Assembly: GCA_012103325.1 (NCBI GenBank)
Contig: WLWY01000001.1
Span: forward strand, 124,001-188,000
Origin: Alphaproteobacteria bacterium
Lineage (GTDB): Bacteria; Pseudomonadota; Alphaproteobacteria; UBA8366; GCA-2717185
Length of the DNA stretch: 64,000 nt
Reading direction: 5' to 3'
Positions 1 through 64,000 of this stretch are shown here, piece after piece (within the stretch, counting starts at the first letter, position 1; each line of letters begins with the position of its first letter). Both the position numbers and the translations under genes were made by a program. The notes under the pieces are model-generated. The model worked only from the letters and a program-made list of their open reading frames with translations. It searched no databases and was not told the origin of the DNA.

Positions 1-914
1 GCCGTCGGCGTTACGTCGAGAGATTCCAGCGTCGGTAATTCTCCCGTAACGATGTTATCGCTTTTCAGCAATGTCACCTGGTCCCGCGTCAGTGGCGGCG
101 TCGGCAGCAATTCGAGGAACAGCGCCTGGAAGGAGGCAACCCAAAACGGAACCGGCATCAGCAAGCATTTCCGGTCGGTCACCTGCAGCACCAGATCCAT
201 CAGCGCCTTGAAGCTGTATACGGCCGGGCCGCCGAGTTCGTATGTCTTGCCAACGGCGTCGCGGCGTTGGAAACACGTCACCATGGCATCCGCGACGTCG
301 CCGACATAGACGGGCTGAAATTTCGTTCCACCATCGCCATAGATATCGATCGCGCCATCGTGAAACGACGGCATCGGACAACCGAACACCGGCAAGGCTG
401 GCAACAGACGGGCCAACGCCGCGAAGCGGTTGAAGAAATCGTCGTCCGGACCGAACACGACGCTCGGGCGGACGATTGTCGCGCCCTCGAACGCCTCGCG
501 CACCGCCTCTTCTCCCGCCGCCTTCGACCACGCATAGCGGGACGGCGAGCGCAGAGACGCGCCGAGCGCCGACATATGCAGCAAGCGCTCAACGCCGGCC
601 TCTTTCGATTTTCGAGCGATACGCGCCGCGCCGTCGCGATGGATCGCTTCGAAGCCCTGACGGCCCCGGCTGAACAGGATGCCGACGAGGTTGACGACCG
701 CATCGACGCCGTCGACTGCCGCCGCGACATCATCGTTGTTGGTGATGTTGGCGCGAACCGGCGTGATCTGACCGACATCGCCCATGGGCCGCAGAAAGCC
801 CGCGCCCGCCGCATCGCGCACCGCCACGCGGACCGCAATACCCTGCGCCGCCAGCCGTGCGACCAGATGTCGGCCGATAAAACCCGCCCCCCCAAAAACC
901 GTGACCTGTTTCAT
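1..914 (-). CDS. NDUFA9-like NAD(P)-binding epimerase/reductase (partial)
   Basis: Atypical SDR of the complex I NDUFA9 / NAD-dependent epimerase family. The first 304 residues are visible; the C-terminus lies beyond the window. The protein opens with a Rossmann motif (VFGGAGFIGRHL, residues about 6-17) and carries the family segments RYAWSKAAGEEAV (Tyr and Lys of the active site), IVRPSVVFGP and QPVYVGDVADAM. In alphaproteobacteria such proteins are often annotated as complex I NDUFA9 subunit family, but a role in complex I assembly or quinone metabolism is only inferred from homology. The ATG at 914-912 is chosen because the nucleotide-binding motif follows at once. It is divergent from the tRNA-Leu. 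Confidence 0.85.
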   Translation of the reverse strand, partial: MKQVTVFGGAGFIGRHLVARLAAQGIAVRVAVRDAAGAGFLRPMGDVGQITPVRANITNNDDVAAAVDGVDAVVNLVGILFSRGRQGFEAIHRDGAARIARKSKEAGVERLLHMSALGASLRSPSRYAWSKAAGEEAVREAFEGATIVRPSVVFGPDDDFFNRFAALARLLPALPVFGCPMPSFHDGAIDIYGDGGTKFQPVYVGDVADAMVTCFQRRDAVGKTYELGGPAVYSFKALMDLVLQVTDRKCLLMPVPFWVASFQALFLELLPTPPLTRDQVTLLKSDNIVTGELPTLESLDVTPT

Positions 915-1141
915 TGCCGCCTGCCTTTCCGCCAATCTGCGCTCCCGCAGTGAATATCGCGCATAGTATCGCCCGACTCCATCCTAAACAGACGATGTGT
1001 AGGATCGCTTAACACATTTCTTGTATAGACATGTCGAACCCTGACGCTGATCCGGACCGGAACAATGTTTTCGACGAATTCGGCGTGCAGGTTGACAACA
1101 TTCACGGCTCAGCCTATCACGCGGCATCAATCTGAACCGGC
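915..1141. other. Intergenic region between NDUFA9-like gene and tRNA-Leu
   Basis: This 227-base divergent spacer should hold the promoters of both flanking genes. No convincing ORF, hairpin or repeat was seen in it. Confidence 0.5.
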
Positions 1142-1228
1142 GCCCAGGTGGCGGAATTGGTAGACGCGCAGGTTTCAGGTACCTGTGGGGGCAACCCCGT
1201 GGAAGTTCGAGTCTTCTCCTGGGCACCA
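1142..1228 (+). tRNA. tRNA-Leu (anticodon CAG)
   Basis: A complete class II tRNA of 87 nt. The acceptor arms GCCCAGG (1142-1148) and CCTGGGC (1218-1224) pair fully and the 3' CCA is encoded (1226-1228). The anticodon stem CAGGT/ACCTG closes a 7-base loop with CAG at 1176-1178. A long variable arm and a GTTCGAGTC T-arm follow, as expected for leucine tRNAs. It decodes CUG, the dominant leucine codon in GC-rich genomes. Confidence 0.97.
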
Positions 1229-1264
1229 ACTAAGCCCCTCGATGTCGAGGGGAAAGGATTTTGA

Positions 1265-1879
1265 TTGTCGATTCAATTGCATCAGGGCGACTTGCCCGAC
1301 GGCGTCGACTTCGGCGAATCCGTCGCAATCGACACAGAGACCATGGGACTGAATCCGCACCGCGATCGGTTGTGCCTGGTCCAGCTCTCAGCCGGTGATG
1401 GCAACTGCCACTTGGTGCAAATCCCCGCGGAGGGGCGCGAGGCGCCGAATCTCAAACGTCTTTTGATCGATACGAACGTACTGAAGCTGTTTCATTTTGC
1501 GAGATTCGATATCGCTGCGCTGCGCAATGGGCTGGGCGTCGACTGTACCCCGGTTTACTGCACCAAGATCGCCTCTCGGCTGGCGCGGACATATACCGAC
1601 AGGCACGGGCTGAAGGATATCTGCCGCGAACTCTTGGACGTCGATTTGTCGAAACAGCAGCAATCCTCTGACTGGGGCGCGACCGACCTATCGGATGCGC
1701 AGAAAGCCTATGCGGCAAGCGATGTCCTGCACCTGCACGCCTTGAAGAAACGACTCGATACCATGCTGCTGCGCGAGGGTCGCATGCACCTTGCCGAGGC
1801 CGCATTCCGATTCCTTCCGACCCGGGCCGAGCTCGATCTTCGCGGCTGGGATGAGGACGATATCTTCTCGCACAGTTAA
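1265..1879 (+). CDS. RNase D-like 3'-5' exonuclease
   Basis: A 204-residue DEDD-family exonuclease. Motif I is IDTETMGL (Asp23 and Glu25), motif II lies around FHFARFDIAAL, and motif III is YAASDVLHLHALKKRL (YxxxD type). It is much shorter than E. coli RNase D and has no HRDC domains, so it matches the compact 'ribonuclease D' family common in alphaproteobacteria. These are thought to trim tRNA or other structured RNA 3' ends; the tRNA-Leu lies only 36 bases upstream. The start is TTG at 1265 preceded by an AAGGA-type site; no in-frame ATG precedes motif I. Confidence 0.9.
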   Translation: MSIQLHQGDLPDGVDFGESVAIDTETMGLNPHRDRLCLVQLSAGDGNCHLVQIPAEGREAPNLKRLLIDTNVLKLFHFARFDIAALRNGLGVDCTPVYCTKIASRLARTYTDRHGLKDICRELLDVDLSKQQQSSDWGATDLSDAQKAYAASDVLHLHALKKRLDTMLLREGRMHLAEAAFRFLPTRAELDLRGWDEDDIFSHS

Positions 1880-1963
1880 AACGCGGCTAAGGCCAACTGG
1901 CTTCTTTATTTTTTTCAATTGTATCAGTATGATTCAACGCGTCGAGGGTCGTGGGATTCTTCG

Positions 1964-2998
1964 GTGAATCCAAAGAGGATACCGACGAGGAAAAAAAGGG
2001 CGCACGTTCTGACTTCTTCAGCAATCAAGAAACCGGCTATCGTATCGAACACCGACCTCGAATCGGCCTCGCGAGTGTTGTCGCTCGAAGCGGAAGGCAT
2101 CAGAGCGCTTGCCGAGTCACTGGACAACACATTCACCGACGCGCTCGACATTCTGTCGGCCGTAACCGGCCGTGTCATCGTCTCCGGAATGGGGAAAAGC
2201 GGCCACATCGCCCGGAAGCTCGCCGCCACCTTGGCATCCACGGGAACCCCGGCCTATTTCGTTCACCCCGGCGAGGCGAGCCATGGCGACCTCGGCATGA
2301 TCGCCCCTGACGACGCAGTCATCGCCCTTTCGAACTCTGGAAACACGCAGGAACTAAACGACCTACTGGAATTTTCCAGGCGCTTCTCCATCCCGCTCAT
2401 CGCAATCACCGCGCGTGCGGACAGCACGATCGTGGAACTGGCAGACATTGCGTTGATATTGCCGCCGATTCCGGAAGGTTGCCCGATGGGGCTCGCGCCA
2501 ACAACCTCGACAACGATGCAATTGGCGCTCGGCGATGCGATCGCGGTAGCACTACTCGAACGACGCGGATTCTCCAGCAAGGACTTTCACGTCTTCCATC
2601 CCGGGGGACAGATCGGCTCCAGCCTGCAACGGGTCACGGACCTTATGCATCGCGGTGGCGAAATTCCCGTCGTGTCCGAAGACGTTCGGATGAGCGATGC
2701 GGTTCTGGCAATGACGACGAAGCATTTCGGTTGCGTCGGTGTAATGGACGGCGATGGGCGGCTCAAGGGTGTGATCACAGACGGTGATCTGCGCCGCCAT
2801 ATGGGCGACTCCCTGCTGGCGCTGACAGCCAACGACGTGATGACCGTGGATCCACAGACCATTCGCGAAACAGCTTTGGCAGTGGAAGCTCTAGCTTTAA
2901 TGAACGACCGTGCGATCACCAGCCTCTTCGTCGTGGAAGACGGCCGGCCCATCGGCATTCTACATATCCATGACTGTCTCCGCGCCGGGATCCGATAG
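1964..2998 (+). CDS. kdsD: Arabinose-5-phosphate isomerase, KpsF/GutQ family
   Basis: This enzyme interconverts ribulose 5-phosphate and arabinose 5-phosphate, the first step to Kdo of lipopolysaccharide. It has a SIS domain with GMGKSGHIARKLAATLASTGTP and FVHPGEASHGDLGM, then GLAPTTSTT, followed by two CBS repeats (VITDGDLRRHMGD; ILHIHDCLRAGIR). Family members are about 320-340 residues. The GTG at 1964 (344 residues) has GGGA eight bases upstream; a TTG at 1919 would give 359 residues but lacks a Shine-Dalgarno site. The 3' end overlaps lptC by 29 bases, placing Kdo synthesis and LPS export in one operon. Confidence 0.92.
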   Translation: MNPKRIPTRKKRAHVLTSSAIKKPAIVSNTDLESASRVLSLEAEGIRALAESLDNTFTDALDILSAVTGRVIVSGMGKSGHIARKLAATLASTGTPAYFVHPGEASHGDLGMIAPDDAVIALSNSGNTQELNDLLEFSRRFSIPLIAITARADSTIVELADIALILPPIPEGCPMGLAPTTSTTMQLALGDAIAVALLERRGFSSKDFHVFHPGGQIGSSLQRVTDLMHRGGEIPVVSEDVRMSDAVLAMTTKHFGCVGVMDGDGRLKGVITDGDLRRHMGDSLLALTANDVMTVDPQTIRETALAVEALALMNDRAITSLFVVEDGRPIGILHIHDCLRAGIR

Positions 2999-3677
2999 CG
3001 TACCGCCGGAGGCGGCCGCGGAACGGGGTGACCGAACCTTTGTGCAGCTCTCGTTTCGGCGCGAGCGGCCACGTTACAGCCCTCTCTATGGACGGTTTGT
3101 CGGCCTCGCCAAAATCCTGCTTCCAACCGTTGCGACAGCGCTAATCGCAATCGTCGTTGTGTGGCCTGAATTGAGCGAACAAGAAAACCGTTTTCGGCTT
3201 GGTCCGGCCAAGATTGACAGATCGGAGGCAGAAAAGTTGCGCATGATCAACGCGCGCTTTACCGGTGTCGACGCCAGCAAACGCCCCTTTACCGTAACCG
3301 CGGACTCGGCGGATCAAGCCAACGCGAAATCGAGCGACATCGTCCTGGCGTCCCCCAAGGCAGACATCCTGCTTGCCAATGGTGTCTGGATCGCACTGAC
3401 CGCAACCGACGGAAACTTCAATCGGGACCAGCAAATTCTTGAACTCACCGGCAACGTCAACCTGTTTCATGACAGCGGCTACGAGTTTCGCACTGAAAGC
3501 GCGGTGCTCGACCTAACTGCCGGCGACGCGACAGGAACCGAACCGATCGAAGGTCAAGGACCCTTTGGGCATCTCCAGGCGGAAGGATTCCGCATCTACA
3601 ATCGCGGTGAGCGCGTGAAATTCACCGGCAAGGCCAAATTGACGATTTCCCCGAAGACTGGAAGTGGCAAACAATGA
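2970..3677 (+). CDS. lptC: LPS export protein LptC
   Basis: LptC is the bitopic inner-membrane component that receives LPS from LptB2FG and passes it to LptA. The 235-residue product has one N-terminal membrane segment (KILLPTVATALIAIVVVWPEL, about residues 39-59) followed by a periplasmic beta-jellyroll domain. It starts inside kdsD at ATG 2970, and its stop overlaps the lptA start (ATGA, 3674-3677), so translation is probably coupled. The sequence itself diverges strongly between species; the assignment rests on topology plus the kdsD-lptA-lptB context. Confidence 0.88.
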   Translation: MTVSAPGSDSVPPEAAAERGDRTFVQLSFRRERPRYSPLYGRFVGLAKILLPTVATALIAIVVVWPELSEQENRFRLGPAKIDRSEAEKLRMINARFTGVDASKRPFTVTADSADQANAKSSDIVLASPKADILLANGVWIALTATDGNFNRDQQILELTGNVNLFHDSGYEFRTESAVLDLTAGDATGTEPIEGQGPFGHLQAEGFRIYNRGERVKFTGKAKLTISPKTGSGKQ

Positions 3678-4444
3678 CACGCATCGGCATAGCCTTGCTG
3701 ATCATCGCGTTCGCCGGCCTCGCCCAAGCCCAGAGCCTGGTCGGCAAGGGGAAGGGAGAACCCGTCGAAATCAATGCCGAGGACGGAATCGAATGGCAAC
3801 GTGACGCCAAGGCCTATGTGGCCCGCGGCAATGCCCGCGCGGCGCGCAGCGGCGTCGAAGTGTATGCAGACACGTTAACCGCCTTCTATCGCGACGGGAA
3901 AGACGGTGCGGGGCAGGAGATCTTCCGCATCGACGCCGATGGCAGCGTTCGCATCGTGTCGAAATCCGAAAAAGCATTCGGCGACAAGGGCGTCTATCAC
4001 GTAGATGATGCCGTTTTCGTCCTGGTCGGCGCTAACCTGCGCCTTGAAACGCAAAGCGCTCTGATTACGGCGCGCGACACGCTGGAATACTGGGATCTTC
4101 GGCAGCTTGCCGTCGCCCGCGGCGACGCGATCGTCGTCGGCTCGGACGGGCGCCTGCGCGCCGACATTCTGACCGCCCATATCACACAGGACGCAAAGCG
4201 TGATATCGATCAAATCGACGCCTTCGGCAACGTTCTAGTATCAACTGGCACGGAAATCGCACGGGGCGACGAAGGCGTGTATAATCCCAAGACTGAAATA
4301 GCGACCCTTTGCGGCAATGTAAAAATTACGCGAGGGAAAAATCAATTGAACGGTGCCTGTGCCGAGGTAAATCTCAAGACCGGGAACAGTCGCCTTATTA
4401 GCGGGGGCAAGCGGGTAGAAGGCCTCATAAATCCAGGCAACTAG
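3674..4444 (+). CDS. lptA: LPS transport periplasmic protein LptA (OstA-like)
   Basis: A periplasmic bridge protein of the Lpt machinery, 256 residues. It begins with a clear signal peptide (MTRIGIALLIIAFAGLAQAQ, cleavage near residue 20), then repeated OstA-type beta-strand units such as EINAEDGIEWQRDAKAYVARGN and VYNPKTEIATLCGNVKITRG. In alphaproteobacteria LptA is often longer than the 185-residue E. coli protein, as here. It overlaps lptC by 4 bases and is followed after 14 bases by lptB. Confidence 0.9.
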   Translation: MTRIGIALLIIAFAGLAQAQSLVGKGKGEPVEINAEDGIEWQRDAKAYVARGNARAARSGVEVYADTLTAFYRDGKDGAGQEIFRIDADGSVRIVSKSEKAFGDKGVYHVDDAVFVLVGANLRLETQSALITARDTLEYWDLRQLAVARGDAIVVGSDGRLRADILTAHITQDAKRDIDQIDAFGNVLVSTGTEIARGDEGVYNPKTEIATLCGNVKITRGKNQLNGACAEVNLKTGNSRLISGGKRVEGLINPGN

Positions 4445-4458
4445 GAAGCGCACGTACG

Positions 4459-5310
4459 GTGGAAGACGGAACAAAAGATAGCACGGGCGATGGTAGAGCC
4501 ATGAACTGGCCGGGCGATAGCTTGGTTGCGAACCCGGAAACAGCGGCAGGCGAAGAGACGGCTGCCGGCCCACAACTCATCGCCGAAACACAAGGCCTCG
4601 TCGTCAGCAATATCGGCAAGAGTTTTAAAAAACGGCCGGTCCTCCGAGATGTCAGCGTCGAACTCCGCCGCGGCGAAATAATCGGGCTTCTCGGTCCGAA
4701 CGGCGCCGGCAAAACCACCTGTTTCTACATCATTACCGGGCTTATCGTTCCGGATTACGGCACCATATCGCTCGACGGCGCCGACATTACTCATCTACCC
4801 ATGTATCGCCGTTCCCGGTTGGGGATTGGCTATTTGCCACAGGAAGCGTCTATTTTCCGGGGCCTTACGGTCGAGAATAACATTCGCGCCGTACTCGAGG
4901 TTGTCGAATCCGACCGCGATCAGCGTGAGTCCATGCTGGACGCACTATTGGCCGAATTTTCGATTTCGCACCTCCGCCGCACGCCGGCCATCGCCTTATC
5001 CGGTGGCGAACGGCGGCGAGTCGAAATCGCACGGGCTCTGGCCTCGCAGCCGGCCTTCATGCTCCTCGACGAGCCGTTCGCAGGTATTGATCCCATTGCG
5101 GTGCACGATATTCGCGACCTCGTTTATCATTTGAAGGACCGGGGTATCGGCGTTCTCATCACGGATCACAATGTCCGCGAGACCCTGGATCTGGTCGAAC
5201 GCGCCTACATTCTTCATGACGGGATGGTGCTGATGCAAGGCGCGCCGGACGAGATTGTCGGCCATGCCGAAGTTAGGCGTGTGTATCTCGGCGAGCGATT
5301 CAGTCTTTAG
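4459..5310 (+). CDS. lptB: LPS export ABC transporter ATPase LptB
   Basis: The cytoplasmic ATPase that powers LPS extraction with LptFG. It shows Walker A GPNGAGKTT, Q-loop LPQEASIFRGLTV, signature LSGGERRRVEIARAL, Walker B FMLLDEPFAGIDP and the switch His in ITDHNVRETL, all close to E. coli LptB. The N-terminus carries about 45 extra low-complexity residues compared with the usual start near GLVVSNIGKSF. The GTG at 4459 has AGGAAG upstream; an ATG at 4501 is an equally plausible start that would drop 14 of those residues. Confidence 0.93.
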   Translation: MEDGTKDSTGDGRAMNWPGDSLVANPETAAGEETAAGPQLIAETQGLVVSNIGKSFKKRPVLRDVSVELRRGEIIGLLGPNGAGKTTCFYIITGLIVPDYGTISLDGADITHLPMYRRSRLGIGYLPQEASIFRGLTVENNIRAVLEVVESDRDQRESMLDALLAEFSISHLRRTPAIALSGGERRRVEIARALASQPAFMLLDEPFAGIDPIAVHDIRDLVYHLKDRGIGVLITDHNVRETLDLVERAYILHDGMVLMQGAPDEIVGHAEVRRVYLGERFSL

Positions 5311-5340
5311 TAGTCATTAGCGACGAATATTTAGAACAGA

Positions 5341-6888
5341 ATGGCAATTACTCCGCGTCTCGAGCTCAAGCTCTCCCAAACACTGGTGATGACACCGCAA
5401 TTGCAACAGGCGATAAAGCTGTTGCAATTGTCCAGTCTCGAGCTGGCGTCTTACGTGGAGACCGAACTTGAGCAAAATCCACTGCTCGAACTGGACGAAC
5501 GCGAAAACGACAACCAGCGCGAAGCGGACCGGGAGCAGGCGACACCCACGGATGCCGCCGAAGGCGGCGAACAGGGTGACATCCCCGACGGGCCGGACAC
5601 CGCGGAACTGACAGGCGCCGAAACGATGCCGTCGGACGGCGAATCGCCGCTCGACGCCGATTACGGGAACGTCTACGAACAGGATGGTGTCGTCGACGTT
5701 TCCGGCGAGGCACCGGCCGCCTTTGCGGATGTCGGCGGCAATCGTGGCCGGGGGGGGAACGCTTTTGACGACGAGCGCGATTTCGAGTCGGCGCTCACAA
5801 AAGAAATTACCCTGCGCGATTATTTGACCGAGCAGTTGAATGTCGATATCGAGGATCCGGTCGAACGCATGATAGGCGTGCATCTGATCGATCTGCTCGA
5901 CGAATCGGGCTGGTTGTCCGGCGACGTCGAAACCATCGCGGAAACGTTGAACTGCGAGTTGTCGCGTGTCGAATCTGTCCTGGACCTTATGCAGCATTTC
6001 GACCCGCCGGGTATCTTTGCCCGGGACTTACGCGAATGCCTAGCGCTGCAGCTTCGTGAAAAGGACCGCCTAGACCCTGCAATGGCGGCTTTGCTGGATA
6101 ATCTCGAACTTCTGGCCCGGCAGGATATCAAAAGCATCCTGAAAGTGTGCGGTGTCGATGCTGACGATCTAGCCGATATGGTCAATGAGATCCGCGCGCT
6201 CAATCCGAAGCCGGCGCAGACTTTCGATCATGAAGTGGCCCAGACCATTATCCCGGATATCCTCATGCGCGCCAACCCGGACGGCGGTTGGATCGTCGAG
6301 CTCAATCCGGACACGCTGCCCCGCGTGCTGGTCAATACGACCTACTACGCCGAAGTTAACCAGACCGCACAGTCCAAACAGGACAAGGAATATCTTGCAG
6401 AGCGCTTTCAGTCAGCGAGTTGGCTCGTCAAATCTCTCGATCAGCGCGCGAATACGATCCTCAAGGTTGCCAGCGAACTCGTGCGCCAGCAGCATTCCTT
6501 CTTCGTGCGCGGCGTGGAACATCTGCGTCCGCTGGTGCTGCGCGATATCGCCGAAGTCATCGAGATGCACGAAAGCACGGTCAGCCGGGTAACGACAAAC
6601 AAGTACATGTCGACGCCGCGCGGCCTGTTCGAACTCAAATATTTCTTCACCTCCTCTATTGCGAGCGCCTCGGGCGGCGATGCGCATTCGGCGGAGTCGG
6701 TACGCCATCGCATAAAGGCTCTCATCGATGAAGAAACGCTCGACAGCGTCTTTTCGGATGACAGAATCGTCGAAATCCTTCGAGACAGCGGCATAGACAT
6801 TGCCAGACGTACGGTCGCGAAATACCGGGAAACGTTGAAGATTCCTTCTTCGATCCAGCGCAAACGGCAAAAGGCACAGGCCCTCTAA
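5341..6888 (+). CDS. rpoN: RNA polymerase sigma-54 factor
   Basis: Sigma-54, 515 residues. Region I is Gln/Leu-rich (LELKLSQTLVMTPQLQQAIKLLQLSS at the N-terminus, the activator-interacting part). Region II is long and acidic (about residues 55-130). The C-terminus has the DNA-binding domain and the invariant RpoN box ARRTVAKYRE (about 488-497). The lptB-rpoN-hpf-ptsN order is conserved across proteobacteria and links sigma-54 with the nitrogen PTS. The ATG at 5341 matches family N-termini. Confidence 0.97.
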   Translation: MAITPRLELKLSQTLVMTPQLQQAIKLLQLSSLELASYVETELEQNPLLELDERENDNQREADREQATPTDAAEGGEQGDIPDGPDTAELTGAETMPSDGESPLDADYGNVYEQDGVVDVSGEAPAAFADVGGNRGRGGNAFDDERDFESALTKEITLRDYLTEQLNVDIEDPVERMIGVHLIDLLDESGWLSGDVETIAETLNCELSRVESVLDLMQHFDPPGIFARDLRECLALQLREKDRLDPAMAALLDNLELLARQDIKSILKVCGVDADDLADMVNEIRALNPKPAQTFDHEVAQTIIPDILMRANPDGGWIVELNPDTLPRVLVNTTYYAEVNQTAQSKQDKEYLAERFQSASWLVKSLDQRANTILKVASELVRQQHSFFVRGVEHLRPLVLRDIAEVIEMHESTVSRVTTNKYMSTPRGLFELKYFFTSSIASASGGDAHSAESVRHRIKALIDEETLDSVFSDDRIVEILRDSGIDIARRTVAKYRETLKIPSSIQRKRQKAQAL

Positions 6889-6904
6889 TCTCGCATCGCC
6901 CCGG

Positions 6905-6918
6905 TATCGTTAACGATA
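6905..6918. promoter_or_regulatory. 14-bp perfect palindrome upstream of hpf
   Basis: TATCGTTAACGATA is a perfect inverted repeat 16 bases after the rpoN stop and 127 bases before hpf. No T-run follows, so a simple terminator is unlikely; an operator is possible. Its cognate regulator is unknown. Confidence 0.35.
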
Positions 6919-7045
6919 AATTCATGCGACGCGGGTTATGTTGACTCTCTGAGACGCCGTCACTATGGTGCCGCACCTTGGCGGTCAGGGACGCGAAATC
7001 GCGCCGCAAAGCCAAATTAAGACAAGACAATAGACCGGTTCATCA

Positions 7046-7630
7046 ATGCAGCTTTCCGTACACGGCAAGCAGATCGATGTTGGCGACGCGCTTCGCAGCC
7101 ACATTGAAGAAAGCTTGCCGACGATTGTAACCAAATACTTTGATAACCCGACGGATGCGCATGTGACCTTGACCCGCGAGGGGAAAGGTTTCAAAGCCGA
7201 TATCTCCGTGCATGTCGGCAAGGGGATCATTGTCCAAAGTCATGCGGCGTCGGAAGATGCCTATGCGGCATTCGATACAGCAACGGTTCATATCGCCAAG
7301 CGGCTGCGCCGCTATAAGCGTCGGCTGCGGGATCATCATCGCGGCCGTGACGAAGGGTCGAAAAGCATCGAGGCCCAGCAGTATGTTCTGGAACCTTCGC
7401 TCGAAACGCATGAAGAACCGTCAGCGGACGATCAACCGCTTATCGTCGCGGAGATGTCGACCAACATCGAACGGTTGACGGTCAGCGAAGCGGTCATGCG
7501 CATGGATCTATCCGGACAACCCGCACTTCTATTCCATAATAGCGCCAATGGCGCGATCAACCTTGTTTACCTCCGCAGCGATGGCAATATCGGCTGGATC
7601 GATACCAACGCTGACGGCGCAGTATCCTGA
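7046..7630 (+). CDS. hpf: Ribosome hibernation promoting factor, long form
   Basis: A 194-residue HPF. The N-terminal ribosome-binding domain (about 1-105) begins MQLSVHGKQIDVGDALRSHIEESL and ends in the basic RLRRYKRRLRDHHR stretch. The C-terminal domain (about 135-190, IVAEMSTNIERLTVSEAVMRMDL through GNIGWID) is the dimerisation module of long HPFs, which form 100S ribosomes without RMF. It follows rpoN and precedes ptsN by 14 bases, the usual neighbourhood. Confidence 0.95.
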   Translation: MQLSVHGKQIDVGDALRSHIEESLPTIVTKYFDNPTDAHVTLTREGKGFKADISVHVGKGIIVQSHAASEDAYAAFDTATVHIAKRLRRYKRRLRDHHRGRDEGSKSIEAQQYVLEPSLETHEEPSADDQPLIVAEMSTNIERLTVSEAVMRMDLSGQPALLFHNSANGAINLVYLRSDGNIGWIDTNADGAVS

Positions 7631-7644
7631 TTGGGTATCGACTC

Positions 7645-8109
7645 ATGGAACTCCAACAGCTTATCGACACCGATTGCGTTATTCCCAAGCTCGCCGCCAA
7701 ATCGAAGAAGCAGGCATTGCATGAGCTTTCCGTGTGCGCCGCTGAACATACCGGTCAGGCGCAACGGGAAATCTTCGACGCCCTTCTCGAACGCGAACGC
7801 CTCGGCACCACCGGGGTTGGTGGCGGCGTCGCGATCCCACATGGGAAACTAGCCGGTCTGGAGCAGCTCTACGGACTCTTCGCACGGCTGGAGGCGCCAA
7901 TCGACTTCGAATCCATCGACGAGCAGCCCGTCGATCTGATTTTCCTGCTGTTGGCTCCTGAGTCGGCGGGCGCGGACCATCTTAAAACGCTGTCCCGCGT
8001 ATCCCGGCTCCTGCGCGACAAGGCGGTATGCGAGAAATTGCGCGGCTGTGATTCCTGCGAAAATCTGCTGTCGTTGATCACCGACCGTACAACGACATTT
8101 GCCAGTTGA
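7645..8109 (+). CDS. ptsN: Nitrogen PTS phosphoacceptor EIIA-Ntr
   Basis: A 154-residue EIIA domain of the regulatory nitrogen phosphotransferase system. The phosphorylated histidine is His66 in GVAIPHGKL. Other family marks are the helix RERLGTTGVGGG just before it and DLIFLLLAPESAGADHLKTLSRVSRLLRD. It takes phosphate from PTS-Ntr NPr and acts as a regulator (potassium transport, stress responses) rather than in sugar uptake. Last gene of the rpoN operon; it converges on DUF1150. Confidence 0.96.
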   Translation: MELQQLIDTDCVIPKLAAKSKKQALHELSVCAAEHTGQAQREIFDALLERERLGTTGVGGGVAIPHGKLAGLEQLYGLFARLEAPIDFESIDEQPVDLIFLLLAPESAGADHLKTLSRVSRLLRDKAVCEKLRGCDSCENLLSLITDRTTTFAS

Positions 8110-8118
8110 AATTGTCGG

Positions 8119-8334
8119 TTAATTTAGCCGGACAACAGTAAGGTCGCGTTCATAGGCTGCCGCCAGCGCTGCCTCATAGCTTCCTGCCACGACGAGCTCT
8201 TGTCCCTGTGCCGACATGAGAACGAAGTATCGAACATTCTCGACTTCGACAGGCCTGATATAGGCGAAATTTTCGGCGCCGAGATGAGCGAAAGCCCCCT
8301 CGGACATCGGCCATAGATTATGTTCGTCAATCAT
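8119..8334 (-). CDS. DUF1150 family protein
   Basis: A 71-residue protein beginning MIDEHNLWPMSEGAFAHLGAENFAYIRPV, the hallmark of the alphaproteobacterial DUF1150 family. The function is unknown. In this clade the gene is routinely found directly after hsp20, as here, suggesting a heat-shock-linked role. The ATG at 8334 is chosen because AAGGAG sits 7-8 bases upstream; a longer reading would begin inside hsp20. Confidence 0.88.
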   Translation of the reverse strand: MIDEHNLWPMSEGAFAHLGAENFAYIRPVEVENVRYFVLMSAQGQELVVAGSYEAALAAAYERDLTVVRLN

Positions 8335-8347
8335 TACCCTAAGCTCC

Positions 8348-8806
8348 TTACTCCGGTCCGGCAGTTGGACCAATATCCATCCTACCCGCGCGGGAATTCC
8401 GCTTCCTGATCTTGATTTTCTGTACCCGGGGTTCGGGATCGGGCCGCATCAATTCAATATGAAGCAGCCCGTTATCGAGCTCAGCGCCAACAATCTCTAT
8501 ACCTTCGGCAAGGACAAAGCTGCGCTGGAACTGCCGCGCGGCGATACCTCGGTGCAGATAAACCCGGTCTGAATCGTCCGTCTGCCGGCCCCGAATAAGC
8601 AACTGATTGTCTTCGAGCTCGATCGAAAGGTCCGCATCGGTGAACCCCGCCACAGCGAGCGTAATACGCAGACTGTTCGTATCGACTTGCTCGATATTAT
8701 ATGGCGGATAGCCCTCCGCTGACATCTTCGAGATTCGGTCGAGCGTTTGCTCGAACTGCTCGAATCCCAGCAAAAACGGGCTGTTGAATAGGGAAACGCG
8801 TGGCAT
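8348..8806 (-). CDS. Small heat shock protein, Hsp20/IbpA family
   Basis: A 152-residue alpha-crystallin chaperone. The N-terminus (MPRVSLFNSPFLLGFEQFEQTLDRI) matches alphaproteobacterial Hsp20/IbpA, the core strands include LRITLAVAGFTDADLSIELEDNQLLIRGRQ, and DRVYLHRGIAARQFQRSFVLAEGIEIVGAELDNGLLHIEL is the conserved second half. It holds unfolding proteins at heat stress. The ATG at 8806 follows a strong AGGAGGAG site. It forms an operon with DUF1150, and a sigma-32-type promoter lies about 80 bases upstream. Confidence 0.95.
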   Translation of the reverse strand: MPRVSLFNSPFLLGFEQFEQTLDRISKMSAEGYPPYNIEQVDTNSLRITLAVAGFTDADLSIELEDNQLLIRGRQTDDSDRVYLHRGIAARQFQRSFVLAEGIEIVGAELDNGLLHIELMRPDPEPRVQKIKIRKRNSRAGRMDIGPTAGPE

Positions 8807-8884
8807 GGCGCTGTTGTCTCCTCCTTTACCTGAGCGAGCGGCGCATCGGTCCAAAACCCTAAAGCGGCATTCCAGACTATCCGT

Positions 8885-8913
8885 ATTTGGGGGCTCCGAG
8901 CGGCAAATTCAAG
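8885..8913 (-). promoter_or_regulatory. Sigma-32 (RpoH) type promoter for hsp20
   Basis: On the minus strand CTTGAAT (8913-8907) is followed after 14 bases by CCCCAAAT (8892-8885), close to the heat-shock consensus CTTGAAA-N11-15-CCCCATNT. It lies about 80 bases upstream of the hsp20 ATG in the divergent spacer with the hydrolase gene. Confidence 0.7.
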
Positions 8914-9044
8914 CGCTGGCGCACGTTTCGGAAGGCGTCGCGACCAGCAAGAAGGCAGCACAAAGAACCACCATCCTTGCCACGCATCCAGCCCAGCGGC
9001 TAGGTTTTCCAGCAATCAATCGATTAAAGTGGGAAGGGAAACCA

Positions 9045-9830
9045 ATGGCGACAATTCAGGCCAACGGCATCGACATCAATTACCGTCTCGACGGGCCACA
9101 GGAAGCACCGATGGTTTCGCTCAGCAACAGCCTGATGTCGAATTACAGCATGTGGGACGCGCAAATGCCGGCGCTGACGGAAAAATACCGCGTACTGCGC
9201 TACGACATGCGGGGCCATGGCGCCACGGAAGTTACGCCGGGACCATACAGCATCGAACTGTTAGTCGACGACGTCCATGCACTGCACCAGGCGCTCGACA
9301 TTCCGAGAACCCATTTCGTGGGCCTTTCGATGGGCGGCATGATCGGCCAACTTCTGGCGGTAAAATATCCCGACCTACCGCTCAGCATCACGTTATGCGA
9401 TACCACCAGCAACATGCCGCATAAGTCGATGTGGGACGACCGCATCAGTGCGGCACGGGCCGATGGCATGGGCGCGCTGGTCGAAGGCACGCTGGAGCGT
9501 TGGTTCACCGCCGCCATGCATCAGCGCGAGCCCGATGAAATTGCCCGCATCCGCGAGATGATCCTGGGGACTTCAGTCGAAGGGTTTTGCGCCAGTTGCC
9601 ACGCCATCAAGGAGATGGACCAGACGGGTATTCTGTCCAAAGTCACGATTCCGACAATGATTGTCGTGGGCGCGGATGATCCCGCCACGACGCCGGAAAT
9701 GTCGCGCGTTATTCAAGCGGAAATTTCGGGCTCGGAACTCGTTATCCTGCCGGAAGCCGCGCATCTGTCGAACATCGAGCAAGCGGAAGCCTTTAACAGC
9801 GTTCTGCTCGACTTTCTCGCGCGCGCTTGA
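9045..9830 (+). CDS. Alpha/beta hydrolase, 3-oxoadipate enol-lactonase-like
   Basis: A 261-residue alpha/beta hydrolase. The nucleophile elbow GLSMGG holds Ser95; the acid is in VVGADDPATTP and the His in EAAHLSNIEQ. YDMRGHGATEVTPGPYSIELLVDDV and FCASCHAIKEMD resemble PcaD, which opens 3-oxoadipate enol-lactone in the beta-ketoadipate pathway. No other pca genes lie nearby, so the substrate is uncertain. ATG 9045 is chosen because MATIQANGIDINYRLDG matches family starts and GGGAAGGGAA precedes it. Confidence 0.8.
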   Translation: MATIQANGIDINYRLDGPQEAPMVSLSNSLMSNYSMWDAQMPALTEKYRVLRYDMRGHGATEVTPGPYSIELLVDDVHALHQALDIPRTHFVGLSMGGMIGQLLAVKYPDLPLSITLCDTTSNMPHKSMWDDRISAARADGMGALVEGTLERWFTAAMHQREPDEIARIREMILGTSVEGFCASCHAIKEMDQTGILSKVTIPTMIVVGADDPATTPEMSRVIQAEISGSELVILPEAAHLSNIEQAEAFNSVLLDFLARA

Positions 9831-9837
9831 ACGGGGA

Positions 9838-10278
9838 TTATACCTGCTTGAACGCGATAATGCCGCCATTCGCTTCCACTGCCGGAACCCATACTGTGCC
9901 ATCGGCGGAAAGTGTTGGCGTGATTCCGGCATTCGACAGGCACGCCCGCGTCGTCGCAAGATCGGCAACGGCGACAACCGCGGCGGCGGCGCAGGGAGAT
10001 ACAGGTGTGGCAGCGCCTTCGAACCGGTCCAGAAACGCGGCCCAGGGATTATGCCGCGCCGGATCGGTTATGCCGATCAGTTCGAGATACCCGCGTGCGA
10101 ACATGACGCAATGGTTCGACGAAGCCCACGGCGCCATCACGGCACCGTCGGGCGTCGCCCCCATCTGCGGACTGCGCGGCGCGAGCTGAAAGCCAAGCTT
10201 CCGCCACCGCGCTTCGCCCGCATCCAGGTCGCGCACCATAAAACCTACGTGATCGAGAGAAAGTCCACTTTCGGTCAT
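9838..10278 (-). CDS. VOC (glyoxalase-like) family protein
   Basis: A 146-residue vicinal-oxygen-chelate fold protein. The opening SLDHVGFMVRDLDAGEARWRKLGFQLAPRS is typical, and the first half ends in CVMFARGYLELIGITDP, a metal-ligand-like Glu segment. The second half is short and divergent, resembling the Glyoxalase_3 type. The substrate cannot be named. It is convergent with the upstream hydrolase, only 7 bases apart. Confidence 0.8.
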   Translation of the reverse strand: MTESGLSLDHVGFMVRDLDAGEARWRKLGFQLAPRSPQMGATPDGAVMAPWASSNHCVMFARGYLELIGITDPARHNPWAAFLDRFEGAATPVSPCAAAAVVAVADLATTRACLSNAGITPTLSADGTVWVPAVEANGGIIAFKQV

Positions 10279-10376
10279 GGCCCGCTTTCGATTGCAATAG
10301 AAGACCGGAGCCTACAATGCGGTGGCTTCCCACACCACCGGCACCGTAATCCGAAACCGCGTAACCTCAGCGACGT

Positions 10377-10589
10377 TTAATGGAGTGTCATCGGGCCGTG
10401 CAGCAAATCGTCGACCAGTTGAAAGACGACGAGCGCGGCTTCATTGCGCAGGACGTCCGGATGACGCAGCCGATAGGCTGCTACCGCCGCGATGAACGCT
10501 GTATGGTCCACCGTGCCGGCGTCTTTCTGTTCCTTAAATGCGCTTGCGATAGCCCGCAAATCTGCATCATGTGTTCTTAAATTCGGCAT
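10377..10589 (-). CDS. Small hypothetical protein, 70 residues
   Basis: I do not recognise the family. The product is soluble and mostly helical (DADLRAIASAFKEQKDAGTVDHTAFIAAVAAYRLRHPDV). Amphipathic helices and codon use like its neighbours favour a real gene. It starts with ATG at 10589 after a GAGGGTG site. It is probably cotranscribed with the VOC gene, about 100 bases downstream. Confidence 0.6.
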   Translation of the reverse strand: MPNLRTHDADLRAIASAFKEQKDAGTVDHTAFIAAVAAYRLRHPDVLRNEAALVVFQLVDDLLHGPMTLH

Positions 10590-11072
10590 CGTTCCTCACA
10601 CCCTCAAAGATGATTTTTTATGAGGACATAAAGTCGCAATAGAGGGAATTTCGCGTCACCCATTCGGGTTATCGGAAAAAATTAACCAAAACAATCCCCA
10701 AAAATTATGACTTTCGGGGATTACACGCCCGCTTTCGGGACGCAGCGTACGTGAAATACGCTATGTGATCGACCATAGTTGGAGATATAGCCAATCGACA
10801 ACGAGCGGTATCATGATATGATCATTGGCGATAACGATATAAATCCCTGGAGCTTCGCCATTTGCGGCGACTGTTGAAATAGCGCGAGGGGTTGGCCATC
10901 GATCCCCTGGCTAGAACAGCGCATCCATAATCCATTGTAATACAGTCTAAATTTCGTTATAGGGAAGCAGATCCTATCTGCCGTTTGCCGGTGAACCAAC
11001 TGTCAAGAGTTTTGACGGAATATGCGTATGCACTGCCTCCAGCCCCCTTCGTATCGAGACTAACCATCACCC
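10590..11072. other. AT-richer intergenic region
   Basis: About 480 bases without a convincing gene; possible short frames lack start signals and family features. It contains a stem-loop (separate entry) and should hold the promoters of the flanking divergent genes. Confidence 0.5.
10693..10722. promoter_or_regulatory. Stem-loop AATCCCC...GGGGATT
   Basis: Perfect 7-base arms (10693-10699 and 10716-10722), extendable by about 4 bases with one mismatch, around a small loop. There is no T-run after it, so it could be an operator or RNA element rather than a classical terminator. Confidence 0.35.
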
Positions 11073-12242
11073 ATGGCTGACCCAATTTTGAGCGATCCGG
11101 AAATATGGACATCGCCCGCCGCCGCCGCCATCGCCGCGGGAATCACGGCGGCTGCGATGCTATTGTGGATTGCCATCATGCGGCGGCGTTCGACCCGCGT
11201 GCGTCTTCGCCAATCCGACCGGCAGGACAAAGTTGTCACGCGGTTTAAATCTGCGTCACCGCTGCATGAAGCGACCGAACAACTCTCCGACCGCGGGAAC
11301 CTGGAAGTCCGGGTCGCGGCGGTCGAGATACTGAAGCAATTGGCGCGCCAGTCTCCGCGAAACTACTGGGCGGTGATGGAGGTTCTCACCAAACATCTGC
11401 GGCGGTATGCGCGCGCGCCCATCAAGCGTGGACAGCCATTACCGTCGAAGGAAACCGGCGCAGATATAGCACCCGATATCCAGGCAATCCTCTCGCTTTT
11501 CTTGCACCGCGATCCGCAGCATGAGAACCGCAACCAGGTCCTGGACCTGCGCAACACCGATTTGAGCCGGACAGATTTGCGCGGTATTTTTCTTCGTTAT
11601 GCTGACCTTAGCGGGTCCGCACTTATCGGAACGGCCCTGCGCAATGCCAATCTTCGCGACGCCAACTTGGAGGCAGCACGGCTTGACGGTGCCAGTTTGC
11701 GCGGCGCCGATTTACGCGGCGCCGATTTCAGCAAAGCCTCGCTGCGAAGCGCTGACCTGCGTTATTCGGACATGCGCGGCGTGATCCTCAATAACATGAC
11801 CGACCTTATCCACGCCGATCTGAGCAACGCCGATCTGCGCGGCGCCAGCCTTGAGGATGCGGTGCTGTGCGAAGCAACGCTGAGTCAGGCAAGTCTGCGC
11901 GGTGCGATCTTTATACACGCCGATCTGAGGGGCGCCGCGCTTGACGAGGCCTATTTGCGCGATGCGAACCTGAACGAGGCAGATTTGCGCCATGCCCGCA
12001 TGAGGAAAGCGGACCTCCGTGGCGCCAATCTCTCGATGGCCAACTTTCAACGCGCCGATTTACGCGGCGTAAAGTTTGCCGGAGCGGTCCTGGATGGCGC
12101 CGATCTGTCGTTCGCCAATTTACGCGGCGCAGACCTTCGCGACGCCGATATTAATGGGGCGAAATTTCGCGGCGCCGATCTGAACGGGGCGCTGTTCTCG
12201 GAAGAAAAACCTGAAATCGCCGTCGCACGCGGCGGCAAGTAA
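11073..12242 (+). CDS. Membrane-anchored pentapeptide repeat protein
   Basis: A 389-residue protein with one N-terminal membrane segment (about residues 15-36, AAAAIAAGITAAAMLLWIAIM) followed by a basic stretch, a helical region, and from about residue 155 to the end an almost unbroken run of A(D/N)LxG/R pentapeptides (for example GADLRGADFSKASLRSADLRYSD). Such runs fold as a right-handed quadrilateral beta-helix. The helical part LEVRVAAVEILKQLARQSPRNYWAVMEVL resembles membrane pentapeptide proteins near ion channels, but no function can be assigned. The repeats start after a full domain, unlike Qnr proteins, which are almost all repeat. Confidence 0.85.
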   Translation: MADPILSDPEIWTSPAAAAIAAGITAAAMLLWIAIMRRRSTRVRLRQSDRQDKVVTRFKSASPLHEATEQLSDRGNLEVRVAAVEILKQLARQSPRNYWAVMEVLTKHLRRYARAPIKRGQPLPSKETGADIAPDIQAILSLFLHRDPQHENRNQVLDLRNTDLSRTDLRGIFLRYADLSGSALIGTALRNANLRDANLEAARLDGASLRGADLRGADFSKASLRSADLRYSDMRGVILNNMTDLIHADLSNADLRGASLEDAVLCEATLSQASLRGAIFIHADLRGAALDEAYLRDANLNEADLRHARMRKADLRGANLSMANFQRADLRGVKFAGAVLDGADLSFANLRGADLRDADINGAKFRGADLNGALFSEEKPEIAVARGGK

Positions 12243-12250
12243 GCGCGGAC

Positions 12251-13105
12251 TCATACAGCGAGCCGGAACGCATCCCCATCCCGCAAGATATGACCGGCGG
12301 TTGGCGACGCGAAATGGGTGCCGATGACGAGAACCGGTCCGTCCGCATATTTGTTCAGCAACGCATGCCGGGTCTTGCGCGCCATGTCCTGATCGGAGTC
12401 GGCGCCGCTGCACATGTCCGGCATCGCGATCTGACAAGGGTGATGCATACAGTCGCCCGTAATCAGCGCTTCCTCGCCGCGTGACGAGATACGTACGCTC
12501 ACATGCCCCGGCGTATGGCCTGGCGTCGACTCAAGCCAGACCTCGTCGCATATCTTGTGATCGGTCGGCACCAAATCGACAAGACCGGCATCGAACACCG
12601 GACGCACGGAATCGCTGATGATGTCGTCTCCACGGCGATGCTCGATATCCTCCGAGCCCCAATGCGCCCACTCCTTTTCGCCAATCAGATAACGCGCCTT
12701 GTCGAAGGTCGGAACCCATTTGTCGTCAACCAGCATCGTGTTCCAGCCGACATGATCGACATGCAGGTGAGTACAAAGCACCGTGTCGATCGAGTCGCGC
12801 GGGTAACCGACGGCCGCGATATCCTCCAAAAACGGCCCATGCCGCATGTTCCAGCCCGGAATGGCACGCACCTTGTCGTTACCAAGGCAGGTATCGACCA
12901 TGATCCGCCGGTCCTTCGTTTCGATGATCAGGGCGTGAATGCTCATGATCAGGCGCCCGTCGGGGTCGGCGAAGTGTGGAGAGAGCCATTCTATGGTCTG
13001 GATCAGCTCACGCGTGGCGTCGGGCAGGATGAAGCGGCTGCCGCCGGTCGCTTCCAGCTCGATGACCTGGGTGATCTTGACGTCGCCCACCTGCCATTTG
13101 TTCAT
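12251..13105 (-). CDS. MBL-fold metallo-hydrolase
   Basis: A 284-residue metallo-beta-lactamase fold hydrolase. The metal motif THLHVDHVG gives His113, His115, Asp117 and His118; further ligands are the His in ESTPGHTPGHVSV, the Asp in ITGDCMHHP and the His in IGTHFASPT. It resembles the lactonase/AttM-like and uncharacterised catabolic MBL proteins rather than beta-lactamases; there is no signal peptide. The ATG follows an excellent GGGAGG site. It is divergent from the TauD-like gene across a spacer with an inverted repeat. Confidence 0.87.
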   Translation of the reverse strand: MNKWQVGDVKITQVIELEATGGSRFILPDATRELIQTIEWLSPHFADPDGRLIMSIHALIIETKDRRIMVDTCLGNDKVRAIPGWNMRHGPFLEDIAAVGYPRDSIDTVLCTHLHVDHVGWNTMLVDDKWVPTFDKARYLIGEKEWAHWGSEDIEHRRGDDIISDSVRPVFDAGLVDLVPTDHKICDEVWLESTPGHTPGHVSVRISSRGEEALITGDCMHHPCQIAMPDMCSGADSDQDMARKTRHALLNKYADGPVLVIGTHFASPTAGHILRDGDAFRLAV

Positions 13106-13137
13106 TCTGCCCTCCCTGCGCCAAAGTTACGCAGGTT

Positions 13138-13167
13138 ATTGAACACGCTGGCCCCCGCTGGTTCAAT
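13138..13167. promoter_or_regulatory. Inverted repeat in divergent MBL/TauD promoter
   Basis: Arms ATTGAAC (13138-13144) and GTTCAAT (13161-13167) with a 16-base spacer, between divergent starts at 13105 and 13193. A dimeric regulator could control both genes; none is encoded next to them. Confidence 0.4.
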
Positions 13168-13192
13168 GGACAGCGCAATTATGAGGTAGAAC

Positions 13193-14047
13193 ATGGCTTA
13201 CGAAACCATCGAAGTACGCCCCATCGCCGGTGCCCTCGGCGCCGAAGTGTCCGGCGTCGATTTGACCGATCTCGGCAATCAGGCGTTCAGCGAAATCCAT
13301 CGGGCCTTTCTCGACCATCAGGTGCTTTATTTTCAGGACCAACCGCTCGACGACGACCAGCTCGAGGAACTCACGTTGCGGTTCGGCCCCTTCGGCGACA
13401 CGCCATTCGTCGAAGGCATGCCCGGCCATCCCAACATCATCGAAGTGCGCAAGGATGCCGACGAAGTCGGTGCGATAAATTTCGGTGGCCGCTGGCATTC
13501 CGATTTCAGCTTCCAGGAAGCCCCGCCCAGCATGACGCTGCTCCATTCCCGCGTCACGCCACCTGCTGGCGGCGACACGCTGTATACGGACATGTACGGC
13601 GCATACGAGGCGCTGTCACCGGGTATGAAGGAAATGCTAAAAGAGTGCTCCGCCGTGCATAGTGCACGGCGCTCCTACGGGACAGGCGGTCGCTTTAGCA
13701 AGAACCCGAACGCCACACGTATGACCGTCCACCCCAGCGCGGAGGGCGACAAGGAAATGGCCCACCCCATCGTGCGCACCCATCCGGAGACCGGCCGCAA
13801 GGCGCTTTTCGTGAATGCCGTCTACACAGTGCGCCTCGAGGACATGACCGAGGCGGAAAGCGCGCCGATCCTGGATTATCTCTACGAGCATTCGACGCGA
13901 CCGGAATTCACCTGCCGGATCCGCTGGTCGGAGAACGCGCTGGCGATCTGGGACAACCGCTGCACCCAGCACTACGCGATCAACGACTATCACGGCCACG
14001 CGCGCCTGATGCACCGCACGACCTGCGCCGGGGACCGGCCAGTTTAG
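13193..14047 (+). CDS. TauD/TfdA-type Fe(II)/2-oxoglutarate dioxygenase
   Basis: A 284-residue dioxygenase that couples decarboxylation of 2-oxoglutarate to oxidation of a substrate, often cleaving C-S or C-O bonds. The iron motif HxD is His102 and Asp104 in GGRWHSDFSF. The distal His and the 2-oxoglutarate-binding Arg lie in WDNRCTQHYAINDYHGHARLMHRTT. The opening IEVRPIAGALGAEVSGVDLTD is classical for the family. The substrate is unknown (taurine, aryloxyacetates and sulfate esters are family precedents). Its stop overlaps the convergent SDR stop by 4 bases. Confidence 0.9.
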   Translation: MAYETIEVRPIAGALGAEVSGVDLTDLGNQAFSEIHRAFLDHQVLYFQDQPLDDDQLEELTLRFGPFGDTPFVEGMPGHPNIIEVRKDADEVGAINFGGRWHSDFSFQEAPPSMTLLHSRVTPPAGGDTLYTDMYGAYEALSPGMKEMLKECSAVHSARRSYGTGGRFSKNPNATRMTVHPSAEGDKEMAHPIVRTHPETGRKALFVNAVYTVRLEDMTEAESAPILDYLYEHSTRPEFTCRIRWSENALAIWDNRCTQHYAINDYHGHARLMHRTTCAGDRPV

Positions 14048-14807
14048 AACGACGCTGTCATCCCACCGTCGACGGTGAGGATCTGTCCGTTGATGTAGGA
14101 CGCCGCGGGTGACGCCAGGAATACCGCCGCACCTGCTATTTCCGATGGCTGGCCCCACCGCTGCAGCGGCACCCTGCCCTTCAGGAACTCGTTCACTGCG
14201 GGGCTGTCGACCATCGCGCGGTTTGTCTCGGTGGCGAAGTAGCCCGGTGCGATTCCGTTGCAGCGCACTCCTTTCGGCCCGAGTTCGACCGCAAGCGCAC
14301 GTGTTAGCGCTTCCAGCCCGCCTTTTGCCGCGGTATAGGCGATGTCGCCCGCCCTGGCGAAGGGTCCGGCGATCGACGTCACGTTGATAATCGCACCGAC
14401 TCCATCAGCCATTTGCGGTGCGATCTTGCGTGATAGCCCGTACGCCGCCGTCAGATTGACATCGAGCATCCGGGAAAATTCCTCGGGCGGGCAGTCCTCC
14501 ATCGGCTTGCGGTGACGCATGCCAACATTGTTGACCAGGATATCGACCCGTTGCGCGTACGCGTCAATCCAGGCGTCGCTCGCCGCGCGGTCCGCAACAT
14601 CGAACGTCGCCGCCGTCGCCAAGAGCCCTTCTGTCTTGAGCTCACCCACGCGGCCTTCAAGCGTTTCGCTATCGCGCCCATTGAGCAGCACATCGGCACC
14701 GGCTTGCGCCATGGCCCGGGCGATCTCCCAGCCAAGACCGCGCGCCGCGCCGGTTACAAGCGCGGTGCGACCGGCGAGGCTGAACCTGTCTTGATGTGGA
14801 TCGCTGG

Positions 14808-14811
<4 letters not shown>
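14044..14811 (-). CDS. SDR oxidoreductase with apparent CTG start
   Basis: A classical short-chain dehydrogenase/reductase of about 255 residues. The glycine motif VTGAARGLG lies upstream of the first in-frame ATG (14712), so a start there would remove the cofactor site. The frame is open back to a stop at 14859-14857 and has no ATG, GTG or TTG; the only candidate is CTG at 14811-14809, which overlaps the TGA of the upstream PhyH gene. Catalytic residues follow in NVTSIAG (Ser) and YTAAKGG (Tyr, Lys), and the end VDGGMTASF is typical. It probably oxidises a product of the coupled dioxygenase. Confidence 0.82.
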
Positions 14812-15638
<827 letters not shown>

Positions 15639-15694
15639 GACTTGCTCCTTCTTCTCAACACAGCCCGTAACGGTTGTTTAGATTACCGGGGACC

Positions 15695-17383
15695 TCAATC
15701 GACGTCCACACCATAGGTTTTCGCGGCAGATTCCCTACTGATATAGCCATCCGCAACGTCGTCGCGAACCGCGGCAGGGTCGCGTTCCGCCGGGTCGCCA
15801 TAGCCACCGGCCCCGGCCAGCCGGTAGCTCACGACATCGCCTTGCCGAATTTCGCGCATTTCCTTCGACCCCAGAGCTTCCGCCGCCCCGTCGGGATTGA
15901 GGATGGTTTCGGCCAATTGGCCCGGCTGTCCGCCAAACACGCCGTAAGGCTGGAAGCGATGCCGGTCGCTCAGCAGGGACAAAGTAGCGGTGCTGTTCAG
16001 TAGCTCGACATCCTTGCGCACGCCGCAGCCGCCGCGATATTTCCCCGCACCCGCGGAATCCTGGATCATTTCGAAACGGTGGATGCGGATCGGGTTTTGC
16101 GTTTCCTGCACCTCGATCGGGATGTTGGCGCAGTTCATCACCGGGCTCAGCGCCTCGACACCGTCGCAATGCGCCCGCCCGCCATAGCCGCCGAAAATCA
16201 GATCATAGACGACGAAAGACTGACCAGTCTCGTCATCGAGGCCGCCGAGGTTCGGGTTGCACCAGTGTGAGAACGCGCCCATCGCGCGGTCGGGCAGCAC
16301 CTTGGCGAACGCGCCATTGATCGCATCGAACATCCGAATCTGAAGCGCCGCCCGCCCGCCGCTCGGCGCCGGAAAGGCGGGATTGAAGAAGCTGCCTTCG
16401 CGGGCCTGTGTCTTGATCGGCCGAATACCGCCCTCGTTCTGCGGCAGCATCGGATCGAGAAACACCTTCACGGCAAACAGCGTATAGGCGCGCGTATAGT
16501 TGATGTAGGAGTTGATTGCGGCGGGCACCTGATCGCTGCTGCGCGAATAATCGACCGTGATCTCGTCATCGTCGACGATGACATCGACGGCGATCTTGAT
16601 GGGCGGCGTATCCGCGCCGTAATCGTCCATATGGTCTTCGAAGCTGTAGGTGCCGTTGGGCACCTCGCGCAGCACGTCGCGAATCCGTTCTTCGGAACGG
16701 TCGAGGATGGCCTCGAAGGCCCGGTCCAATTGCGCTTGACCATAGGTCTGGAAAAAGGCGGCGAAGCGCTCGGCACCAGTCGTATTGGCATTCAGCTGCG
16801 CACGGAAGTCGCCGCGCACCTTGTCCGGCATACGGATATTGCCGAGGATCAGGCGCAACATATCCGGGTCGAACTCGCCATCGCGCACCACGCGTACCGG
16901 CAGGATACGCAAGCCCTCCTGAAAGCTTTCGGTCACGCCGAGCACTTTCTGCGAGCCCGGTGCGGCACCGCCGACATCGATCTGATGGGCGATATTCACG
17001 ATATAGCCGATGAGCTCGCCCTCGAGAAACGCCGGGGTGATCAGAAAGCAGTCGGGGAAATGCCCGGAGCCGAGCAGGGAATCGTTGACCAGGATGCCGT
17101 CGCCGGGTTTCAGCCCTTCCGGCGGATGATATTCAAGCGCGCTTTTCACCACGTAGGGCATGGAGCCGAGATGGCCGGGCGAAAAATTGCCCTGCGCGAT
17201 CAGCCGGGCATGCCGATCAAAGATGCCGGTCGAGAAATCCTGCGCTTCGCGCACCGCTTCGGAGAAGGCAGTACAGCGCAGCGTGCTGCCGACCTCCTCC
17301 GCGATGGACAGCAACCCGTTCCAGATCACCGACAGCGCAATCGGATCGATCGGATCGTTCTTGCCTCTTGCTAGGTCAGTCAT
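15695..17383 (-). CDS. Hydantoinase B / oxoprolinase family protein
   Basis: A 562-residue HyuB-type subunit (DPIALSVIWNGLLSIAEEVGSTLRCTAFSEAVREAQDFS at the start; GGYGGRAHCDG and GAGKYRGGCGVRKDVELL further on). With HyuA it performs ATP-dependent hydrolysis of a cyclic amide such as N-methylhydantoin or 5-oxoproline, or carboxylation as in acetone/acetophenone carboxylases. The end RLAGAGGYGDPAERDPAAVRDDVADGYIS is typical. Its ATG lies 8 bases inside hyuA, indicating coupled translation of the two subunits. Confidence 0.9.
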   Translation of the reverse strand: MTDLARGKNDPIDPIALSVIWNGLLSIAEEVGSTLRCTAFSEAVREAQDFSTGIFDRHARLIAQGNFSPGHLGSMPYVVKSALEYHPPEGLKPGDGILVNDSLLGSGHFPDCFLITPAFLEGELIGYIVNIAHQIDVGGAAPGSQKVLGVTESFQEGLRILPVRVVRDGEFDPDMLRLILGNIRMPDKVRGDFRAQLNANTTGAERFAAFFQTYGQAQLDRAFEAILDRSEERIRDVLREVPNGTYSFEDHMDDYGADTPPIKIAVDVIVDDDEITVDYSRSSDQVPAAINSYINYTRAYTLFAVKVFLDPMLPQNEGGIRPIKTQAREGSFFNPAFPAPSGGRAALQIRMFDAINGAFAKVLPDRAMGAFSHWCNPNLGGLDDETGQSFVVYDLIFGGYGGRAHCDGVEALSPVMNCANIPIEVQETQNPIRIHRFEMIQDSAGAGKYRGGCGVRKDVELLNSTATLSLLSDRHRFQPYGVFGGQPGQLAETILNPDGAAEALGSKEMREIRQGDVVSYRLAGAGGYGDPAERDPAAVRDDVADGYISRESAAKTYGVDVD

Positions 17384-19448
17384 CCTCTTTGCCTCCGATA
17401 TCGATCACGAGATGTCCTCGCGGACTGATCGCCGCACGGTCGCCGGGGAGAACCACAGTCGTCGAGTCGGTCTCTTCGATCAGCGCGGGCCCTGTAGTTG
17501 CATCCCCAATCCGCATGCCCATCCGGTCGAGAACCGGCACTTCGACATAGCCGTTCGTCTCCGGGAAATAGGCCTGGCGGCTAGCCGGCGGTCTCGCGCC
17601 ATCGGGCTGTTCTTCGAAACCGCTCCCAGCCTCGCCATGGGTCACCGGCAAGCTTGCCACAAGGTACCAGTCGACTGCCTCTATGGCCGCGCCCGCATCG
17701 CGGTAACGGTATTGCCGCTCATAGGCGTTGTGAAACATTTCCGCAGCCTTCGCCGCGTAATCGCCGTCGATCGCACCGCCGGGTAGGTCGGTTCGAACCT
17801 CATAGCCCTGTCCGGCATAGCGCATATACGCGAAGCGCGACCAGTGGGGCGTACCGGCCGTGCCCAACCGCGCCAGATCGCCCCGCGCCTGCTCTTCGAG
17901 TTCACCGTAAATCCTGGCGATTGCCGGCGTGGCATCGCTATCGAGTGGGAGGACACGGGTCAGGGAGACGTCAATACGTGGCTCCGCCTGCAACAGTCCG
18001 AATGCCGAGCCGACCCCGGCACCGTGCGGAATGATGATGCGCGGAATACCCAGCGCGCGCGCCAGCCGCGCCGCGTGCAATGGTCCCGCGCCACCGAAGG
18101 CGACCAGCGCATAGCGCCGCGGATCGCGGCCCCGCTCCAGCGACACGATGCGCATCGCGCGTTCCATATTGCTGTTGGCGACCGTGTGGATTCCCCAGGC
18201 TGCGGCCCCTGCATCCAGGCTTAAGGGACCGCCAATCGCCTCCGCAATCCCGGCCTCCGCGGCGGGGCGGTCGAGCCGCATGGCGCCGCCATTGAAGTAA
18301 TCCGGATTGAGGTAGCCAAGCACAAGATTGGCATCGGTCACCGTCGGCCGCACCCCGCCATTTCCGTAGCAGATTGGTCCCGGATCGGCCCCGGCGCTTT
18401 CCGGTCCGACTTGGATGATGCCCATTTCGGTGCGTGCGATACTGCCGCCGCCCGCGCCGATTTCGAGCAGTTCCACCGCCGGCAGACTGATCGGCAGGCC
18501 GCTGCCCGCCTTGTAATGGATCGGGTCGACTTCGAAGCTAGGCATGATCGCCGGTGCGCCATCGTCGATGGCGCCCAGCTTGGCCGTCGTGCCGCCCATG
18601 TCGAAGGTGATGACCTGATCCGCCCCCTCCTCCGCCGCGACATCGCCGCACATCAGCACGCCGGCGGCGGGTCCGGACTCGACGATCCGGATCGGGTACT
18701 CGCGGGCGAAATCGGGGGATACCAGCCCGCCGTTCGACTGCATGATGAACAGGTCGTTGCGGAAGCCGCGCGCGGCCAGCGCTTCCTGCAGGTGCGCAAT
18801 GTAGCGGGTGACAACCGGCTTGATGTAGCTGTTGGCGACAGTCGTGCTGGTGCGCTCATATTCACGAAACTTCGGCGACACGTCGGACGACAGCGAAATC
18901 AGCACGTTCGGCACCCGCGCCACCAGACGGTCGCGCACGGCCTGCTCATGCGCCGGGTTCGCGTAGGCGTGCAGTAATGCGACCGCGACGGCCTCATACT
19001 TGCCGGCAACGATCCGCTCGGCGACAGCGTCGAGCGCCGAGTCCTGGAGCGGCTGGAGCACTGCACCGTCGAACGCCATCCGTTCGTCGAGCTCGAAAAT
19101 GTCGCGGCGGCGGACGAGCGGCGGCGGCTTGTTCATGTAGAGATCGTAAGTCTCGTAGCGCTTCTGCCGGCCGATCAGCAGCACGTCGCGAAAACCGCGC
19201 GTGGTAATAAGCGCCGTCGCCGCGCCTTTGCGTTCGATGATCGCGTTGGTGGCCACCGTCGTGCCGTGCAACACACCGTCGACCGAAGCCGCGGCCACAC
19301 CCGCATCCGTCATCAGCCGCTGGAAGCCAGCCAAGACCGCTTCCGCTGGATCGGCCTGCGAGGTCGGCACCTTAAGCGTCAGGGTGCCCGCATCGCCCTG
19401 TAGCACGAAATCTGTAAAGGTTCCGCCTATGTCGAATGCCGCGCGCAC
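17376..19448 (-). CDS. Hydantoinase A / oxoprolinase family protein
   Basis: The ATPase-fold partner of HyuB, 690 residues. The N-terminal phosphate loop is FDIGGTFTDFVLQ; a second nucleotide motif is TFDMGGTTAKLG, and GNGGVRPTVTDANLVLGYL and LVAFGGAGPLHAARLARALGI are conserved in HyuA proteins. GTG 19448 is preferred because GGGAGG lies 8 bases upstream; an upstream in-frame codon at 19499 would add 17 non-conserved residues. The exact cyclic amide or ketone substrate is unknown. A second, fused HyuA-HyuB lies at 45.1-48.8 kb. Confidence 0.9.
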   Translation of the reverse strand: MRAAFDIGGTFTDFVLQGDAGTLTLKVPTSQADPAEAVLAGFQRLMTDAGVAAASVDGVLHGTTVATNAIIERKGAATALITTRGFRDVLLIGRQKRYETYDLYMNKPPPLVRRRDIFELDERMAFDGAVLQPLQDSALDAVAERIVAGKYEAVAVALLHAYANPAHEQAVRDRLVARVPNVLISLSSDVSPKFREYERTSTTVANSYIKPVVTRYIAHLQEALAARGFRNDLFIMQSNGGLVSPDFAREYPIRIVESGPAAGVLMCGDVAAEEGADQVITFDMGGTTAKLGAIDDGAPAIMPSFEVDPIHYKAGSGLPISLPAVELLEIGAGGGSIARTEMGIIQVGPESAGADPGPICYGNGGVRPTVTDANLVLGYLNPDYFNGGAMRLDRPAAEAGIAEAIGGPLSLDAGAAAWGIHTVANSNMERAMRIVSLERGRDPRRYALVAFGGAGPLHAARLARALGIPRIIIPHGAGVGSAFGLLQAEPRIDVSLTRVLPLDSDATPAIARIYGELEEQARGDLARLGTAGTPHWSRFAYMRYAGQGYEVRTDLPGGAIDGDYAAKAAEMFHNAYERQYRYRDAGAAIEAVDWYLVASLPVTHGEAGSGFEEQPDGARPPASRQAYFPETNGYVEVPVLDRMGMRIGDATTGPALIEETDSTTVVLPGDRAAISPRGHLVIDIGGKEDD

Positions 19449-19505
19449 GGTCTGCCCTCCCGTCGAAATCAGGCGGTCATGATAGGCGCTTGCGACCAAC
19501 CCGCG

Positions 19506-19652
19506 CTAGTCGGCGGTGTCGGCGTCCTTGTTTCTCAGTCGGCACGGCGGCACACGGCCGGCGTCGAGTTCCTGAATAAATCGCTCGAAATCCGCATGAT
19601 TCCGCGGTTCGCGTGGCGGCGGATCGGCATAGCGCGTGACTTGCTTCGCGAT
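19506..19652 (-). CDS. Possible 48-residue small protein with ATC start
   Basis: The frame reads IAKQVTRYADPPPREPRNHADFERFIQELDAGRVPPC and ends KDADTAD. It looks protein-like and has AAAGGA seven bases before an ATC, but there is no ATG, GTG or TTG between the upstream stop and this point. It lies 57 bases upstream of hyuA on the same strand. It could be a decayed gene, a small gene with a rare start, or chance. No family recognised. Confidence 0.3.
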   Translation of the reverse strand: MAKQVTRYADPPPREPRNHADFERFIQELDAGRVPPCRLRNKDADTAD

Positions 19653-19771
19653 GGCCCTGTCCTTTCAAAACGGCGAAAAGTACAGGGATTGCACCAGAGT
19701 CCGAAGCCTGAAAAACCACCCATTTGGATGACAAATCCAATTTTATTTAAATTTGCGCGGAATTTGCACTA

Positions 19772-20887
19772 TCAGGCGGCAAGCGTAGGCACATGCTTAC
19801 GGAGGAAGGGCAGGAACTGCGGGAACACCTCGTCGGCCACGCGCTCGCCCATGAACGGGTCCTGATGCCCATACCCCTCAAGGATCAGGAGTTCGTGGTT
19901 GTTGACCGCGGAGAGCGATTCCAGCCGTTTGAAGCACATGATGTTGGAGTCGGCGAAGACCCGATTGTCGCGCCCAGTCAGAAACAGCACCGGCGTCGAT
20001 ATGTCCTTCGCGTACCGCAGATAATTGTCCGGCAGCGCCGCGTGCTCGGGCTTACGCGGATACATGCGAACGGCGGTCTTGTCGTTACTGATCATCTTGA
20101 TGACATGCCGGTGATAGTTGAGGCTTGTGCCGCCATATAGGTCGCCGCCCCGTCGGTGCGTGATTTCCGCCAGGTTCTTGTGCTCGTAAAGCGCCGGCCA
20201 GCCCGTGCCCCACATCAGGCTTAGCATGTGGCAGGCCGGGACGTCGCACTCCTGGTGAAACAGGGAAACGGTCTTGCCGAGCAAACGGCCGAGCGACCAG
20301 GGCGGATAGTCGGACCAGTTCGGGCTGACATAGGGCAGATTGAAGATGCGTTCGATCGTGAACGGGAAAACATAGCCTTTGATCACCGACCAGGTCGGCG
20401 GGTTCGGCGTCAGCGCCACCGAGTTGGCGATAACGCTGGTCACGCCTTCCGCCTTTTTGGCGAACAGACTCATGACGAAGGACATGGAGCCTAGGCAATG
20501 GCAGATGACATGGATGCGCTTGCCCGCACCGGCAACCTCGCGGATTTTTTCAAGCGCCAGCGGATGATCGAACAGGGCACAGTCGTCCATGCTGTAGCGA
20601 TGAGGTTCGAGGTTGTAGATGTGCCGGTTGCTCATCCGGAAATCGAACGTAAACACATCGGTCAGCCCCTGTTCATGCAGCCACATCACCAGGTTTTTGT
20701 GCTCGGGCATGATGAACATATCGGAGGACGTGGTCAGGCCATGAATGATCATCACCACGTCGTCGCAATCGGCTTTCCAGAACCGCAGCATATCGAGCGT
20801 CAGCCCATCCTCGGTGAACATGGGATGGTTCGTAACACGCGCTTCCGGGACACCATCGGTCGTGTATAGGGGAACTTCTCGCGTCAT
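19772..20887 (-). CDS. Alpha/beta hydrolase with Cys nucleophile, partner of GMC oxidoreductase
   Basis: A 371-residue alpha/beta hydrolase. The oxyanion region is DDVVMIIHGLTTSSDMF, and the nucleophile elbow reads ICHCLGSMS, with Cys131 where most esterases have Ser, as in PHA synthases. The acid is near LFLTGRDNRVF and the His in LEGYGHQDPFMGE. The ATG at 20887-20885 overlaps the GMC stop (ATGA), so the two are translated together; in some bacteria I believe similar domains occur as a single polypeptide, which would need a database check. A role in sterol-like or polyester metabolism is inference. Confidence 0.82.
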   Translation of the reverse strand: MTREVPLYTTDGVPEARVTNHPMFTEDGLTLDMLRFWKADCDDVVMIIHGLTTSSDMFIMPEHKNLVMWLHEQGLTDVFTFDFRMSNRHIYNLEPHRYSMDDCALFDHPLALEKIREVAGAGKRIHVICHCLGSMSFVMSLFAKKAEGVTSVIANSVALTPNPPTWSVIKGYVFPFTIERIFNLPYVSPNWSDYPPWSLGRLLGKTVSLFHQECDVPACHMLSLMWGTGWPALYEHKNLAEITHRRGGDLYGGTSLNYHRHVIKMISNDKTAVRMYPRKPEHAALPDNYLRYAKDISTPVLFLTGRDNRVFADSNIMCFKRLESLSAVNNHELLILEGYGHQDPFMGERVADEVFPQFLPFLRKHVPTLAA

Positions 20888-22491
20888 GTTTCGACTCCCT
20901 GTGTGCCGTGGATCATCCCTTGCGCGATGTGCTCGGCAAGCGCGGCAATCGTGCGGGACGGATTGAGGCCGATCGCCTTTGGGAAAACAGCGCCGTCGGC
21001 GACATACAGCCCGTCGTAACCGTAGACTCGCCCGTTGCCATCGACGACGCCCGTCGCAGGATCGTCGCTCATCGCACAGCCGCCCAATGGATGCGGCGTG
21101 ATGAGGTCGCGCATCCATCGCCAGTAGAGCGGTTCGACCGGCGTCCCGCCCGTGGCAGCAGAGAGCTCCTTGTGCATATCGACCATCGCATTGATGACCG
21201 CTTCGGAATCGCGGATATCCCAGTCGAGCTTGATCTTCTTGCTGCCGAACGGATTCCACCAGTCCTTCCCCAAATAGAGCCGTCCGTCGGAAGCGTCGAT
21301 GGATTGACCGAACCAGGGCATGATCGCGTCCAGAGGGTCGCGGTTTCGCGCCGACTTTGCGATCCGCGCGAACAGCTTGCCGATTATCCCGCCGCCGGAC
21401 AGTTTCCGGGAGACCTCTTCTACCGTGCCGCCCAGAACATCGGGGAACCCACCATCTTCGACGAAGAACCGGTTGCCGTTTTTGCTGCCGTCCAGAAAAT
21501 CGATGGCGCAGGTGATAGTCGGGCCAACCGTCGGCGATATTCTCCGGTCCCAGTAAATCGCCGGCGTCAGGAAGTCGCCGTTGGAGCTCCAGCCATATCC
21601 CAGCTTGTTCGATATGCCGGGCAAGGTGCGGTAAATATCCCGGCAGCGCAGCAGCAATTCCGTCGATCCCAGCGATCCCGCCGCCAGGACGACCTGATCC
21701 GCGGTCACGCTATCCGGGATGAGGCGGCCATCCTCGATCCGTTCAAATCGAACGCGGTAGCCTCCGCTGTCAATCGTTTCGAGCGACCGGACAATATGGT
21801 TCGCTCGGACTTCCGCACCGGCATTCCGCGCCGCCGCCAGATAGTTCAAATCGAGCGTATTCTTGGCTTGAACCCGGCAACCGATATCGCAATAGCCGCA
21901 ATGAATGCAGGTCCCTTGCGTGACCCCGTGTTCATTGGTCCACGATTTCGAGTTGGCCTCGTTATGAGGGTCTGGCCCGTCTCCCTGAAAATCTTTGTTG
22001 AAGGTCACCGCCAAGGGAAGCTTGCGGAAGCGGTCGCCGTGCCCGGTCTTCTGTGCCCCCTCGCGCATCAGTTTGAAGCGTTCGGTCAGCTGATTGTCCG
22101 GGGTTTTCTCAACGCCCAGCATCTTGCCCGCGGTTTCGTAATGGGGCTTCAGCGCCTTGTAGTTGATCGCCGCAGGCCAACCCGTTTCGAAAACGAACGG
22201 CTCCGCCTCGACGGACACATTGGCGTAGATCAGGGAACCGCCGCCAACCGCTGCCCCCTGAACGACCGTCATATCCCCGAAATAGCGGAGGTCGATCCAG
22301 CCATTCTGCCTTTCGGGTTCGTCGTCATCCCAGATCCAGGCATCGTCCGGGCCACGGGGATAGCTATCCGGCGTCCACTCCCGTCCCCGCTCTAGGACCA
22401 GGACCTTGCGGCCGGCCTGCGCCAGCCGGCAGGCAGTGACCGCCCCTCCAAACCCCGACCCGACGACAATGACGTCGAAACTGTTCGCCAT
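20884..22491 (-). CDS. GMC oxidoreductase, cholesterol-oxidase-like
   Basis: A 535-residue FAD enzyme of the glucose-methanol-choline family. The dinucleotide motif is VIVVGSGFGGAVTACRLAQAGRKVLVLERG. The Cys-rich segment GTCIHCGYCDIGCRVQAKNTLDLNYLAAA and the ending HPLGGCAMSDDPATGVVDGNGRVYGYDGLYVADGAVFPKAIGLNPSRTIAALAEHIA match the ChoD/cholesterol oxidase-like subgroup. There is no signal peptide, so it is probably cytoplasmic. It would oxidise an alcohol, possibly a sterol or long-chain alcohol. Third of four genes in its operon. Confidence 0.88.
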   Translation of the reverse strand: MANSFDVIVVGSGFGGAVTACRLAQAGRKVLVLERGREWTPDSYPRGPDDAWIWDDDEPERQNGWIDLRYFGDMTVVQGAAVGGGSLIYANVSVEAEPFVFETGWPAAINYKALKPHYETAGKMLGVEKTPDNQLTERFKLMREGAQKTGHGDRFRKLPLAVTFNKDFQGDGPDPHNEANSKSWTNEHGVTQGTCIHCGYCDIGCRVQAKNTLDLNYLAAARNAGAEVRANHIVRSLETIDSGGYRVRFERIEDGRLIPDSVTADQVVLAAGSLGSTELLLRCRDIYRTLPGISNKLGYGWSSNGDFLTPAIYWDRRISPTVGPTITCAIDFLDGSKNGNRFFVEDGGFPDVLGGTVEEVSRKLSGGGIIGKLFARIAKSARNRDPLDAIMPWFGQSIDASDGRLYLGKDWWNPFGSKKIKLDWDIRDSEAVINAMVDMHKELSAATGGTPVEPLYWRWMRDLITPHPLGGCAMSDDPATGVVDGNGRVYGYDGLYVADGAVFPKAIGLNPSRTIAALAEHIAQGMIHGTQGVET

Positions 22492-22529
22492 GATCCGCCT
22501 TACCCCACGATCTTTTGCATCGGTTTATG

Positions 22530-23126
22530 TTAAAATTCGGGGCCGTAGATGTCCCACAATTCTCCCATGAAGAAGGATCCGAACTTAGCCACGGCAGCGG
22601 CTTGCGCCGCCTTGGATTTCGTCCCCGTCACTTTGATCGTCGACATCAGCCGCAGGAAGTCCCCCATATCGAGGCGCAAGACACCGGCGCCGGCAACCGA
22701 GCCACTGGCATCCTTACCTTTGTGCAAGGTGGTGTAGAGGGTCGTCGTATCCGACCACAGATCGAAACCGAAATCGTCGCGGACATGCTTCTTCCCCGCT
22801 AGATAATAAGGCTCCTTACCCGCCATGAAGGCAAGTTCGTAGACCATGTATTTGAGGTTCGGTTCGCCCGACGGGGAAAACAGGTTGAAAATGCCGCTTT
22901 TCGCTTTCATTCCTTCGCCGAGCGGCGGGAAGTCGATCGACCCTGTGAGGCTACCCTGATGCTTGGGCTGAGCAATGAATTTATCCAAATCCGCGATCTT
23001 GACCGACGCATTCATGGTCAACGCGGTGCCGTGGGCTTCGCCCGCGTCCGCGCCCTTTTCGGGGTCGGTCTGTCCAAGTGCGAAAGCGCCCGCCATGGTC
23101 TCGTCGAAGGTAATACCGATAGGCAT
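22530..23126 (-). CDS. Uncharacterised 198-residue protein of the GMC operon
   Basis: I do not recognise a named domain. The start MPIGITFDETMAGAFALGQTDPEKG follows AAGGAG. The beta-rich sequence (MNASVKIADLDKFIAQPKHQGSLTGSIDF and GIFNLFSPSGEPNLKYMVYELAFM) looks like a soluble beta-sandwich and has no signal peptide. It is tightly spaced between the PhoD-like gene (11 bases) and the GMC gene (38 bases), so it probably forms a complex with, or assists, the flavoenzyme. Confidence 0.75.
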   Translation of the reverse strand: MPIGITFDETMAGAFALGQTDPEKGADAGEAHGTALTMNASVKIADLDKFIAQPKHQGSLTGSIDFPPLGEGMKAKSGIFNLFSPSGEPNLKYMVYELAFMAGKEPYYLAGKKHVRDDFGFDLWSDTTTLYTTLHKGKDASGSVAGAGVLRLDMGDFLRLMSTIKVTGTKSKAAQAAAVAKFGSFFMGELWDIYGPEF

Positions 23127-23137
23127 GGTTCAGCTCC

Positions 23138-24841
23138 TTACCACCCGGGTGCAAGTTGGAAGTCGGCAGTGATTGGCTTACCAACGGCCTGGCCCAGCCA
23201 ATTCTTTTTGCGGATAACTTCACCCTCGCTGTTCATCGCCGTCACCGTCAACTTATGCGTCGCCTTGTCCACATCGAGGCGGCAGAAATTATCCTCCTGC
23301 GTAAAATTCCAGGCACGGTAGTCCATCGTGTGATTGGCATCGATCTGGAAGGTGTCGGCTTGATCCTTCGCCTTCGAATCGTGGACGTAATTGGACGGCT
23401 CCCCGTCGGCAAAGAAGAATGGCCAATAAAACGCCGATGAGGTGACAGAGAACGCTTTTATCCCACGCGCCTTGTCGGAGCCGGCGAACTCCATCGCCGC
23501 GACGTTGGAGCAATGAATGTCACCCGCCAGGAACACCACATTCTGGATCCCATTTTTGATAATACAGCTCAAGATCGCCCGGCGCGTTTCCGGGAAAGCC
23601 GGCCAGGAATCGCTCTTCTCTTTCCATTTGGCCTTCTTCTCGTCCGACGTATCTCGGTCTCCGCGCCCTTCCCGCGCGCCCATCGGATTCGGCGCGAAGA
23701 CGCTGGGAGTTACCACAAATTTTGGCGCATTGCCGCGTTTCTGCTGTTGCAAGACCAGCCAGCGCAAGAGGCGATCCAACTGCGAGGGCTCCTCACCGCC
23801 TATCGTCGGGCGGCCCAGCAGATGGTTGTCGCCAAGGTTATCGCGAGTGTCCTCCATGAATTGCTGCGTGCGGGTGTCGAGAACGAAAAACGGATAGCCG
23901 TTGCACTCGAAGAAATAGTAAAGGCGCTGCTGGAATGTCCTCGGCGAATGGCTCCACTGATAACTCATGTAAGCGCCAATTGCGAAGTTGAACAGGCGGC
24001 GCTTTTCCTGAGTGGCGATGCGATCCTGGGTCCAGTTGTCTTCGATTTCGTGGTCGTCGAGGACCATATAGGTGGGCACCTGGCGCAAGAGCCGGCGCAT
24101 GTTTCGGGAACCGAAGGCCTCGAGATAACGTTCCTGGAATTCCTCGAACGTATCGGCCAAACCGATCGGAACGAAACGGTTCAAAAGGTCGGCGTAAATT
24201 TGATCGCCCACCATCAGAACGAAATCCGCGGGCCGCGCCGATCCGGCGGCGCCGTTGCCGTCCGCCTCCTGCTTGAGCGGACCGAATATTTCATCCGCTT
24301 CCTTGATCTTGCCCAGCAAGCCGGGATAACGGCATGAGCCGAGAATAAAATTCAAGTCGCCCGGTCCGTCGCTCGCCGTTGCGAAGGTGCGAAACGTCGC
24401 GACCGACCGGCTATCGCGGAGCTCCATCAAATCGTCAAGCCATACGCTCGCTTCCGGAAGCCTGTCCGAGAGTACGCCGCTTTCGACGTTCTGGTCGTCG
24501 GCGAATGGGTCATCGATACTAAGCGTTCCGACACGGGCGGTATAAACCGTGCTTGGCTTCAGCTTCTGCGAGGTACGCCCGGGCTTGATGCAATCGCCTT
24601 CGCCCAAGGAGAACGTGCCCGTCCTGTCATACTTCCGGTGTAGCCGGAAATAATAGACCTCGGGCTTGGCAATGGGCTTGCCGTCAGCTTCGATCAACGC
24701 AACGATCCCGACGGTGCGCCGGTTGGAGTGCAGATAGGCGCCCTTATCGTCGGGGTCTGCCCCTCTGATCCAGATGCGGCACGATGTATCTGTCGTATGC
24801 CCGACGATGGGCCCGAGACCCGGCTCTCTGAGTGAAGTCAT
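23138..24841 (-). CDS. PhoD-like metallophosphatase
   Basis: A 567-residue PhoD-type metallophosphoesterase. The metal motifs are MVGDQIYADLLNRF, MVLDDHEIEDNWTQDR and FLAGDIHCSNVAAM, with SCRYPG before them. Unlike secreted Bacillus PhoD it has no Tat signal peptide; an N-terminal beta-sandwich-like region (about 1-140) precedes the catalytic part, so it probably acts in the cytoplasm. It is the first gene of the GMC/hydrolase operon. Possible substrates are phosphodiesters or phospholipid headgroups. Confidence 0.87.
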   Translation of the reverse strand: MTSLREPGLGPIVGHTTDTSCRIWIRGADPDDKGAYLHSNRRTVGIVALIEADGKPIAKPEVYYFRLHRKYDRTGTFSLGEGDCIKPGRTSQKLKPSTVYTARVGTLSIDDPFADDQNVESGVLSDRLPEASVWLDDLMELRDSRSVATFRTFATASDGPGDLNFILGSCRYPGLLGKIKEADEIFGPLKQEADGNGAAGSARPADFVLMVGDQIYADLLNRFVPIGLADTFEEFQERYLEAFGSRNMRRLLRQVPTYMVLDDHEIEDNWTQDRIATQEKRRLFNFAIGAYMSYQWSHSPRTFQQRLYYFFECNGYPFFVLDTRTQQFMEDTRDNLGDNHLLGRPTIGGEEPSQLDRLLRWLVLQQQKRGNAPKFVVTPSVFAPNPMGAREGRGDRDTSDEKKAKWKEKSDSWPAFPETRRAILSCIIKNGIQNVVFLAGDIHCSNVAAMEFAGSDKARGIKAFSVTSSAFYWPFFFADGEPSNYVHDSKAKDQADTFQIDANHTMDYRAWNFTQEDNFCRLDVDKATHKLTVTAMNSEGEVIRKKNWLGQAVGKPITADFQLAPGW

Positions 24842-25157
24842 TGAACACCCCCTTTATCCGATGCGACCGAATGCGATTTGCGGGCGCTGACTTTCTGACA
24901 GCAATGCATTTTCGGATCACTCTAAACCCATTCGCAAAGCAACTCATAGCGCCAATTTCTCGCCGTTTGATTGAAGTTCTGTCACCAATCCCGCAATGAT
25001 ATTTTGAATAACTATAAGGCAACAATGAGGCGAAACTATTCGTCATATCCGCCACGTCGAAGTGCGGAACGACGTCGACGAAGGTTTCAATTCGATGGGT
25101 ATTTCTCCATAGTTTTAGAAATGACAGAACGAAAAATTCAAAGAAAGGGTGGTTCTA
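24842..25157. other. Divergent intergenic region, AT-rich
   Basis: About 315 bases between the PhoD-like operon and the cupin gene. It should contain both promoters. No gene or clear palindrome was seen. Confidence 0.5.
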
Positions 25158-25435
25158 TGGACGAAGGCACGTTCCGAGAGGCGTTAAAGCGCGACGGGTT
25201 TGGCACGGTCGACGTTGTTGAATGGGAAGCCGGAAGAATCTCCAAGAGCCATGCCCATGATTTCGACGTGTCCGGCATGTTGCTTGAAGGTGCGATGACC
25301 GTGACGACGGATTCCGCCGCGATGGCATGTCAGCCGGGCGATACGTTCACGGTCGCGGCGGACACACCGCATACCGAAGCGGTCGGTCCGAACGGCGCAC
25401 GCGTCCTGATCGGTCGAAAGGCGACAACGACTTGA
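25158..25435 (+). CDS. Small cupin domain protein
   Basis: A 92-residue single cupin barrel: EWEAGRISKSHAHDFDVSGMLLEGAMTV carries the first cupin motif (His residues of SHAHDFDVSG and the Glu) and CQPGDTFTVAADTPHTEAVGPNGARVLIGR the second (PGDxFxxxxxxPH). It binds a metal and could be an enzyme or ligand sensor. ATG 25158 follows AAAGGGTGG. The TGA overlaps the start of the thioesterase gene. Confidence 0.85.
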
Positions 25436-25881
25436 ACGACATAAACCAAAAGAGCCCCACCGTGAGCGAAGCGCCGCCGCCCCCGCTGGAAGGCTATACG
25501 ATCTATGACCCGATCGATCCGTTCGAGAACGTCGCGGGGCCGTTTTTCTGGAAAGAGCGCCCGGGCGGCGGCCATCACTTCGTCCTCCAGACGGAGGCGC
25601 GGCACTGCAATCGGCACGGCATCGTGCATGGCGGGCTGATGATGACGATGATCGATCTCACCATGGTGGTGACCGCGAAGGCGCATGAGACGGAACAGCT
25701 GGTCACGGTATCGCTCAATTCCGAATTCATCGCCGCCGGCCAGACAGGCGAAATCGTCGAGGCCGAGGGAGAAATCGTGCGCCGTACGCGTAGCCTCGCC
25801 TTCGTGCGCGGCCGGGTCTTCGTCGGCGACCGGACCTTGCTGACCGCCAGCGCCGTACTGAAGCCGCTGAAACCGAGATAA
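25432..25881 (+). CDS. PaaI-type acyl-CoA thioesterase
   Basis: A hotdog-fold thioesterase of about 149 residues. ARHCNRHGIVHGGLMMTMIDLTM contains the family HGG with the catalytic Asp on the following helix, and TVSLNSEFIAAGQTGEIVEAEGEIVRRTRSLAFVRGRVFVGDR is the characteristic second half. Starts: TTG 25432 overlaps the cupin stop (TTGA) and has AAGG upstream; GTG 25462 is an alternative. It would release free acids from CoA thioesters and so remove dead-end acyl-CoAs. Confidence 0.85.
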   Translation: MNDINQKSPTVSEAPPPPLEGYTIYDPIDPFENVAGPFFWKERPGGGHHFVLQTEARHCNRHGIVHGGLMMTMIDLTMVVTAKAHETEQLVTVSLNSEFIAAGQTGEIVEAEGEIVRRTRSLAFVRGRVFVGDRTLLTASAVLKPLKPR

Positions 25882-25896
25882 CAGGAGGAAACGACC

Positions 25897-26676
25897 ATAG
25901 CCTTGAAAAACAACACGGTTTTGGTGACGGGCGCGGGCAACGGCATCGGCGCAGCCATCGCGAATGCCATGGCGGAGGCAGGGGCCGATGTGATCGCGGC
26001 CGATATCGACGAGACCTCGGCCAAGGCCAGCGCCGAGGCGGCCGCCACGCATGGCGGAAGGACCCTGGCGCTGCAAGCGGATTGCGGCGACGTGGCCAGT
26101 ATCGACGCCATGGTCGACAGCGCCGTCGCGACATTCGGCAAGCTGGATGTCATCGTCAACAATGCGGGCGTGACCCGGGCCGCTTACATCATGGATTTGA
26201 CCGAGGAAGACTGGGACCGCATGCACCGGGTCAACGCCAAGGGCGTGTTCTTCTGCCTGCAGCGCGCGGCGCGGCAGATGATCGACCAAGGGGGCGGACG
26301 CATTGTCAATATCGCCTCGATTGCCGGACGCGGCTTCAAGGGCACCTCGAATGCGGCCTATGCGGCCAGCAAGGGCGCGGTGATCGCGCTTACGAAGACC
26401 GCGGCGCAGCAACTCGGTCCGCACAACATCAATGTGAACGCGGTCTGTCCCGGCGTCACCCTGACGCCGCTCGTCGACAAGATGCTGATCGACCGCGCCG
26501 AGCAGGAAAACACGACCGTCGAGGATGTGCTCGCGGACCTGTCCCGCCCGATTCCCATTGGACGCCCCAATACGCCGGAAGATATCGCCGCACTGGCCGT
26601 CTTCCTCGCCGGACCCGGCGCGCGGAACATCACGGGGCAGGCGTATAATGTGGATGGCGGATTGATAACGAGCTAA
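25897..26676 (+). CDS. SDR family oxidoreductase with probable ATA start
   Basis: A classical SDR of about 259 residues: cofactor motif TGAGNGIG, NNAG in VIVNNAGVTRAAY, catalytic Ser in NIASIAG and Tyr/Lys in YAASKGA, ending GQAYNVDGGLITS. An ideal AGGAGG (25883-25888) lies 8 bases before an ATA codon at 25897; the nearest conventional start, TTG 25903, is 14 bases from it. ATA is thus the best-placed start, unless the base is an error for ATG. It acts with the thioesterase or NadC operon neighbours on an unknown alcohol or ketone. Confidence 0.85.
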   Translation: MALKNNTVLVTGAGNGIGAAIANAMAEAGADVIAADIDETSAKASAEAAATHGGRTLALQADCGDVASIDAMVDSAVATFGKLDVIVNNAGVTRAAYIMDLTEEDWDRMHRVNAKGVFFCLQRAARQMIDQGGGRIVNIASIAGRGFKGTSNAAYAASKGAVIALTKTAAQQLGPHNINVNAVCPGVTLTPLVDKMLIDRAEQENTTVEDVLADLSRPIPIGRPNTPEDIAALAVFLAGPGARNITGQAYNVDGGLITS

Positions 26677-26712
26677 ATAGCCAACCGTACAATTGTTACC
26701 AAGGAGCAGACC

Positions 26713-27555
26713 GTGATCGATCCCCGCCTCATCGACGAACTCATCGTCCCGTTTTTGCGCGAAGATATCGGCTTCGTCGACTTGACCTCGACAATCATGA
26801 TCGATGCGGATGCGACCGCCGCCTTCGATGTCAACGCGCGCGAAGACCTCGTGGTCGCCGGCCTCGACGTCGCAATTGCCGTCTTTCAGCGCTGCGAACC
26901 CGGTTGCGAGATCGACGCCCGGGTCGTGGATGGCGACCACGTGCAGTCCGGCACCGTTCTGGCCCGGGTGAGCGGCAAGGCGCGCGGCATTCTGACGGCC
27001 GAGCGGACGGCGCTCAACATTCTGCAGCACCTGTCCGGCGTCGCGTCGCTAACGGCGCAATATGTCGAGGAGATCGAAGGTACGGGCGCGCAGTTGATCG
27101 ATACCCGCAAAACGACCCCGGGCTTGCGCGCGCTGGAAAAGCACGCGGTGCGATGCGGCGGCGGGCGCAACCACCGACTTGGGTTGGATAGCGGCGTGCT
27201 GATCAAGGACAATCATATCGCAGTCACCGGAGGGCTGACCGCGGCCATCGCGCGCGCCAAGGCCGAGGTTCCGACCCTGACCAAGGTCCAGGTCGAATGC
27301 GACACGCTGGATCAAGTCCGGGAGGCCGCGGATGCCGGCGCCGACTCCCTACTGCTCGACAACATGGAGCCGGACATGATGCGGCAGGCGGTTACCATCG
27401 TCGCCGGCCGCATCCCGCTCGAAGCGTCCGGCGGCATCACGCTGGAGAGCATTCGCGCCAAGGCGGAAAGCGGCGTCGATTTCATCTCCACCGGCAAGAT
27501 CACTCAGTCGGCACCCGCCGTAGATATCGGTCTCGACGAAGTGCCGGGCGCCTAG
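26713..27555 (+). CDS. nadC: Nicotinate-nucleotide pyrophosphorylase (quinolinate phosphoribosyltransferase)
   Basis: A 280-residue NadC that makes nicotinate mononucleotide from quinolinate and PRPP in NAD synthesis. Motifs include REDIGFVDLTS, ERTALNILQHLSGVAS, the phosphate-binding IDTRKTTPGLRALEKHAVRCGGGRNHRLGLDSGVLIKDNHI, and VQVECDTLDQ with LLLDNMEP; all are diagnostic. It begins with GTG after AAGGAG. nadA and nadB are not adjacent, unlike many genomes; a catabolic-looking SDR gene precedes it. Confidence 0.96.
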   Translation: MIDPRLIDELIVPFLREDIGFVDLTSTIMIDADATAAFDVNAREDLVVAGLDVAIAVFQRCEPGCEIDARVVDGDHVQSGTVLARVSGKARGILTAERTALNILQHLSGVASLTAQYVEEIEGTGAQLIDTRKTTPGLRALEKHAVRCGGGRNHRLGLDSGVLIKDNHIAVTGGLTAAIARAKAEVPTLTKVQVECDTLDQVREAADAGADSLLLDNMEPDMMRQAVTIVAGRIPLEASGGITLESIRAKAESGVDFISTGKITQSAPAVDIGLDEVPGA

Positions 27556-27628
27556 TGTGATTCAAATAGTTGGTGTGCTGATTCACGCGAAATTCAATCC
27601 TTTGAATTTCACGATCAGGACACTAGGC
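27550..27628. repeat. Nested inverted repeat after nadC
   Basis: Perfect arms GAAATTCAA (27589-27597) and TTGAATTTC (27602-27610) form an inner hairpin, flanked by outer 9-base arms GCCTAGTGT (27550-27558) and ACACTAGGC (27620-27628). The nadC stop lies in the outer arm. This looks like a small palindromic intergenic element or bidirectional terminator between convergent genes. Confidence 0.6.
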
Positions 27629-27692
27629 CAACTTCACAGGATTAGGCGGTTTTCGGATCGCCAAAGGCGATTCCGACAAACCCCGATCCGGT

Positions 27693-28766
27693 CTAGAATT
27701 CGTATGTATAGGCTACGATGGCGCCAAGCGTGCGCGTTTCCACATCCGCCTCGTCTGCAATTCTCCAGCCGACATCGAACGTCAAGCCGAAATCGAACGC
27801 GTAGCCGGCCGACACCTGAAACTGATAATCGTCCTGATCTGCCGCCGCGTCGGTGCGACGGCCGGTCCAGGCGACGGCAAGATTGAAACCGTTCCATTCT
27901 GCCTGCGCAGCAAGAGTCAGGAAATCGATATCCCGGTCGGCAACGCCGGCCGCATCCTCCTGGTGCACATATTCCACAAGCGGCGAGACCGTAATGCCGC
28001 CGGCAACCGCAGCGCTGGTATAGAGCGCCAGGGCCACTGCGCTCTCGTCGGCGGTATCGCCGACCCCCGAGGCCTGATGCAAGTAGGCGGCATGGTAGGC
28101 GAGATTGCCCAGCTTGGGTATTTTGCCGCCATCTACCGCCACGACGAAGGAACTGAAATCCTCGGTATTGCTGACACCGCCGTCGCGTTTGCGCGTGTCG
28201 CCGCGCCCCCGCAAGGTCGATTGGCTGAGGATCGTCGTATCCAGGAAGAACGATCCCACCGACACACGGTGTTCGCCCGCCTGCTCGGACGCGAACGTAT
28301 AGTTGCCTATAACGCCGATCCGTTCGGAAATCTCGTAACCGTCCTCCCCGAAATCGGTACCGAACACGCCAGGCGCAATGTCCCATGCCACGCCGAACCC
28401 GACATTCAACTTGCCTGCTTTGGCGCCGAACGCGCCATCCGCGTATTCGACGAACAAATCCTCCACGTAAAGGCCGTTGTCCTCAAAATAGCGGTTTTCG
28501 AACTGCTCGGGATCCCGGACCGGCTCGAGCACAGCGTGCGCATAAATCGACCAGGACGACGACAGCTGAAGCGTCAATGCCGGCTCGATCGTTAGGAAAA
28601 GATCGTTGTTCTGATTCGCCCGGTCATCGGAGTCGTACGTCCAATCGTTCTCGACCTCGAACACAACCTCACCGGAAATCTGGGGATAGCTTTGATCCTG
28701 CGCCCATGCGGCGGCATGTTGCGCGGCCAGCGCAATTGCGGCAATGACGACTGGCCTGATAAGCAT
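27693..28766 (-). CDS. Porin-like outer membrane beta-barrel protein
   Basis: A 357-residue protein with a signal peptide (MLIRPVVIAAIALAAQHAAAWAQ, cleavage around residue 22). Alternating short beta-strands run to a C-terminal Phe (VAYTYEF), the usual barrel-assembly signal. Strand segments such as LSSSWSIYAHAVLEPV and GAFGAKAGKLNVGFGVAWDI suggest an outer-membrane porin or channel. The substrate is unknown; I cannot place it in a named porin family. Confidence 0.8.
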   Translation of the reverse strand: MLIRPVVIAAIALAAQHAAAWAQDQSYPQISGEVVFEVENDWTYDSDDRANQNNDLFLTIEPALTLQLSSSWSIYAHAVLEPVRDPEQFENRYFEDNGLYVEDLFVEYADGAFGAKAGKLNVGFGVAWDIAPGVFGTDFGEDGYEISERIGVIGNYTFASEQAGEHRVSVGSFFLDTTILSQSTLRGRGDTRKRDGGVSNTEDFSSFVVAVDGGKIPKLGNLAYHAAYLHQASGVGDTADESAVALALYTSAAVAGGITVSPLVEYVHQEDAAGVADRDIDFLTLAAQAEWNGFNLAVAWTGRRTDAAADQDDYQFQVSAGYAFDFGLTFDVGWRIADEADVETRTLGAIVAYTYEF

Positions 28767-28885
28767 GGCGTGTATTTCCTGTTTGTTTGCGAGGTAGGGC
28801 GATGGCTTGCGATACGACAGGTCTCTTCGTGCAGAGTATAAGGGGAACGTAAAAGAATGGAGAAGAATGTGCTGCGGATGTTGAT

Positions 28886-29677
28886 ATGCGCGATCTAGAA
28901 AACAAAACCGCCATCGTGACCGGCGCCAGCCGCGGTATCGGTGCGGCGACGGCGCGGGAACTGGCGGCGCGGGGCGCGGCGGTGCTTCTGCTCGCGCGCA
29001 GCAGTAGCGAGATCCAAACGATCGCGGCGGAAATCCGCGAAGCCGGCGGACAGGCGGAGGCCATGCGCTGCGATGTCACCGCCTACGCGGACGTCGAGGC
29101 CGCCGTCACGCACTGCCGGGCCGCCTTCGGGCGCGTCGATATTCTGATCAACAATGCGGGCCTGATCGAGCCCATCGCCCGGCTGGCGGAGTCGGACCCG
29201 GTAGCCTGGGTCACCGCGGCGGACGTCAATTACAAGGGCGTCTATCACGGCCTGCGCGCCGTATTCCCGGCGATGCTCGAACAGGGATCAGGCGTCGTCG
29301 TCAATATCAGTTCGGGCGCGGCGACCGGCACCTTGGAAGGCTGGAGCCACTATAATTCATCGAAGGCCGCGGCCCTCTCGCTCACCCGATGCGCGGACGC
29401 CGAGTACCGGGGCAAAGGCATCCGGGTGGTCGGTTTCAGCCCCGGCACGGTAGCCACCGGCATGCAGGTTGCGATCAAGGCGTCGGGCCTCAACCCTGTG
29501 AGCCAGCTCGACCCATCGGCGCATAGCGACCCCATGGTACCGGCCCGGCTCATTGCCTGGCTGTGCACGGACGAAGCGTCGGACTATGCCGGGACCGATG
29601 TCTCGATTCAGGATGAGATGGTGCGGCAACGGTCGGGATTGGATGCAGCGGAAGCAGTAACGAGGACGACATCTTGA
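28886..29677 (+). CDS. SDR family oxidoreductase
   Basis: A 263-residue classical SDR: TGASRGIGAATARELAARGA cofactor site, NNAGLIEPIA, catalytic Ser in NISSGAATG and Tyr/Lys in YNSSKAAALSLTR. The segment CADAEYRGKGIRVVGFSPGTVATGMQ replaces the more common NPG. It overlaps the next gene by 4 bases (TTGA), so the two are probably translated together. Substrate unknown. Confidence 0.88.
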   Translation: MRDLENKTAIVTGASRGIGAATARELAARGAAVLLLARSSSEIQTIAAEIREAGGQAEAMRCDVTAYADVEAAVTHCRAAFGRVDILINNAGLIEPIARLAESDPVAWVTAADVNYKGVYHGLRAVFPAMLEQGSGVVVNISSGAATGTLEGWSHYNSSKAAALSLTRCADAEYRGKGIRVVGFSPGTVATGMQVAIKASGLNPVSQLDPSAHSDPMVPARLIAWLCTDEASDYAGTDVSIQDEMVRQRSGLDAAEAVTRTTS

Positions 29678-30270
29678 GAAAACTCTCTGTCTTGACCTTC
29701 GTGACACTCGACGGCGTCATGCAGGGCCCAAGCTCAATAGAAGAAGACCGGTCCGGTGAATTTACGCGAGGCGGCTGGGCCGCCGACTACTGGGAAGAAG
29801 TCATGACCCAGGTGATGCACGAGGCCATGTCCGAACCCTATGACATACTCTTCGGTCGAAGAACTTATGAGTTATTCGCCGCCCACTGGCCGAATCTCGG
29901 CAATGATAATCCGGTAGCAAAACGGATTAACGAGGCAACGAAATACGTCGCCACAAATACGTTAATCAATCTCGATTGGAAGAACTCGGTTCTGATTAGC
30001 GGAGATATTGTTTCCAAGATCGCCCGCCTCAAAGAAAAAAATGGTCCCCTGATTCAGGTACATGGGAGCCAAGAATTGATCCAGGCCCTTATGACCGCAA
30101 AGCTGATCGACGAGTTTCGTTTGTGGACTTTCCCAATCGTTGTCGGTTCCGGGAAGCGGCTGTTTGGTCCCGGAGCGACACCCGACAAATTGTTTCTTAA
30201 GAAAACCGCACCGTGCCCGAATGGCGCAACAATGAGTATTTACACACGCGAACAACATTCCGAACTGTAA
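29674..30270 (+). CDS. RibD C-terminal / dihydrofolate reductase-like protein
   Basis: A 198-residue RibD_C-type protein. MRKLSVLTFVTLDGVMQGPSS, DILFGRRTYELFAAHW, PLIQVHGSQELIQALMTAKLIDEFRLWTFPIVVGSGKRLF are diagnostic for the YyaP/YwjB-type dihydrofolate-reductase-like group. It probably binds NADPH; the substrate is unknown. It starts at TTG 29674 inside the SDR stop. Codon use is slightly more AT-rich than its neighbours, which may indicate a different origin. Confidence 0.9.
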   Translation: MRKLSVLTFVTLDGVMQGPSSIEEDRSGEFTRGGWAADYWEEVMTQVMHEAMSEPYDILFGRRTYELFAAHWPNLGNDNPVAKRINEATKYVATNTLINLDWKNSVLISGDIVSKIARLKEKNGPLIQVHGSQELIQALMTAKLIDEFRLWTFPIVVGSGKRLFGPGATPDKLFLKKTAPCPNGATMSIYTREQHSEL

Positions 30271-30373
30271 GCTGCTTCGGGTAAAATCCGAACACTACCA
30301 GGGTAAAAGCGGGCACCCAGGGTACAGCCCGGCGGCCGGTTCTTCCATTTCTGCACCATATCTTCCTCCCCTG

Positions 30374-31150
30374 TCAGGACCAGTCCGGCTTGCGCTTCTC
30401 GAGGAAGGCGTCGAGGCCTTCCTGCGCGTCCTCGGTGTCGATGATATGGCAGATCGTGTCGACGACATACTCGATGGTGCGGCGGTATTCATTGTCGTTC
30501 GCGCGCATGAAGGAATCGCGGCCGATGCGCATCACCACCGGCGATTTCGACGCCATGTCGAGAGCCAGTTCGCGCGCCTTCGCCATCACCTGATCGCGCG
30601 GCACCGCATAGTTCAGCAAGCCCCGCGCCTCGGCGTCCTTGGCCGTAATCGGCTTGCCGGAGAACAGCAGTTCGAACGCCTTATGCCGGCCGATCTGGCG
30701 CGGCAGATGGACGTAGTGCATCGCCGGAATGACGCCGACATCGATTTCCGGATAGCTGAGATCGATGTCGTCGGCGGCAACGATCATGTCGCAGGACACC
30801 GCCAGCGTCACCCCCGCCGCCCGCGCCGGCCCGGTCACCGCGGCGATGCTCGGCTTGCCGAGCCGGTACTGCGCATCATGCATGCCGAAATACAGCACCT
30901 CGAGGAAGTTCCGCAGATCGAGCCCGGTCTTGCCGCGAATCATCTTCAAATCCATGCCGGCACTGAACGCCGCCTTGCAGTCGCTCGTCAGGATCACGGC
31001 GCGCACCCCCGGGTCCTCGTGCACCCGCCGGTAAGCATCGACGACTTCCTGCGCCAGCTGCATGTCGATCGCATTGACCGGCTCGCGGATCATGGTGATC
31101 TCCGCGACCCGGTCGCGCACCTCGTAACGGATTCGGTTGTAGTTAGGCAT
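30374..31150 (-). CDS. Enoyl-CoA hydratase/isomerase family protein
   Basis: A 258-residue crotonase-fold enzyme. The oxyanion-hole segments are FSAGMDLKMIRG and ARAAGVTLAVSCDMIVAADD, and YPEIDVGVIPAMHYVHLPRQIG holds the usual second-half acidic residue. REPVNAIDMQLAQEVVDAYRRV is typical N-terminal sequence. It hydrates or isomerises a CoA ester, probably in aromatic or side-chain breakdown with the divergent Rieske dioxygenase genes. GGGAG lies before the ATG. Confidence 0.9.
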   Translation of the reverse strand: MPNYNRIRYEVRDRVAEITMIREPVNAIDMQLAQEVVDAYRRVHEDPGVRAVILTSDCKAAFSAGMDLKMIRGKTGLDLRNFLEVLYFGMHDAQYRLGKPSIAAVTGPARAAGVTLAVSCDMIVAADDIDLSYPEIDVGVIPAMHYVHLPRQIGRHKAFELLFSGKPITAKDAEARGLLNYAVPRDQVMAKARELALDMASKSPVVMRIGRDSFMRANDNEYRRTIEYVVDTICHIIDTEDAQEGLDAFLEKRKPDWS

Positions 31151-31306
31151 GGCGGGCTCCCTGACGCTTGCGACCGCGCGAAGGTTGGCGCGTCCGGGCG
31201 TCGGAGTCTATCCGGAAAGCACGCTCACAACGATCCGGAGGGCGGGACCTGTGACAGAACCGGGCGGAGCCCATAAGATAACCACCAGAACGACACCAAT
31301 CATCGG

Positions 31307-32689
31307 ATGGCTGCCATGCAGGACAGGAACACGACGCCGGCCGGCAACTTGGTCGACGCCGAAAACGGGATCGTCAGCCGAGAAATTTTCGTCGACCGCG
31401 ATATCTTTGCGCGCGAGCAGGAGCAGATCTTCGCGCGCGCCTGGCTGATGATCGGGCATGAGAGTCTGATCCCGGAGCCAGACGATTATTTCGTGTCGCG
31501 GATGGGCACGGATTCGGTGATCCTGACGCGCAACAAGCAGGGTGAGATCTTCGTCTTCCTGAACAGCTGCATGCACCGCGGCATGAAGCTGTGCCGCTAC
31601 GACCAGGGCAGTGCGCCGGTCTTCACCTGCCCCTATCATGGCTGGAGCTACTCCACCGACCGCAAGCGGGTGGATAGGCCCGGCGCGCTGGTCGGCGTGC
31701 CGCGCTATCAGGAATGCTACGAGGGTGTGCTAGACCGTTCGGAATGGGGTCTCGTCCGCTGTCCCAAGGTGGTGAACTACAAAGGGACGATCTGGGCCAG
31801 CTGGGACCCGGACGCGCCCAGCCTGGAGGATTATCTGGGCGACATGCGGCTGTATCTCGACGCGGCGCTCGACCACCGCGACGGGCGCGAGGGCGGCTCC
31901 ATCGTCCTCGGCACGGTTCAGAAGTGGCGCGTGAAGTGCAATTGGAAGTTCGCGCCGGAGAATTTCATCGGCGATCTGTATCACGACATCAGCCACCGGT
32001 CGGCCGACCTGTCCGGCATCGGGCCGAGCGGTGGAAAGGGACGCCGGGATGCGCAACGGCCGCGCCTGGCGATCGGCTTCACGGACCTGGGACACGGCGT
32101 GCTGGGCGATCTGCCGCATACCGCCGAGCCGGAACTCCTGCCGACCCACCAGGACGATCCGGAGCTTGTCGCGTATCACCAGCAGATGCACGACGACCGC
32201 AGCCGCAATCTCGGCAACCGGAAACGGGTGACGATGTCTGTCGGCACGATCTTCCCGAACATGTCCTTCCACGCACGGCAGCCCCGCACCATCGCCGTCG
32301 CCCATCCGATCAGCGCGACGGAAATGGAGATGTGGCGTTATTACTTGATCGACGCGGACGCGCCGCCGAAGGTCAAGGACGCGGCGATGCGCTATTATCT
32401 GCGCTATTCCGGGCCGGCGGGCATGACGGAATCGGACGATATGGAAAACTGGACCTATGCCTCGGAAGCGACCGCCGGGCATATCTCCCGGCGGCATCAT
32501 TACAACTACCAGCTTTCGCTGGGCCAAGAGCGGCCGGTCGAGGGGCTGCGCGGCGCGGTCGAGAGCGGCAGCTACTCCGAAGGCAATGCGCGGATCTTCT
32601 ATCGCCGCTGGGGGCAGTTCATGGATGCGGCGGGCTGGGCGGACATGACGCCGGAAGCCGCCACGCCGGAGCGCGTCGATGCCGACTGA
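31307..32689 (+). CDS. Aromatic-ring hydroxylating dioxygenase, alpha subunit (Rieske)
   Basis: A 460-residue terminal oxygenase. The Rieske cluster is bound by Cys88, His90, Cys108 and His111 (CMHRGMKLC and CPYHGWSY). The mononuclear iron site is ENFIGDLYHDISH, with Asp223, His226 and His230, the last two spaced one residue closer than in naphthalene dioxygenase. It should cis-dihydroxylate an aromatic acid or ring using electrons from a ferredoxin and reductase, none of which is encoded nearby. It overlaps the beta gene by 11 bases. Confidence 0.92.
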   Translation: MAAMQDRNTTPAGNLVDAENGIVSREIFVDRDIFAREQEQIFARAWLMIGHESLIPEPDDYFVSRMGTDSVILTRNKQGEIFVFLNSCMHRGMKLCRYDQGSAPVFTCPYHGWSYSTDRKRVDRPGALVGVPRYQECYEGVLDRSEWGLVRCPKVVNYKGTIWASWDPDAPSLEDYLGDMRLYLDAALDHRDGREGGSIVLGTVQKWRVKCNWKFAPENFIGDLYHDISHRSADLSGIGPSGGKGRRDAQRPRLAIGFTDLGHGVLGDLPHTAEPELLPTHQDDPELVAYHQQMHDDRSRNLGNRKRVTMSVGTIFPNMSFHARQPRTIAVAHPISATEMEMWRYYLIDADAPPKVKDAAMRYYLRYSGPAGMTESDDMENWTYASEATAGHISRRHHYNYQLSLGQERPVEGLRGAVESGSYSEGNARIFYRRWGQFMDAAGWADMTPEAATPERVDAD

Positions 32690-33209
32690 CGCCGCGCTAC
32701 AGGCGCTGCTGCTGCACCACGAGATCGAGGGTTTCCTACTGGCCGAGGCGGATCTGCTGGACGACCGCAAATACCGCGACTGGCTCAACCTCTTCACCGA
32801 CGATCTCGTCTACTGGATGCCGATTTCCCGCAACGTGCCGCCGCCGGACCGGGACCGCGCGCGCAGCGATGAAAGCCTGGATGCAAGCTGGTTCAACGAA
32901 GGGCTCGACACGCTGACGCAGCGGGTCAACCAGATCGAAACCGACATCCATTGGTCGGAGGAGCCGCCGACGCGCACCACCCATATGGTCAGCAATGTGC
33001 GCATTTTAGACGTCGGCGATGGAGATGAGATCCGCACGAAATGCCGCTTCCTCGTTTATTGCAACCGGCTGCAGGATGAGGTCGATTTGTTCGTCGGCAA
33101 GCGCTTCGACACGTTGCGGCGCGCCAGCGGGGGCTGGAAAATTTCCCGCCGCGAGATCCATCTCGACCAGAGCGTGCTGCTGGCGAAGAGCCTGACGACG
33201 TTTTTTTAA
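32679..33209 (+). CDS. Aromatic-ring hydroxylating dioxygenase, beta subunit
   Basis: A 176-residue small subunit with the NTF2-like fold: LLLHHEIEGFLLAEADLLDDRKYRDWLNLFTDDLVYWMPISRN is the family start, and TRTTHMVSNVRILDV and KISRREIHLDQSVLLAKSLTTFF are typical later segments. It forms the alpha3beta3 hexamer with the upstream alpha subunit. The start codon lies 11 bases inside the alpha gene, so translation is coupled. Confidence 0.92.
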   Translation: MPTDAALQALLLHHEIEGFLLAEADLLDDRKYRDWLNLFTDDLVYWMPISRNVPPPDRDRARSDESLDASWFNEGLDTLTQRVNQIETDIHWSEEPPTRTTHMVSNVRILDVGDGDEIRTKCRFLVYCNRLQDEVDLFVGKRFDTLRRASGGWKISRREIHLDQSVLLAKSLTTFF

Positions 33210-33270
33210 CCACCGGTTTTCTACCGGGTAAAATTCGCCGACGGGTGAAGATTTTGCTTGAACTTTCGCC

Positions 33271-33310
33271 GTATCCTGTTATTTAACTACTACATTAATT
33301 AACAGGATAC
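33271..33310. promoter_or_regulatory. Operator-like perfect inverted repeat before ArsR gene
   Basis: Arms GTATCCTGTTA (33271-33281) and TAACAGGATAC (33300-33310) are perfect 11-base complements with an 18-base spacer. The right arm contains the AGGA of the ribosome site and ends 3 bases before the ArsR-type start, so the regulator probably binds here and represses its own operon. Confidence 0.75.
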
Positions 33311-33313
33311 GAA

Positions 33314-33652
33314 ATGAACCTACATGCCCCAGATTCCCTGAGCCCCGCCTTCGGCGCGCTCGCCGACCCGACCCGCCGCGCGATCCTCGAACGGCTGTGG
33401 AACGGCGAGATTTCGGTCGGCGATCTGGCCGCCCCCTTCGCCATCTCAGCGCCCGCCGTTTCCCGGCATTTGAAAGTGCTGGAAGAGGCCGGCCTGATCG
33501 CCCGCCGCATCGACAAACAGCGCCGCATGATCCGCATCGACCCCGCCCGGCTGCACGAGGTTTCGGACTGGGTGAACAACTACCGGAAATTCTGGGAAGG
33601 CCAGCTCGACTCGCTCGGCGCCTACCTGGAAAAACAGAAAGGAAAACCATGA
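33314..33652 (+). CDS. ArsR-family transcriptional regulator
   Basis: A 112-residue winged-helix repressor: LADPTRRAILERLWNGEISVGDLAAPFAISAPAVSRHLKVLEEAGLIARRIDKQRRMIRID is the complete DNA-binding domain with a recognition helix AISAPAVSRHLKVL. No metal-binding Cys pair is visible, so it is of the non-metal ArsR type that often pairs with an SRPBCC protein. Its stop overlaps the next start (ATGA), and an inverted repeat lies just upstream. Confidence 0.93.
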   Translation: MNLHAPDSLSPAFGALADPTRRAILERLWNGEISVGDLAAPFAISAPAVSRHLKVLEEAGLIARRIDKQRRMIRIDPARLHEVSDWVNNYRKFWEGQLDSLGAYLEKQKGKP

Positions 33653-34134
33653 CCGCTCTCACCGACGTGGAAGACCTGTTGCAGGTCCACATCACCCGCG
33701 TGTTCGACGCAACGCCGGAGGAAATCTTCGCCGCCTTCACCGAACCGGAACAGCTCGTCCAATGGTGGGGACCCGCAGGGTTTTTCTCCGACAAGGTCGA
33801 GGCAGATCCGACCGCCGGTGGCGCGTTCAGCGTGAATATGCGGGCCGAAGACGGATCCTATGAAGGCGTCATGTCCGGCCGCTTTATCGAAATCGCCGCG
33901 CCGACACGGCTCGTCCTCGAAATCACGAAACACTGCAACGGCGCCGCACACCTGTTCGACGCGACCAAGATGCCGCCAACGACGATTACCGTCGAACTGC
34001 GGGCGCTGGCGGACGGGCGCACGGAACTGACGCTGACCCAGACCGGGTTCACCGACCCCGTTGCGGCGGATGCGCATCGCGGCGGCTGGAGCGGCAGCCT
34101 CGAAAAACTATCCACCTCTGTCGAAACCAACTGA
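33649..34134 (+). CDS. SRPBCC (AHSA1-type) ligand-binding protein
   Basis: A 161-residue START/Bet v1-like protein: HITRVFDATPEEIFAAFTEPEQLVQWWGPAGF and GGWSGSLEKLSTSVETN at the end are AHSA1-family signatures. These proteins bind hydrophobic ligands in a deep cavity. The ATG at 33649 overlaps the ArsR stop, the standard pairing in which the ArsR regulator controls an SRPBCC gene. A GST follows after 27 bases, giving a plausible three-gene detoxification operon. Confidence 0.92.
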   Translation: MTALTDVEDLLQVHITRVFDATPEEIFAAFTEPEQLVQWWGPAGFFSDKVEADPTAGGAFSVNMRAEDGSYEGVMSGRFIEIAAPTRLVLEITKHCNGAAHLFDATKMPPTTITVELRALADGRTELTLTQTGFTDPVAADAHRGGWSGSLEKLSTSVETN

Positions 34135-34161
34135 AACCGATAATTAAGGAAGACCCCAACA

Positions 34162-34827
34162 ATGCCAAACGTTGAACTCTACGGCTCACCCAACAGCACC
34201 TTCGTGCGCACGACGCGCCTCGCCTGCGAGGAGAAGGGCGTGCCCTACGACATGATGCAAGTGGGCGAAAACACGTTCTCGGACCTCAAAAAACCGGAAC
34301 ACCTCAAACGCCACCCGTTCGGGAAAATCCCGGCGATGCAGCATGGCGATAATACCGTGTTCGAAAGCATCGCGATCTGCCGCTATATCGACGAAGCGTT
34401 CGACGGTCCAGCACTACAGCCCGCTGATGCGTTGGAACGGGCCCGCATGACCCAGTGGACCAGTGCGATCAACGACAACCTCGTCCCGACTATGCTGCGG
34501 GGATACATCGCCGCGATCTTCGCGCCGCCGGGCCTCGATATCGAAACGGACGAGGATAAACTCAACGCCTTCCGCGAGACGATCCACCAGCATTGCCGAA
34601 TTCTCGACGAGGCGCTGGCCGGCCGGACCTATCTCGCCGGCGACAGAATTTCGATCGCCGACCTGCTGCTGACGCCGATCCTGCACTATCTCGGCAACAC
34701 GCTGGACGGGCTGAGCTTCTTCGAAGGCCGCGACAATATCGGCCGCTGGTGGCACGCCGTCAGCAAGCGGCCCAGCTTCAAGAATACGGTGCCGCCATTC
34801 TTGGCCAAGGAGACGGAAGCCGCCTAA
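34162..34827 (+). CDS. Glutathione S-transferase family protein
   Basis: A 221-residue GST. The thioredoxin-like half is VELYGSPNSTFVRTTRLACEEKGVPYDMMQV, with the cis-Pro loop HPFGKIPAMQHGDNTVFESIAICRYIDEAF; the helical half includes GRTYLAGDRISIADLLLTPILHYL. It conjugates or isomerises with glutathione. AAGGAAG precedes the ATG. It probably belongs to the ArsR-SRPBCC operon. Confidence 0.9.
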   Translation: MPNVELYGSPNSTFVRTTRLACEEKGVPYDMMQVGENTFSDLKKPEHLKRHPFGKIPAMQHGDNTVFESIAICRYIDEAFDGPALQPADALERARMTQWTSAINDNLVPTMLRGYIAAIFAPPGLDIETDEDKLNAFRETIHQHCRILDEALAGRTYLAGDRISIADLLLTPILHYLGNTLDGLSFFEGRDNIGRWWHAVSKRPSFKNTVPPFLAKETEAA

Positions 34828-35066
34828 CCTTTCGCCTCCGCCGCCCGATACCTCTCCGGCGCGCGCTGGACCAACGGGCGGCGGCGGCCATCGGGAGAGC
34901 CAAACACGTAATCCGCATCCTTCTCGCCTAATACCAAGGAGCGTCGATAGCGAGCCTTGGAGATCGCGACGGTGCCCGACGGATAGGAGGGACGGCGAGG
35001 GCGCTTATAGAACTGGCGGGCGGTTTCGAATCGTTTGTTAACGGGGCACGTCGAAAACGATGATGA
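34824..35066 (-). pseudogene. Remnant of an unknown gene (C-terminal part, no start)
   Basis: The minus strand has an open frame ending at a TAG (34826-34824) that overlaps the GST stop. It reads protein-like (RFETARQFYKRPRRPSYPSG, ending RPLVQRAPERYRAAEAKG) but has no usable start after an in-frame TAG near 35067; the only conventional codon is a TTG in the second half. It looks like the end of a lost gene. Family not recognised. Confidence 0.3.
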
Positions 35067-35092
35067 CTAATCATTCTCAACGCCGGTTCGGC

Positions 35093-35824
35093 CTATTGGT
35101 GTTTCAGTTTGATAGCAAGCGCCCTAAATTTATTAGCGTCAGCATGATCAGGGTTCAGATTGATGGCTTCGTCAAAATTGACGATAGCGTGGTCGTATTG
35201 GCCCTTCTTGGCATACGCTGCACCCCGGCTGCTGTAGAAGTCGGCATCATCGGGCCTGAGAGCGATCGCCTGGTCGTAATCCTGGATAGCGCGGTCGAAC
35301 TGGCCCTTCCAAAAATACGCGTTGCCCCGGTTGCTGTAGAAGTCGGCCTTATCGGACTTGAGAGCGATGGCTTGGTCAAAATCGTGGATAGCGCGGTCGA
35401 ACTGGCCCTTCTCGAAATGCGCGTTGCCTCGGTTGCTGTAGACGCTGGCATCATCGGGCTTGAGAGCGATGGCCTGGTCAAAATCGTGGATAGCGCGGTC
35501 GAACTGGCCCTTCATGGCATACGCATAACCCCGGCTGCTGTAGAAGTCAGCATCATCGGGCTTGAGAGCGATCGCCTGGTCGTAATCCTGGATAGCGCGG
35601 TCGAACTGGCCCTTCCCGAAATACGCATAGGCCCGGTTGCTGTAGGCGATGGCCAGATTGCTTTCCGCCAACCGGCCCGTTTCCATAAGCCAAGTGCAAG
35701 CGCTGATCTGCAAATCAGTATCGGCGGTGTTTCCTTGGCACAATCGTGCTTTGAACTCGAGTTCTTGCGCCTGCACGCCAGCCGCGAACCCGGCCAGAAG
35801 AAAAAACACCCATATCGCGCGCAT
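35093..35824 (-). CDS. Secreted tetratricopeptide repeat protein
   Basis: A 243-residue protein with a signal peptide (MRAIWVFFLLAGFAAGVQAQ) and five consecutive TPR units of 34 residues (NRAYAYFGKGQFDRAIQDYD, then DQAIALKPDD and similar). TPRs form a protein-binding solenoid, here probably in the periplasm. ATG 35824 is chosen for its GGGAGG site and the signal peptide. The repeats are almost identical at DNA level, see the repeat entry. Confidence 0.88.
   Translation of the reverse strand: MRAIWVFFLLAGFAAGVQAQELEFKARLCQGNTADTDLQISACTWLMETGRLAESNLAIAYSNRAYAYFGKGQFDRAIQDYDQAIALKPDDADFYSSRGYAYAMKGQFDRAIHDFDQAIALKPDDASVYSNRGNAHFEKGQFDRAIHDFDQAIALKSDKADFYSNRGNAYFWKGQFDRAIQDYDQAIALRPDDADFYSSRGAAYAKKGQYDHAIVNFDEAINLNPDHADANKFRALAIKLKHQ
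35232..35641. repeat. Four tandem 102-bp DNA repeats within the TPR gene
   Basis: The anchor CTGTAGAAGTCGG or a near match recurs at 35232, 35334, 35436, 35538 and 35640, an exact 102-base period of one TPR each. The near-identity at DNA level points to recent unequal duplication. Confidence 0.85.
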
Positions 35825-35912
35825 TAACGCCTCCCTAGACGAAAACCCGAAATCAAACCCAAAATTTACACGCATTCAGATATCTTTACAGCAGATTTGG
35901 GGTCAGGTTGAG

Positions 35913-35981
35913 CTAGCCCGGGTTTGATGTGATGCGCGCGACGTAATCGGTTACGTCGTAGCGGATGTTTTCGTATTCCAT
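35913..35981 (-). pseudogene. Truncated 5' end of an enoyl-CoA hydratase gene
   Basis: From ATG 35981-35979 the frame reads MEYENIRYDVTDYVARITSN, two more residues and a stop. This is the standard beginning of crotonase-family proteins (compare MPNYNRIRYEVRDRVAEIT of the intact gene at 30.4-31.1 kb). Everything after about residue 18 has gone. It is a scrap of a lost gene just upstream of the ureohydrolase operon. Confidence 0.6.
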
Positions 35982-36138
35982 AGCTGTGCCTCTTTTATTC
36001 GGACGGATTTTCCAGCGTGCAGAACCAGGTTAGACAGCTTTCGGGACGAGTAGTAATCTGTCGCTGACATGACGCTAGGCGCTGCTTAATTAGCCCGGGA
36101 AACCGCGCCGGTGATCCCTTAAGCGAGTATAAGCACAG

Positions 36139-37089
36139 ATGGCCGAACCACATCTTTCTTCGCCGACATTTGCAGGGTTTTCATTCGCGAGCCCCGAGCG
36201 TCTAGGGTCGGGCGATCTGGCCGTATTCGGCGTACCGCTTCATTCGGCACCACCACGCCGGCAAGGCTGTGCCGATGGCCCCTTAGCTGTCCGCGACACA
36301 TCACACGCGCTCATTCAGGGTTATCTGGATTCGCCGTCGCATACCGTTATGGACATGGACACAGGGCGCGCCAGACGATTGCGCGACCTGCAGGGATGCG
36401 TCGATCTTGGCGATCTTGACTGCAGTGGCCAGATCACGGGCACGGACATTGACCGGATCTCCGACCTTGTCGAAGCGATTGCAGCCGCGAAGGCGTGCCC
36501 GGTTCTGCTTGGCGGCGATAGCCGGTCGGTAGAAGGCCTCATACGGGGTCTCACGGCGGGTGGCTGTGAGGTCGGGCTGCTGGTCATTTCCAACAACCTC
36601 ATGCTCCCTGCGGTCAGCGGTGGCGAGCCCGTGGCACTGGCCGATCTCTTGGGAAGCCCCCCGCACGGGTCGGCCTGCCCCCTGCTCTGCGCCGGCACGA
36701 ATGGCTTGCAGTCCGGGACAGCATGGTCGCGTTTGAAGGACGCCGGAGGCCGGATCGTGGCGGCGGACGAGATTCACGATGCGTTTCCGGACGCCCTCGC
36801 GCGCATCAATACATTTTTGGCCGCGCATCAATCGATCGTCGTCTGCCTCGATCTCGAGGTCCTCGATTCCGGCCATGCCGCCGGCTCGCCCGCCGTCAAT
36901 GTCGGCGGGCTCTCCCCGGAACAACTCATCGCGTTGCTCTCGACAATCGAATTTTCAGGCTCGCTCGCGGGCGCTGCGGTCACAAATGTGGCGCCGATGC
37001 GAGACCCAAGGGGTCTTACCGAAGTGGCCGCGGCGGAATCTCTGCTGACGCTCCTCGGCAAACGTCTTTTCGTCGAGGTCGAGGCGTGA
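36139..37089 (+). CDS. Ureohydrolase (arginase/agmatinase) family protein 1, metal site degenerate
   Basis: A 316-residue member of the arginase/agmatinase fold, first of four in tandem. Fold marks survive: VLLGGDSRSVEG (GGDHS motif, His replaced by Ser), LLVISNNLML (where active enzymes have DAHxD; all three ligands lost), VVCLDLEVLDSG (the SxDxDxxDP region, with the second Asp replaced by Glu). Five of the six metal ligands are therefore absent or changed. It cannot bind the usual Mn pair and is probably a structural or regulatory subunit. GTG of the next gene overlaps its stop. Confidence 0.72.
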   Translation: MAEPHLSSPTFAGFSFASPERLGSGDLAVFGVPLHSAPPRRQGCADGPLAVRDTSHALIQGYLDSPSHTVMDMDTGRARRLRDLQGCVDLGDLDCSGQITGTDIDRISDLVEAIAAAKACPVLLGGDSRSVEGLIRGLTAGGCEVGLLVISNNLMLPAVSGGEPVALADLLGSPPHGSACPLLCAGTNGLQSGTAWSRLKDAGGRIVAADEIHDAFPDALARINTFLAAHQSIVVCLDLEVLDSGHAAGSPAVNVGGLSPEQLIALLSTIEFSGSLAGAAVTNVAPMRDPRGLTEVAAAESLLTLLGKRLFVEVEA

Positions 37090-38027
37090 CTCAAAACGCA
37101 AAAGCCGGCCAAGAAGGCGCGCTTCCGTTGCGTCCCGCCGCGACCTTCTTTGGCGCCCCCACCGGGGACATAGAAGATCTGGGCGACGGCAAAGTCGCTG
37201 TTGCCGGTGTCTACTGCGATCATTTTTCGGCAGGCGCCCCGGGCGGCAGATATGCCGCACGTCAAATCCGTTATACGAGTGCACCGGCCGCTCAAGCCGT
37301 ACCGTCATCGATAGACGATGTCATCGACCTTGGCGATTTCAACGTTTTCCCGCTGGAACCGGCGCGGACCGAAGCCGTCTTGGCCGAGCAATGCGAAAAA
37401 GTCATGGCGTCGGGGGCGCGTCTTTTATCGCTCGGCGGCGATTACAGCGTTTCACCGGCTCTCCTGAAGGGTATCGCGGCGGCGCGTGACGGTTCCATCG
37501 GATTGATCCGAATATCCAGCCGCTTGGATTTATCGCAACAAGATGCCGCGGAAACCGAGGGGCCAACGCGTCCCGCAACGACAGCGCGGATGGCAAATAT
37601 CGTGGCAGGCGGTCTTTCGAATATCGCGTTTCTCGGTACACGCGGCCCGTCGACCATCGAAGAAGTCCGGCGCACTTCGGCCTCGAAGGTGATACCCGCG
37701 GCAGGATTGGCGCACGAGATAACGCAATCCATGTCCGAGCTTCGCGCTTGGATGTCCCGCGCGGAGACGTTCTATCTCAGTCTCGATGCCGACGTGCTTG
37801 CGGCGCGATATGGGTCGACGGCCCTGCGCGGTGCCAGTGGGGGGCTTACCAAGGACCAAATTTTGAATGTGCTGGCGGCGCTCGAAGGAATGCCCTTCGT
37901 CGCCGCGGAATTGACCGGGCATCTTCCGAACCTCGACGTCGCGGGCCGTGCGACAACATCCGCCTTTGCGGAGATCGCTTTCAAGCTGGTCGAGCTCCTC
38001 CGCGCGGGTAATGCGTCATGCCATTGA
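37086..38027 (+). CDS. Ureohydrolase family protein 2, metal site degenerate
   Basis: A 313-residue arginase-fold protein. LLSLGGDYSVSPAL has Tyr for the first ligand His; GLIRISSRLDLS replaces DAHxD with SSRLD, keeping only its last Asp; FYLSLDADVLAARYGS keeps both Asp of SxDxD but has Ala-Ala for Asp-Pro. So half the ligands remain. It starts at GTG 37086 inside the stop of gene 1 (GTGA) and overlaps gene 3 by 10 bases. Catalysis of the usual type is unlikely. Confidence 0.75.
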   Translation: MTQNAKAGQEGALPLRPAATFFGAPTGDIEDLGDGKVAVAGVYCDHFSAGAPGGRYAARQIRYTSAPAAQAVPSSIDDVIDLGDFNVFPLEPARTEAVLAEQCEKVMASGARLLSLGGDYSVSPALLKGIAAARDGSIGLIRISSRLDLSQQDAAETEGPTRPATTARMANIVAGGLSNIAFLGTRGPSTIEEVRRTSASKVIPAAGLAHEITQSMSELRAWMSRAETFYLSLDADVLAARYGSTALRGASGGLTKDQILNVLAALEGMPFVAAELTGHLPNLDVAGRATTSAFAEIAFKLVELLRAGNASCH

Positions 38028-39007
38028 GATCAGCACCTCTGCCGAGAATGGCTGGCGACCTGACCTTTATGCGAACCCGCCGCGCGACGATCAATGATTT
38101 ACATCCAGATAATATCGCTGTCCTGGGCGCGCCGATCGAAGGCAATGTCGGCTTGAAAAGCGGTTGCCGCTTTGGGCCAGACGCACTCCGCGAAACCTCG
38201 GCCTATTTCGGCTGGCACGCCAACCCGCAGTTTTCCCGCCCGGTCGAGATCGATGCGCGTACGGCGGTCGATACCTCGTCGATCAACGATCGGGTTGTCG
38301 ACATCGGCGATGTTCCGCTGACGGGCGTGCCGAAGGCAGCGGCAATGACGGCCATCCGCGCCACCGTTCAAGACGTTCGGAGGCGCGGCGCATCGATAAT
38401 TTTGCTCGGCGGCGATGACGACATCGTCTTGCCTGCCGTGGCTGGCGGGGCAGTCGAGGAACCGTCGGCCTTTATACAGATTGGTGGGCGATTGCCCGGC
38501 AACATGGCTTCTGAATCGGAACCAACCAGTGCGTTGGAACCGCCGATCAAGCAATTGCTGGCCGCCGGAATTATTACACCGGGCGCGAGTATGGTAATTG
38601 CCGGAGCGCAAAACCCGGGTATCGAGTTTGCGCAACACTTTACCGCGTCGGGGGGCAAGATCCTGGGCCGCCGTGATGTATCGGAAATGACCGCCGCCGA
38701 GATGGCCGAGCTCGCGACGGATATCGCGCGCCGGGCGCCAACCTTGCAGGTCCATTTCGATCTCTCCGCTGTCAAACCCTCCTTACACGGTATGACCGAA
38801 ACCCCCAGCTTCGGGGGCCTCGCCGTGCCGACCATACGAACGCTTCTTGGTGCCATCGGGCAGGCACCGGTGTCCAATTTAGTCGTCACGGGTCTCAATC
38901 CCACCTTGAGCGGATTGAGCGTGGTCAAGACGGGCCAGCGGCTGCTGGTCACCACATTGCTCAGCTTCCTATACGGTAGGCTTGGACTGCAGGAGGCAGA
39001 CGGATGA
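38018..39007 (+). CDS. Ureohydrolase family protein 3, metal site degenerate
   Basis: A 329-residue arginase-fold protein. The first motif is IILLGGDDDIVLPAV (His to Asp), DAHxD is replaced by GGRLP in FIQIGGRLPGN, and SxDxDxxDP by QVHFDLSAVKPS, where only the first Asp is retained. The N-terminal fold segment IAVLGAPIEGNVGLKSGCRFGPDALRETS closely follows active family members, as does GLNPTLSGL near the end. It overlaps gene 2 by 10 bases and gene 4 by 4 bases (ATGA). Confidence 0.75.
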   Translation: MPLRSAPLPRMAGDLTFMRTRRATINDLHPDNIAVLGAPIEGNVGLKSGCRFGPDALRETSAYFGWHANPQFSRPVEIDARTAVDTSSINDRVVDIGDVPLTGVPKAAAMTAIRATVQDVRRRGASIILLGGDDDIVLPAVAGGAVEEPSAFIQIGGRLPGNMASESEPTSALEPPIKQLLAAGIITPGASMVIAGAQNPGIEFAQHFTASGGKILGRRDVSEMTAAEMAELATDIARRAPTLQVHFDLSAVKPSLHGMTETPSFGGLAVPTIRTLLGAIGQAPVSNLVVTGLNPTLSGLSVVKTGQRLLVTTLLSFLYGRLGLQEADG

Positions 39008-39981
39008 GACCACCGGCACCAACACTTTTCAACGCGCCGGCGGCTTCGGTCGAGGATCTGTCTCCCGGGACCGTTGGTGTGGTTGGCATGCCGATGGATT
39101 GGACTCATTCGAGCCGGATCGGCGCCCGCCACGGTCCCCGCGCACTCCGGCAGGCGACAACGGAACTGTCCAATAATCTCTTCAATGGGTCCGATGAGCG
39201 TTTCTACGACCCGGCGGATCAAGGATCGTGGCAGCGGCGGCCGGACGACAATCTCCTGGATTGCGGCGATGCTCCGATTGATCCGGCGTCCGTCGAACGG
39301 ACAACCGAATCCATTGCCGTCATGACGGAAGCGGTTCGCACGCGCGATGCGATCCCACTGGCGCTCGGTGGCGACCACTACAACGCGTTTCCCGCTTGCC
39401 TGGGATATTCGCGCGGGTTGGCAACGCGTCACCCCAACAGAAAATTTGGGTACATCCAAATTGACGGACATCTCGATTTTGCGGACCGCCTCGGCGCTTG
39501 GGGCACCCACAACCATGCGACAAATGGAAGGCGGATATCCGAACTACCTAATATCGAGCAAGCCAATATGGTCTGGATCGGCATCACCGCGTGGGTCGAT
39601 GGCAGCGAACTCGAGACGATCGAAAAGATGGGCGGCAAGGTTTTCTCGTCGACCGACGTCCACAATCTGGGCGCCGGAGACGTTGCGGATCGTGCCGTGC
39701 GCCATGCGACGCGCGGCTGCGAACATTTGTACCTTTCCTTGGATGTAGACGCGATGGATGCGGGATTTCTGCCTGGGACGGGTTCGGTTGTGCCCAGCGG
39801 CATTACACCGCGCCAGTATTGCCAAATGCTGGATGTCATCGCCGAAAAGGCACCGGTCGATGGCATTGATATAGCGGAGGTCGCGCCCTCTTTGGACCCG
39901 TCGGGACGGACCGAGCGCATCGCGGCGCATTTACTGTTCAGAGTGCTGCGGAACCGAATACTCGAACGCGAGGATTCTTAA
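39004..39981 (+). CDS. Ureohydrolase family protein 4, complete metal site (catalytic)
   Basis: A 325-residue arginase/agmatinase-family enzyme with all six metal ligands: His125 in LALGGDHYNAFP, Asp154, His156 and Asp158 in IDGHLDF, Asp247 and Asp249 in SLDVDAMDAGFLPGTG. It would hydrolyse a guanidino or amidino compound to urea and an amine. The HY (not HS) after GGD and the GTHNHATNG loop differ from arginase, and match broader agmatinase/guanidinase-type enzymes; the substrate is not predictable. Last and only intact member of a four-gene operon. Confidence 0.85.
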   Translation: MRPPAPTLFNAPAASVEDLSPGTVGVVGMPMDWTHSSRIGARHGPRALRQATTELSNNLFNGSDERFYDPADQGSWQRRPDDNLLDCGDAPIDPASVERTTESIAVMTEAVRTRDAIPLALGGDHYNAFPACLGYSRGLATRHPNRKFGYIQIDGHLDFADRLGAWGTHNHATNGRRISELPNIEQANMVWIGITAWVDGSELETIEKMGGKVFSSTDVHNLGAGDVADRAVRHATRGCEHLYLSLDVDAMDAGFLPGTGSVVPSGITPRQYCQMLDVIAEKAPVDGIDIAEVAPSLDPSGRTERIAAHLLFRVLRNRILEREDS

Positions 39982-39985
39982 CAGA

Positions 39986-40075
39986 TCAAGGTTGGAGTCC
40001 GGTCACGCCTGCCTGTACCAGCCGTTCGAATTCGCGCGCGTCCATGTAGTAACGCAAGACCTGGCCACAATTTTG
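39986..40075 (-). pseudogene. 3' fragment of a CoA-transferase gene
   Basis: The minus-strand frame reads YYMDAREFERLVQAGVTGLQ then Pro and a stop at 39988-39986. This matches the end of the intact CoA-transferase 300 bases away (MDGPEYERLVKAGVTGVAQQLP), with clear DNA similarity. No coding continues upstream. It is a leftover of a deleted or duplicated CaiB-type gene. Confidence 0.6.
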
Positions 40076-40118
40076 GTTTCCTCTGAGAGACAGGCCAAAC
40101 GGGACTTGTCGAACGGGA

Positions 40119-40263
40119 CCGCCACCCACCCCCACCTTGATCCTGAAATGCCTGTGATGGACATTTCAGCCCCGCAAGGGGGAGGAGAAGTTTAAGCTCG
40201 ATCCGCAAAATATCTTATCCCTTCCCCCTCGAGGGGGGAAGGTTAGGTAGGGGGTGGACGCGG
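40119..40263. repeat. GC-rich palindromic repeat, copy 1
   Basis: An intergenic block bounded by CCACCCCCACCTTGATCCT-like and GTAGGGGGTGGACGCGG sequences. It contains two hairpins with C-run/G-run arms (around 40170-40185 and 40229-40242) and a further short inverted repeat TGAAATG/CATTTCA. Same family as the repeats at 44.5 and 54.6 kb. Confidence 0.7.
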
Positions 40264-40293
40264 AGGCATATAAAATAGGAAGCGCCGACAGAT

Positions 40294-42660
40294 CTACGGC
40301 AATTGCTGAGCGACCCCGGTCACGCCCGCCTTTACCAGCCGTTCGTATTCAGGCCCGTCCATGCCGAGCAGCCGCTCGAAGACTTCGGCGGAATGGGCGC
40401 CTTTGATCGGCGCGGCCCCGGTTACCACGGCCGGCGTTTTCGACAAGTGAAATGGAATGGCCGGTTGCGGCCAGATGCCGGCTTCCGGGTGGTCGACCAT
40501 GGCGATGCTGCCCCGGTCGCGATAAACGGAGTCGTGAGCAACCTCCAACCCATCGAGCACCGGTGCGGCGATCACCCCGGCCGCCGCCAGTTCGCCCGCC
40601 AAGGCATCGCGGTCCTTATCTGCGGTCCAGGCCGCAATCGCCTCATCCAGCGCATCCTCGTTGGCTTGCCGGTCGCCGGCGAACCTTTCGCGCCATTGCG
40701 GCTTTTTCGACACCCGGCACAACGCTTTCCATTGATCGTCTGTCGGCGCGGAAATCGCGATCCATCGATCCGCGCCGGCACAGGGATAGATGCCGTGCGG
40801 CGCGTAGGCCGCGTGGCGGTTGCCCATCGGGCCCGGGACCTTGCCGGTCAGCGCGTATTCCAGCCAGCGTTCGCCGATGAAGGTAAAGTTCGCCTCCTGC
40901 ATCGACATGTCGATGAATTGTCCTTCGCCGGTTCGGTCGCGGTGATAGAGCGCCAGCGCCAGGGCGGCGAACCCGTACAAGCCGGCGACGGCGTCGGGAT
41001 ACATCTGCCCCGAATTCATCGGCGTGCCGCCTTCGTAGCCGAGCAGCGCCGACATGCCCGATGCCGGTTCGATCGTGCCGCCGATGGCCGGCAGCGGCGA
41101 CCAGGGGCCGGTCTGCCCGAAGCCGGAAATGGAACAGAGGATGATGTCGTTCTTCACCGCGCGCAGATCGTCATAGGCGATGCCCAGCTTGCCCATGACG
41201 CGCGGCGAGAAGTTCTCGGCGACGAAGTCGGCCTCCGCCACCAGACGTTTGAAGGTCTCCACGCCTCCCGGTTCGGACAGTTCCAAGGTCACCGACTGCT
41301 TGTTCAGATTGACCGAGTTGAACAGCGCGTTGCAGTTCCACGGATGCTTCGCCGTTTCGCGATCCCGCAACGCCGAGGCAATCGGCGTTGTCGGCACGCC
41401 GCGCCACGAGTCCAGCCGCGTCCGCGATTCGACCAGAATGATTTCCGCGCCCATCAAACCCAAAAGCTCGGTCGCCAGCGACCCGGCCCAGGCCTGCGTC
41501 AGCACAACCCCGCGATAGCCCGCAAGTGGGCCGGCGTTGGAGCGCTTTGCCGGACCACTCGTTTTCGGCGGGCTGACTTCCGGTGGGTCGAGCATAGCTT
41601 TGGGACTCAAGCGCAATGGTGTCCGAGACATCTTGAACGGCGGCCCGGGATATTTGGCGCCGTCATAGTCGACGAAAAACTCCCGCGCTTCGAACTGCGG
41701 ATTCCGCGCCAGCTCATCCATCGTATAGGCGGGCCCGGCGACGGCGGGAATCTTCGACAGGGCGGCGAACAGATCGTCTTTAGTCCAATCCTGCATCGCC
41801 GCCTCGACCCGCTCGACGAACAGTTTCTTATTCGCCGCGTCGGCACGCGCGTGGTTGGTCTGCAGCCGCGGATCGTCGGCCAGATCGTCAAGGCCGAGCA
41901 AGCGCATCGCGCCCGCCCAGAAATGCGGCCGGGTCAGGGTCATGGCGAAATAACCGTCCTTGACCGGCACCGGGCCGGTTACGAAATCGACCGTGTCGCG
42001 CCGCGGCCAGGGCCGCTCTTCGTACAGGCTGCGCAGAATGCCCGGCGCCAGCGTCATCGCCAACACCTCGTCCATCGCAATGTCGATGCGCTGCCCGCCA
42101 CCGCCCGCGTGGCGATGGATCAAAGCGCACAGCACCGCACCAAACGCCATCGTGCCGGCTTGGTAGGCAGACTGATAGCCGCTCGACTTCAACGGCGACC
42201 GATCCGCCAACCCGTTAACCGATGCCCAACCCGACAGGGCGTCCGCGGTGAGTTCGTTGCCGGGCCAGTTCGCCCGCGCACCCGTCAGCCCGTGCGGTGT
42301 AATGGTGACGTGGATGGCCGCATCGTTACCGGCGGCATCGCGCATGTCGTCGATCCACTGACGATCCGCCGTGCCGGCAATCGCGGACTCGATGATGATA
42401 TCCACGTTCAAAAACAGCGCACGCCAATGCGGATCGTCTGGTTCATATTTGATCGATTGCCGATTGGCCAAAACGTAACGCGCCGGGATCGATTGACCAT
42501 CGCTGTCGAAAGGCACCAGGGCGCGCAACGGGTGCGGGTCGCGCATCACGACATCCGCCCCCGCATCCGCCAGCAGGCGCGCGCACCAGGCTCCTGCAGA
42601 ACTCGTCGAAAGATCGAGGACCCTCAGGCCCGCCAACGCTGTCGGAATATCGTCCTCCAA
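40294..42660 (-). CDS. CaiB/BaiF CoA-transferase, tandem two-domain form
   Basis: A 788-residue class III CoA-transferase made of two complete family domains (about 1-360 and 385-788). Starts ALAGLRVLDLSTSSAGAWCARLLADAGADV and GYRGVVLTQAWAGSLATELLGLMGAEIILVE show the duplication. In domain 1 the catalytic-Asp region is IDIAMDEVLAM and in domain 2 FIDMSMQEANF, so Glu may stand for Asp169 of formyl-CoA transferase. Second domain has the ENFSPRVMGKLGI segment. TTG 42660 is the start; it follows the SDR gene by 13 bases. Confidence 0.9.
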   Translation of the reverse strand: MEDDIPTALAGLRVLDLSTSSAGAWCARLLADAGADVVMRDPHPLRALVPFDSDGQSIPARYVLANRQSIKYEPDDPHWRALFLNVDIIIESAIAGTADRQWIDDMRDAAGNDAAIHVTITPHGLTGARANWPGNELTADALSGWASVNGLADRSPLKSSGYQSAYQAGTMAFGAVLCALIHRHAGGGGQRIDIAMDEVLAMTLAPGILRSLYEERPWPRRDTVDFVTGPVPVKDGYFAMTLTRPHFWAGAMRLLGLDDLADDPRLQTNHARADAANKKLFVERVEAAMQDWTKDDLFAALSKIPAVAGPAYTMDELARNPQFEAREFFVDYDGAKYPGPPFKMSRTPLRLSPKAMLDPPEVSPPKTSGPAKRSNAGPLAGYRGVVLTQAWAGSLATELLGLMGAEIILVESRTRLDSWRGVPTTPIASALRDRETAKHPWNCNALFNSVNLNKQSVTLELSEPGGVETFKRLVAEADFVAENFSPRVMGKLGIAYDDLRAVKNDIILCSISGFGQTGPWSPLPAIGGTIEPASGMSALLGYEGGTPMNSGQMYPDAVAGLYGFAALALALYHRDRTGEGQFIDMSMQEANFTFIGERWLEYALTGKVPGPMGNRHAAYAPHGIYPCAGADRWIAISAPTDDQWKALCRVSKKPQWRERFAGDRQANEDALDEAIAAWTADKDRDALAGELAAAGVIAAPVLDGLEVAHDSVYRDRGSIAMVDHPEAGIWPQPAIPFHLSKTPAVVTGAAPIKGAHSAEVFERLLGMDGPEYERLVKAGVTGVAQQLP

Positions 42661-42673
42661 AACCGCGCTCGGT

Positions 42674-43471
42674 TCAGACGACCGTCATGCCGCCATCGAC
42701 CACCAGTTCGGCACCGGTGACATGGCGGGCTTCGTCCGACGCCAGGAACAAAATGCAGTTGGCCACGTCGACCGCCTGCCCGGGCTCGCCCATGGGGACA
42801 AGGTCCAGCCGGGCCTTCCAGTTGGCTTCCACGTCGCCATTGCCCATACCCATCACCTGATTGCCCATGTTGGTTACGATGACACCGGGATGGACCGAAT
42901 TGCAGCGGATGCCCAGGCCCCGGCGGGCGCAATCGATGGCAACGGATTTGGTCATTTGCCGCACCGCGCCTTTCGACGCGCCATAGGCCACGAGATGCGC
43001 CGTGGCGATCAGACCGGCGATGGACGACATGTTGACGATCGCGCCGCCGCCATCACCGCCCTTGGCCCGGCCACCATTCGCGGTCATCGCCGCAACACCG
43101 TATTTACAGCCCAGGAACACGCCTTCCACATTTACCGCCTGCACCGCGCGCCATTGTTCCAGATCGGTTACCGCAAGGTGCTGGTTGTTTTCGGTCGCCA
43201 GGATACCGGCATTGTTAATCAGGATATCCGGCCGGCCATGGCGGGCAGCCACGCTTTCCATCAAGCCCTGCCAACTCGCCTCGTCGCGCACATCGTGCTG
43301 CACGAAGACTGCCTCACCGCCCAATTCGCCGGCCACCTTCTCGCCGGCCTCTGCATCGAACTCGGCAATCGTTACCCGCGCACCTTCTTCGGCTAATCTT
43401 GTCGCTGCGGCCCGGCCAATGCCCGTCCCGGCGCCTGTAACGATGGCAACCTTTCCTTCCACACGACCCAT
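42674..43471 (-). CDS. SDR family oxidoreductase
   Basis: A 265-residue classical SDR: VEGKVAIVTGAGTGIGRAAATRLAEEGARV, NNAG in ILINNAGILATENN, Ser in NMSSIAG and YGASKGAVRQMTK, ending VTGAELVVDGGMTVV. A site GGGAG nine bases upstream favours the ATG at 43471 over an in-frame ATG six bases earlier. It probably shares an operon with the CoA-transferase, as an acyl-CoA or hydroxyacid dehydrogenase. Confidence 0.9.
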   Translation of the reverse strand: MGRVEGKVAIVTGAGTGIGRAAATRLAEEGARVTIAEFDAEAGEKVAGELGGEAVFVQHDVRDEASWQGLMESVAARHGRPDILINNAGILATENNQHLAVTDLEQWRAVQAVNVEGVFLGCKYGVAAMTANGGRAKGGDGGGAIVNMSSIAGLIATAHLVAYGASKGAVRQMTKSVAIDCARRGLGIRCNSVHPGVIVTNMGNQVMGMGNGDVEANWKARLDLVPMGEPGQAVDVANCILFLASDEARHVTGAELVVDGGMTVV

Positions 43472-43642
43472 GATCATTCTCCCTTTTCCGCTCAAGCCAG
43501 ATTATCCGATGGCGTCCGTACCCAATTATGCTTCTGGAATCACAAAGATGCACCATCTCCGCCGATTCAAACAGCAGCGACCGATACAATCGCATAGGAT
43601 GGTTCGAAGGTTCTGTTCGGTCGATTGGAAGGGGAGAAACTC

Positions 43643-44422
43643 ATGGCGTTTGAATATCCGGTGCTGATGACGGGCGGATCGTCCGGGGTTGGCGAGGCGA
43701 CCGCGGCGCTTTTACGGGCGCGCGGTCATACGGTCGTGTCGCTGGACATCAAACCGTCCGGCAACCCGGACGTGACCCATCATCATTGCGACCTGAGCGA
43801 TCCCGCGAGCATCGACGCGGCTGTCGAGAAGCTGGAGGGACCCTATGGGTCGCTGCTGAACGTCGCCGGTGTGCCGAATAGCGAGGGCACCGATTTGACG
43901 ATGCGGGTCAATTATTTCGGCCTGCGCCATTTCACCCAAAAGGTCTGGGACCGCATCACCGATGGCGGCACGGTCGTCAATGTCGCCTCGATCGCCGGGA
44001 ACAATTGGCGCAAGCGGCGGGCCTACCTGAACGAGCTGATGACGATCGACGATTTCCACAAAGGCGTCGCCTGGTGGGCCGAGAATGCGGAGGCCGTGGA
44101 CATCGATCCCTACACCTTCTCCAAGGAAGCGGTCGTGCTCTACACCATGGTGCTGGCCGGCAAAGGCCTCGCAAGAGGTATCCGCGTCAACGATGTCGGC
44201 CCCGGCCCGGTCGACACGCCGATCTTTCCCGATTTCACGCAAGATGTCGGTGAAGACGTCATGCAATCCATGGTCGACATGGTCGGCCGCCCGGGCAAAC
44301 CGCAGGACATCGCCGAGGCATTGGTGACCCTCGCCGAGGGGCAAATGAGCTGGCTAAACGGACAGCACATCATTGTCGATGGCGGCTTAATGGCGGGGCT
44401 GTCGAGCGGCTGGAAGAGTTAG
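43643..44422 (+). CDS. Steroid-dehydrogenase-like SDR
   Basis: A 259-residue SDR of the short cofactor-loop type seen in 3-alpha-hydroxysteroid dehydrogenase-like proteins: VLMTGGSSGVGEATAALLRARGHTVVSLDI, LLNVAGVPNSEGTDLTMRVNYFGLRHFT, VNVASIAGNNWRKRRAY and YTFSKEAVVLYTM. An extra loop before the active-site Tyr (MTIDDFHKGVAWWAENAE) is characteristic of that subgroup. GGGGAG lies before ATG 43643. It is divergent from the preceding SDR. Confidence 0.88.
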   Translation: MAFEYPVLMTGGSSGVGEATAALLRARGHTVVSLDIKPSGNPDVTHHHCDLSDPASIDAAVEKLEGPYGSLLNVAGVPNSEGTDLTMRVNYFGLRHFTQKVWDRITDGGTVVNVASIAGNNWRKRRAYLNELMTIDDFHKGVAWWAENAEAVDIDPYTFSKEAVVLYTMVLAGKGLARGIRVNDVGPGPVDTPIFPDFTQDVGEDVMQSMVDMVGRPGKPQDIAEALVTLAEGQMSWLNGQHIIVDGGLMAGLSSGWKS

Positions 44423-44504
44423 GGTCGCATAAGGGCGTGTGGTTGCTCTTTAGTCTCCCGCACCGAGAGAAGAGCTCTGCGAAATAGTGTTACCGACACC
44501 GTTT

Positions 44505-44574
44505 CACCCTCCATCCTAACCTTCCCCCACAAGGGGGGAGGACCAAGGTGGGGGTGGACGGCGGCCACACTATT
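44505..44574. repeat. GC-rich palindromic repeat, copy 2 (single unit)
   Basis: Single unit: a C5/G6 hairpin around CTTCCCCCACAAGGGGGG followed by GACCAAGGTGGGGGTGGACG, the arm shared with the copies at 40.1 and 54.6 kb. It lies between convergent genes. Confidence 0.7.
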
Positions 44575-44620
44575 TGATTTCGCGCAAGCCCTCGATAGGC
44601 AGAGCGTTTATGTGCTCGCC

Positions 44621-45136
44621 CTAAAGCGACGTCGCCGCCCGTGCCGCCTGATCATACAGCCCCGACAGCGCGCGCAGTACCGATGCAGCCCGGCCGACCT
44701 CCTCGTTCTCGATCGAACCCAGCGCAGAAACCGTTTCAGTGAGGCACGCTTCGCGCACCTCGCGGTACCGCTGACACAGCGCGCGGCCTTCGTCGCTAGC
44801 GTCGTAATGCGCTTCCTTGCCCTGTTTCGTGGCCACCACGAACCCCGCCTTGACCAGCTTCTTGAGCGCGTAGTTGACCAGGTGGGTGTCCTCGACATTC
44901 AGGGTGAAGCAGATGTCAGCCAGCCGCTTGGCGCGGGTGCGGTGGTTCACCGTGTGCATGACCATGACGTCGAGGGCGCTGAGTTCCGGCGCACCGGCAG
45001 CGGCCATGCATCTTGTCATCCAGCGGTTGAAGGCGCTGGCCGACACCATCAGTCCGTACTCGAACTCCGACAGTTCGGCGGCGTCCTCCGCGACGAGATG
45101 CGCGGAGGAAACGATCTTCTTGCGCGGTGCGTTCAT
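44621..45136 (-). CDS. MarR-type winged-helix regulator
   Basis: A 171-residue winged-helix protein: LSALDVMVMHTVNHRTRAKRLADICFTLNVEDTHLVNYALKKLVKAGFVVATKQGKEAHYDASDEGRALCQRYREVRE is the DNA-binding domain with wing, framed by helices typical of MarR dimers. Its ATG (45136-45134) overlaps the stop of the fused hydantoinase gene (ATGA), so it is made with that enzyme and probably represses the operon. A palindrome lies at the operon promoter. Confidence 0.88.
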   Translation of the reverse strand: MNAPRKKIVSSAHLVAEDAAELSEFEYGLMVSASAFNRWMTRCMAAAGAPELSALDVMVMHTVNHRTRAKRLADICFTLNVEDTHLVNYALKKLVKAGFVVATKQGKEAHYDASDEGRALCQRYREVREACLTETVSALGSIENEEVGRAASVLRALSGLYDQAARAATSL

Positions 45137-48100
45137 TCCGCCGCCTCCGGCACCGGCTCGATCCGCGCCGCCGCCGGTCCGTATCCGCCGCCGGTCGGCG
45201 TCTGCAGTACGAAGACATCGCCCGGACCGACATGGGTGCCGTCCTGACCGGTCAGTTTCGTCACCGTGCCGTCGGCGCGCTCGACCCAGTTCTTGCCGCA
45301 CTGCCCCTGCTCGCCGCCGGCCATGCCGTAGGGCGGCACGATGCGGTGGTTCGACAGGATGACCAGGTCCATTTCTTCCAGGAACCGGATGCGGCGGTCC
45401 GAACCGGAGCCGCCGACATGCTTGCCCTTGCCGCCGGAGCCATGCCGCACAGAGAAGGTGTCGAGCATGACCGGGTAGCGCCATTCCAGCACTTCCGGAT
45501 CGGTCAGGCGGGTATTGGTCATGTGCGTGTGTACCGCAGACGTCCCGTCGAAATCCGGCCCCGCCCCGGACCCGCCGCAGACCGTTTCGTAATACTGGTA
45601 GCTGTCGTTGCCGAAGATGACGTTGTTCATCGTCCCCTGGCTCGCCGCCAATACACCAAGCGCGCCGTACAGCGTATCGGTCACGACCTGACTGGTTTCG
45701 GTATTCCCGGCCACGACGGCGGCGGGATATTCCGGCGCCAGCATCGAGCCTTTCGGGATGATGATGTTGATCGGCTTCAGGCAGCCCTCGTTCAACGGGA
45801 TCTGATCGTCGATCAAGGTGCGGAAGACATAGAGGACCGCCGACCGGCAGACCGCCGACGGCGCGTTGAAATTGGTCGGCCGCTGCGGGCTCGTACCCGT
45901 GAAGTCGACGGTCGCCTCGCGCTTGTCCTTGTCGAAGCTGATCTTGACCTTAACCACGCCGCCTTCGTCCAGCGGGTATTCGAACTGGCCGTCCTTCATC
46001 ACTTCAATGACACGCCGAACCTGCTCTTCCGCATTGTCCTGCACGTGCCGCATGTAGGCGTGCACCACGTCGAGACCGAACTGGTCGATCATCTTGTGGA
46101 CTTCGCGCACGCCCTTTTCGCCGGCGGCGATCTGCGCCTTGAGGTCGGCGACATTGTGATCCGGCTGACGGGCGGGATAGCGGCCCGACGCCAGATGCGC
46201 CCGCAACTTCTCTTCCAGGAATTCACCCGCATCGACCATCTTGAAGTTGTCGAAGAGAATGCCTTCTTCCTCCACCGTCGTACTGTCCGGCGGCGTCGAG
46301 CCCGGCGTGCGCCCGCCGATATCGGCATGGTGCCCCCGGCTGGCCACAAAGAAGAGAATGTCTTTGCCCGGCTGATCGAAGATCGGCGTGATCACTGTGA
46401 CATCCGGCAAATGCGTGCCGCCGTTATACGGTGCGTTCACCACATAGACGTCGCCCGGTTTCATCTTGCCCGCGTTCTCGGTCAGAACGGTCCGGATGGA
46501 TTCGCTCATCGAGCCAAGATGGATCGGGATATGCGGCGCGTTGGCCACCAGCATCCCTTCGGGGTTGAAGATCGCGCAGGAGAAGTCGAGCCGTTCCTTG
46601 ATGTTGACCGAGTAGGCCGTGTTCTCCAGCGTCACGCCCATCTGTTCGGCAATCGTCATGAACAGATTGTTGAAGACTTCGAGCATGACCGGGTCGCACT
46701 CGGTGCCGATGGCAAAGGTCCGTTGCATCGCGACAACGCGGTCCACAATGAGATGACCCTTCGGTGTCAGTTCCGCCTGCCAGCCCGGCTCGACGACGGT
46801 CGTTGCCGTCTGCTCGCGAATGATGGCCGGGCCCGCGACCGTGTTGCCGGGTTGCAATGTATCCCGATCGACGACCGGCGTGTCCCGCTCCTCACCGTCC
46901 ATATAGGCTTTCACGACGGCCAGTTTCTCGACCGCGCCGGGCGCACCGGCATCGTCGCGATCGGGCTCCGCCGCTTCCGCCATCAGGCCGATGCCTTCGA
47001 CGGCCGCGGCTTCGACGATCAGCCCTTTCTCCGGCATGATGAAGCCGTAATGCTGATGATGCGCCGCCTCGAAGCGCGCCGTCATTTCCTCCGGCGTGCC
47101 AAATTCGATGGCGTGTGGCGTATCGCTGCCGTCGTAGCGCAGATGCGCGCGGCGGACGACCTCGATCCGCTGGTCGGGAATGTCCTGTTCGCGCAGCTCC
47201 GCTTCGACCTCGCCAGCGAGCCCATCGAGGGTTGCGGCAAGGGATGGCATGACGGAATCGTCGAGGGTGACTTCGACGGCCTTTTCGCGCAGCGCCCGAA
47301 TGTCGGCGAGCCCCATGCCATAGGCGGACAGAACGCCCGCGAAGGGATGAACCAGAACCTTGGTCATCCCGAGCGCATCGGCGACGAGGCATGCGTGCTG
47401 TCCGCCCGCGCCACCGAAACAGTTGAGCGTGTACCCGGTCACGTCGTAGCCGCGCTGGACGGAGATCTTCTTGATCGCGTTGGCCATGTTCTCGACCGCG
47501 ATCTTCAGATAGCCGTCCGCGACCGCCGCCGGCGTGCGTTCGTCGCCAGTCGCTGCGTGGATTTCCGCCGCCAGGGCCGTGAACTTTTCGCGCACGACAT
47601 CGGCGTCGAGCGGCGCGTCCTGATTGGGTCCGAAGACTTGCGGAAAGAAATTCGGCTGCAGCTTGCCCAGCATGACGTTGCAGTCGGTGACGCTGAGCGG
47701 CCCGCCTCGCCGATAGCAGGCCGGCCCCAGGTTGGCGCCTGCCGACTCCGGTCCGACCCGGTAGCGCGAGCCGTCGAAGAAGCAGATCGAGCCACCGCCG
47801 GCCGCCACGGTATGGATCAGCATCATCGGCGCGCGCATGCGCACGCCGGCGACCTGGGTTTCGAAGGCGCGCTCGTACTCGCCGTCATAGTGCGCCACGT
47901 CGGTCGAGGTGCCGCCCATATCGAAGGAGATGATCTTGTCGAACCCGGCCTGCCCGGCGGTTTCCACCGCGCCGACGATACCGCCGGCGGGGCCGCTGAG
48001 GATCGCGTCCTTGCCCTGAAACAGGTTCGCATCGGTCAAGCCACCGCTCGACTGCATGAACATCAGGCGCGTGCCGCCGAGTTCCGAGGCGACCTGATCG

Positions 48101-48777
48101 ACATAGCGGCGCAGCAAGGGCGAGAGATAGGCGTCGACGACCGTGGTGTCGCCACGGCTGACGAGTTTCATCAAGGGACTGGTTTCGTGGCTCGTTGAAA
48201 TCTGCGTGAAGCCGATTTCACGCGCCAGCACCGCTGCCGCCGCTTCATGTTCGGTAAAGCGGTAGCCATGCATGAACACGATTGCGACCGACCGGATGCC
48301 ATCGTCGTATGCCGCTTGCAGCAGCGGCCGTGAGGCCTCGGCATCGAACGCGCGCAACACCTTCCCGTCCGCCATCACGCGTTCGTCGATTTCCACGACT
48401 TGCTCGTACAGCATTTCCGGCAGCACGATTTCGCGGTCGAACAGGCGCGGCCGGGTCTGGTAGCCGATGCGCAGCGCGTCGCGGAACCCGTCCGTCGTCA
48501 CCAGCAATGTCCGGTCGCCCTGTCGTTCGAGCAGCGCGTTGGTCGCGACCGTCGTGCCCATCTTGACGACTTCGATCTCCGAACCGGGAATGGGCGTGCC
48601 GGCCGCGACACCCATGAGGTCGCGGATACCTTGCACCGCCGCGTCGCGATAGTTCTCCGGATTCTCAGACAGCAGCTTGTGCGTCACCAGCGCGCCGTCG
48701 GGCCGCTGCGCCACGATATCGGTGAACGTTCCCCCCCGGTCGATCCAGAACTGCCAGCGCGCGTCGGTCTCAGCCAT
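45133..48777 (-). CDS. Fused hydantoinase A-hydantoinase B (5-oxoprolinase-like)
   Basis: A 1214-residue fusion. The HyuA half (about 1-690) has the phosphate loop WIDRGGTFTDIVAQRPDG and SFDMGGTSTDVAHY; the HyuB half begins near GTECDPVMLEVFNNLFMTIAEQMGVTLENTAYSVNIKERLDFSCAIFNPEG and includes ASRGHHADIGGRTPGSTPP. This is the 5-oxoprolinase (ATP-hydrolysing) layout, opening pyroglutamate to glutamate; a different cyclic amide is possible. ATG 48777 follows GGGGAGTG and starts the conserved MAETDARWQFWIDRGGTF. Confidence 0.93.
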   Translation of the reverse strand: MAETDARWQFWIDRGGTFTDIVAQRPDGALVTHKLLSENPENYRDAAVQGIRDLMGVAAGTPIPGSEIEVVKMGTTVATNALLERQGDRTLLVTTDGFRDALRIGYQTRPRLFDREIVLPEMLYEQVVEIDERVMADGKVLRAFDAEASRPLLQAAYDDGIRSVAIVFMHGYRFTEHEAAAAVLAREIGFTQISTSHETSPLMKLVSRGDTTVVDAYLSPLLRRYVDQVASELGGTRLMFMQSSGGLTDANLFQGKDAILSGPAGGIVGAVETAGQAGFDKIISFDMGGTSTDVAHYDGEYERAFETQVAGVRMRAPMMLIHTVAAGGGSICFFDGSRYRVGPESAGANLGPACYRRGGPLSVTDCNVMLGKLQPNFFPQVFGPNQDAPLDADVVREKFTALAAEIHAATGDERTPAAVADGYLKIAVENMANAIKKISVQRGYDVTGYTLNCFGGAGGQHACLVADALGMTKVLVHPFAGVLSAYGMGLADIRALREKAVEVTLDDSVMPSLAATLDGLAGEVEAELREQDIPDQRIEVVRRAHLRYDGSDTPHAIEFGTPEEMTARFEAAHHQHYGFIMPEKGLIVEAAAVEGIGLMAEAAEPDRDDAGAPGAVEKLAVVKAYMDGEERDTPVVDRDTLQPGNTVAGPAIIREQTATTVVEPGWQAELTPKGHLIVDRVVAMQRTFAIGTECDPVMLEVFNNLFMTIAEQMGVTLENTAYSVNIKERLDFSCAIFNPEGMLVANAPHIPIHLGSMSESIRTVLTENAGKMKPGDVYVVNAPYNGGTHLPDVTVITPIFDQPGKDILFFVASRGHHADIGGRTPGSTPPDSTTVEEEGILFDNFKMVDAGEFLEEKLRAHLASGRYPARQPDHNVADLKAQIAAGEKGVREVHKMIDQFGLDVVHAYMRHVQDNAEEQVRRVIEVMKDGQFEYPLDEGGVVKVKISFDKDKREATVDFTGTSPQRPTNFNAPSAVCRSAVLYVFRTLIDDQIPLNEGCLKPINIIIPKGSMLAPEYPAAVVAGNTETSQVVTDTLYGALGVLAASQGTMNNVIFGNDSYQYYETVCGGSGAGPDFDGTSAVHTHMTNTRLTDPEVLEWRYPVMLDTFSVRHGSGGKGKHVGGSGSDRRIRFLEEMDLVILSNHRIVPPYGMAGGEQGQCGKNWVERADGTVTKLTGQDGTHVGPGDVFVLQTPTGGGYGPAAARIEPVPEAAE

Positions 48778-48792
48778 GGTGGAACACTCCCC

Positions 48793-48809
48793 AATTGAAT
48801 TTTTCAATT
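48793..48809. promoter_or_regulatory. Palindromic operator in divergent hyuAB/CMD promoter
   Basis: AATTGAA (48793-48799), 3-base spacer, TTCAATT (48803-48809): a perfect 17-base site 16 bases upstream of the fused hydantoinase start. This fits the size and symmetry of MarR-type operators; the MarR gene is coupled to that operon. Confidence 0.7.
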
Positions 48810-48825
48810 AGAAATTTATAGGCAT

Positions 48826-48837
48826 TTTATCGATAAA
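48826..48837. promoter_or_regulatory. 12-bp perfect palindrome TTTATCGATAAA
   Basis: A second symmetrical element 16 bases beyond the AATTGAA operator, in the same divergent promoter; 66 bases before the CMD start. It may be a second operator half or part of the AT-rich promoter. Confidence 0.35.
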
Positions 48838-48902
48838 TTATTAACGTTATTTTTGCGTCACGATTCCTGATACTCTTCGAGACGATCAAAATGGAGGTGC
48901 GC

Positions 48903-49478
48903 ATGCCCCGGGTCCCTGAAGTCAACCTGAGTCAATTGCCGAGCGTTACGGGCGACGATCAACGCGGCAAGCTTGGCGACCCGACCTGGGAACGCGTCGC
49001 CGCCCACTGCCCCCAACAGCTGGTCCAGATCGACGCGCTGATGCGGAGCTTCGCCGAGCACGGCACGATCCCGCGCCGCTATATCGAGATCGCGGTCGTC
49101 ACCGTGTCACGCCTCAACGAATGCCGCCACTGCGTCGGGCGCCATTCCGTACGGCTGCACGACACCGGCTTATCGCACGACACTATCAAGCGGATTCTCG
49201 ATGAAGATTGCCCTGGGCTGGACGAAAAAGACCGCCTCGTCCGCAACTACGCCCGTCAGGTCAGCGAAAACTCTGCCACGATGCGCGACGCCATATTCGA
49301 GGCGCTGTACGCCCATTTCGACAACGCACAGATCGTCGAACTAACCATGCGCATCGGCCTCGCCGGCTTCTTCAACCGCTTTAACAACGCACTGCAGGTC
49401 GAACTGGACGAGGGGCATTTGACAAAATTTGTATCGCAAAACGGACATGCTAACACCCTACCGGCAAGGTCCGGTTGA
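48903..49478 (+). CDS. Carboxymuconolactone decarboxylase (AhpD-like) family protein
   Basis: A 191-residue CMD-family protein. AVVTVSRLNECRHCVGRHSVRLHDTGLS carries CxxC plus the downstream His typical of AhpD-like peroxidase or disulfide proteins rather than true decarboxylase. ATG 48903 is preferred over the ATG at 48891 because GGAGG is six bases upstream. It is divergent from the fused hydantoinase and likely shares its operator region. Confidence 0.88.
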   Translation: MPRVPEVNLSQLPSVTGDDQRGKLGDPTWERVAAHCPQQLVQIDALMRSFAEHGTIPRRYIEIAVVTVSRLNECRHCVGRHSVRLHDTGLSHDTIKRILDEDCPGLDEKDRLVRNYARQVSENSATMRDAIFEALYAHFDNAQIVELTMRIGLAGFFNRFNNALQVELDEGHLTKFVSQNGHANTLPARSG

Positions 49479-49538
49479 GAAGTAAGCCTAGTGCGAATAC
49501 CCTGAGAACAATTCTATCCAAGGGTTAAGCAAGAGGAC

Positions 49539-49958
49539 ATGTCTGCACTCGTCGTCATCGCCCGGTACTACGATAATCCGTCCGCGGAAGTCGCCTGCAG
49601 CGTGCTCAACGATGCGGGTATTCCCTGCTGGGTGTTTGACCGTCAATTCGCGCATCAGCACGTATCGCGCCTGTTCGCGATCGGTGGCATCCGCCTGATG
49701 ATACCGGCTGCGCATGTCGATGAGGCCAGGGAAATTCTCAATGTTCCGGACGATCTAAGTGCAAATCATGACGCAGAAGATTGTCCGGCCTGCGGTGCCG
49801 GCGGTTCGTTTCGGCCTGCGTCTCTGATGTTAGGGGTCTTGGGCTTTTTCTGGAGCGAGTTGGTTCTGTACCGAAGAAGCCGCCGCATATGCCGCAGTTG
49901 CGGCCATCGATGGCGCCAAACTTGTACGCGTACGTTGGAAGTTGAGAACCCAGACTGA
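49539..49958 (+). CDS. DUF2007-type protein with C-terminal zinc ribbon
   Basis: A 139-residue protein. The N-terminal part (LVVIARYYDNPSAEVACSVLNDAGIPCWVFDRQFAH and IGGIRLMIPAAHVDEAREIL) is the DUF2007 putative signal-transducing domain. The C-terminal third has CPACGAGGSF and CRSCGHRW, four Cys forming a zinc ribbon, with a short hydrophobic stretch (LMLGVLGFFWSELVLY) between. Function unknown. Confidence 0.85.
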   Translation: MSALVVIARYYDNPSAEVACSVLNDAGIPCWVFDRQFAHQHVSRLFAIGGIRLMIPAAHVDEAREILNVPDDLSANHDAEDCPACGAGGSFRPASLMLGVLGFFWSELVLYRRSRRICRSCGHRWRQTCTRTLEVENPD

Positions 49959-50035
49959 CCCGCTGACCCGCAAGCCCACAAAGAGTTGAGTGTTCCGTCG
50001 TTGCAGCAGCCACGCAGAACCACTATTTATGGCCG

Positions 50036-50806
50036 ATGCGATGGTTCAAGCGAACGGTCCTGTTGATCTTCGGTCTTCTGGCAGGGCCGGCTCTGGTTAT
50101 GGTCGGAGGCGATGTTTTGGGCAGCGACTGGCGTACGGCGAGCAGAGAACCGGCGCATATCGCGCCTGACCCGCTAACGACTCAAGAAGCCATTGTCCAT
50201 GTGTACGCCGCCCGCACCTTTAGCTGGCGCGGCGCCTTCGGCGTGCATACCTGGATATCGGTCAAGCCCACGGGCGCGCCGACCTATACGATCTACGAGG
50301 TGATCGGCTGGCGCCAGTATGGCGGCAACAGCGTGCTTGCCATTCACAACGGGGTTCCTGACCGCTACTGGTTCGGGAAACGACCGCATCTGATCGCCGA
50401 AATGCGTGGCGATGGTGTCGACGGCATCATAAAAAAGATCGATCAGGCGGCTCGGCGCTATCCCTATCAGCACGCGTACACCGTTTATCCCGGGCCGAAC
50501 AGCAATACGTTCACCGCCTGGGTCGGCCGCCACGTGCCGGAGCTGCGGCTCGACTTGCCGCCGACGGCAATCGGCAAGGACTATCTCGGCGGTTCCGTCG
50601 TCTCTGGAGCGCCGAGCGGCACCGGGTACCAGTTCAACATCAAGGGCCTGTTCGGTGTGTTGGCGGCTATCGAGGAAGGGATCGAGGTCAATATCGCCGG
50701 CCTGACGTTCGGTATCGATCCGATGAATTTGGCCATAAAGCTGCCGGGTGTCGGCAGATTCGGCCTTATTCCGCAGGTCGCGGCAACCGAGAAGAACCGC
50801 GACTGA
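50036..50806 (+). CDS. DUF3750 domain protein
   Basis: A 256-residue protein with one N-terminal membrane segment or signal anchor (VLLIFGLLAGPALVMVG, residues 8-24). The rest (IVHVYAARTFSWRGAFGVHTWISVKPTG, YTIYEVIGWRQYGGN, GPNSNTFTAWVGRHVPEL) matches DUF3750, a proteobacterial family of unknown role, probably periplasmic. His and Cys/Asn segments (GVHTWI, PGPNSNTF) suggest a papain/NlpC-like fold, which is inference only. It is followed by djlA after 70 bases. Confidence 0.85.
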   Translation: MRWFKRTVLLIFGLLAGPALVMVGGDVLGSDWRTASREPAHIAPDPLTTQEAIVHVYAARTFSWRGAFGVHTWISVKPTGAPTYTIYEVIGWRQYGGNSVLAIHNGVPDRYWFGKRPHLIAEMRGDGVDGIIKKIDQAARRYPYQHAYTVYPGPNSNTFTAWVGRHVPELRLDLPPTAIGKDYLGGSVVSGAPSGTGYQFNIKGLFGVLAAIEEGIEVNIAGLTFGIDPMNLAIKLPGVGRFGLIPQVAATEKNRD

Positions 50807-50876
50807 TCGCGCACTGGCAAATCCGAAGCGACGCCATTAGAATCGGTACGACCGTGGCCGAACGGAATCATTCACG

Positions 50877-51614
50877 ATGAGCATTTGGGGAAAGATATTG
50901 GGCGGCGCAGCAGGCTTCGCCCTCGGCGGACCGCTCGGCGCGATAATCGGTACCGTCGCCGGCCATGCCGTGGACCGGTACCGCGCCACGCAGGTGGAAG
51001 AAGGCGGCGGCGGGGATCCGACCCGTTCGATCGCCTTCACGATCGGCGTCATCGTCCTCAGCGCGAAGATGGCGAAGGCGGACGGTGTCGTCACGCGGGA
51101 CGAGATCGACGCCTTCAAGCAGGTGTTCCGCGTGCCCGCCAACGAGACGGCCAACGTCGCCAAGGTTTTCAACCAGGCGCGGCGCGGCAGTGCCGGCTTC
51201 GAACCCTACGCGAACCAGCTTGCGGGCATGTTCCGCGAGAACCCGGTGGTGCTCGAGGAATTGCTGAACTGCCTCGCCTATATCGCGCACGCCGACGGCG
51301 CACTGCACCCGGAAGAAAGCAAGTTCCTGCACGAGGTTTCGGCGATATTCGGTCTCGACCGTGCGGCGTTCGAGCGTGCGACATCGATCAACCTCAACCC
51401 GGATGAGGCCGACCCCTATCAGCTGATCGGTGTATCGCGCAAAGCGACGAACGATGAAATCAAGTCGGCTTACCGCGAGCTGGTGAAGGAGAACCATCCC
51501 GACCGGTTGATGGCGCAAGGCGTACCAGAAGAATTTATCGAGGTCGCGAACAAGAAACTCGCGGCGATCAACGCCGCCTACGAAAACATTCAGCGGGAAC
51601 GCGGGTTTACCTGA
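50877..51614 (+). CDS. djlA: TerB-DnaJ domain co-chaperone (DjlA-like)
   Basis: A 245-residue protein: a glycine-rich N-terminal segment (ILGGAAGFALGGPLGAIIGTVAGHAVDRY), a TerB-like helical domain (about 48-165, IGVIVLSAKMAKADGVVTRDEI and IAHADGALHPEESKFLHEVSAIFGL) and a C-terminal J domain (about 178-245) with HPD in KENHPDRLMAQG, needed to stimulate DnaK ATPase. The layout is that of DjlA. It overlaps the next start by one base (TGATG). Confidence 0.92.
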   Translation: MSIWGKILGGAAGFALGGPLGAIIGTVAGHAVDRYRATQVEEGGGGDPTRSIAFTIGVIVLSAKMAKADGVVTRDEIDAFKQVFRVPANETANVAKVFNQARRGSAGFEPYANQLAGMFRENPVVLEELLNCLAYIAHADGALHPEESKFLHEVSAIFGLDRAAFERATSINLNPDEADPYQLIGVSRKATNDEIKSAYRELVKENHPDRLMAQGVPEEFIEVANKKLAAINAAYENIQRERGFT

Positions 51615-53398
51615 TGGCGTCCCCACCGTTACTCGCGCTTCGCGGCGCGCGCGCCGGCTTCGGCGGCGACCCGCTATTTACCGATGTCGATGTCGCCGTC
51701 GGCCGCGGCGAGCGGATCTGCCTCGTCGGCCGCAACGGCAGCGGAAAATCGACCCTGCTGAAAGCCTTTGCCGGTCAGATCGATCTGGAAGCCGGCGAAC
51801 GCTTTCAGCAACCGGGATCGGTGGTGGCCTACCTGCCGCAGGAAACTGCCTTCAAAGCCGACGAGACCGTCGCCGAGCATGTCGCAGGCGGCGGCGCGGA
51901 ACCGCACCGGGCCGCCGCCTTGATCGACCGCCTGAACCTCGACCCGGAGGCTAAGGCAACCGACCTTTCCGGCGGTGAAAGCCGCCGGGTCGCCCTGGCC
52001 CGGGCCTTGGCGACCGATCCGGATATCCTGCTGCTCGACGAACCGACCAACCATCTCGACCTGCCGACGATCGAGTGGCTCGAAGACGAACTGTCGCTGT
52101 TCAAGGGCGGCTTTCTGGTCATCAGTCACGACCGGACCTTTCTTGCCAGGCTGACGCGGGTAACCCTGTGGTTCGACCGCGGCAAACTGCACCGTCTCGA
52201 AGATGGTTACAGTGCCTTCGAAGCATGGTCCGACCAGGTGCTCGCCGACGAGGAAAGAGAAAGAAATCGCGTCGAGCAGCATTTGAAGGCGGAAGCGCGC
52301 TATCTGCACCGCGGTGTCACCGCGCGCCGCAGACGCAATCAGCGCCGCCTGCGCAAGCTCGACAGTTTGCGCAAGGCACGGGCCGCGCTCGTCCGGCCGG
52401 ACAAGAAGGCAGCCCTCTCAGCGGCCAACGCGCCCGAGAGCGGCCGCATCATCATCGACGCCGACGGCATTTCGAAGGTTTTCGACGGCAAAGCTATTAT
52501 TCGCGATTTCTCGACACGTATTCTGCGCGGCGACCGCATCGGCATCATCGGACGCAACGGTGCCGGAAAAACAACGCTGCTGCGCATGCTCATCGGCGAG
52601 CTTGCGCCGGACAGCGGCACGATAAAGTTCGGCACGCGGCTGGAATTGATGCACGCCGATCAACGCCGCGCCACCCTGGATCCCAGCAAATCGCTATGGG
52701 ATACGCTCTGCCCGGAAGGGGGAGACAGCCTGATCGTGCAAGGCAGGCAGCGCCATGTGGTTGCCTATCTGAAAGATTTCCTGTTCGACGAATCGCAGGC
52801 GCGAAGCCCGGTCTCGACCCTGTCCGGCGGCGAGCGCAACCGCCTCGCGCTGGCCATGAATTTGGCCAAGCCATGCAATCTCATGGTGCTGGACGAACCG
52901 ACAAACGATCTCGATTTGGACACGCTCGATCTGCTTGAGGATATGCTGAGCGACTATGACGGCACGCTCCTTCTGGTCAGCCACGACCGCGATTTTCTCG
53001 ACCGGCTGGTGAGCGGGGTCATCGCGGTGGAAGGCGATGGAGAGGTTGGCGAATATGTCGGCGGCTACGAGGATTATCGCAGTCAGAGGCCACGCACCGC
53101 TGAGTCTTCTGCCCCCATCAAATCGGCAAAACCTGTCGCCGCGAAAAACCCCAACAAAGCGACACGGCTGAGCTATCGGGAGAAGACCGAACTCGAGGAA
53201 CTGCCGTCCCGCATCGCGGCGCTGACGCGGGAGATTGAGGATCTTGAGACAAGTCTGGCCGATCCCTCCTTTGTCCAGCGCGACCGAAAGGGGTTTGAAG
53301 CCGCGGCCGCGGAACTCGAGCGCGCGCAACGCGAAAAGGGGGACGCCGAGGAACGCTGGCTCGAAATCGAAATAAAGCGCGAAGCATTGGCAAGCTGA
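51614..53398 (+). CDS. ABC-F family ATPase, Uup-like
   Basis: A 594-residue soluble ABC-F protein with two nucleotide-binding domains: Walker A GRNGSGKST and GRNGAGKTT, signatures LSGGESRR and LSGGERNR, Walker B LLLDEPTNHLDLPT and MVLDEPTNDLDLDT. The linker is highly basic (RRRRNQRRLRKLDSLRKARAAL). The C-terminus (YREKTELEELPSRIAALTREIEDLETSL) is a coiled coil as in Uup. Such proteins act on ribosomes or branched DNA. It follows djlA directly. Confidence 0.92.
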   Translation: MASPPLLALRGARAGFGGDPLFTDVDVAVGRGERICLVGRNGSGKSTLLKAFAGQIDLEAGERFQQPGSVVAYLPQETAFKADETVAEHVAGGGAEPHRAAALIDRLNLDPEAKATDLSGGESRRVALARALATDPDILLLDEPTNHLDLPTIEWLEDELSLFKGGFLVISHDRTFLARLTRVTLWFDRGKLHRLEDGYSAFEAWSDQVLADEERERNRVEQHLKAEARYLHRGVTARRRRNQRRLRKLDSLRKARAALVRPDKKAALSAANAPESGRIIIDADGISKVFDGKAIIRDFSTRILRGDRIGIIGRNGAGKTTLLRMLIGELAPDSGTIKFGTRLELMHADQRRATLDPSKSLWDTLCPEGGDSLIVQGRQRHVVAYLKDFLFDESQARSPVSTLSGGERNRLALAMNLAKPCNLMVLDEPTNDLDLDTLDLLEDMLSDYDGTLLLVSHDRDFLDRLVSGVIAVEGDGEVGEYVGGYEDYRSQRPRTAESSAPIKSAKPVAAKNPNKATRLSYREKTELEELPSRIAALTREIEDLETSLADPSFVQRDRKGFEAAAAELERAQREKGDAEERWLEIEIKREALAS

Positions 53399-53418
53399 AC
53401 AAAGGGCATTTGCAAACC

Positions 53419-54090
53419 ATGCCGCCAACCACCGACCATCTCTCGCCCAACCACGGACCGCGTGCAACCGATGCGGTGATCGATATGCTGGTGCTGCATT
53501 ACACCGGCATGGTCGACGCGGACGCAGCGCTACAACGCATGACGGACTCAGCATCCGAAGTCAGCGCGCATTACATGATCGACGAAGACGGCAAGGTTTT
53601 TCGGCTCGTAGACGAAGAACGCCGCGCGTGGCACGCGGGCGTCGCCCAATGGCGCGGCCACGACGATATCAACGGCCGTTCGATCGGCATCGAACTGGTC
53701 AATCCCGGTCATGAATTCGGCTACCGTGCCTTTCCGGAACCGCAGATGGCAGCACTCATCAGCCTCGCAACCGCCATCGTCGGACACCACTCGATCCCAC
53801 CGCGCAATGTCGTCGGCCATTCGGACGTCGCCCCGTCCCGCAAAGAGGACCCCGGCGAGCTGTTCGACTGGAAGCGCCTCGCGACAGCGGGCCTCGGTCT
53901 CTGGCCGGCAGAGGCAAGCGGCGAACCGGACGATGTTCCGGCCATGCTGGCGTCTTACGGCTACGATATCAGCGATATCGACGCAGCCGTTACGGCGTTC
54001 CAGCGGCATTTCCGCACCGAACGGATCGATGGCGTGGCCGACGAAACATGCGCGCGGCGGCTTGCCGGACTGTTGTCGTTGATTGACTAA
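53419..54090 (+). CDS. N-acetylmuramoyl-L-alanine amidase (AmiD-type)
   Basis: A 223-residue amidase_2 enzyme that cuts the lactyl bond in peptidoglycan. Zinc ligands are the His of VLHYTGM and the His/Asp region of VVGHSDVAPSRKEDPGELF; SAHYMIDEDGKVFRLVDEERRAWHAGVAQWRG and IGIELVNPGHEF are typical. The C-terminal part (YGYDISDIDAAVTAFQRHFRTERIDGVADETCARRL) is a peptidoglycan-binding domain. No signal peptide is visible, so export is unclear; AnmK-type recycling in the cytoplasm is possible. ATG 53419 is chosen, though a TTG at 53410 is possible. Confidence 0.9.
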   Translation: MPPTTDHLSPNHGPRATDAVIDMLVLHYTGMVDADAALQRMTDSASEVSAHYMIDEDGKVFRLVDEERRAWHAGVAQWRGHDDINGRSIGIELVNPGHEFGYRAFPEPQMAALISLATAIVGHHSIPPRNVVGHSDVAPSRKEDPGELFDWKRLATAGLGLWPAEASGEPDDVPAMLASYGYDISDIDAAVTAFQRHFRTERIDGVADETCARRLAGLLSLID

Positions 54091-54114
54091 TTCGCCCGCC
54101 CGTTTATGAAAGGT

Positions 54115-54520
54115 GGGCCAGACGGTCGGATGGCCGCCTTTCGGCGCAGGCAACTGCTTCGGGGGGAGGAAAGTCCGGGCTCCACGGAAGCACGGTGCCG
54201 GATAACGTCCGGCGGGGGCGACCCTAGGGAAAGTGCAACAGAAAGCATACCGCCCGCCATCGCTTCGGCAACGGCAGGTAAGGGTGAAAAGGTGCGGTAA
54301 GAGCGCACCGCGCTCCCGGCAACGGGAGCGGCATTGTAAACCCCACCGGGAGCAAGACCAGATAGGGGCGGCGTTCCGGGGCTTCGGCTTCGGAAGGCAC
54401 GTTTTCGGGCTGCCGCCCGGGTAGGTCGCGCGAGGCGTCCGGTAACGGGCGTCCCAGATGAATGGCCATCGAACGCCCTAGCGGGCGGGAACAGAACCCG
54501 GCTTACAGACCGTCTGGCAC
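54115..54520 (+). ncRNA. rnpB: RNase P RNA, bacterial class A
   Basis: The catalytic RNA that matures tRNA 5' ends. It has the conserved GAGGAAAGTCCGGGCTCC, AGGGAAAGTGCAACAGAAAG and, near the end, ACAGAACCCGGCTTACAGACC blocks. The terminal P1 helix is perfect for 11 pairs: GCCAGACGGTC (54117-54127) with GACCGTCTGGC (54508-54518). It is about 405 nt, the normal class A length. Confidence 0.96.
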
Positions 54521-54560
54521 TTATACCGAGGGAGGCGTCTGCGAAATTTGTAGATCGGTA

Positions 54561-54681
54561 CCGCCGTCCACCCCCCATCCTAGCCTTCCCCCGCAAGGGG
54601 GGGAAGGGATTATTTAGGCAGATCAACAGGTTAATCTCCTCCCCCTTGAGGGGGGAGGATCAAGGTGGGGGTGGACGGCGG
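54561..54681. repeat. GC-rich palindromic repeat, copy 3 (double unit with terminal inverted repeats)
   Basis: A 121-base element with perfect 15-base ends: CCGCCGTCCACCCCC (54561-54575) and GGGGGTGGACGGCGG (54667-54681). Two inner hairpins with C-run/G-run arms lie around 54584-54605 and 54638-54658. It resembles a paired REP/BIME-type or MITE-like element. Confidence 0.75.
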
Positions 54682-54827
54682 CTCCATTTACAGTTCCACA
54701 GAGGTCTCCCAAGAAGTGCTGATAGTGACTCATAGAGATCACCAACCATTGCGTGATTTATTTCGATCCCCGCAAATCTGCGATTATACTGTATTGCCTA
54801 CCGGGCGACGCCCCATACCGAGGATTC

Positions 54828-55538
54828 ATGACCGTGCACCCGCCCGGAGCTTTCAAAGGAAATATCCGCCCCATTCACGGTAGAGTGCTGGCACTAATTC
54901 TATGGGTTTCCGTCGGGCTTGCCTGCATCGCCGGACCGACCGATGCGCGCGCCGACGCACGGAAGGATATCGAATCCATCCTTTCAGGGCAGGACTACCA
55001 GCGCGCAATGCCGCAGCCGAAAGCGCCGGTCACCGTGCGCAAGAGAATTCCCTTCAAGCTCGGACCGGTGGCGAACTTTCTGATGTGGGTGGTCGTCGCG
55101 GTCGGTGCTGTGTTGCTTGTGGTTTACCTGATCAAGCATGTACCGAATATGCGCTGGCGCGCCACCTCCGAACCGAAAGAAAGCCAGGCGGCGGAAATCG
55201 GCACAGCGACGAACACGCCAATCGCGGAAACCGCGGAATCGCTTTTCGACCGGATTGAGCGGTTGGCGCGCGAAGGGGCGTTCGGGGATGCCGTTCATCT
55301 GCTTCTACTGCATTGCTTCGCGGATCTGCGGCAAGCATCCCCGCTTCCACGCGACCCTGCCTTGACGAGCCGAGAAGTACTCGCGCGCCTGGCCTTGCCC
55401 GTGAAAACGATGGAGAGCCTCGCCTTCATCATCTCCGCCGTGGAGGTCGGCTATTTCGGCCACCGTAAAATCAACAGATCCGTTTACGAGCGCTGCCTCG
55501 ACGAATACCGCGCTATCGTCAAAGCCACCGCACAATGA
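54828..55538 (+). CDS. DUF4129 domain protein
   Basis: A 236-residue membrane protein, first of the MoxR cluster. An N-terminal signal or membrane segment (VLALILWVSVGLACIAG, about residues 19-35) is followed by a second one (LMWVVVAVGAVLLVVYLIKHV, about residues 85-105) and a cytoplasmic helical domain (LFDRIERLAREGAFGDAVHLLLLHCFADLRQ, REVLARLALP, FGHRKINRSVYERCLDEYR) typical of DUF4129. Its ATG is at 54828, and its stop overlaps the next start (ATGA). Confidence 0.85.
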   Translation: MTVHPPGAFKGNIRPIHGRVLALILWVSVGLACIAGPTDARADARKDIESILSGQDYQRAMPQPKAPVTVRKRIPFKLGPVANFLMWVVVAVGAVLLVVYLIKHVPNMRWRATSEPKESQAAEIGTATNTPIAETAESLFDRIERLAREGAFGDAVHLLLLHCFADLRQASPLPRDPALTSREVLARLALPVKTMESLAFIISAVEVGYFGHRKINRSVYERCLDEYRAIVKATAQ

Positions 55539-56518
55539 CCAGGCCGGAGACCGCCTTTTCGCCGCAAACGGTCGTCCTGCTGATTACCGTGGGCCTGCTC
55601 GCCTTCGCGGGCGCCGCCTATTTCATGGTCTTCGGCGACAGTGGCCGGTCGAGCGGTGCGAACAGCCTGTCGAAATCGGCGATCGGCCATATGGCCTTTG
55701 TCGAGCTACTGCGGCGGCAGGATGTTTCCGTCATTGTCAGCCGCAACGACTCCGCTGCGAAAGCCAGCCCCGGCTCGCTTCTCGTTGTCGCCGAGCCGCT
55801 CGCACGTGAGATCGAAACCGCCGGTGGCATATTGCGGGCGGCGCGGACGCTGATCGTACTACCGAAATGGCGGGGTTCGCCGGATCCCAATCATCCCGGC
55901 TGGATCGGCCAGGCTGCAATGCTGCAAACGAAAGCGGTGGAAAAGATTTTGCGGGACGTGCTGCCCGACGGCGCGGTAAGGCGTCCGTCGCTTCACGTCA
56001 CTTGGCTTAAAGCCTCATCATCGGCGATGAACGTCTTTCGGCCCGGGCGGCGGGGAAACGATTTGCTCTGGCGCCGCATGCTATCGCGCGCCGCGCCGGC
56101 AATCGACAAGCCGCAACTGATAGTATCTCCCACGCTCACACCCATTATCGCCAGCCCCGATGGCATTCTGGTCGGGGGATTGAAACTGTCCGACGGCTGG
56201 GTCTTTTTGATCTCCGACCCAGACCTGCTATCGAACCACGGTATCGGCCGCGATGACAATGCGGCGCTGTTTCTCGATGCGATGGCGTTCTTCCAGCCTG
56301 ATGGTGGCCCCGTCATCATCGACGAGACAATGCACGGCTTTCACAGCAATCCGAATTTCTGGCGCAAGCTTTTCGAACTCCCCTTCCTCGTGCCCACGAT
56401 CCTGGCCTTGATTGCCTTGGGAATACTGGTCTGGACGTCGACAAGCCGTTCGGCGCACCGCTGCCACAAGCGCAGCAAAGCCGAAAAAGCGAGCTCGGCC
56501 TCATCGAAAACGCCGTAG
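55535..56518 (+). CDS. DUF4350 domain protein (truncated by frameshift)
   Basis: A 327-residue protein as read. An N-terminal membrane helix (TVVLLITVGLLAFAGAAYFMVFG), a periplasmic-type Rossmann-like domain (GHMAFVELLRRQDVSVIVSRN, GSLLVVAEPL, FLISDPDLLSNHGIGRDDNAALFLDAM, VIIDETMHGF) and a second helix (LVPTILALIALGILVWTST) are the DUF4350 layout. After the second helix the frame becomes nonsense-like (RSAHRCHKRSKAEKASSASS), while the +2 frame continues the family C-terminus. See the frameshift entry. Confidence 0.85.
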   Translation: MTRPETAFSPQTVVLLITVGLLAFAGAAYFMVFGDSGRSSGANSLSKSAIGHMAFVELLRRQDVSVIVSRNDSAAKASPGSLLVVAEPLAREIETAGGILRAARTLIVLPKWRGSPDPNHPGWIGQAAMLQTKAVEKILRDVLPDGAVRRPSLHVTWLKASSSAMNVFRPGRRGNDLLWRRMLSRAAPAIDKPQLIVSPTLTPIIASPDGILVGGLKLSDGWVFLISDPDLLSNHGIGRDDNAALFLDAMAFFQPDGGPVIIDETMHGFHSNPNFWRKLFELPFLVPTILALIALGILVWTSTSRSAHRCHKRSKAEKASSASSKTP

Positions 56519-56823
56519 ACTTGCTGCATCAGGCCGGTCATGGAACGGAAGTCGCGCGGCGTTATCCGGCGGTACTGTTCCGCGACGTGTCGCAGCGTCT
56601 CCACGTACCGCGCCGATTGACCGAGCCGGAACGGCTCGCCTGGATTGACAGGGTCGGCGCCGCCCGCGGTATCGAGACGCCCTATGAAACAATGAAGACC
56701 GAAATCGAAGCGGCGGCATCGGACCGTCACGGCGCGAATGATCGTGTGCTGCGTGCGATTAAGCGCTTATACGAATGGAAACAGGAGATGCTCGATGGAC
56801 CTGGACGCCATACAAGCGGTTAG
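56446..56823 (+). pseudogene. Frameshifted C-terminal part of the DUF4350 gene
   Basis: From 56446 the frame reads PFGAPLPQAQQSRKSELGLI then ENAVDLLHQAGHGTEVARRY, matching the helical C-terminal domain of DUF4350 proteins. It has no start of its own and joins smoothly to the upstream product if one base is added at CGTTC (56447-56451; CGTTTC would give Arg-Phe-Gly-Ala). It overlaps the start of moxR by 29 bases. Confidence 0.75.
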
Positions 56824-57751
56824 CCGGAACCTTCGCGAACAGGTTCGTCATGTCGTCGTCGGACAGGACGCCGCGTTGGATTTGATGCTGGTGAGCCTGC
56901 TTTCCGACGGCCATATTTTGCTCGAAGGGGTTCCCGGAACGGCCAAGACCCTTCTCGCCCGGTCCTTTGCGCATAGCCTCTCGTTGGATTTTGGACGCAT
57001 TCAGTTCACGCCCGACCTGATGCCGGGCGATGTGCTCGGCACGAACCTTTTCAATTTCCAAACCAACACCTTCTCGCTGACCAAAGGGCCAATCTTTACG
57101 CAATTGCTGCTGGCGGACGAGATAAATCGGACACCGCCCAAAACGCAGGCGGCGCTGCTTCAAGCCATGCATGAACGCGCCGTAACGATCGACGGCGAAA
57201 CCCACGATCTGGGCACCGGGTTCATGGTCATCGCGACGCAGAACCCGATCGAGCAGCAAGGCACCTATCCGCTGCCCGAGGCACAACTCGACCGTTTTCT
57301 GTTCAAGCACATCCTCGACTATCCGTCGCGCGACGAAGAGCGCGCCATCGTCGAACGGCACGGGCATCGCACAACGATGCCGAAGCTGGAAGAGTTCGGC
57401 ATCGCGCCCGTCGCGACATTGGACGATCTTGGGGAAATCCGCCGGTTCGTCGCGGGTATCAGGCTGGCCAGCGACCTTGCCGATTACATCGTCGACATCA
57501 TCAGGGCCTCCCGGGAACACCCCTCATTGCAGTTTGGCGGATCGCCGCGCGCGGCGACGATGCTGGCGTCGTCGGCGCGGGCCTACGCGGCGTTGCAAGG
57601 GCGCGATTTCGTCATCCCCGATGACGTGAAAGCGCTGGCCGCGCCGGCCTTACGGCACCGAGTACTGCTCGCTCCTGGCGCCGAGATCGAAGGATCGGAT
57701 TGCGATCAGGTCATCACCCAGATCCTCGAACAAGTTCCGGCGCCGCGTTGA
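56795..57751 (+). CDS. MoxR-family AAA+ ATPase
   Basis: A 318-residue AAA+ chaperone-like ATPase: [43 protein letters not shown] has Walker A (residues 45-52), [23 protein letters not shown] is Walker B, and [33 protein letters not shown] with [19 protein letters not shown] complete the MoxR signature. It works with DUF58/vWA proteins, probably in envelope stress or cofactor insertion. ATG 56795 follows AGGAG; overlapped by the next gene (TGATG). Confidence 0.93.
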
Positions 57752-59061
57752 TGCGTCCGACGTTCCGCGCCTTTGTATTGTTCGCGGCCGGGATACCACT
57801 TTCCTTCGTCTTCATTCTGATCGACGAAACCCTTTGGCCGCTCGGCTTGGGCTACCTCGCCTTTATCATGACCGTTGTCGGGATCGATGCGATACGCACA
57901 CCGCCATTTCGCGCCTTAACGTTCACGACCGATATCCCTCAGACTCTCTATATTGGCGAAACGGGGTCCTTGAATGCGACATTATCCAGCAATCGGGATT
58001 ATCCGCCAATCGGCGTCGAAACGGTTTGCGATGCCGGCCCGAACCTGAAACCGCCACCGCGCCTGAACGGAATATTGCGCGCCGGCGAACGCATCGATTT
58101 CGACCTGCCGCTGGTTCCGAGACGGCGGGGTCTGGCCGAGCTGCACCGTATCTGGCTGCGCTGGTACGGCCCGATGCAATTGATCGAGCGGGTCCACATC
58201 GAATCTCTGGATCGCACAATCCCGGTCGTGCCGAACATCCGCGCCGTCCAGAGTGCCGCGCTGAAATTTTCCGCCTGGGACGCCTTTTTCGGGGTCAAGG
58301 TCCAACGGCAACAGGGGGATGGAACGGAATTCGACGCGCTGCGCGAGTACATGGCGGGCCTCGATCACCGCTCCATCGATTGGAAGCATTCCGCACGCCA
58401 CCACAAGCTGGTGTGCAAGGAATTCCGCACCGAACGCAATCATCAAATCGTCCTGGCGTTCGATACCGGTCATCTGATGAGCGGCACCCTGGCCGGCATT
58501 CCGAAGCTCGATCACGCTATCAACGCAGCTTTGCTGCTTGGTTACACCTCGCTGCGGGTCGGCGACCGCGTCGGTGTGTTCGGATTCGATTCAGAGGTCC
58601 GGCTGCGCGCGGAGCCGTTCGGCGGTATTCAAGGATTCCCGCGCCTGCAGCGTCTGACGTCGGAAATCGAATACCGTCAGGATGAAACGAACTTCACGCT
58701 CGGGTTGGTCGAGCTCCTCGGGCGGCTCAAGCGGCGTTCGCTGATCGTCCTGCAAACCGATTTCGTCGATACGATCACCGCGGAATTGATGGTCGAAAAC
58801 GTACAGCGTCTGGCGGCCCGGCACGTGGTGATTTTCGTGACGATGCGGGATCCGGAGCTCCACACCGCGGTCGACGCCAGGCCGGCCTCGATACGAGATG
58901 TAAACCGCTCCGTCATCGCCGATAGTTTCGTCCGCGACCGTTTGGTGGTCTTTGAGCGGCTGCGCCGCCTGGGCGTGCATTGCGTCGACGCGCCAAGCAA
59001 CCGGATCGGCGCCGATCTGCTCAACCGCTATATGACGATCAAGCGGCAGGAGCTCATTTGA
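57751..59061 (+). CDS. DUF58 (vWA-like) domain membrane protein
   Basis: A 436-residue protein with two N-terminal membrane segments (FRAFVLFAAGIPLSFVFILI and LWPLGLGYLAFIMTVVGI), then a domain ending in DUF58: EFDALREYMAGLDHRSIDWKHSARHHKLVCKEFRTERNHQIVLAFDTG, a vWA-like metal site region. Typical partner of MoxR, probably acting as its substrate adaptor. The start overlaps the moxR stop by one base. Confidence 0.92.
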   Translation: MRPTFRAFVLFAAGIPLSFVFILIDETLWPLGLGYLAFIMTVVGIDAIRTPPFRALTFTTDIPQTLYIGETGSLNATLSSNRDYPPIGVETVCDAGPNLKPPPRLNGILRAGERIDFDLPLVPRRRGLAELHRIWLRWYGPMQLIERVHIESLDRTIPVVPNIRAVQSAALKFSAWDAFFGVKVQRQQGDGTEFDALREYMAGLDHRSIDWKHSARHHKLVCKEFRTERNHQIVLAFDTGHLMSGTLAGIPKLDHAINAALLLGYTSLRVGDRVGVFGFDSEVRLRAEPFGGIQGFPRLQRLTSEIEYRQDETNFTLGLVELLGRLKRRSLIVLQTDFVDTITAELMVENVQRLAARHVVIFVTMRDPELHTAVDARPASIRDVNRSVIADSFVRDRLVVFERLRRLGVHCVDAPSNRIGADLLNRYMTIKRQELI

Positions 59062-59062
59062 G

Positions 59063-60073
59063 ATGGTGGAAACCACCCTGAAAAGTTACGACTTCCGACG
59101 CGAACGGGAACAGACGTGGCGCGAACTCGATGTCCTGGTCGGGCGCGCAAACAAAGGCGGGCTTACCGCATTGTCGCCGGAGGAATTGCTGCGCCTGCCG
59201 GCCCTCTATCGCGCCACCTTGTCCGCGCTGTCGGTCGCGCGCGGGATATCGCTCGACCAGAACGTACTGGCCTATCTCGAAAGCCTGGCAATGCGCGCCT
59301 ATTTTTGCGTCTATGGCGCGCGCGAAGGGTTGTTCGCCGGGTTATGGCGGTTCTTCGCACATGATTTCCCCGCCGCCGTCCGCGTGGCCGCATGGCCGCT
59401 TCTCCTGGCCACCGCGATCCTCATCCTCGGGATCATCGTCGGTCACATCCTGACGGTCGGAAACCCAGACTGGTACTACAGCTTCGTTTCCGAAGGACTT
59501 GCCGGCGGTCGCGCGCCGACCAGCACAACGGCGGAGTTGCGCAGCGTGCTCTATAGCGGGTCGGACGAAATCCTCGAGTCGCTCAATCTCTTCGCCAGCT
59601 TTCTATTCACGCACAACGCCAAAATCGGCATGCTTTGCTTCGCGTTGGGGTTCGCCTTTGGCGTTCCAACAGCGATTTTTCTGTTCCAGACGGGATTGAT
59701 GATCGGCGGGTTCTCCGGACTTTATGCGACGCGAGACATGGCCATCGAATTGTGGGCTTGGCTGCTGATCCACGGCACGACCGAACTGTTGGCGATCATA
59801 CTCTGCGGCGGCTCCGGCTTCGTACTCGCCTCGGCGCTCATCTTCCCGACGCAGCACAGCCGGATGCACAATTTGACGCTGTACGGCCGCAGAGCCGCCC
59901 GGATCGTAATTGGCGCGGTCGCGTTGTTTTTTGTCGCTGCCTTGCTCGAAGGGTTTGGTCGCCAGATCATCACCGATATCACCCTGCGCTATCTGATCGG
60001 CAGCGGCATGCTGCTGTGGTGGCTGCTGTACTTCCTGCAGGCGGGAAAGCGAGCACACCATGACCGTAACTGA
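59063..60073 (+). CDS. SpoIIM-family integral membrane protein
   Basis: A 336-residue membrane protein with a cytoplasmic helical N-terminus (WRELDVLVGRANKGGLTALSPEELLRLPALYRATLSALSVAR) and about six membrane helices (for example AAWPLLLATAILILGIIVG, FGVPTAIFLFQTGLMIGGFSG, FFVAALLEGF). FAHDFPAAVRVAAWP and HNAKIGMLCFALGFAFGVPTAIFLFQTG are typical of the stage II sporulation protein M family. In non-sporulating bacteria it belongs to MoxR clusters; role unknown. One base after the DUF58 stop. Confidence 0.9.
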   Translation: MVETTLKSYDFRREREQTWRELDVLVGRANKGGLTALSPEELLRLPALYRATLSALSVARGISLDQNVLAYLESLAMRAYFCVYGAREGLFAGLWRFFAHDFPAAVRVAAWPLLLATAILILGIIVGHILTVGNPDWYYSFVSEGLAGGRAPTSTTAELRSVLYSGSDEILESLNLFASFLFTHNAKIGMLCFALGFAFGVPTAIFLFQTGLMIGGFSGLYATRDMAIELWAWLLIHGTTELLAIILCGGSGFVLASALIFPTQHSRMHNLTLYGRRAARIVIGAVALFFVAALLEGFGRQIITDITLRYLIGSGMLLWWLLYFLQAGKRAHHDRN

Positions 60074-60947
60074 AACCGGCGGCACGCCCCGGGCGGACCA
60101 GCAGCAGCGCGAAATCATCACGCCCGAAGGCGTTCCCTTGCGTCTGCGGCTGGCCGAGCGCGGCGACCGCCTGGCCGCCGTTCTGATCGACCTCTCGATC
60201 ATCGTGGGCGTTCTCGCCGTGACCGCGATCACGGCCGTCGCGATCCTCCCCGGTGCGGCGTTCAGCTGGGGGATCGCGGTTGGATTGCTGTTTTCGTTCG
60301 CTTTGCGCAGTTTCTATTTCATCTATTTCGAGCTGCGCTGGCAGGGCATGACTCCGGGGAAACGGGCGCTCGGCCTGCGGGTCATCGACCGCGCCGGTGG
60401 GCGGCTCAAACCGGAAGCGGTCTTTGCGCGAAACTTGATGCGGGAAGTCGAACTGTTCCTGCCCATCTCCCTTTTGATGTCGGCCGGCGGCGCCGGTGGT
60501 GGCGGCGCGACTACGCTGACCCTGTTGTGGATCGGATTGCTCGTCGCCCTGCCCTACTTCAACAAGGACCGTTTGCGGGCCGGCGATATCGTCGCCGGGA
60601 CCTGGGTCGTCGAAGCGCCGAAAGGCGCGCTGCTGCCGGACATGGCCGCGCAGCGCGACGTCATACCCGGCCGAAACGCGATTCCCTTCACGGAAAAACA
60701 GCTCTCGATTTACGGGATATACGAATTGCAGACGCTGGAGAACGTGCTGCGCCGGACCGACGTGAATGCACACGAAACGCGGCAATCCGTCGCCCAGCGT
60801 ATCCAGCAGAAAATCGTCTGGCACTCCCCTGACGAAGCGGTCAGCGCGGAGCGATTTCTGGAAGCCTTCTACACCGCCCTGCGCGGCCACCTGGAACGCC
60901 GCGCGCTGCTCGGCAAACGGCGCGAGAACAAGTTCGATACCGATTAA
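60060..60947 (+). CDS. RDD family membrane protein
   Basis: A 295-residue protein. RLAERGDRLAAVLIDLSIIVGVLAVTAITAV and FYFIYFELRWQGMTPGKRALGLRVIDRAGGRLKPEAVFARNLMREVELFLP form the RDD domain with its Arg-Asp pair. The C-terminal third is a soluble helical extension with LSIYGIYELQTLENVLRRTDVNAHETRQSVAQRIQQKI. Overlaps the SpoIIM-like gene by 14 bases and ends the cluster. Confidence 0.9.
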   Translation: MTVTETGGTPRADQQQREIITPEGVPLRLRLAERGDRLAAVLIDLSIIVGVLAVTAITAVAILPGAAFSWGIAVGLLFSFALRSFYFIYFELRWQGMTPGKRALGLRVIDRAGGRLKPEAVFARNLMREVELFLPISLLMSAGGAGGGGATTLTLLWIGLLVALPYFNKDRLRAGDIVAGTWVVEAPKGALLPDMAAQRDVIPGRNAIPFTEKQLSIYGIYELQTLENVLRRTDVNAHETRQSVAQRIQQKIVWHSPDEAVSAERFLEAFYTALRGHLERRALLGKRRENKFDTD

Positions 60948-60959
60948 GGCGTCAATCGA

Positions 60960-61760
60960 TTAGTCGAAGACAGTGGCGACGGACTCGGCACGTGGGCCGT
61001 CCTTAATATTCCGTAATTTCGAATAAATGACTACCGAGACAACAGCAGCAAATAGCGCAAAAATGGATAGTTCAACTAGGTTGGCGAACGATTGGCCTGC
61101 AGTCATCAAAAACCCATCCATAAGCGACAGCTTTATCGATATAAAAAGGTACTCGATACCTGAAATGATCAGAATAACAACCAGCCAAATCGCGAAAATT
61201 TGCCAGCGAAAGCCATCCGTCAGATAGATACTTCGTCTCAGGCAATCGAATAGGCCGCATTCCTCGACCATCAAAGTGGGTATCGCAACCGAAAAGAAAG
61301 TAGCGACACAAAGCCACAGCCCCAATTCGACCAAAGAAACGGCCAAAAGGCCTGACGTACCGAAATCACCAAACGAAGTAGGCAGAAGGAAAAGCCAACA
61401 TTCCAACAAGAGGACGATGACTATTGCAGAAAGAATCCGAGGCTTTGCCCATGCAATTGACAGTCTTAAACTGACGACATGCTCGTTTAATGCTTGCAAA
61501 ATGGCGTATACCAACAGAATTTCGACTAAAGCTGGAGAAATAACTCCGATAGCCGCGGCCCCACTCAACATCAACGTATCTAGGAGAATATGGTCCGCCG
61601 AGAACAAATCTTGGGACAGTGCCAACCGATAGAGCGCCTGTGGAACCATGACAGCAAGCGCAACTGGGAAGAACCGAAATACATTCCGCCAAATGATCAA
61701 GGCTGCCAGCTTCAACACATTATCGACACGAAGCGACGTCTGTTCTGACATCATCGCCAA
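60960..61760 (-). CDS. Multi-pass membrane protein, AT-richer paralogue
   Basis: A 266-residue protein with about six membrane helices (for example ILSAIVIVLLLECWLFLLPTS, WQIFAIWLVVILIISGIEYLFISI, LVELSIFALFAAVVSVVIYS). It resembles the next gene in layout and in its end (YSKLRNIKDGPRAESVATVFD). These look like the glycerophosphodiester phosphodiesterase membrane-domain family, without a catalytic part; role unknown. The gene is visibly more AT-rich than its neighbours, suggesting a different origin or relaxed selection. The ATG at 61760 fits, though a second ATG lies close by. Confidence 0.75.
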   Translation of the reverse strand: MAMMSEQTSLRVDNVLKLAALIIWRNVFRFFPVALAVMVPQALYRLALSQDLFSADHILLDTLMLSGAAAIGVISPALVEILLVYAILQALNEHVVSLRLSIAWAKPRILSAIVIVLLLECWLFLLPTSFGDFGTSGLLAVSLVELGLWLCVATFFSVAIPTLMVEECGLFDCLRRSIYLTDGFRWQIFAIWLVVILIISGIEYLFISIKLSLMDGFLMTAGQSFANLVELSIFALFAAVVSVVIYSKLRNIKDGPRAESVATVFD

Positions 61761-61820
61761 TACACTTCGCTTATGAGCCCGACGTTGGAAAATCTTCCGC
61801 GTATTTGTGCGTTTCCCAAC

Positions 61821-62588
61821 TTAATCAAAGACGGCGGCGATCTGTTCGACGCTGGCGCCTTCCTTGGCGATCCGTAGATCGTGATACGCAACGGCGCTGG
61901 CGACGGCGAGAAGCGCGCCGGTAAAGGCCTGCACGATCACGTTGATGACCACAGTCCAGGCAAACGATAATTCGCCGACCGCAAAGTAAGCACCGAAGCC
62001 GACCGCACCGCCGAACAGCGCGCCGACAATCCAACTCAAGATGGCGAGTATGAGGATCAACCCAAACAGGTGCCAGCGATACCCCTTGGTGAGTTCGAGG
62101 CTGCGAGACAGGGTTGCCTTCAACCCGGGCCGCTCGACGACGGCAACCGGGATCGCCACCCAAAGCATCACAAAGGCGATCATGCCGGGGATTATGAGGA
62201 GGAGCGAGAAAAACATAACGATAAGACTGACCACAATGCCGACGCCGAGAACCGGAAACAGCAATCCGAAGCCGCGCGACATACATTCGAAAATTCCGGC
62301 GCGGCCACCGCGCAACTCCTGAACCGTTCCGTATACAAGCGTAGCCGATAGAAGAAAGCCGAGCACGACGTTACCCAGGATCACGACGACAAACAGCGGC
62401 CAGTTGACGTCACCTGCGGCAATGTCGGTTTCGGTGAACTGGAAGGCGACCAGTTGCATCGGTAGATTGAAAGCAATCGCCAATAGGCCGAACGGCACAA
62501 TATTCCGAAACAAGGTCGTAAAGCTGCGGCCCAGCGCGGCGCCAACGCGAAATTTCGGCGGTTCCGCCGTGTCCGATTCCAATGTCAT
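61821..62588 (-). CDS. Multi-pass membrane protein, GPDP membrane-domain-like
   Basis: A 255-residue integral membrane protein: RVGAALGRSFTTLFRNIVPFGLLAIAF, VVVILGNVVLGFLLSATLVYGTVQELRGGRAGIFECMSRG, MFFSLLLIIPGMIAFVMLWVAIPVAVVERPGLKATLSRSLELTKGYRWHLFGLILILAIL and VAYHDLRIAKEGASVEQIAAVFD. The PGMIAFVMLWVAIPVAVVER to LSRSLELTKGYRW segment is shared widely by glycerophosphoryl diester phosphodiesterase membrane-domain proteins. It is paralogous to the gene downstream. Confidence 0.85.
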   Translation of the reverse strand: MTLESDTAEPPKFRVGAALGRSFTTLFRNIVPFGLLAIAFNLPMQLVAFQFTETDIAAGDVNWPLFVVVILGNVVLGFLLSATLVYGTVQELRGGRAGIFECMSRGFGLLFPVLGVGIVVSLIVMFFSLLLIIPGMIAFVMLWVAIPVAVVERPGLKATLSRSLELTKGYRWHLFGLILILAILSWIVGALFGGAVGFGAYFAVGELSFAWTVVINVIVQAFTGALLAVASAVAYHDLRIAKEGASVEQIAAVFD

Positions 62589-62963
62589 TCGTTCCCCCTT
62601 ATTGCCCGCTAATCGATTTTGACGTTAAAGAGACCCGCCCTGTCCGAATCCGAGAATACTGGCATAGTTTTTCCATTCGTTCCAAAGGAACCTGACGCCA
62701 ACCGCCGATGCGTTTTATTTGCGGCCCAACAAACCACCCTTATCGCGGACCCTCCGGCAGCGGCGATCGCCTCTTCGGCGGCGTAACAGACTCAAATTCC
62801 ATGAAATCCCGGATCGCCCACACAAAAAGAAATTATCATAAAAGGAACATAATTAGAACAAAAATTGAACCCGATTCGCGAACATCATAAACTTAGCGTG
62901 AAATACACAAGTTCTAGTGGCTCTCATTTCTATCGTCACTAAACATGGATTACTGAAAAGAAC

Positions 62964-62983
62964 AGAATAGATGCATCTATTCT
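62964..62983. promoter_or_regulatory. 20-bp perfect palindrome upstream of mraZ
   Basis: AGAATAGATG followed directly by CATCTATTCT, a perfect uninterrupted palindrome about 28 bases before the MraZ boxes. Its length and position suggest an operator for an unidentified dimeric regulator; it has no T-run like a terminator. Confidence 0.55.
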
Positions 62984-63004
62984 CGCAGTATTCTTGAGCA
63001 TTGC

Positions 63005-63032
63005 TTGACTTCCCATTTTAGCCCATGATATT
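63005..63032 (+). promoter_or_regulatory. Likely mraZ promoter
   Basis: TTGACT (63005-63010) and GATATT (63027-63032) are spaced by 16 bases, near the sigma-70 consensus. They overlap the MraZ boxes, so MraZ binding would block the polymerase. Confidence 0.55.
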
Positions 63033-63045
63033 CCATGAAATCCCA
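63012..63045 (-). promoter_or_regulatory. MraZ operator: four boxes at 10-base spacing
   Basis: On the minus strand TGGG boxes occur at 63045-63042, 63025-63022 and 63015-63012, with a TGGA box at 63035-63032, at exact 10-base steps. MraZ of E. coli and mollicutes binds tandem TGGGN repeats at this spacing. The site overlaps the promoter, which supports autorepression of the division cluster. Confidence 0.85.
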
Positions 63046-63157
63046 TTTTGGGGCATGCGCGACCCAATAGCGTTGCATGCGATCAACCTGCACCGGCAAG
63101 GATCCGCACGCACCATTTCCAGTCGGGAGAAAGCGGTAATCGGGAACAACGGTTGCG

Positions 63158-63613
63158 ATGGCGTTATTCATCGGCACACACGAGAACAAGATCGACCGTA
63201 AGGGACGGGTTTCCTTGCCGGCGGACTATCGCGCCGAACTGCCGACCGAAGACGACCGCGCCATTTTTATCTTTCCCTCACTCTATATCCCGGCACTCGA
63301 GGCTTGCGACAAGGCCCAACTGGAACTGCACTCGCAACGGATCAATGCGCTCGACCAGTTCTCCCAGGAAGAAGCCTATTTTTCCGCGCAGATTCTGGCC
63401 GAAGCACGGAAAATCTCCATCGATGGCGATGGCCGTATCGTATTGCCGGCGGAGTTCATGACGCGGGCGAATATCGACGGCAAGGCCTTGTTCGTGGGCG
63501 GCGGCCCGAAATTCCATATCTGGCAGCCAGGCGCGTACGCTGAACATCGCGAGATCACGCAGAAGGCGCTTACCGGCCGCACCCTGCCATCCCTAACGGG
63601 GCCGACGTCGTGA
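63158..63613 (+). CDS. mraZ: Transcriptional regulator MraZ
   Basis: A 151-residue double AbrB-fold regulator. [28 protein letters not shown] and [45 protein letters not shown] hold the two conserved DNA-contact motifs. It forms a ring and binds the four boxes upstream to control the dcw cluster that begins here. Its TGA overlaps the rsmH start (GTGA). Confidence 0.95.
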
Positions 63614-64000
63614 GCGCCCTCCACATCCCCGTCATGCCGGCAGAGATGCTGGACGCGCTCGACCCGCGCGACGGTGGCGCCTACCTTGACGGGACCTTCG
63701 GCCTCGGCGGTTATTCGCAGGCGATCCTGGATGCGGCCGATTGCACCGTCTGGGCGCTGGATTGCGATCCCGAAGCGATTGCGCGCGGCCGCGCCCTCCT
63801 TGACACGTATGCCGGCCGACTGACCCTGCTCGAGGGCCGCTTTGGCGCGATGATCGCGCTGCTGCAAAGCGTCGGTGTGGATCGTCTGGACGGCGTCGTG
63901 CTCGACCTCGGCGTGTCTTCGCCACAGCTGGACAACGCGGCGCGCGGTTTCTCCTTCCGCGGCGACGGCCCGCTCGACATGCGTATGACGCGCGAAGGGC
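63610..64000 (+). CDS. rsmH: 16S rRNA C1402 N4-methyltransferase RsmH (partial)
   Basis: Starts at GTG 63610 and runs off the window (130 codons visible). [19 protein letters not shown] and [19 protein letters not shown] hold the S-adenosylmethionine motif of RsmH (MraW), and [29 protein letters not shown] is diagnostic. It methylates C1402 of 16S rRNA for decoding accuracy. It stays next to mraZ in nearly all bacteria. Confidence 0.95.

Follow-up and report, generated by a model that had tools for sequence, protein, structure and literature searches.

Our analysis indicates that four consecutive genes of an alphaproteobacterium, here called U1 to U4, probably encode a single hetero-oligomeric amidino/guanidino hydrolase in which one subunit is catalytic and the other three are not. 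The genes lie in a stretch of 64,000 nucleotides that was analysed as a whole (the window), and we infer the hetero-oligomer, the pocket-capping role of its non-catalytic members and its hydrolytic chemistry from sequence and by analogy with known enzymes. This reading is based on a gene order retained in 24 of 24 informative loci, on the co-occurrence of the genes, the ancient clades that they form, their ligand losses, their dN/dS values and the content of their operons, as well as on two precedents, since metformin hydrolase needs a metal-free β subunit and plant arginases share loops across subunits. An earlier inspection of the same DNA (the sequence-only reading) had proposed that one catalytic and three pseudoenzyme subunits act together, and this core idea has good support in the conservation of both gene order and ligand loss, in the co-occurrence of the genes and in selection.

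All four genes are on the plus strand. U1 (positions 36139-37089) encodes a product of 316 amino acids, U2 (37086-38027, with a GTG start) one of 313, U3 (38018-39007) one of 329 and U4 (39004-39981) one of 325, with overlaps of 4, 10 and 4 bases at the U1/U2, U2/U3 and U3/U4 junctions, respectively. The Pfam Arginase profile PF00491 is covered over nearly its whole length by each product (E-values of 2e-24, 2e-29, 3.5e-22 and 4e-59 for U1 to U4; 79.6-200.8 bits against a gathering score of 22), assigning the ureohydrolase fold to the three pseudo-subunits U1-U3 and to the putative catalytic subunit U4. With the open reading frames rechecked and the profile matches in hand, the tandem overlapping arrangement, the lengths, the coordinates and the arginase fold were as previously described. 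None of the four products reached the NCBIfam equivalog cut-offs for agmatinase, arginase or formimidoylglutamase, the best being U4 with 128 bits versus the 174 of the agmatinase model. In the profile search U1-U3 each consisted of a single whole-length ureohydrolase domain, with no match to an added DNA-binding or signalling domain.

The four products differ at the metal site. U4 has the full six-ligand di-metal site (H125, D154, H156, D158, D247 and D249), and also carries E292 and an NHATN motif. The equivalent positions are S128, S151, N153, M155, D238 and E240 in U1, Y120, S144, R146, D148, D234 and D236 in U2, and D134, G156, R158, P160, D248 and S250 in U3, leaving one of the six ligands in U1 (D238), three in U2 (D148, D234 and D236) and one in U3 (D248). 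The ligand table therefore bears out the claim that U4 is the only product with all six ligands and that the other three have lost theirs each in a different way. The key losses hold across the 24-28 orthologues available per subunit: the Asp equivalent to D154 is missing in all orthologues of U1-U3, while D148 and D236 are often retained in those of U2. A feature that the sequence-only reading did not mention, and that is surprising given the loss of the other ligands, is the retention in the pseudo-subunits of the first Asp of the DxD motif (equivalent to D247), which is invariant in U1 (24/24 rows), U2 (27/27) and U3 (28/28) and may have a structural role. Among the U4 orthologues five ligand positions are kept in 28 of 28 rows and D247 in 25, this residue being replaced by Cys in three gammaproteobacterial genomes; the canonical di-metal site is not universal among these proteins, a point against the favoured reading.

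The pseudo-subunits also have conserved motifs of their own. An N-terminal arm, LPRMAGxLTFMR, and a RETSxYFGW patch show the highest conservation in U3, above that of the region of the lost metal site, which is the pattern that would be expected of a role at a subunit interface, and U1 has a conserved subunit-specific motif, HAAG. The Rhodobacteraceae forms of U1 and U2 have shrunk to ~255 and ~225 residues, mainly by loss at the former metal-loop region. The predicted structure of the short U2 (mean pLDDT 84, pTM 0.86) has agmatinases and other ureohydrolases as its best structural matches, with TM-scores of ~0.74 by query length, and in this model the ureohydrolase core is retained.

The four-gene arrangement recurs in other genomes. 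When U3 was searched against 44 genomes of the order, three of the four further members of the window's genus had strong relatives (54-57% identity); two of these members have U1-U2-U3-U4 in order, whereas in the remaining one the contig ends within U3. The surroundings differ in every congener, with no neighbours in common, so the four-gene block is the conserved, minimal unit in this genus. A single, broader scan, in which an alignment of U4 orthologues was run against 84,980 species genomes, gave 31 loci, comprising 30 relatives at 41-81% identity and one (L064, 26% identity) with an unrelated gene layout. The order U1-U2-U3-U4 was present in 24/24 non-Chloroflexota loci with enough flanking sequence, all from Alpha- and Gammaproteobacteria, a count that includes L060, whose U2 and U4 are frameshifted, as well as L044 and L062, which have identical scores and may be one sequence. 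The carriers include Rhodospirillales metagenome-assembled genomes (MAGs), Ruegeria, Shimia, Pelagimonas, Sulfitobacter, Methylobacterium, other Hyphomicrobiales MAGs, and Thioglobus and other Gammaproteobacteria. Where contigs are cut short, in Desulfuromonadales and in a Firmicutes MAG, we found U2-U3-U4, the part that fits on them. MAGs are the source of many of the loci and of all the Desulfuromonadales and Firmicutes cases, but since several carriers are cultured isolates the block is not a binning artefact.

When 384 further genomes of the class were searched separately with U3 and with U4, both queries matched one same genome, in which the two genes are adjacent, and U3 was never seen without U4 in the U3 search, which covered 385 genomes (the broad scan was queried with U4 only). 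A gammaproteobacterial U4 had no match in a random 398 other genomes of the phylum, so the system is rare, though its parts travel together. The search for annotated copies on plasmids returned generic agmatinases only, at ~29-33% identity among the matches listed, and the three that were inspected are singletons. Because the order recurs in distant genomes, and because the window's own genome has one other PF00491 gene besides U1-U4, the set exceeds what would be expected by chance.

A maximum-likelihood tree built from 80 sequences places U1, U2, U3 and U4 in one clade each with 100% bootstrap (support values of 100/97 for U1, 100/99 for U2 and 100/100 for U3), and all these clades predate the split of the sampled lineages. 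A well-supported branch (99/98) parts the pseudo-subunits from U4 and the other ureohydrolases, and three Chloroflexota paralogues with SSQLD in place of DAHxD group on the pseudo-subunit side of it. This topology fits a single early loss followed by duplications, although the long branches call for caution. Median pairwise dN/dS for U1-U3 was 0.17-0.20 in Rhodobacteraceae and 0.11-0.19 in Gammaproteobacteria, compared with 0.07 for U4; U1-U3 are under purifying selection while diverging faster than U4. The distances between subunits correlate, but shared ancestry confounds this correlation. On balance we favour a history in which three of four homologous subunits became pseudoenzymes through an early loss of the DAH block, the resulting complex, which would open a guanidino or amidino substrate, representing an undescribed class found in marine and other bacteria.

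The sequence-only reading had stated that nothing nearby names the substrate, which stands for the window; the orthologous loci elsewhere, however, show an uptake-and-catabolism operon. Outside the window's genus the conserved operon comprises an IclR-type regulator, a PotD-like binding protein, a PotA, PotB and PotC-like importer, and U1-U4, followed by a ~235-amino-acid protein, an aldehyde dehydrogenase and a type III CoA-transferase, and then by an HMG-CoA-lyase-like or citryl-CoA-lyase-like enzyme. This content points to a catabolic pathway with uptake and degradation steps, and so the processing half of the previously suggested 'sensing/processing system' is favoured over the sensor. A route through 3-hydroxy-3-methylglutarate, using the CoA-transferase and HMG-CoA lyase, was considered and left as speculation drawn from the gene families. 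The nearest solved relatives of the operon's binding protein are opine (MotA, agropine), polyamine and GABA-sensor binders, which do not decide the substrate. The ~235-amino-acid protein has no significant Pfam, NCBIfam or PDB match and matches phage PHROG families only, and its AlphaFold model (mean pLDDT 69) gives PDB fold matches without meaning. Neither guanidine nor other riboswitches were detected in the window between 30 and 46 kb at E-values up to 1, and none was found in seven orthologous loci at the gathering score.

In the window's genus no importer, aldehyde dehydrogenase or ~235-amino-acid protein adjoins the four-gene block, so that the pathway may not transfer to it, a point against this part of the model. 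Homology search of the window's genome found neither the ~235-amino-acid protein nor a close importer homologue, implying that the pathway served by the enzyme there may be a different or an unlinked one. Since the conserved operon of other genomes includes a family III CoA-transferase, we considered as a partner the CoA-transferase family III-like gene at 40294-42660 (an open reading frame of 788 amino acids on the minus strand), whose product clusters by BLAST with the operon CoA-transferases. It lies on the strand opposite to U1-U4 and is not kept beside the block in congeners, making a functional partnership possible but weak.

Until metformin hydrolase in 2024, ureohydrolases were textbook homo-oligomers. 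That enzyme, encoded by two genes, is an α2β4 complex of a catalytic α and a metal-free β subunit in which only α binds metal, neither subunit is active by itself and the α active site is capped by the 23 N-terminal residues of β (PMC11271267, PMC11399263). Like U1-U4, metformin hydrolase (MetCaCb, MefH or MfmAB) and dimethylguanidine hydrolase (DmgH) are encoded by adjacent ureohydrolase genes with one product having all six ligands. The earlier statement that no system of such a layout had been described thus overlooked a precedent, yet holds in that the precedent has two genes and one type of pseudo-subunit rather than four genes and three types. The PMC literature that we searched contained no ureohydrolase with more than one type; three types are what is new here, one being already known from metformin hydrolase. 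MefH operons also encode the nickel chaperones HypA and HypB, whereas we found no HypA in the genome of the window (92.5% complete) and no nickel chaperone among the operon genes identified at L038/L044. In PDB searches other ureohydrolases outscored the metformin hydrolase subunits for all of U1-U4, and judging by these scores the origin of the set is likely independent; the set would work on the same principle as metformin hydrolase, but the four genes, the three pseudo-subunit types and the nearest solved relatives all argue against membership of that family.

The closest solved relatives of U4 are the guanidinase/agmatinase-2 structures 9fek (E 6e-31) and 7esr (E 1e-29), which share its fold and ligands. 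No pseudo-subunits are reported for these enzymes in the literature found, whereas the relatives of U4 are accompanied by U1-U3 and belong to another operon. The arginase-like protein of T. brucei (4rhj, 4rhl) is metal-free with Ser/Arg at old ligand positions, resembling the SSRLD of U2, but it matches U2 only and weakly, and no catalytic partner subunit was found for it. In plant arginases a loop of the neighbouring subunit holds the substrate (PMC7370999); they are homo-oligomers in which every subunit is catalytic, and their likeness to our model lies in the contribution of a neighbour to the pocket.

In the proposed hetero-oligomer U4 would do the chemistry at its di-metal site, with U1, U2 and U3 occupying the other positions in a trimer, a hexamer or a larger oligomer. 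There they may maintain the solubility of U4 and shape or cap the pocket for its substrate, for which conserved N-terminal arms like that of U3 are the probable means. In most lineages the PotABCD-type ABC importer would take up a cationic or zwitterionic nitrogen compound, which the complex would hydrolyse, and the carbon skeleton would then be degraded by the aldehyde dehydrogenase, the type III CoA-transferase and the HMG-CoA-lyase- or citryl-CoA-lyase-like enzyme. Four types of chain fit poorly into a trimer or a dimer of trimers, which counts against this hetero-oligomer. U4 might instead be an independent homo-oligomeric hydrolase, with U1-U3 forming a separate complex or serving as ligand-binding sensors or regulators of the pathway. 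The T. brucei protein illustrates that metal-free members of the fold exist on their own, and the faster divergence of U1-U3 would also agree with such independence. We nevertheless regard it as unlikely, given that U1-U3 are whole-length single domains with no DNA-binding or signalling match, that an IclR-type regulator is already encoded in the operon, that U4 relatives with enough flank never occur without U1-U3, and that the α subunit of metformin hydrolase is inactive without β (PMC11271267, PMC11399263).

It is quite improbable, in our judgement, that U1-U3 gained another, metal-independent or one-metal catalysis and that one substrate passes through all four enzymes in turn. The invariant DxD Asp of U1-U3, the frequent retention of D148 and D236 in U2 and the HAAG and RETSxYFGW motifs would suit such enzymes, but most active-site loops are deleted or scrambled in the Rhodobacteraceae and Hyphomicrobiales forms, and no new set of conserved polar residues was seen at the old site. 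As for U1-U3 being decaying duplicates with no joint function, the different ways in which the three copies lost their ligands are what decay might produce; the recurrence of these losses in four congeners and in distant classes, the ancient clades with support of 100, dN/dS values far below 1 and the conserved order and overlaps make it very improbable. Lineage-specific decay with no conserved order, the outcome that the sequence-only reading had itself set against its proposal, is contradicted by the order seen in all 24 loci and by the conserved ligand losses.

If the hetero-oligomeric hydrolase is real, pseudoenzyme subunits of ureohydrolases are older and more elaborate than the metformin hydrolase case implies, three non-catalytic roles being maintained separately in a system that cultured marine bacteria such as Ruegeria, Shimia and Pelagimonas carry. 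The system would then also offer a model for how dead paralogues turn into obligate subunits, and a pointer to an uncharacterised catabolic pathway for a nitrogen compound.

More extensive sets of such genes are present in Chloroflexota. In one Dehalococcoidia genome nine genes of the ureohydrolase fold follow one another, with two more ~5 kb away, and a second genome from that order carries seven within ~11 kb. Complete and broken metal sites are mixed in these arrays, which likely include counterparts of all four subunits and suggest that multi-subunit ureohydrolases form a wider family.

Outside the genus of the window, the catabolic operon carrying U1-U4, the four overlapping ureohydrolase-fold genes, also encodes a conserved protein of ~235 aa (L038:10978-11685, L044:10969-11658 and 20 other loci), for which no significant match was found in Pfam, NCBIfam or the PDB. 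PHROG phage families 36643 and 1062 are relatives of this protein, to which jumbo-phage virion structural proteins show a weaker relationship.

The metal site of U4 itself varies, with Cys taking the place of the ligand D247 in three gammaproteobacterial loci (SLDVD to SLCID; L038:9980-10966, L039:5267-6253 and L041:9980-10966). In Chloroflexota, ureohydrolase-fold genes form arrays (L089:2180-19000, 9+2 genes; L090:3313-14515, 7 genes), in which a gene whose site is complete (FDAHND) adjoins one with a broken site, a second pairing of this kind.

In the window, a 1224-aa ORF lying 5 kb downstream of U1-U4 (45133-48807, minus strand) looks by eye like a fused hydantoinase A/B of the oxoprolinase type, and in the other genomes of the genus it is not conserved beside the four-gene block. 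Directly upstream of U1, on the opposite strand (35093-35875, minus strand), is a tetratricopeptide-like protein whose tandem repeats are near-identical. At L041, from a marine Pseudomonadales MAG, an ORF close to the ureohydrolase operon (17949-20966) has a start (GLDLGSNSLGWAL) that we judged by eye to be Cas9-like.

Follow-up and report, generated by a model that had tools for sequence, protein, structure and literature searches.

The window, a 64,000-nucleotide stretch of alphaproteobacterial DNA, carries a cassette of four adjoining ureohydrolase (amidinohydrolase) genes, the last intact and the first three stripped of catalytic residues. Their products, m1 to m4, are probably the subunits of a single hetero-oligomeric enzyme in which m4 would be catalytic and m1, m2 and m3 structural, with m3 capping the m4 site. 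The directly established evidence comprises the four ortholog groups, their order, overlaps and co-occurrence, the selection acting on them, the loss of residues, and the conservation of m3 away from its dead site.

Four overlapping genes in a fixed order

We observed that positions 36139–39981 of the window are occupied by four overlapping genes of the PF00491 (ureohydrolase) family, all on the plus strand. The first three encode the non-catalytic paralogs m1 (36139..37089, 316 aa; E 2e-24, 87 bits), m2 (37086..38027, 313 aa with a GTG start; E 2e-29, 103.4 bits) and m3 (38018..39007, 329 aa; E 3.5e-22, 79.6 bits). The fourth, m4 (39004..39981, 325 aa; E 4.1e-59, 200.8 bits), is intact, has its six ligands in GGDH, DGHLD and SLDVD, and sits just beyond the stretch 36139–39007 described in the first-pass annotation. 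All four are whole-domain matches above the curated cut-off of 22 bits. For m2, the start at ATG 36723 in the mechanically listed reading frame was replaced by GTG 37086. Four bases are shared by m1 and m2 (GTGA, 37086..37089) and by m3 and m4 (ATGA, 39004..39007), and gene pairs overlap or nearly touch at further loci too. The pattern is not due to chance, given the match of all four genes to PF00491 (E 4e-59 to 4e-22) and its recurrence at 21 related loci.

The order m1, m2, m3, m4 was found at all 21 of these loci, within the limits set by contig ends, and at 18 of them the four genes are all present and open. Ruegeria, Shimia, Pelagimonas and a Comamonadaceae MAG are among the carriers. 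Every genome with an m4 of this clade (7/7) also carries m1–m3, with one genome having the set divided over two contig ends, and strong matches to m1, m2 and m4 as queries were confined to genomes holding the whole set. Within the taxonomic order of the window, the m4 clade occurred in 3 of 42 genomes, the same three that carry m1 (3 of 43 searched). Thus, no close relative was found to retain m4 while lacking m1–m3; such a relative had been proposed in the first-pass annotation as a refutation of its interpretation. A fourth member of the genus, G016 (87% complete), has neither m1 nor the m4 clade. A plasmid search with the roseobacter m3 gave no match. Co-occurrence and correlated distances would also be expected from a shared operon alone.

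Ligand loss differs among m1, m2 and m3

We read the metal ligands by alignment to the intact m4 (H125, D154, H156, D158, D247 and D249). At these positions, the residues are H,D,H,D,D,D in m4, S,S,N,M,D,E in m1, Y,S,R,D,D,D in m2, which so keeps three Asp ligands, and D,G,R,P,D,S in m3. The alignment reproduced all the motif readings of the first-pass annotation, in which each of the three members was said to lose ligands differently. The GGD noted there is itself not a ligand; the His that follows it is, and this His is lost in m1, m2 and m3 of the window. The complete HDHDDD set is present in 20 of the 20 m4 copies that cover all six positions, as in a catalytically competent ureohydrolase, while m1, m2 and m3 lack it everywhere, the best dead copy (m2 of locus L025) having four of six. 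The first Asp of SxDxD is kept in 64/64 copies of m1–m3. None of these 64 retains Glu 292 of m4, which we take, by analogy with Glu277 of arginase, to bind guanidinium; 63 have Gly or Asn, and in the remaining copy the position is lost to a contig end.

Could catalysis persist in some of the degenerate members, at a metal site that is mononuclear or otherwise changed, or by other chemistry? The best candidate is m2, which holds D158, D247 and D249 at all nine non-roseobacter loci and at L025 has the first His as well. However, the 12 scored roseobacter m2 copies are down to one ligand of six with gene order and neighbours unchanged, and the Glu at 292 is found in 0/21 m2 copies, so we consider residual catalysis improbable.

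Purifying selection and an apparently separate origin from MetCb

In the phylogeny, m1, m2, m3 and m4 each form a clade of their own (100% bootstrap; support 100/99 to 100/100), and the branches joining the four groups are too weak (61/85) to bear on a duplication of m4 inside the cassette as the source of m1–m3. Median dN/dS was 0.209 for m1, 0.205 for m2, 0.155 for m3 and 0.082 for m4; hence m1–m3 evolve faster than m4, and their sequences indicate that they are under purifying selection. The comparison of substitution rates suggested in the first-pass annotation therefore gave ratios far below 1, and its view that these genes are under selection rather than dying is supported. Its description of the frames as full-length applies to the genus of the window and fails in roseobacters, where m1 is shortened to ∼256 aa and m2 to ∼224 aa.

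That m1–m3 are merely decaying duplicates without function might be argued from their lost catalytic residues, their faster evolution and one MAG locus (L028) with broken m2 frames, though m4 is broken there too. Against this, dN/dS did not exceed 0.38 in any usable roseobacter pair, the frames stay open down to 24–43% identity to the window copies, and each of m1, m2 and m3 is a well-supported clade. Neither ratios near 1 nor frequent loss of these genes next to an intact m4 was observed. We rejected decay on the dN/dS values and the clades, and give it almost no chance of being right.

The known inactive ureohydrolase subunit, MetCb of metformin hydrolase, is sister to MetCa (100/93) and lies outside the m1, m2 and m3 clades; none of the three groups belongs to a MetCb clade. 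Descent of m1–m3 from this beta subunit was thus rejected on the tree. As MetCb branches with its own alpha subunit, the pseudo-subunits of the cassette look independent of it in origin.

Conserved arm and L2 loop in m3

Each of m1–m3 has conserved segments of its own. In m3, the dead active-site loop drifts, while two segments elsewhere are well conserved, namely the core of an N-terminal arm (residues 7–19; 38036..38074, plus strand) and an L2 segment (residues 60–88; 38195..38281, plus strand). In our alignment, the arm corresponds to the region of MetCb Tyr22 and L2 to that of MetCb Phe82. Over nine deep lineages, conservation was 0.70 in the arm and 0.84 in L2 but 0.35 in the block of the dead site, values to be read in the knowledge that retrieval of the loci by sequence patterns had in part selected for the conserved segments. 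In 14 loci not fetched through the arm, its conservation was 0.92, and in a control of four loci retrieved only by the pattern outside L2, L2 reached 0.91 against 0.64 overall. A C-terminal part of m3 matches L2 roughly in conservation in some subsets, and in the 14 loci with the L2 pattern only, a second stretch outside L2 reached up to 0.96 and L2 0.95.

Structure models and family assignment

The AlphaFold2 model of the window m2 (pLDDT 84.4, pTM 0.87) matched guanidinopropionase with a VIA Z of 33.4. The m3–m4 read-through chain, modelled from a fused-chain alignment of 14 rows, gave a pTM of 0.53; its two domains are therefore not confidently placed, and the model, intended to probe contact between them, lent that contact no support. 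In this fused model, from locus L019, the m4 half was structurally closest to guanidinase (Z 30.7), and the m3 half matched E. coli agmatinase (7lox, Z 26.8), the one of the 50 VIA matches listed that fell on this half, the others falling on the m4 half. The three-layer alpha/beta fold was seen in the predicted structures of the window m2 and of both L019 halves.

We compared m4 with the NCBIfam equivalogs, and it scored below the cut-off for agmatinase (128.2 against 174.3 bits), hutG (125.2 against 229.15) and arginase (107 against 227.6). Among solved structures, its best sequence match was 9fek (E 6.4e-31), followed by 7esr (E 1.2e-29), both guanidine hydrolases named 'agmatinase 2' in the PDB. 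The guanidine hydrolase (guanidinase) of Synechocystis and Nitrospira is thus nearest to m4 by both sequence and structure among solved structures; it is not known to be encoded by more than one gene. As the best profile match to m4 is just 144 bits, the guanidinase substrate is not transferable to m4.

Neighbouring genes

In the window, the cassette is flanked by a TPR gene and a CoA-transferase, and at locus L030 by an IclR-like gene and an uncharacterised protein. Neither hypA nor hypB is among the flanking genes of these two loci. No riboswitch family reached its gathering score, as would point to guanidine-type regulation, in the window or in L020, L024, L026, L030 and L031. In roseobacters, the cassette may serve a catabolic pathway for a cationic guanidino compound, whose parts would be a PotD-type importer, the ureohydrolase, an aldehyde dehydrogenase, a CoA-transferase and a citryl-CoA-lyase-like enzyme. 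The accessory protein of the transporter-linked clusters had no match in G000, G015, G016 and G017 in a search run without a positive control, so this pathway is not transferable to the genus of the window. Citryl-CoA-lyase-like proteins do occur in that genus, merely 27–39% identical.

A probable mixed ureohydrolase with three pseudo-subunits

The closest precedent is offered by the metformin hydrolase (MefH, MetCaCb or MfmAB) and the dimethylguanidine hydrolase DmgH of Aminobacter and Pseudomonas. In 2024, metformin hydrolase was reportedly presented as the first ureohydrolase of mixed composition and as one that adapted to the drug recently. Like m1–m4, it is encoded by ureohydrolase genes lying side by side, one carrying the full ligand set and the other lacking it. 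Its inactive subunit is without metal, yet required for activity (PMC11399263, PMC11271267), and Tyr22 and Phe82 of MetCb line the MetCa pocket (PMC11271267; PMC11399263). Inactive segments thus reach the active site in metformin hydrolase, as m3 may do in the cassette. The two systems differ in several respects. Metformin hydrolase combines a catalytic alpha and an inactive beta subunit as alpha2beta4 from two genes, whereas the cassette has four genes and three dead kinds; the nickel chaperone genes hypB and hypA lie directly upstream in the metformin operon and are not beside the cassette; and MetCb has Asn at both SxDxD Asp positions, of which m1–m3 keep the first Asp. Trypanosome prozymes, in which a dead paralog activates its catalytic partner, have unrelated folds and a single dead partner rather than three. 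Plant arginase, guanidinobutyrase and guanidinopropionase are homo-oligomers in which every subunit is identical and catalytic, unlike m1–m4. In plant arginase, the ligand is held by the L2 loop of the neighbouring subunit, an arrangement that the author of that study also proposes for certain prokaryotic enzymes (PMC7370999).

In the complex proposed here, m4 would be the sole catalytic subunit, its binuclear metal site hydrolysing a guanidino-type substrate, and m1, m2 and m3 would replace copies of m4 in the typical trimer or hexamer of the family. Most probably, m3 would lend its N-terminal arm and L2 loop to the entrance of the active site in m4, much as MetCb does with its own segments for MetCa. 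The physical complex, its stoichiometry, the capping role of m3 and the substrate class are what we infer in this model. Four kinds of subunit suggest no obvious ratio that fits a trimer or a hexamer, which counts against a complex. Further points against the model are the low pTM of the read-through chain, the lack of nickel chaperone genes next to the cassette, and the C-terminal part of m3 that rivals L2 in conservation.

Alternatively, m1–m3 could be independent non-catalytic proteins that sense the substrate, regulate m4 or the operon, or help to deliver metal, and that share the operon without being stable subunits. The segments conserved separately in each of them, the strong shortening of the roseobacter m1 and m2, and the unplaced domains of the fused m3–m4 model, whose contact the sequences do not prove, would all agree with this. 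However, enzymes of this family usually assemble as trimers or hexamers, and the sole studied inactive operon relative is a subunit (PMC11271267, PMC11399263), while the transporter-linked clusters already contain a regulator of their own, which is IclR-like at L030. Independent roles are therefore unlikely, though deserving of some weight. Distinct positions in one complex are favoured by the way in which the genes always occur together, in one order and overlapping, and by the example of metformin hydrolase. Of the separate, specialised roles proposed in the first-pass annotation, the individuality of each member is borne out by its own conserved segments, whereas their separateness seems less likely than places in a shared complex.

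Taken jointly, the reading would be that of a ureohydrolase built from four components, of which one is catalytic and the others are three different, obligate pseudo-subunits. It would have evolved apart from metformin hydrolase, its active site would be completed in trans by the m3 arm and L2, the cassette would have passed between distant lineages, and roseobacters would use it to catabolise a cationic guanidino compound. We find this whole plausible, but somewhat short of probable.

The cassette suggests that pseudo-subunits arose separately within the same family, with three kinds per operon, and longer ago, judging from the present occurrence of each group in distant bacteria. It would provide a natural series for how an enzyme oligomer turns subunits into non-catalytic partners, and it flags a catabolic cluster in the cultured marine bacteria Ruegeria, Pelagimonas and Shimia.

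Organization of the four-gene cassette

The window carries four consecutive ureohydrolase (PF00491) genes, m1 (36139-37089), m2 (37086-38027, with a GTG start), m3 (38018-39007) and m4 (39004-39981), all on the plus strand and arranged head to tail with successive overlaps of 4, 10 and 4 bases. Each matches PF00491 over nearly the whole domain. The region described in the first-pass annotation corresponds to the degenerate members m1–m3, and the intact copy, m4, lies directly 3' of them. Each of m1–m3 is 24–25% identical to m4. The genome has one more ureohydrolase family member, on a separate contig.

Upstream of the cassette are Rieske oxygenase genes, a glutathione transferase gene and, just upstream of m1 and divergent from it, the gene for a TPR protein (35093-35875, minus strand) whose five repeats are almost identical. 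Downstream are CoA-transferase and dehydrogenase genes, including that of a 788-aa protein with two family III CoA-transferase (PF02515) stretches on the opposite strand (40294-42660, minus). A 1224-aa fusion of hydantoinase A and B (oxoprolinase type) is encoded at 45133-48807 (minus), and a class A bacterial RNase P RNA at 54118-54521 (plus; 308.6 bits).

Metal ligands are lost in a member-specific manner

m4 has all six metal ligands (H125, D154, H156, D158, D247 and D249). At these positions the window copies have S, S, N, M, D, E (m1), Y, S, R, D, D, D (m2) and D, G, R, P, D, S (m3), so that the earlier motif readings were correct, the first ligand being the His following GGD. We scored 64 degenerate copies (21 m1, 21 m2 and 22 m3) from the window and 21 fetched loci, leaving out the m1 of L023, missing at a contig end, and the broken m2 of L028. 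D154 was gone in 64/64, H156 in 63/64 and the His after GGD in 62/64. The second Asp of SxDxD is replaced by Ser/Thr in all 22 m3 copies, and m2 retains three Asp at 9/9 loci from outside the roseobacters and a single one in the 12 roseobacter copies that were scored. From these counts, the observation that each member loses its ligands differently is confirmed, and the losses are largely conserved inside each member.

The first Asp of SxDxD was present in all 64 copies, and this retention suggests a structural use. Glu 292 of m4, which by position corresponds to the guanidinium-binding Glu277 of arginase, was retained in no degenerate copy (Gly/Asn in 63; one copy stops at a contig end). The conserved His 171 of m4 is also absent from m1–m3, at a site where the alignment is gappy.

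Distribution of the cassette

The 21 loci were retrieved by scanning genome contigs with an alignment of m3, and m3 is therefore present at all of them by construction. With profiles of each member, the order m1>m2>m3>m4 was found at 21/21 loci, as far as visible, and all four genes were present and open in 18. L022 and L023 are truncated by contig ends. In L028, from a Sulfitobacter MAG, the frames of both m2 and m4 are broken (L028:7328-9872), either because the entire cassette is decaying or through errors of assembly. Judged by length, L019 and L022 are the contigs already seen in the genus mates G015 and G017, and the profile scores of L031 and L032 are identical. The cassette is carried by Ruegeria, Shimia and Pelagimonas, among others, and by MAGs assigned to Comamonadaceae and Desulfuromonadales; the Desulfuromonadales case rests on a 5.8-kb contig that may be misbinned.

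Searches with m1, m2 and m4 are free of the m3-fetching bias. Strong m1 matches occurred in 3/43 genomes of the order, and 2/385 genomes of the class matched m2 at 1e-20. Strong m4 matches (E below 1e-140) occurred in 3/42 genomes of the order, 1/398 of the phylum, 3/394 in the family of G787 and 1/7 in that of G327; these samples overlap and give seven distinct genomes (G000, G015, G017, G327, G787, G851 and G936). m1–m3 were found in all seven and adjoin m4 in six; in G017 the set is divided over two contig ends. The next best m4 matches, at about 1e-59 and below, are other ureohydrolases, and the two strongest loci of these, L060 and L061, are without m1–m3. L061:7115-9117 is a tandem of two such frames, both with motifs intact-looking by eye; its first frame is among the nearest m4 relatives outside the cassette clade (E 2.9e-55). 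A further genus mate, G016 (87% completeness), had neither m1 nor clade m4. Thus, an intact m4 lacking its degenerate neighbours was not seen in close relatives.

Phylogeny and selection

A maximum-likelihood tree built from 64 proteins placed each of m1, m2, m3 and m4 in a single clade of its own (100/99 to 100/100), with weak support on the branches linking these groups. MetCb, the inactive beta subunit of metformin hydrolase, was sister to the catalytic alpha subunit MetCa (100/93), outside the m1–m4 clades and on a long end branch.

We calculated pairwise NG86 dN/dS with our own script for 12 roseobacter-type loci, dropping L032 as a near copy of L031. Over usable pairs (dS between 0.05 and 2), which are not independent, the median was 0.209 for m1 (maximum 0.325; 64/66 pairs usable), 0.205 for m2 (0.281; 53/55), 0.155 for m3 (0.378; 62/66) and 0.082 for m4 (0.170; 58/66). 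In the window's genus, the pair L019–L022 gave about 0.22 (m1), 0.21 (m2) and 0.19 (m3), and synonymous sites were at or near saturation in pairs including the window. The proposal that m1–m3 are under selection is supported by these ratios, which lie far below 1. Distance matrices of the four members also correlate (r 0.74–0.87; eight deep lineages), as a shared operon alone would give.

Fold of the degenerate members

The AlphaFold2 model of the window m2 is a confident ureohydrolase fold (pLDDT 84.4, pTM 0.87), with VIA Z scores of 33.4 against guanidinopropionase and 32.3 against a metformin hydrolase chain. In L019, m3 and m4 are in the same frame, and translation past the stop yields a single chain, whose model (pTM 0.53) does not place the domains confidently relative to each other. 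Structural matches were guanidinase for its m4 half (Z 30.7) and E. coli agmatinase for its m3 half (Z 26.8 with an rmsd of 3.5 over 276 residues). In roseobacters, m1 and m2 reach only about 256 and 224 aa, and this m2 is without most of the stretch from the DxHxD block to the SxDxD block. The normal fold described in the first-pass annotation is therefore not found throughout.

Conserved segments and a possible role of m3

We measured conservation as the mean majority fraction over nine deep lineages. In m3, the L2 segment (residues 60–88) scored 0.84 and the N-terminal arm (core residues 7–19) 0.70, against 0.58 overall, and the dead DxHxD plus active-site-loop block 0.35. In m4, the corresponding L2 segment scored just 0.43, DxHxD 0.92 and the active-site loop 0.86. 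Because the fetch patterns lay within the m3 arm and L2, we used as control the subsets holding one pattern: L2 scored 0.91 versus 0.64 overall at four loci with the arm pattern alone, and the arm 0.92 versus 0.72 at 14 loci with the L2 pattern alone. The C-terminal part of m3 is also highly conserved (best 29-residue window outside L2, 0.82 over nine lineages). Conservation peaks in the loop following SxDxD in m1 (0.79) and in the first strand and helix in m2 (0.69).

According to PMC11271267, Tyr22 and Phe82 of MetCb line the MetCa substrate pocket. Aligned to m3, these residues fall on the arm and on L2, respectively. In plant arginases, as PMC7370999 describes, the ligand is held by loop L2 from the neighbouring subunit. 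On these grounds, m3 would cap the m4 site.

Gene neighbourhoods at other loci

Flanks were inspected at 8/21 loci. The upstream flanks of L020, L024, L026, L030 and L031 contain, by eye, ABC transporter genes together with one for a binding protein resembling PotD; among the flanks inspected, L021, L025 and the window were without this context. In L030, profile matches support a solute-binding protein and a PotB-like permease, a regulator of the IclR type, an aldehyde dehydrogenase and a family III CoA-transferase, and they include a citryl-CoA-lyase model that exceeded its cut-off. L026 has an HMGL-like gene farther downstream. A conserved protein of 231–251 aa is encoded downstream of the cassette at L030:9868-10560, L031:9880-10572, L023:2942-3661, L024:8846-9553 and L026:10405-11157. 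Its C-terminal block DHRHEDIGWRPVLE is invariant across the five aligned rows, and the L030 copy had no match in Pfam or NCBIfam. The substrate may differ between transporter-linked and other settings.

Comparison with metformin hydrolase

The interpretation in the first-pass annotation is supported in part. As the best reading, we consider it fairly probable that the cassette encodes a mixed complex of one catalytic (m4) and three structural subunits (m1–m3). Its mode of action would be that of metformin hydrolase, an alpha2beta4 enzyme with metal in alpha only, in which alpha without beta is inactive (PMC11399263, PMC11271267 and PMC11647477). The excerpted text of PMC11271267 reports 56 gene pairs, from a search aimed at such pairs, and does not mention four-gene cassettes; titles and starts of abstracts in the open PubMed Central literature yielded no description of one either. 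The cassette lies outside the metformin hydrolase clade; it would be a distinct and larger version of this type of system.
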